DNA of 7,318 nt from Bacteroidales bacterium. Its GTDB lineage: Bacteria; Bacteroidota; Bacteroidia; Bacteroidales; UBA12077. This document shows, piece by piece, positions 1 to 7,318 of this stretch. The number at the start of each line of letters is the position of its first letter. Within the stretch, counting starts at the first letter, position 1. Location: positions 1-7,318 of the forward strand of contig JAUVLS010000063.1 of assembly GCA_030600625.1 (NCBI GenBank), given 5' to 3'. The translations under genes and the position numbers were made by a program. Under the pieces are notes generated by a model. It saw only the letters and a list, made by a program, of their open reading frames with translations, searched no databases and had not been told where the DNA came from.

Positions 1-153
1 TTACCTACTGTTGCTTCAGTTTCACAGATTGATGCAAGTGCTGTTCAAATAACTTTCTGGTTGTTTACTCTTGTATTTACAGCATTACTAATTGCTGAAC
101 TGAAGATAATGTTTAAGCAAATAAAAATCGGACCTAAAGAAGGAGGACATTAA
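1..153 (+). CDS. cydA: Cytochrome bd ubiquinol oxidase subunit I, C-terminal end (5' partial)
   Basis: Frame 1 is open from the window edge to a TAA at 151-153 and gives the last 50 residues. The fragment has a short polar stretch, one hydrophobic helix (about FWLFTLVFTALLIAEL) and a basic tail ending KIGPKEGGH. This matches the last transmembrane helix and cytoplasmic tail of Bacteroidota CydA as I know the family. CydA carries the hemes and the quinol site of the bd-type terminal oxidase, which reduces oxygen to water in the inner membrane with high affinity. The call depends strongly on the cydB gene that starts one base after the stop codon. The heme ligands and Q-loop lie outside the window and cannot be checked. 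Confidence 0.9.
   Translation, partial: LPTVASVSQIDASAVQITFWLFTLVFTALLIAELKIMFKQIKIGPKEGGH
140..146 (+). promoter_or_regulatory. Strong Shine-Dalgarno site for cydB inside the end of cydA
   Basis: AAGGAGG lies 8 bases before the cydB ATG and encodes part of the Lys-Glu-Gly-Gly tail of CydA. Bacteroidota genes usually lack such sites, and none of the other start codons here has one. It may support translational coupling of the two subunits, or simply be a codon-level coincidence. Confidence 0.5.
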
Positions 154-154
154 A

Positions 155-1285
155 ATGTTTGAAAGTTTATCACATTTAGTATTACAGCAATATTGGTGGG
201 TAATTATATCACTATTAGGGGCTATATTGGTTTTCTTGCTTTTTGTTCAGGGTGGTCAAACACTGATTTATACTTTAGGAAAAACAGACATGGAACGTCG
301 TCTTATTGTAAACTCTTTAGGCCGAAAATGGGAATTTACATTTAGTACTCTGGTAACATTTGGCGGAGCATTTTTTGCATCTTTTCCATTGTTTTATGCC
401 ACAAGTTTTGGAGGAGCATACTGGGTTTGGATGTTAATCCTTTTTGCATTTATTATTCAGGCTGTCTCTTATGAATTCAGATCAAAGCCAAATAATTTTT
501 TAGGAGTAAAAACATACGAGGTTTTTCTTTTTATAAACGGAGTACTGGGAACAATCTTATTGGGAATAGCTGTGGCTACATTTTTTACAGGTTCTGAATT
601 CTCGGTAAATGAAATGAATTTCTCAAAATGGGAAGGTGCTGCAAGGGGGTTGGAGTTAGCGTTAAATCTACATAATCTTTCATTAGGATTAGCTATATTC
701 TTTCTGGCCAGAGTTCTTGCTATCCTCTATTTTATGAATAATATTGATAATGAAAATATCTTTAGCAGATCAAAAAAACAGTTGATTTATAATGCAATCC
801 CTTTTCTTGTATTCTTTTTGGTTTTTGTAATATGGTTAATGTTTGTCGATGGTTTTGCTTATGATCCTGTAAGTAAAAAAGTTTCATACGAATCCTATAA
901 GTATCTGCATAACTTTTTACAAATGCCAATGGTATTGATTATATTCTTATTGGGAGTTGTTTTAGTTTTACTTGGAATTGGCAAATCGATATTCACAATT
1001 TGCACAAAAGGTATTTGGGTTGCCGGAGCGGGAACAATTATGACTGTTTTAGCTTTATTTTTATTAGCAGGATTTAATAATACAGCATTTTATCCATCAA
1101 CATTTGATTTGCAAAGTTCACTTACCATTGAAAATGCATCATCGAGTAAATATACGCTTAAAGTTATGGCTTATGTTTCTTTAATGGTACCATTTGTTAT
1201 TGCTTATATTTGGTATACGTGGAGGTTAATGAATAATAAAAAGATTGATGCAGATGAAATGAATGAAGATATTCATATTTACTAA
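155..1285 (+). CDS. cydB: Cytochrome bd ubiquinol oxidase subunit II
   Basis: This 376-residue membrane protein is the second large subunit of the bd oxidase; it supports assembly and heme insertion into CydA. The chain is very hydrophobic, with about nine predicted membrane helices, and its length fits Bacteroidota CydB. Family marks are GRKWEF (56-61), the FGGAFFASFPLFYA stretch (69-82), YEFRSK (106-111), FFLARVLAILYFMNN near 181-195, and a late YPSTFDLQSSLTI segment. Compared with E. coli CydB, the DGFDLG motif near residue 30 is VQGGQTL here and the WDGNE motif is WEFTF, so Glu60 replaces the aspartate after the conserved Trp. This appears typical of the Bacteroides-type lineage rather than damage. 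The ATG follows the cydA stop by one base and has a strong Shine-Dalgarno site, so the two are co-translated from a promoter upstream of the window. Expression under low oxygen is expected from the family. Confidence 0.97.
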   Translation: MFESLSHLVLQQYWWVIISLLGAILVFLLFVQGGQTLIYTLGKTDMERRLIVNSLGRKWEFTFSTLVTFGGAFFASFPLFYATSFGGAYWVWMLILFAFIIQAVSYEFRSKPNNFLGVKTYEVFLFINGVLGTILLGIAVATFFTGSEFSVNEMNFSKWEGAARGLELALNLHNLSLGLAIFFLARVLAILYFMNNIDNENIFSRSKKQLIYNAIPFLVFFLVFVIWLMFVDGFAYDPVSKKVSYESYKYLHNFLQMPMVLIIFLLGVVLVLLGIGKSIFTICTKGIWVAGAGTIMTVLALFLLAGFNNTAFYPSTFDLQSSLTIENASSSKYTLKVMAYVSLMVPFVIAYIWYTWRLMNNKKIDADEMNEDIHIY

Positions 1286-1296
1286 ATGATAATATT

Positions 1297-1398
1297 ATGT
1301 ATTTAACAGAAATAATTTGGTTAATTGTTTGGCCTGTCCTGATTTGGATAAGCTTTAAACTTTCGGTATTCGCAATAAAAAAATTTGAGAAGAAATAA
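1297..1398 (+). CDS. Possible CydX-like small membrane subunit (33 aa)
   Basis: A short ATG-to-TAA frame begins 11 bases after cydB and encodes 33 residues. It has a short N-terminus (MYLTE), one continuous hydrophobic helix (about IIWLIVWPVLIWISF, residues 6-20) and a basic tail ending KKFEKK. Position, size and a single membrane span with a charged tail resemble CydX/CbdX, the small third subunit that stabilises bd oxidase hemes in other bacteria. The sequence is not recognisably homologous to E. coli CydX, so the function is inferred from context. An earlier in-line ATG at 1286 stops after six codons. The frame ends 22 bases before the palindrome half that marks the IS insertion, so it is not disrupted. 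Confidence 0.55.
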   Translation: MYLTEIIWLIVWPVLIWISFKLSVFAIKKFEKK

Positions 1399-1420
1399 AT
1401 TATACTGTTTTTTATTAATC

Positions 1421-1431
1421 AGACCTAACAG
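1421..1431 (+). repeat. Left fragment of a palindrome split by the IS
   Basis: AGACCTAACAG is the exact reverse complement of CTGTTAGGTCT at 2916-2926. Joined to 2905-2926, with the duplicated AG removed, it restores a 33-nt palindrome with 14-bp perfect arms and a TCAAG loop. It lies just after the cyd genes, so the intact hairpin may have served as a terminator or as a dispersed extragenic repeat. The last two bases (AG, or CT on the transposase strand) are the inferred IS core. Confidence 0.75.
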
Positions 1432-1487
1432 TTGTGATAAATTCCAAATTTATTTTATGATTTTTTATCAATTTTTCTTTTTTTATC

Positions 1488-1618
1488 TTAGCCGGGCAGA
1501 AAGAAGGCTTCAGTCGATTCGTTGAACCGGAGTCTATCTACCGGCGGAGATTTTTTCTCCGCCTTTTGCTTTGCAAAAGAGCAGAAAGAAGGCTTAGTCT
1601 TCATCATTACCCGGAGAC
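1488..1618. repeat. Structured, GC-richer 3' end of the IS with a duplicated motif and two hairpins
   Basis: GCAGAAAGAAGGCTT occurs exactly at 1496-1510 and 1581-1595, 85 bases apart. Each copy is followed by AGTC and, about 12 bases later, by CCGGAG (1527-1532 and 1611-1616), so the duplicated unit is about 38 nt. Between the copies lie two adjacent hairpins: GGCGGAGA/TCTCCGCC (1543-1563, 5-nt loop) and CTTTTGC/GCAAAAG (1563-1579, 3-nt loop). The region follows the transposase stop codon directly. It could be the 3' structure of the transposase mRNA, a terminator, or an RNA element as in IS1111-type relatives, which carry their guide RNA at this end. The T-run after the first hairpin is on the plus strand only. 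Confidence 0.6.
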
Positions 1619-1620
1619 AA

Positions 1621-2649
1621 TTATGTCATTTGATAATTTTCAATGTATTCTTCATCTTTTTTCCATAGTGTATATATTAAAATTAATAGTTTTCTCATTA
1701 CTGCAACAAGACCTTGTTTTTTTATTATTCTTCCTTCATTTACTCTTTCATAAAATGTTTTTAATGTTTTATTACTTTGTATTGCAGACATAGCCGGCAT
1801 ATATAAAGCAGATCTTATCCTGGCATTTCCTTTTTTAGATATTTTAGTTTTTCCTTTATATTTCCCAGATTCTTTTTCAATAACATCAAGTCCTGCATAA
1901 CTTACTAACTGGCGAATACTTTTGAATAAAAGAAAACCATTTGTTTCTGTTAATACCTTTATTATAGTAATAAAACCAAGTCCTTTTACTGTTTCAATTT
2001 TTTCAATTTTTGAATAAAGTTTGTTGTCAGACTTTACCAGTTTACGAATTTCTTTCTCTACAGTTTTAAATTGTTCTTCATAAAAAGAAATCTGTTGTTC
2101 CTTAAGTTCAACTACATTTTCATAAGCCGAATGAGCATGTTTAAGTGCATGGAACTGTAGCTTTGCTATCGTTTGTGCTTTTTTAAGACTTGTGTGTTCA
2201 CGTGCCAAATCACGTATTATTTTAAAATCTTCGCTTGGTGGTACCCACAAATCAGTTCCTGTCAAATTTTTTTCTATCCCAAATTCAGCAATCATTTTAG
2301 CATCTACTTTATCGGTCTTTGTTTTTAAATTACAACTTTTTGCAAAATATTTTATTTTTTGAGCTAATTGAACACTTACCTTCTGTTCCTTATGATATAA
2401 AAAATAGGCTAATTCTTCATAATAAACCCCTGTTGCTTCCATTATAAATATTGGCTCCACTTCAGGTGTTTTATTACGTTTTTTATACCATAAATAAAAT
2501 TCTTGCATGCCTGATTGGCTATTATCAAAAGACTTTGTGCCTTTGATAACAACACTTTTATCATCATATTGAATCTTATAACAAGCATAAAAGTTATCCA
2601 TTCCAATATCTGATGCTACAACTTGTTTTATTACCTTTTTCTTATTCAT
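1621..2649 (-). CDS. IS110-family transposase (DEDD recombinase)
   Basis: This 342-residue protein has the two-part layout of IS110 transposases. The N-terminal RuvC-like DEDD domain shows Asp14 in ASDIGMDNF, Glu71 in IMEATG, and Asp113 and Asp116 in KTDKVDAKMIAE. A helical, charged, probably coiled-coil region follows (about 140-215). The C-terminal Transposase_20 domain (about 215-300) contains IETVKGLGFITI, RQLVSYAGLDV and KISKKGNARIRSAL. Ser271 in the ISKKG motif is a likely candidate for the conserved catalytic serine of this domain; Ser261 in ESGKYKG is another. In this family the enzyme excises the element as a circle and inserts it at a site chosen by an RNA from the element. Length is normal and no frameshift or lost catalytic residue is seen, so it may be active. 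The start is the ATG at 2649, preceded by AAAGGT but no real Shine-Dalgarno site. Transcription probably starts near 2853 from the box at 2859-2866, giving a leader of about 200 nt that holds the candidate bridge RNA. Confidence 0.97.
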   Translation of the reverse strand: MNKKKVIKQVVASDIGMDNFYACYKIQYDDKSVVIKGTKSFDNSQSGMQEFYLWYKKRNKTPEVEPIFIMEATGVYYEELAYFLYHKEQKVSVQLAQKIKYFAKSCNLKTKTDKVDAKMIAEFGIEKNLTGTDLWVPPSEDFKIIRDLAREHTSLKKAQTIAKLQFHALKHAHSAYENVVELKEQQISFYEEQFKTVEKEIRKLVKSDNKLYSKIEKIETVKGLGFITIIKVLTETNGFLLFKSIRQLVSYAGLDVIEKESGKYKGKTKISKKGNARIRSALYMPAMSAIQSNKTLKTFYERVNEGRIIKKQGLVAVMRKLLILIYTLWKKDEEYIENYQMT

Positions 2650-2674
2650 TACCTTTGTTTTAGATTAATAAATA

Positions 2675-2853
2675 ATAAGGATTTTTCTCACGGTCTTTCC
2701 TCGCAGTTGATACGAAATCTTTGCATATAGCATAGTTTCTCAATACTGTTCTGACTCAAAGAAAAGAACAGGATAGGATGATAATCTGTCAGTGGACATA
2801 CAATTATTGTTGTCTTGGTCTTATTCTTGCTCCTATTCTGTCCCTATTATTTA
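2675..2853 (-). ncRNA. Candidate IS110 bridge RNA (target loop clear, donor loop tentative)
   Basis: The minus strand between the promoter and the transposase start folds as expected for an IS110 bridge RNA. A 15-pair stem joins 2831-2845 to 2764-2778, with one mismatch and two G-U pairs. It closes an internal loop capped by a hairpin at 2795-2814 (eight pairs with one bulged A). The 3' side of the loop carries CUGACAG (2792-2786), which can pair over seven bases, with one wobble, to CTGTTAG of the occupied target. The 5' side carries AGACC, which can pair over five bases, with one wobble, to the other flank. Further on, UGCGAG (2705-2700) can pair with CTCGTA at the element's own end, as a donor guide would. 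The 3' end of the RNA is unknown; 2675 is set from the usual length of about 180 nt. All pairing was done by eye. Confidence 0.6.
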
Positions 2854-2858
2854 ATCAT

Positions 2859-2866
2859 CAAAGATA
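2859..2866 (-). promoter_or_regulatory. -7 box for the bridge RNA and transposase
   Basis: On the minus strand this reads TATCTTTG, a perfect match to the Bacteroidota -7 consensus TAnnTTTG. Transcription would start near 2853, just before the first stem of the candidate bridge RNA. No TTG is seen at the usual 19-21 base spacing; the nearest, on the minus strand at about 2897-2894, is about 26 bases away. Confidence 0.5.
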
Positions 2867-2902
2867 AAACTCTAACTTAATAAATATATTTACAAACATA
2901 CG

Positions 2903-2926
2903 AGGTTTCAAGAACCTGTTAGGTCT
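2903..2926 (+). repeat. Right fragment of the split palindrome with IS core
   Basis: The core AG (2903-2904) is followed by the rest of the palindrome, including GGTT, loop TCAAG, and the full right arm ending CTGTTAGGTCT. Together with 1421-1431 it forms 14-bp perfect arms. It lies about 55 bases upstream of the DAHP synthase start, so the original hairpin stood between the cyd genes and this gene. Confidence 0.75.
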
Positions 2927-2952
2927 AGCTATTTTATAAGTCTGATTTTTTT

Positions 2953-2960
2953 TATCTTTA
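2953..2960 (+). promoter_or_regulatory. Possible -7 box for the DAHP synthase gene
   Basis: TATCTTTA matches TAnnTTTG at seven of eight positions, 20 bases before the ATG. No convincing -33 TTG is seen. If real, the promoter lies wholly downstream of the IS and survived the insertion. Confidence 0.3.
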
Positions 2961-2980
2961 TCAGATAATATTTCAAATAA

Positions 2981-4093
2981 ATGGCCAAACTCAAAAGTAT
3001 ATCAAAACTAAATAAATGGTTTGATGGTTTAAACGAACCATTAATCATTGCAGGTCCGTGTAGCGCAGAATCAGAAGAACAAGTTATGCAAACCGCTAAA
3101 GAAATTGCTGCTTTGGGTAAGGTAAAGGTTTTTCGATCTGGTATTTGGAAACCACGTACCCGCCCGGGTAATTTTGAGGGTGTTGGTGAGGAAGGATTGC
3201 TCTGGTTACAACAGGTTAAAAAAGAAACAGGACTTTTAACGACAGTCGAAGTTGCAAATCCTGAGCATGTCGATTTAGCTGTTAAATACAATATTGATAT
3301 ACTTTGGATTGGTGCCAGGACAACTTCTAATCCATTTTCCATACAAGAGTTAGCCGATCATTTAAAAGGATATGATAAACCGGTTATGGTTAAGAATTCT
3401 ATTAATCCTGATGTTAACCTTTGGGTAGGGGCATTGGAGCGATTTCACAAAGCAGGCATTAATAAATTAGCTGCTGTTCATCGCGGATTTTATCCATTTG
3501 AAGCTACTTCGTTGCGCAATATTCCAAAATGGGAAGTGCCGATTGAACTAAAAAGCATCTGTCATGATTTGCCAATAATATGTGATCCAAGTCATATTGC
3601 AGGCAATACAGAATTTATTGCAGAAATATCGCAAAAGGCTCTTGACCTTAACATGGATGGTTTAATGATTGAAACACATTATAATCCGACAGTTGCTTTA
3701 AGTGATATGAACCAACAGTTAACTCCACAACAACTGGGGAATCTCCTTGATAATCTGATTCTTAGAACAACATCAACAAAAGATGAAAATTTTGCTGACA
3801 TTCTGGACACATTTCGTAATCAAATTGATTCTATTGATCAGCAAATGCTTGAACTATTATCTCAAAGGATGAATATAGTGGAAGAAATAGGTAGATATAA
3901 AAGCAAAAACGAGGTTACTATACTACAGCTTCGTCGTTGGGAGAAAATACTGGCTACCAGATTAAAACTGGGTAAAAATTTAGGTCTATCAGAAGATTTT
4001 GTAAAAAAATTACTCCAGCTTGTACACAAAGAATCTATTCAACGACAAACCGAAGTAATGAGTAAGCTCACTTTTTCAAAAAAGAAAGAATAA
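2981..4093 (+). CDS. aroF: Bifunctional DAHP synthase (type I beta) / chorismate mutase
   Basis: This 370-residue cytosolic enzyme joins phosphoenolpyruvate and erythrose 4-phosphate into DAHP, the first step of the shikimate pathway, and also carries a chorismate mutase domain that makes prephenate. The synthase domain (about 1-262) shows GPCSAES (25-31), KPRTRPGNFEG (57-67), GARTT (111-115), KNS (138-140), HRGF (167-170), DPSH (202-205) and ETH (231-233). Cys27, His205, Glu231 and Asp242 are the expected metal ligands. The C-terminal helical AroQ-type domain (about 272-358) has Arg279, Arg296, Lys307 and Gln356 at the spacing of E. coli Arg11, Arg28, Lys39 and Gln88; an equivalent of Glu52 is not obvious. 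The same fusion, with the mutase at the C-terminus, is known in Bacteroidota such as Prevotella, where the mutase domain mediates feedback by prephenate. The ATG has no Shine-Dalgarno site, as usual here. The IS ends about 76 bases upstream and no other aromatic pathway gene is adjacent. Confidence 0.95.
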   Translation: MAKLKSISKLNKWFDGLNEPLIIAGPCSAESEEQVMQTAKEIAALGKVKVFRSGIWKPRTRPGNFEGVGEEGLLWLQQVKKETGLLTTVEVANPEHVDLAVKYNIDILWIGARTTSNPFSIQELADHLKGYDKPVMVKNSINPDVNLWVGALERFHKAGINKLAAVHRGFYPFEATSLRNIPKWEVPIELKSICHDLPIICDPSHIAGNTEFIAEISQKALDLNMDGLMIETHYNPTVALSDMNQQLTPQQLGNLLDNLILRTTSTKDENFADILDTFRNQIDSIDQQMLELLSQRMNIVEEIGRYKSKNEVTILQLRRWEKILATRLKLGKNLGLSEDFVKKLLQLVHKESIQRQTEVMSKLTFSKKKE

Positions 4094-4157
4094 TACTTAT
4101 AATTCAGAACTCAGTATTTTTAATTAAATATAAAAACAAAATCACAAATTATATTTT

Positions 4158-4331
4158 CAATTTATGAATCTGGAAAAATGGAATCTTGGATTATTGAAAC
4201 TTAGCGAAGCCTCACTGTAGGTAAACCGTATGTGGATTTCCTTCCCATTAATCCAACTATCCATTATTCCAATAATCCAATACAAATATTAGGCATTTCA
4301 ATTTGTGGACCAATTTATGAATTTGGATAAA
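4158..4331. repeat. Spacer bounded by direct repeats and holding an inverted repeat
   Basis: In the 254-base gap between the convergent aroF and purS genes, 4158-4178 and 4311-4331 match at 19 of 21 bases (CAATTTATGAATcTGGA.AAA). Inside, TTGGATTATTG (4186-4196) is the exact reverse complement of CAATAATCCAA (4270-4280), and related TCCATTATTCCA words lie beside it. No reading frame or strong terminator is visible. It may be a worn small repeat element; the low-complexity words could also arise by chance in AT-rich DNA. Confidence 0.45.
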
Positions 4332-4347
4332 AGACTGAGTTTAGTAG

Positions 4348-4602
4348 TTATTTTACTTCCTTAAGAGTATAATCAAATCCTTCCATAATCGGATTCGATA
4401 ATATTTTATTACAAGCTTCATTAACTCTTTCCATAGCAACTTCTTTGCTTGCAGCTTCAATTTCCAAAGTAATGTGTTTACCTATTCGAACATTCGAAAC
4501 TTCGGTAAAACCAATATTTTTCATGCTATGACTTACAGCTTTTCCCTGAGGGTCTAATAAAGCTTTTAGAGGCATTACGTTAATTTCTGCAATAAATTTC
4601 AT
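4348..4602 (-). CDS. purS: Phosphoribosylformylglycinamidine synthase subunit PurS
   Basis: This 84-residue protein is the small subunit of the three-part FGAM synthase (PurL, PurQ, PurS) in purine synthesis. PurS dimers bridge the glutaminase PurQ and the synthetase PurL and help pass ammonia between them. Length is normal for the family. Visible marks are MKFIAEINVMPLKALLDPQGKA at the start, a central VSNVRIGKHITLEIEA strand region (36-51), and the acidic-basic end NPIMEGFDYTLKEVK. It starts 11 bases after the pssA stop on the same strand and probably shares its transcript, although the two functions are unrelated. purL and purQ are not in the window. Confidence 0.95.
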   Translation of the reverse strand: MKFIAEINVMPLKALLDPQGKAVSHSMKNIGFTEVSNVRIGKHITLEIEAASKEVAMERVNEACNKILSNPIMEGFDYTLKEVK

Positions 4603-4613
4603 ATTGTTAATAA

Positions 4614-5363
4614 TTAATCAATGTTAAAAATCCAGTTGTTAATAGCTGATAATAAAATGTATAATATAATAATAATCGGAATAGCTATTGTATGCAATAA
4701 TATTAATAAAATAACAGATAACACAATAAAAATATATCGAATTTTATTTCCCTGAAAACCTAAATTTTTAAATTTTAACGAAAACATCGGGAATTCTGTA
4801 ACAAGCAATAAAGAAAATAAAATTACTAAAACAGATAATACATATTTGTTTTTCAAAACTGCAAGTAAAAGATCATTTGTGGTAATTATACTAACTAAAT
4901 AGAGGGATACAAAAAATATTGCATTTGCGGGAACAGCCAGGCCGATGAAATTTTCGGTTTGCCTTTCGTCTACATTGAATTTTGCTAATCTTACTCCCGA
5001 AAGAATAGCAATAAAAAAAGGAATTAATAAAAATATAATTTCAGTTATTGTCAGGTTTTCAATTGGAGGTAAGTGAACTGTTTTGAATAAAGAAATTTTC
5101 ATCAGATGGAAAATAATAACTGATGGAGCAACACCAAAGCTAACAAGATCAGCCAATGAATCTAATTCTTTTCCAACAATAGAATATGCTTTTAATAATC
5201 GGGCAGACATTCCATCCATGAAATCAAAAATAGCTGCTAAAAATATCATATAAACTGCAAAAAGCATATAACCTTCAAAGGCCAGAGCAATTGATATGCA
5301 TCCTGACAATAAATTTAATGAGGTTATGGTATTGGGAATGTGTTTTTTTAAACTTATAGACAT
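4614..5363 (-). CDS. pssA: CDP-diacylglycerol-serine O-phosphatidyltransferase
   Basis: This inner-membrane enzyme makes phosphatidylserine from CDP-diacylglycerol and serine, the precursor of phosphatidylethanolamine. It has the CDP-alcohol phosphotransferase signature DG(x)2AR(x)8G(x)3D(x)3D, with Asp50, Gly51, Ala54, Arg55, Gly64, Asp68 and Asp72 all present. Family marks around it are KKHIPNTITSLNLLSGC at the start and SGVRLAKFNVD plus IGLAVPANA further on. About seven or eight hydrophobic helices span the chain. I chose the ATG at 5363 (MSISLKKHIPN, 249 residues) because it fits the family N-terminus; a TTG two codons upstream would add only two residues. The usual length of this PssA type is close to 240-250. 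It leads a pair with purS and is divergent from the PorV-like gene. Confidence 0.93.
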   Translation of the reverse strand: MSISLKKHIPNTITSLNLLSGCISIALAFEGYMLFAVYMIFLAAIFDFMDGMSARLLKAYSIVGKELDSLADLVSFGVAPSVIIFHLMKISLFKTVHLPPIENLTITEIIFLLIPFFIAILSGVRLAKFNVDERQTENFIGLAVPANAIFFVSLYLVSIITTNDLLLAVLKNKYVLSVLVILFSLLLVTEFPMFSLKFKNLGFQGNKIRYIFIVLSVILLILLHTIAIPIIIILYILLSAINNWIFNID

Positions 5364-5397
5364 AGCCAATTTATCTTAGTGAATACAATATTTCTTA

Positions 5398-5405
5398 CAA
5401 AAGTA
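5398..5405 (-). promoter_or_regulatory. -7 box for pssA-purS
   Basis: On the minus strand this reads TACTTTTG, a perfect TAnnTTTG. It lies 34 bases before the chosen pssA ATG, leaving a leader of roughly 25-30 bases. No TTG is found at the -33 position. Confidence 0.45.
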
Positions 5406-5420
5406 AGTTAAAAAATATAG

Positions 5421-5452
5421 TTTGATAAATATTTTATTAATTACTAAGTTTA
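5421..5452 (+). promoter_or_regulatory. Bacteroidota-type promoter for the PorV-like gene
   Basis: TTTG (5421-5424) and TAAGTTTA (5445-5452) are separated by 20 bases, matching the -33/-7 layout TTG-N19-21-TAnnTTTG with one mismatch in the -7 box. The expected start is near 5458, giving a leader of about 40 bases before the ATG at 5498. Confidence 0.5.
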
Positions 5453-5497
5453 TCGACTGAAAATTAGTTAAAGCATACCTGATTTATATTAATCTTG

Positions 5498-6574
5498 ATG
5501 AGGCGAAAGATTTTAATACCAGTTTTACTTCTTTTTTTTACAAACCTTACTTACAGCCAAACAGCTAAGTATAGTAATGAGTTCCTGTCTATTGGTGTTG
5601 GAGCAAGAGCTTTAGGTATGTCAAATGCTACTGTAGCTAACGTTAATGATGTAACTTCAGGATATTGGAACCCTGCAGGATTAACCATGTTACAAAATGA
5701 TTTTGATGCCGGTTTAATGCATACTGAGTATTTTGCCGGTATTGCCAAGTATGATTATCTGGCTGGTGCAATGGCTTTGGATACCAATAGTTATTTGGGA
5801 GTAACAGTAATCCGCTTTGGTGTTGATGATATACCCAATACCACAGATTTAATTGATGGTGACGGGAATATTGATTATGACAGAATTTCACGATTTTCGG
5901 CAGCTGATTATGCTTTGTTATTAAGCTATGCCCGAAAAACTAAAATCCCGGATTTATCTTACGGGGCTAATGTTAAAATAATTTATCGAAGTATAGGAAA
6001 ATTTGCTCATTCCTGGGGTTTTGGACTTGATCTGGGTTTGCAGTACAAATTGGATGACTGGAGGTTTGGTGCAATGGCTCGTGATATAACTTCAACGTTT
6101 AATGCATGGAGTTTTAACGAAGATGAATTAATTATTGAAGTTCAGGATTCGGTATTTAATTTTGCTCCGGATAATTCGTTAGAAATAACATTACCAAGAT
6201 TATTGCTTGGAGTTTCGAGAGAATTCCTAATTTATAACAAGTTTAAAGGATTAGTAGAGATGGATTTGGACTTTACCTTTGATGGTCAGCGTCATGTGTT
6301 AATTGAAGGTGATCCAATTAGTATTGATCCTTGCCTTGGAATAGAAATTAATTATAACCAGTTGGCTTTTATCCGGTTTGGAGTTGGAAACTTTCAACGT
6401 ATAGAAGAATTTGAAAATAAAGAATCAATGACTTTTCAGCCAAACTTTGGAATTGGAATTCAGTTTAAAGGTGTAAGTATAGATTATGCTTTAACTGATA
6501 TTGGAGATCAATCCTTGGCACTATATTCTAATGTATTTACTTTAAGATATTCATTTGATAAAAAGAAAAAATAA
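5498..6574 (+). CDS. PorV/PorQ-family outer-membrane beta-barrel protein
   Basis: This 358-residue protein starts with a Sec signal peptide: basic MRRK, hydrophobic ILIPVLLLFF, then NLTYSQ with likely cleavage near residues 20-21. The mature start KYSNEFLSIGVGARALG followed by NDVTSGYWNPAGL (50-62) is the hallmark of the PorV/PorQ family, which are FadL-like barrels of the Bacteroidota outer membrane. The rest alternates in beta-strand fashion and ends in an aromatic strand, VFTLRYSF, like a barrel insertion signal, plus a lysine tail. PorV itself helps release and anchor cargo of the type IX secretion system; many genomes hold several paralogues, so the exact role of this one is not fixed by sequence. 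I chose the ATG at 5498; a TTG one codon upstream is less likely. It stands as a single gene with its own promoter, and no other type IX component is in the window. Confidence 0.88.
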   Translation: MRRKILIPVLLLFFTNLTYSQTAKYSNEFLSIGVGARALGMSNATVANVNDVTSGYWNPAGLTMLQNDFDAGLMHTEYFAGIAKYDYLAGAMALDTNSYLGVTVIRFGVDDIPNTTDLIDGDGNIDYDRISRFSAADYALLLSYARKTKIPDLSYGANVKIIYRSIGKFAHSWGFGLDLGLQYKLDDWRFGAMARDITSTFNAWSFNEDELIIEVQDSVFNFAPDNSLEITLPRLLLGVSREFLIYNKFKGLVEMDLDFTFDGQRHVLIEGDPISIDPCLGIEINYNQLAFIRFGVGNFQRIEEFENKESMTFQPNFGIGIQFKGVSIDYALTDIGDQSLALYSNVFTLRYSFDKKKK

Positions 6575-6579
6575 AGTTA

Positions 6580-6612
6580 AAACATTCGAAGTTTTAAAAA
6601 CTTCAGATGTTT
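6580..6612 (+). terminator. Hairpin after the PorV-like gene
   Basis: AAACAT/ATGTTT and GAAGTTT/AAACTTC form a stem with one mismatch and one wobble around a 3-base loop, starting five bases after the stop codon. The bases after it are AT-rich without a long T-run, so it may be a weak terminator or only a stabilising 3' hairpin. Confidence 0.45.
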
Positions 6613-6648
6613 AAATACCTTATCTTTTATTAGCCAAAAAAATATCAC

Positions 6649-6656
6649 TATTTTTG
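6649..6656 (+). promoter_or_regulatory. -7 box for the HAD gene
   Basis: TATTTTTG is a perfect TAnnTTTG, 21 bases before the ATG at 6678. No clear -33 TTG is seen. A start near 6662 would leave a leader of about 15 bases. Confidence 0.45.
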
Positions 6657-6677
6657 TTTAAAGCTAAATAATCAACT

Positions 6678-7106
6678 ATGATAATTGCCGTAGATTTTGA
6701 TGGTACGATTGTAGATCATGAGTATCCTGATATTGGTAAACCTAAATTATTTGTGTTTGAAACTTTAAAAGCTTTGCAAGAGCAAGGTCATCAGTTAATC
6801 CTGTGGACTTATAGAGCTGGGAAAGAGTTGAATGAAGCTGTAGAATATTGTAAAAAGAACGGAATTGAATTTTATGCCATAAATAAAAATTATCCCGAAG
6901 AGATTTTCGATGATTCTATAAGCAGGAAAATTTTGGCCGATATTTATATTGATGATAAAAACCTTGGTGGTTTCCCGGGATGGAGTGACATTTGGCAAAT
7001 GTTAAATCCTGAACTTTTTAATGATGATGTAAAAAAACAAATGAAAAATATTCAGGTCTCGAAAAAAACATTCTGGCAAAAATTAAAACGTGTTTTAGGA
7101 TATTAA
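6678..7106 (+). CDS. Small HAD-superfamily hydrolase, BT0820-like
   Basis: This 142-residue protein is a minimal HAD phosphatase-type domain without a large cap. Motif I is DFDGT with nucleophile Asp6 and acid/base Asp8. Motif II is Thr44 in ILWTYR. A lysine for motif III may be Lys84 in ISRKILAD. Motif IV is the acidic pair Asp92-Asp93 in IYIDDKN, followed by GGFPGW. This pattern is that of a small Bacteroides HAD group named after BT0820, whose substrate is unknown to me. The basic, tryptophan-containing tail (KKTFWQKLKRVLGY) is an extension that could contact membrane or nucleic acid; that is only a guess. It has its own -7 box and follows the PorV-like gene by 103 bases, so no operon is implied. 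Confidence 0.85.
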   Translation: MIIAVDFDGTIVDHEYPDIGKPKLFVFETLKALQEQGHQLILWTYRAGKELNEAVEYCKKNGIEFYAINKNYPEEIFDDSISRKILADIYIDDKNLGGFPGWSDIWQMLNPELFNDDVKKQMKNIQVSKKTFWQKLKRVLGY

Positions 7107-7124
7107 AATAAAATAATGATATGC

Positions 7125-7192
7125 CACAAAGACGCCAAGTCGCAGAGTGTGGGATGTAGCATATTATACTTTTGCGTCTTAGCGACTTTGCG
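7125..7192. repeat. Large imperfect inverted repeat (extragenic palindrome)
   Basis: The arms 7125-7147 and 7170-7192 are reverse complements at about 19 of 23 positions, sharing CAAAG.CGC.AAG.CGCA, with a 22-base loop. The arms are richer in GC than the surrounding DNA. Similar hairpins of the type CACAAAG-CGC are common between genes of Bacteroidota. It sits between the HAD gene and the lipoprotein gene and may act as a terminator or dispersed repeat. Confidence 0.65.
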
Positions 7193-7235
7193 AGATTATA
7201 TATTTTCTGACTAAACTCAATAATTAATTTAAAAT

Positions 7236-7318
7236 ATGAAAATAACAAAAACGGTAACATACAATTTTATTCTTTTTTCACTTTTTTTATTACAAATATC
7301 TTGTTCACATCAAGAAAA
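7236..7318 (+). CDS. Putative lipoprotein, N-terminus only (3' partial)
   Basis: An ATG frame stays open to the window edge and gives 27 complete codons. It shows a lipoprotein signal peptide: basic MKITK, a hydrophobic core FILFSLFLL, then QISC with Cys23 as the likely lipidated residue. The lipobox is loose at -3 (Gln), which Bacteroidota tolerate. The mature part is only SHQE here, so function and family cannot be named. The ATG is preceded by an AT-rich leader without a Shine-Dalgarno site, as for the other genes. The protein would be anchored in the inner or outer membrane. Confidence 0.65.
   Translation, partial: MKITKTVTYNFILFSLFLLQISCSHQE

Follow-up and report, generated by a model that had tools for sequence, protein, structure and literature searches.

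IS621 targets palindromic (REP) sequences. Two groups of described systems are among the closest. In IS621 and other IS110 elements, as described in PMC11208160 and PMC11208158, a recombinase with DEDD and serine residues acts with an RNA encoded in the left end of the element, the core is CT, and the RNA has a target loop and a donor loop with inner stem-loops, the left guides pairing with the bottom strand and the right guides with the top strand. Bridge RNAs and their covariation with the target were described in PMC11208160 (2024), the main text of which contains no word starting with "bacteroid". The IS1111-group elements with seekRNA, as described in PMC11187229, have the same transposase family and an RNA-chosen target; in them the usual place of the RNA is downstream of the transposase and the subterminal inverted repeats are long. 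Two long non-coding regions were counted there in 26 of over 350 elements, and ISPa11 targets REP sequences. Literature searches on bridge RNAs, and on Bacteroidetes palindromes with IS110, gave nothing on the present branch among the matches listed, preprints and most subscription journals being outside their scope.

The window (the whole stretch of Bacteroidales DNA that was analysed, 7,318 nucleotides) contains an element that shares with IS621/IS110 the recombinase type, left-end RNA, CT core, two loops with inner stem-loops and strand assignment of the guides; its RNA lies upstream of the transposase, in contrast to the usual IS1111 arrangement. It differs from the described IS110-group elements, which have short right ends, by a right end of about 190 nt with an inward-facing terminator, and from IS621 by a right guide of 7 nt instead of 4, although some IS621 orthologues also have longer guides. 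The features of the element are as follows.

1432-2904, minus strand: IS110-group element, 1473 bp including one CT core, delimited by the cores and the restored palindrome
2904-2903 and 1431-1430, minus strand: core CT at both junctions
2903-2926, minus strand: left part of the target, AGACCTAACAGGTTCTTGAAAC + core CT, from joining the flanks
1418-1431, minus strand: right part of the target, core CT + GTTAGGTCTGAT, from joining the flanks
1621-2649, minus strand: DEDD recombinase (transposase), 342 aa, frame open, from domains and structure alignment
2673-2849, minus strand: predicted bridge RNA with closing stem, target loop and donor loop, from RNAalifold of three copies and the covariance model
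2764-2845, minus strand: target-binding loop, stem 2831-2845/2764-2778, inner hairpin 2795-2814
2817-2822, minus strand: left target guide AAGACC, pairs with the bottom strand of GAAACC, 5/6, one wobble
2786-2792, minus strand: right target guide CTGACAG, pairs with CTGTTAG, 7/7, one wobble
2695-2765, minus strand: donor-binding loop, stem 2757-2765/2695-2703, inner hairpin 2714-2739, three-copy consensus
2742-2749, minus strand: left donor guide ACAGTATT, fits CACAGTATCT, the right terminus of L001 and L007, not CACAACT of the window
2700-2705, minus strand: right donor guide TGCGAG, pairs with CTCGTA at the left end, 6/6, one wobble
2893-2900, minus strand: TATGTTTG in the left end, candidate -7 box of a circle-junction promoter
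1445-1448, minus strand: TTTG in the right end, candidate -33 box, from the junction pattern and the consensus in PMC7366714
1543-1563, plus strand: terminator-like hairpin facing into the element, against the transposase sense
1581-1595, minus strand: direct repeat AAGCCTTCTTTCTGC, first copy in the transposase direction
1496-1510, minus strand: direct repeat AAGCCTTCTTTCTGC, second copy in the transposase direction

The transposase contains the Pfam domains PF01548 (DEDD_Tnp_IS110) and PF02371 (Transposase_20), matches NCBIfam NF033542 (IS110 RNA-guided transposase) with 188 bits, and aligns with the IS621 structure 8wt6 (E 1.8e-25). Residues E71, D113, D116 and S261 align with the catalytic positions of IS621 (residues from PMC11208158), these positions having been counted by hand with the chain numbering assumed to be offset by two; D18, the first Asp, is beyond the aligned part and was placed by motif only. 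The best sequence match among solved structures was ISCro4 (9t56; E 1.3e-25), which is distant from the window transposase (94 bits over residues 38-330). Elsewhere in the window, directly after the cytochrome bd subunit II gene, a 33-codon frame (1297-1398) with one hydrophobic stretch was noted by eye and is possibly a small oxidase subunit.

We examined the junctions of the element independently of its RNA. A CT core is common to both, and when the flanks were joined at this CT they restored an empty site, AGACCTAACAGGTT-CTTGA-AACCTGTTAGGTCT, that folds without mismatch into a hairpin of 14 pairs (-21.8 kcal/mol); no perfect palindrome with 14-bp arms occurs in the window in its present form, loops up to 10 being considered. 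Since joining at the core restores this hairpin, the target is a palindrome, and the element boundaries are therefore fixed without reliance on any guide. The left ends of the element loci compared, where recognised, read CT/CGTAYGTT (slash, element boundary), and the right ends mostly read ACAGWAYCT/, that of the window being CACAACT/. The left noncoding end (253 nt) is longer than the right (about 190 nt; 194 nt with the stop codon and core), yet the right end is not short. The relative genome G983 has five copies with identical RNAs, all in ...aaacCT/GTGAGGT at five sites of one palindrome type. The same genome holds 15 uninterrupted ACCTSACAGGTT-N5-AACCTGTSAGGT places within 3 mismatches (8 exact), versus 1 place for the reversed pattern used as a control; in the same search G001 had 1 place (3 mismatches) and G002 had none. 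By analogy with G983, the window palindrome would be a dispersed repeat. Further imperfect intergenic palindromes were seen by eye at 6578-6612 and 7128-7190 of the window, possibly belonging to host repeat families.

Relatives were sought with the transposase in 1499 genome searches over seven rounds, some genomes being repeated, at E limits of 1e-20 to 1e-60. Genomes with a match numbered 4/5, 8/295, 7/140, 10/249, 2/20, 13/395 and 9/395 in the successive rounds, the centre genome being counted in each; the closest genome relative found was L001 (86%). Five loci came from one scan of genome contigs. Of the 7999 candidates scored in a protein search, 7174 had E <=0.001, and the best 120 were mostly on short contigs; searches among plasmids and viral contigs led nowhere. 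Of 61 element loci analysed, 36 were without a recognised left end and two (L035, L041) without a recognised right end, leaving 23. The right-end patterns were written by hand, with forms added for single elements (window CACAACT, L016, L041). Eighteen elements entered the permutations of the free and joint searches described below; left out were L040, L050, L058 and L059, which are copies of L055, and L042, which has the same RNA as L051 at another, poorer-fitting site. In L016 no left end was recognised and the model match is short; this copy may have lost its 5' side.

In the RNAalifold consensus of the window, L001 and L002, a closing stem accompanies two loops, one for the target and one for the donor, and each loop has an inner hairpin; one of these is the capping hairpin at 2795-2814 proposed in the first-pass annotation. 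The 15-pair stem that it had proposed (2831-2845 with 2764-2778) held as a stem, but 14 of the 15 positions pair (12 Watson-Crick, 2 G-U), the remaining one being, by eye, an A.C mismatch at 2837/2772. In the consensus the target-loop stem comprises 11 positions of this stem, and the outer positions are part of the closing stem 2842-2849/2673-2680. The fold of the window copy, taken alone, was only weakly stable relative to shuffled sequence (z -1.48; 19/200 shuffles as good). A covariance model, R1, was built from the three copies and used to search 46 of 68 sources, duplicates, copies and cut loci being omitted; it gave 43 matches at E up to 1, two of them antisense. In 41 of the 46 sources, the three model copies included, one match per source lay upstream of the transposase (weakest E 0.06); L021, L026, L039, L062 and L066 had none, though L021 and L039 pair 7/7 with the right flank in a free search. 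Within the R1 alignment, which was fitted to the structure and is biased towards it (and has 2/43 antisense rows), 89.9% of cells pair, compared with 61.1% in shuffled alignments and 43-49% for slid structures, the covariation score is 0.663 versus 0.215 shuffled, and two-sided changes occur at 36 of 37 pairs. Conservation of the stem in relatives had been put forward at the outset as a check on the RNA, and the model matches and pair changes agree with it. Rfam returned no family match.

Both target pairings first read by eye were recovered in the window. On the left, AGACC (2821-2817) lies opposite GGTTT (2904-2908) with one wobble, the outermost base of the six-base guide being mismatched; on the right, CTGACAG (2792-2786) pairs over seven bases with CTGTTAG, again with one wobble. 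The position of the right target required revision: the relevant CTGTTAG is the minus-strand copy that spans the right-end core (1431-1425), and not the one at 2916-2922. The motif stands at both ends of the element because the target is a palindrome.

The joined ends were also compared with the Bacteroides promoter consensus in PMC7366714, a source that reports a failure to find the -33 motif in Flavobacterium johnsoniae. For IS110, a promoter spanning the circle junction is already known (PMC11208160) and is sigma70-like in IS621/IS110 as described, whereas the candidate here is of Bacteroides type (TTTG/TAnnTTTG). The pattern TTTG-N20-TAnnTTTG spans the joined ends in 9/23 elements having both ends (a count uncorrected for descent) and is absent in 13/23, five of which are the G983 copies; the spacing in the window is N17. 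Exactly 18 bases separate TTTG from the core end in 27/48 right ends, likewise uncorrected for descent, and 15 in the window. It is possible, judging from these motifs, that a Bacteroidota-type promoter spans the circle junction.

The donor guides bear on the present state of the window copy. When the left-donor slot was compared with the own right end, 14/16 elements scored >=10/14, and the window and L014 scored 8; the donor-guide permutation (679/50,000) is weak, with only six distinct donors. Relative to L001, the window copy is three bases short at its right end, and its terminus (CACAACT, compared with CACAGTATCT in L001 and L007) has probably changed after insertion; the copy would therefore no longer be excised efficiently by its own guide. 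One reading of this is that the RNA is a bridge RNA by descent, and the window copy a decaying relic that no longer moves. The misfit of CACAACT to the left donor guide, the junction spacing of 17 rather than 20 and the wobbles in the guides all speak for decay; against it, the reading frame is open, the guides and stems are intact, L014 scores equally low at the slot yet fits its donor elsewhere (15/16 in the free search), and among the matches listed the same protein occurs on at least four contigs, one of which is probably that of the window, and a protein 99% identical to it on at least three. We consider the relic reading a real possibility, held to be somewhat less probable than its opposite; it is compatible with a bridge RNA encoded by this element and concerns the state of the window copy only.

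A rival reading is that the left-end structure, lying as it does upstream of the transposase, could be a leader controlling transposase expression, with the guide pairings arising by chance. The window by itself lends this some weight: 72/352 minus-strand CT sites did as well as the element's own site when pairings were searched freely, and the pairing there does not stand out. The argument for pairing beyond chance comes from the relatives, that is, from the model matches and pair changes above, from permuting guides against flanks, and from the region control. Free search of the left end with the 7-nt right target in the 18 elements gave 237 versus 204 permuted (0/20,000 permutations as good). 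The joint search with both guides in these elements gave 421/468 versus 367.1 (sd 5.9; 0/50,000), the own site ranking first in 11/18 and third in the window. Guide slots were then placed according to the structure, with a tolerance of three bases in either direction. After removal of 2 antisense rows and of 8 rows in which no right end was recognised, 17/33 elements had 7/7 Watson-Crick pairs between the right-guide slot and their own right flank and 25/33 scored >=12/14, the remaining 8/33 (L040, L042, L018, L048, L033, L016, L030, L031) scoring <=11/14. Permutation over 27 distinct targets gave 326/378 versus 231.8 (sd 8.5; 0/50,000); the constant CT makes up two of the seven bases of the right target and so lifts observed and permuted scores together. 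For the left-guide slot, the 16 of 23 elements with a row in the model alignment gave 155/192 versus 110.0 permuted (sd 7.7; 0/50,000), the match of L001 being poor (8/12). The guide rule is not absolute, since the right guide of the G983 copies has one mismatch and one wobble. A leader would not track the insertion flanks, and for this reason we reject it as the sole explanation and regard it as highly improbable. The loop segments follow their insertion sites in relatives, as the first-pass annotation had proposed should be tested, and its central claim of an IS110 bridge RNA with a readable programmed target is upheld. The annotation had made no mention of the donor loop and its guides to the ends of the element, of the palindromic nature of the target, of the altered right terminus of the window copy or of the structured right end. 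We conclude that the left noncoding end almost certainly encodes an IS110 bridge RNA, with the target loop followed by the donor loop.

An IS1111-like arrangement, with the guide RNA in the structured right end and the left end secondary, draws on a right end that is long (about 190 nt) and can fold, but it is rejected as equally improbable, as the region control (35 distinct targets of 47 elements) placed the target signal in the left end (z 9.67) and gave none in the right end downstream of the transposase (z -0.55), the ORF start (0.48) or the ORF end (-0.37), and the element has no terminal inverted repeat of at least 12 bp, the length range tested.

The right end has features of its own. 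An inward-facing terminator-like hairpin was found in 25/41 distinct right ends versus 1.9 expected, and an outward-facing one in 3/41 versus 0.3 expected (both expectations from simple block shuffles); the inward hairpin would stop incoming antisense transcription. A direct repeat of at least 9 bases flanks the hairpin region in 12/19 hand-picked right ends, the window included, and is <=8 in the other seven; one repeat sequence is common to the window, L001, L007 and L026, and the other groups each have a different one. A regular-expression hunt for a second hairpin marked a segment in 30/41 right ends, many plainly misplaced, and no count is therefore given for it. A small protein was also considered and rejected: by eye, the window has an open frame of about 39 codons, which stops early in L001 and lies in another frame in L016.

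Two relatives drawn from the family-level sample around L001, L030 and L031, apparently have two target loops before one donor loop, as judged by eye. The right guide of the outer loop, CGCTTAG, fits their own sites (CTAAGTG, with a wobble, and CTAAGCG), and the inner loop, which L032, L035 and L038 also have, matches the L032 site (13/14). R1 recognised the inner loop only, and not the outer one, in both elements. The outer loop folds fairly well in L031 (z -1.94) and no better than shuffled sequence in L030 (z -0.18). In nine genomes with close relatives the left end was readable in seven (one with an N gap), and stacked loops were present in L030 and L031 only. We suggest, tentatively and with more doubt than confidence, that the target loop is a stackable module in this Bacteroidota branch; if so, one element would have two programmed targets and a natural route to retargeting. 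At the left flank of L031, nine bases adjoining the left end are ACAGTACCT, the donor terminus, and the L038 site has GGTTCGGCT after the same CGCCAAC; this looks like a target sequence replaced by donor sequence.

For the bridge RNA encoded in the left end, the following mechanism is envisaged. The RNA would be transcribed and bound by the transposase, and its first loop would read the target, the left guide pairing with the bottom strand of ...GAAAC-CT and the right guide with the top strand of CT-GTTAG, while the second loop would read the joined ends of the element itself. With target and circular donor held together on the RNA by the DEDD/serine recombinase, strand exchange would take place at the shared CT. 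The programmed target is one arm of the intergenic palindrome whose restored form is given above, and the element thus inserts in non-coding sequence.

The genomes around these Bacteroidota relatives supply a set of bridge RNAs in which guides and targets can be read together, and the 7-nt right guides and the covariance model may be used for finding more. The aim at non-coding palindromes suggests how such elements stay harmless.
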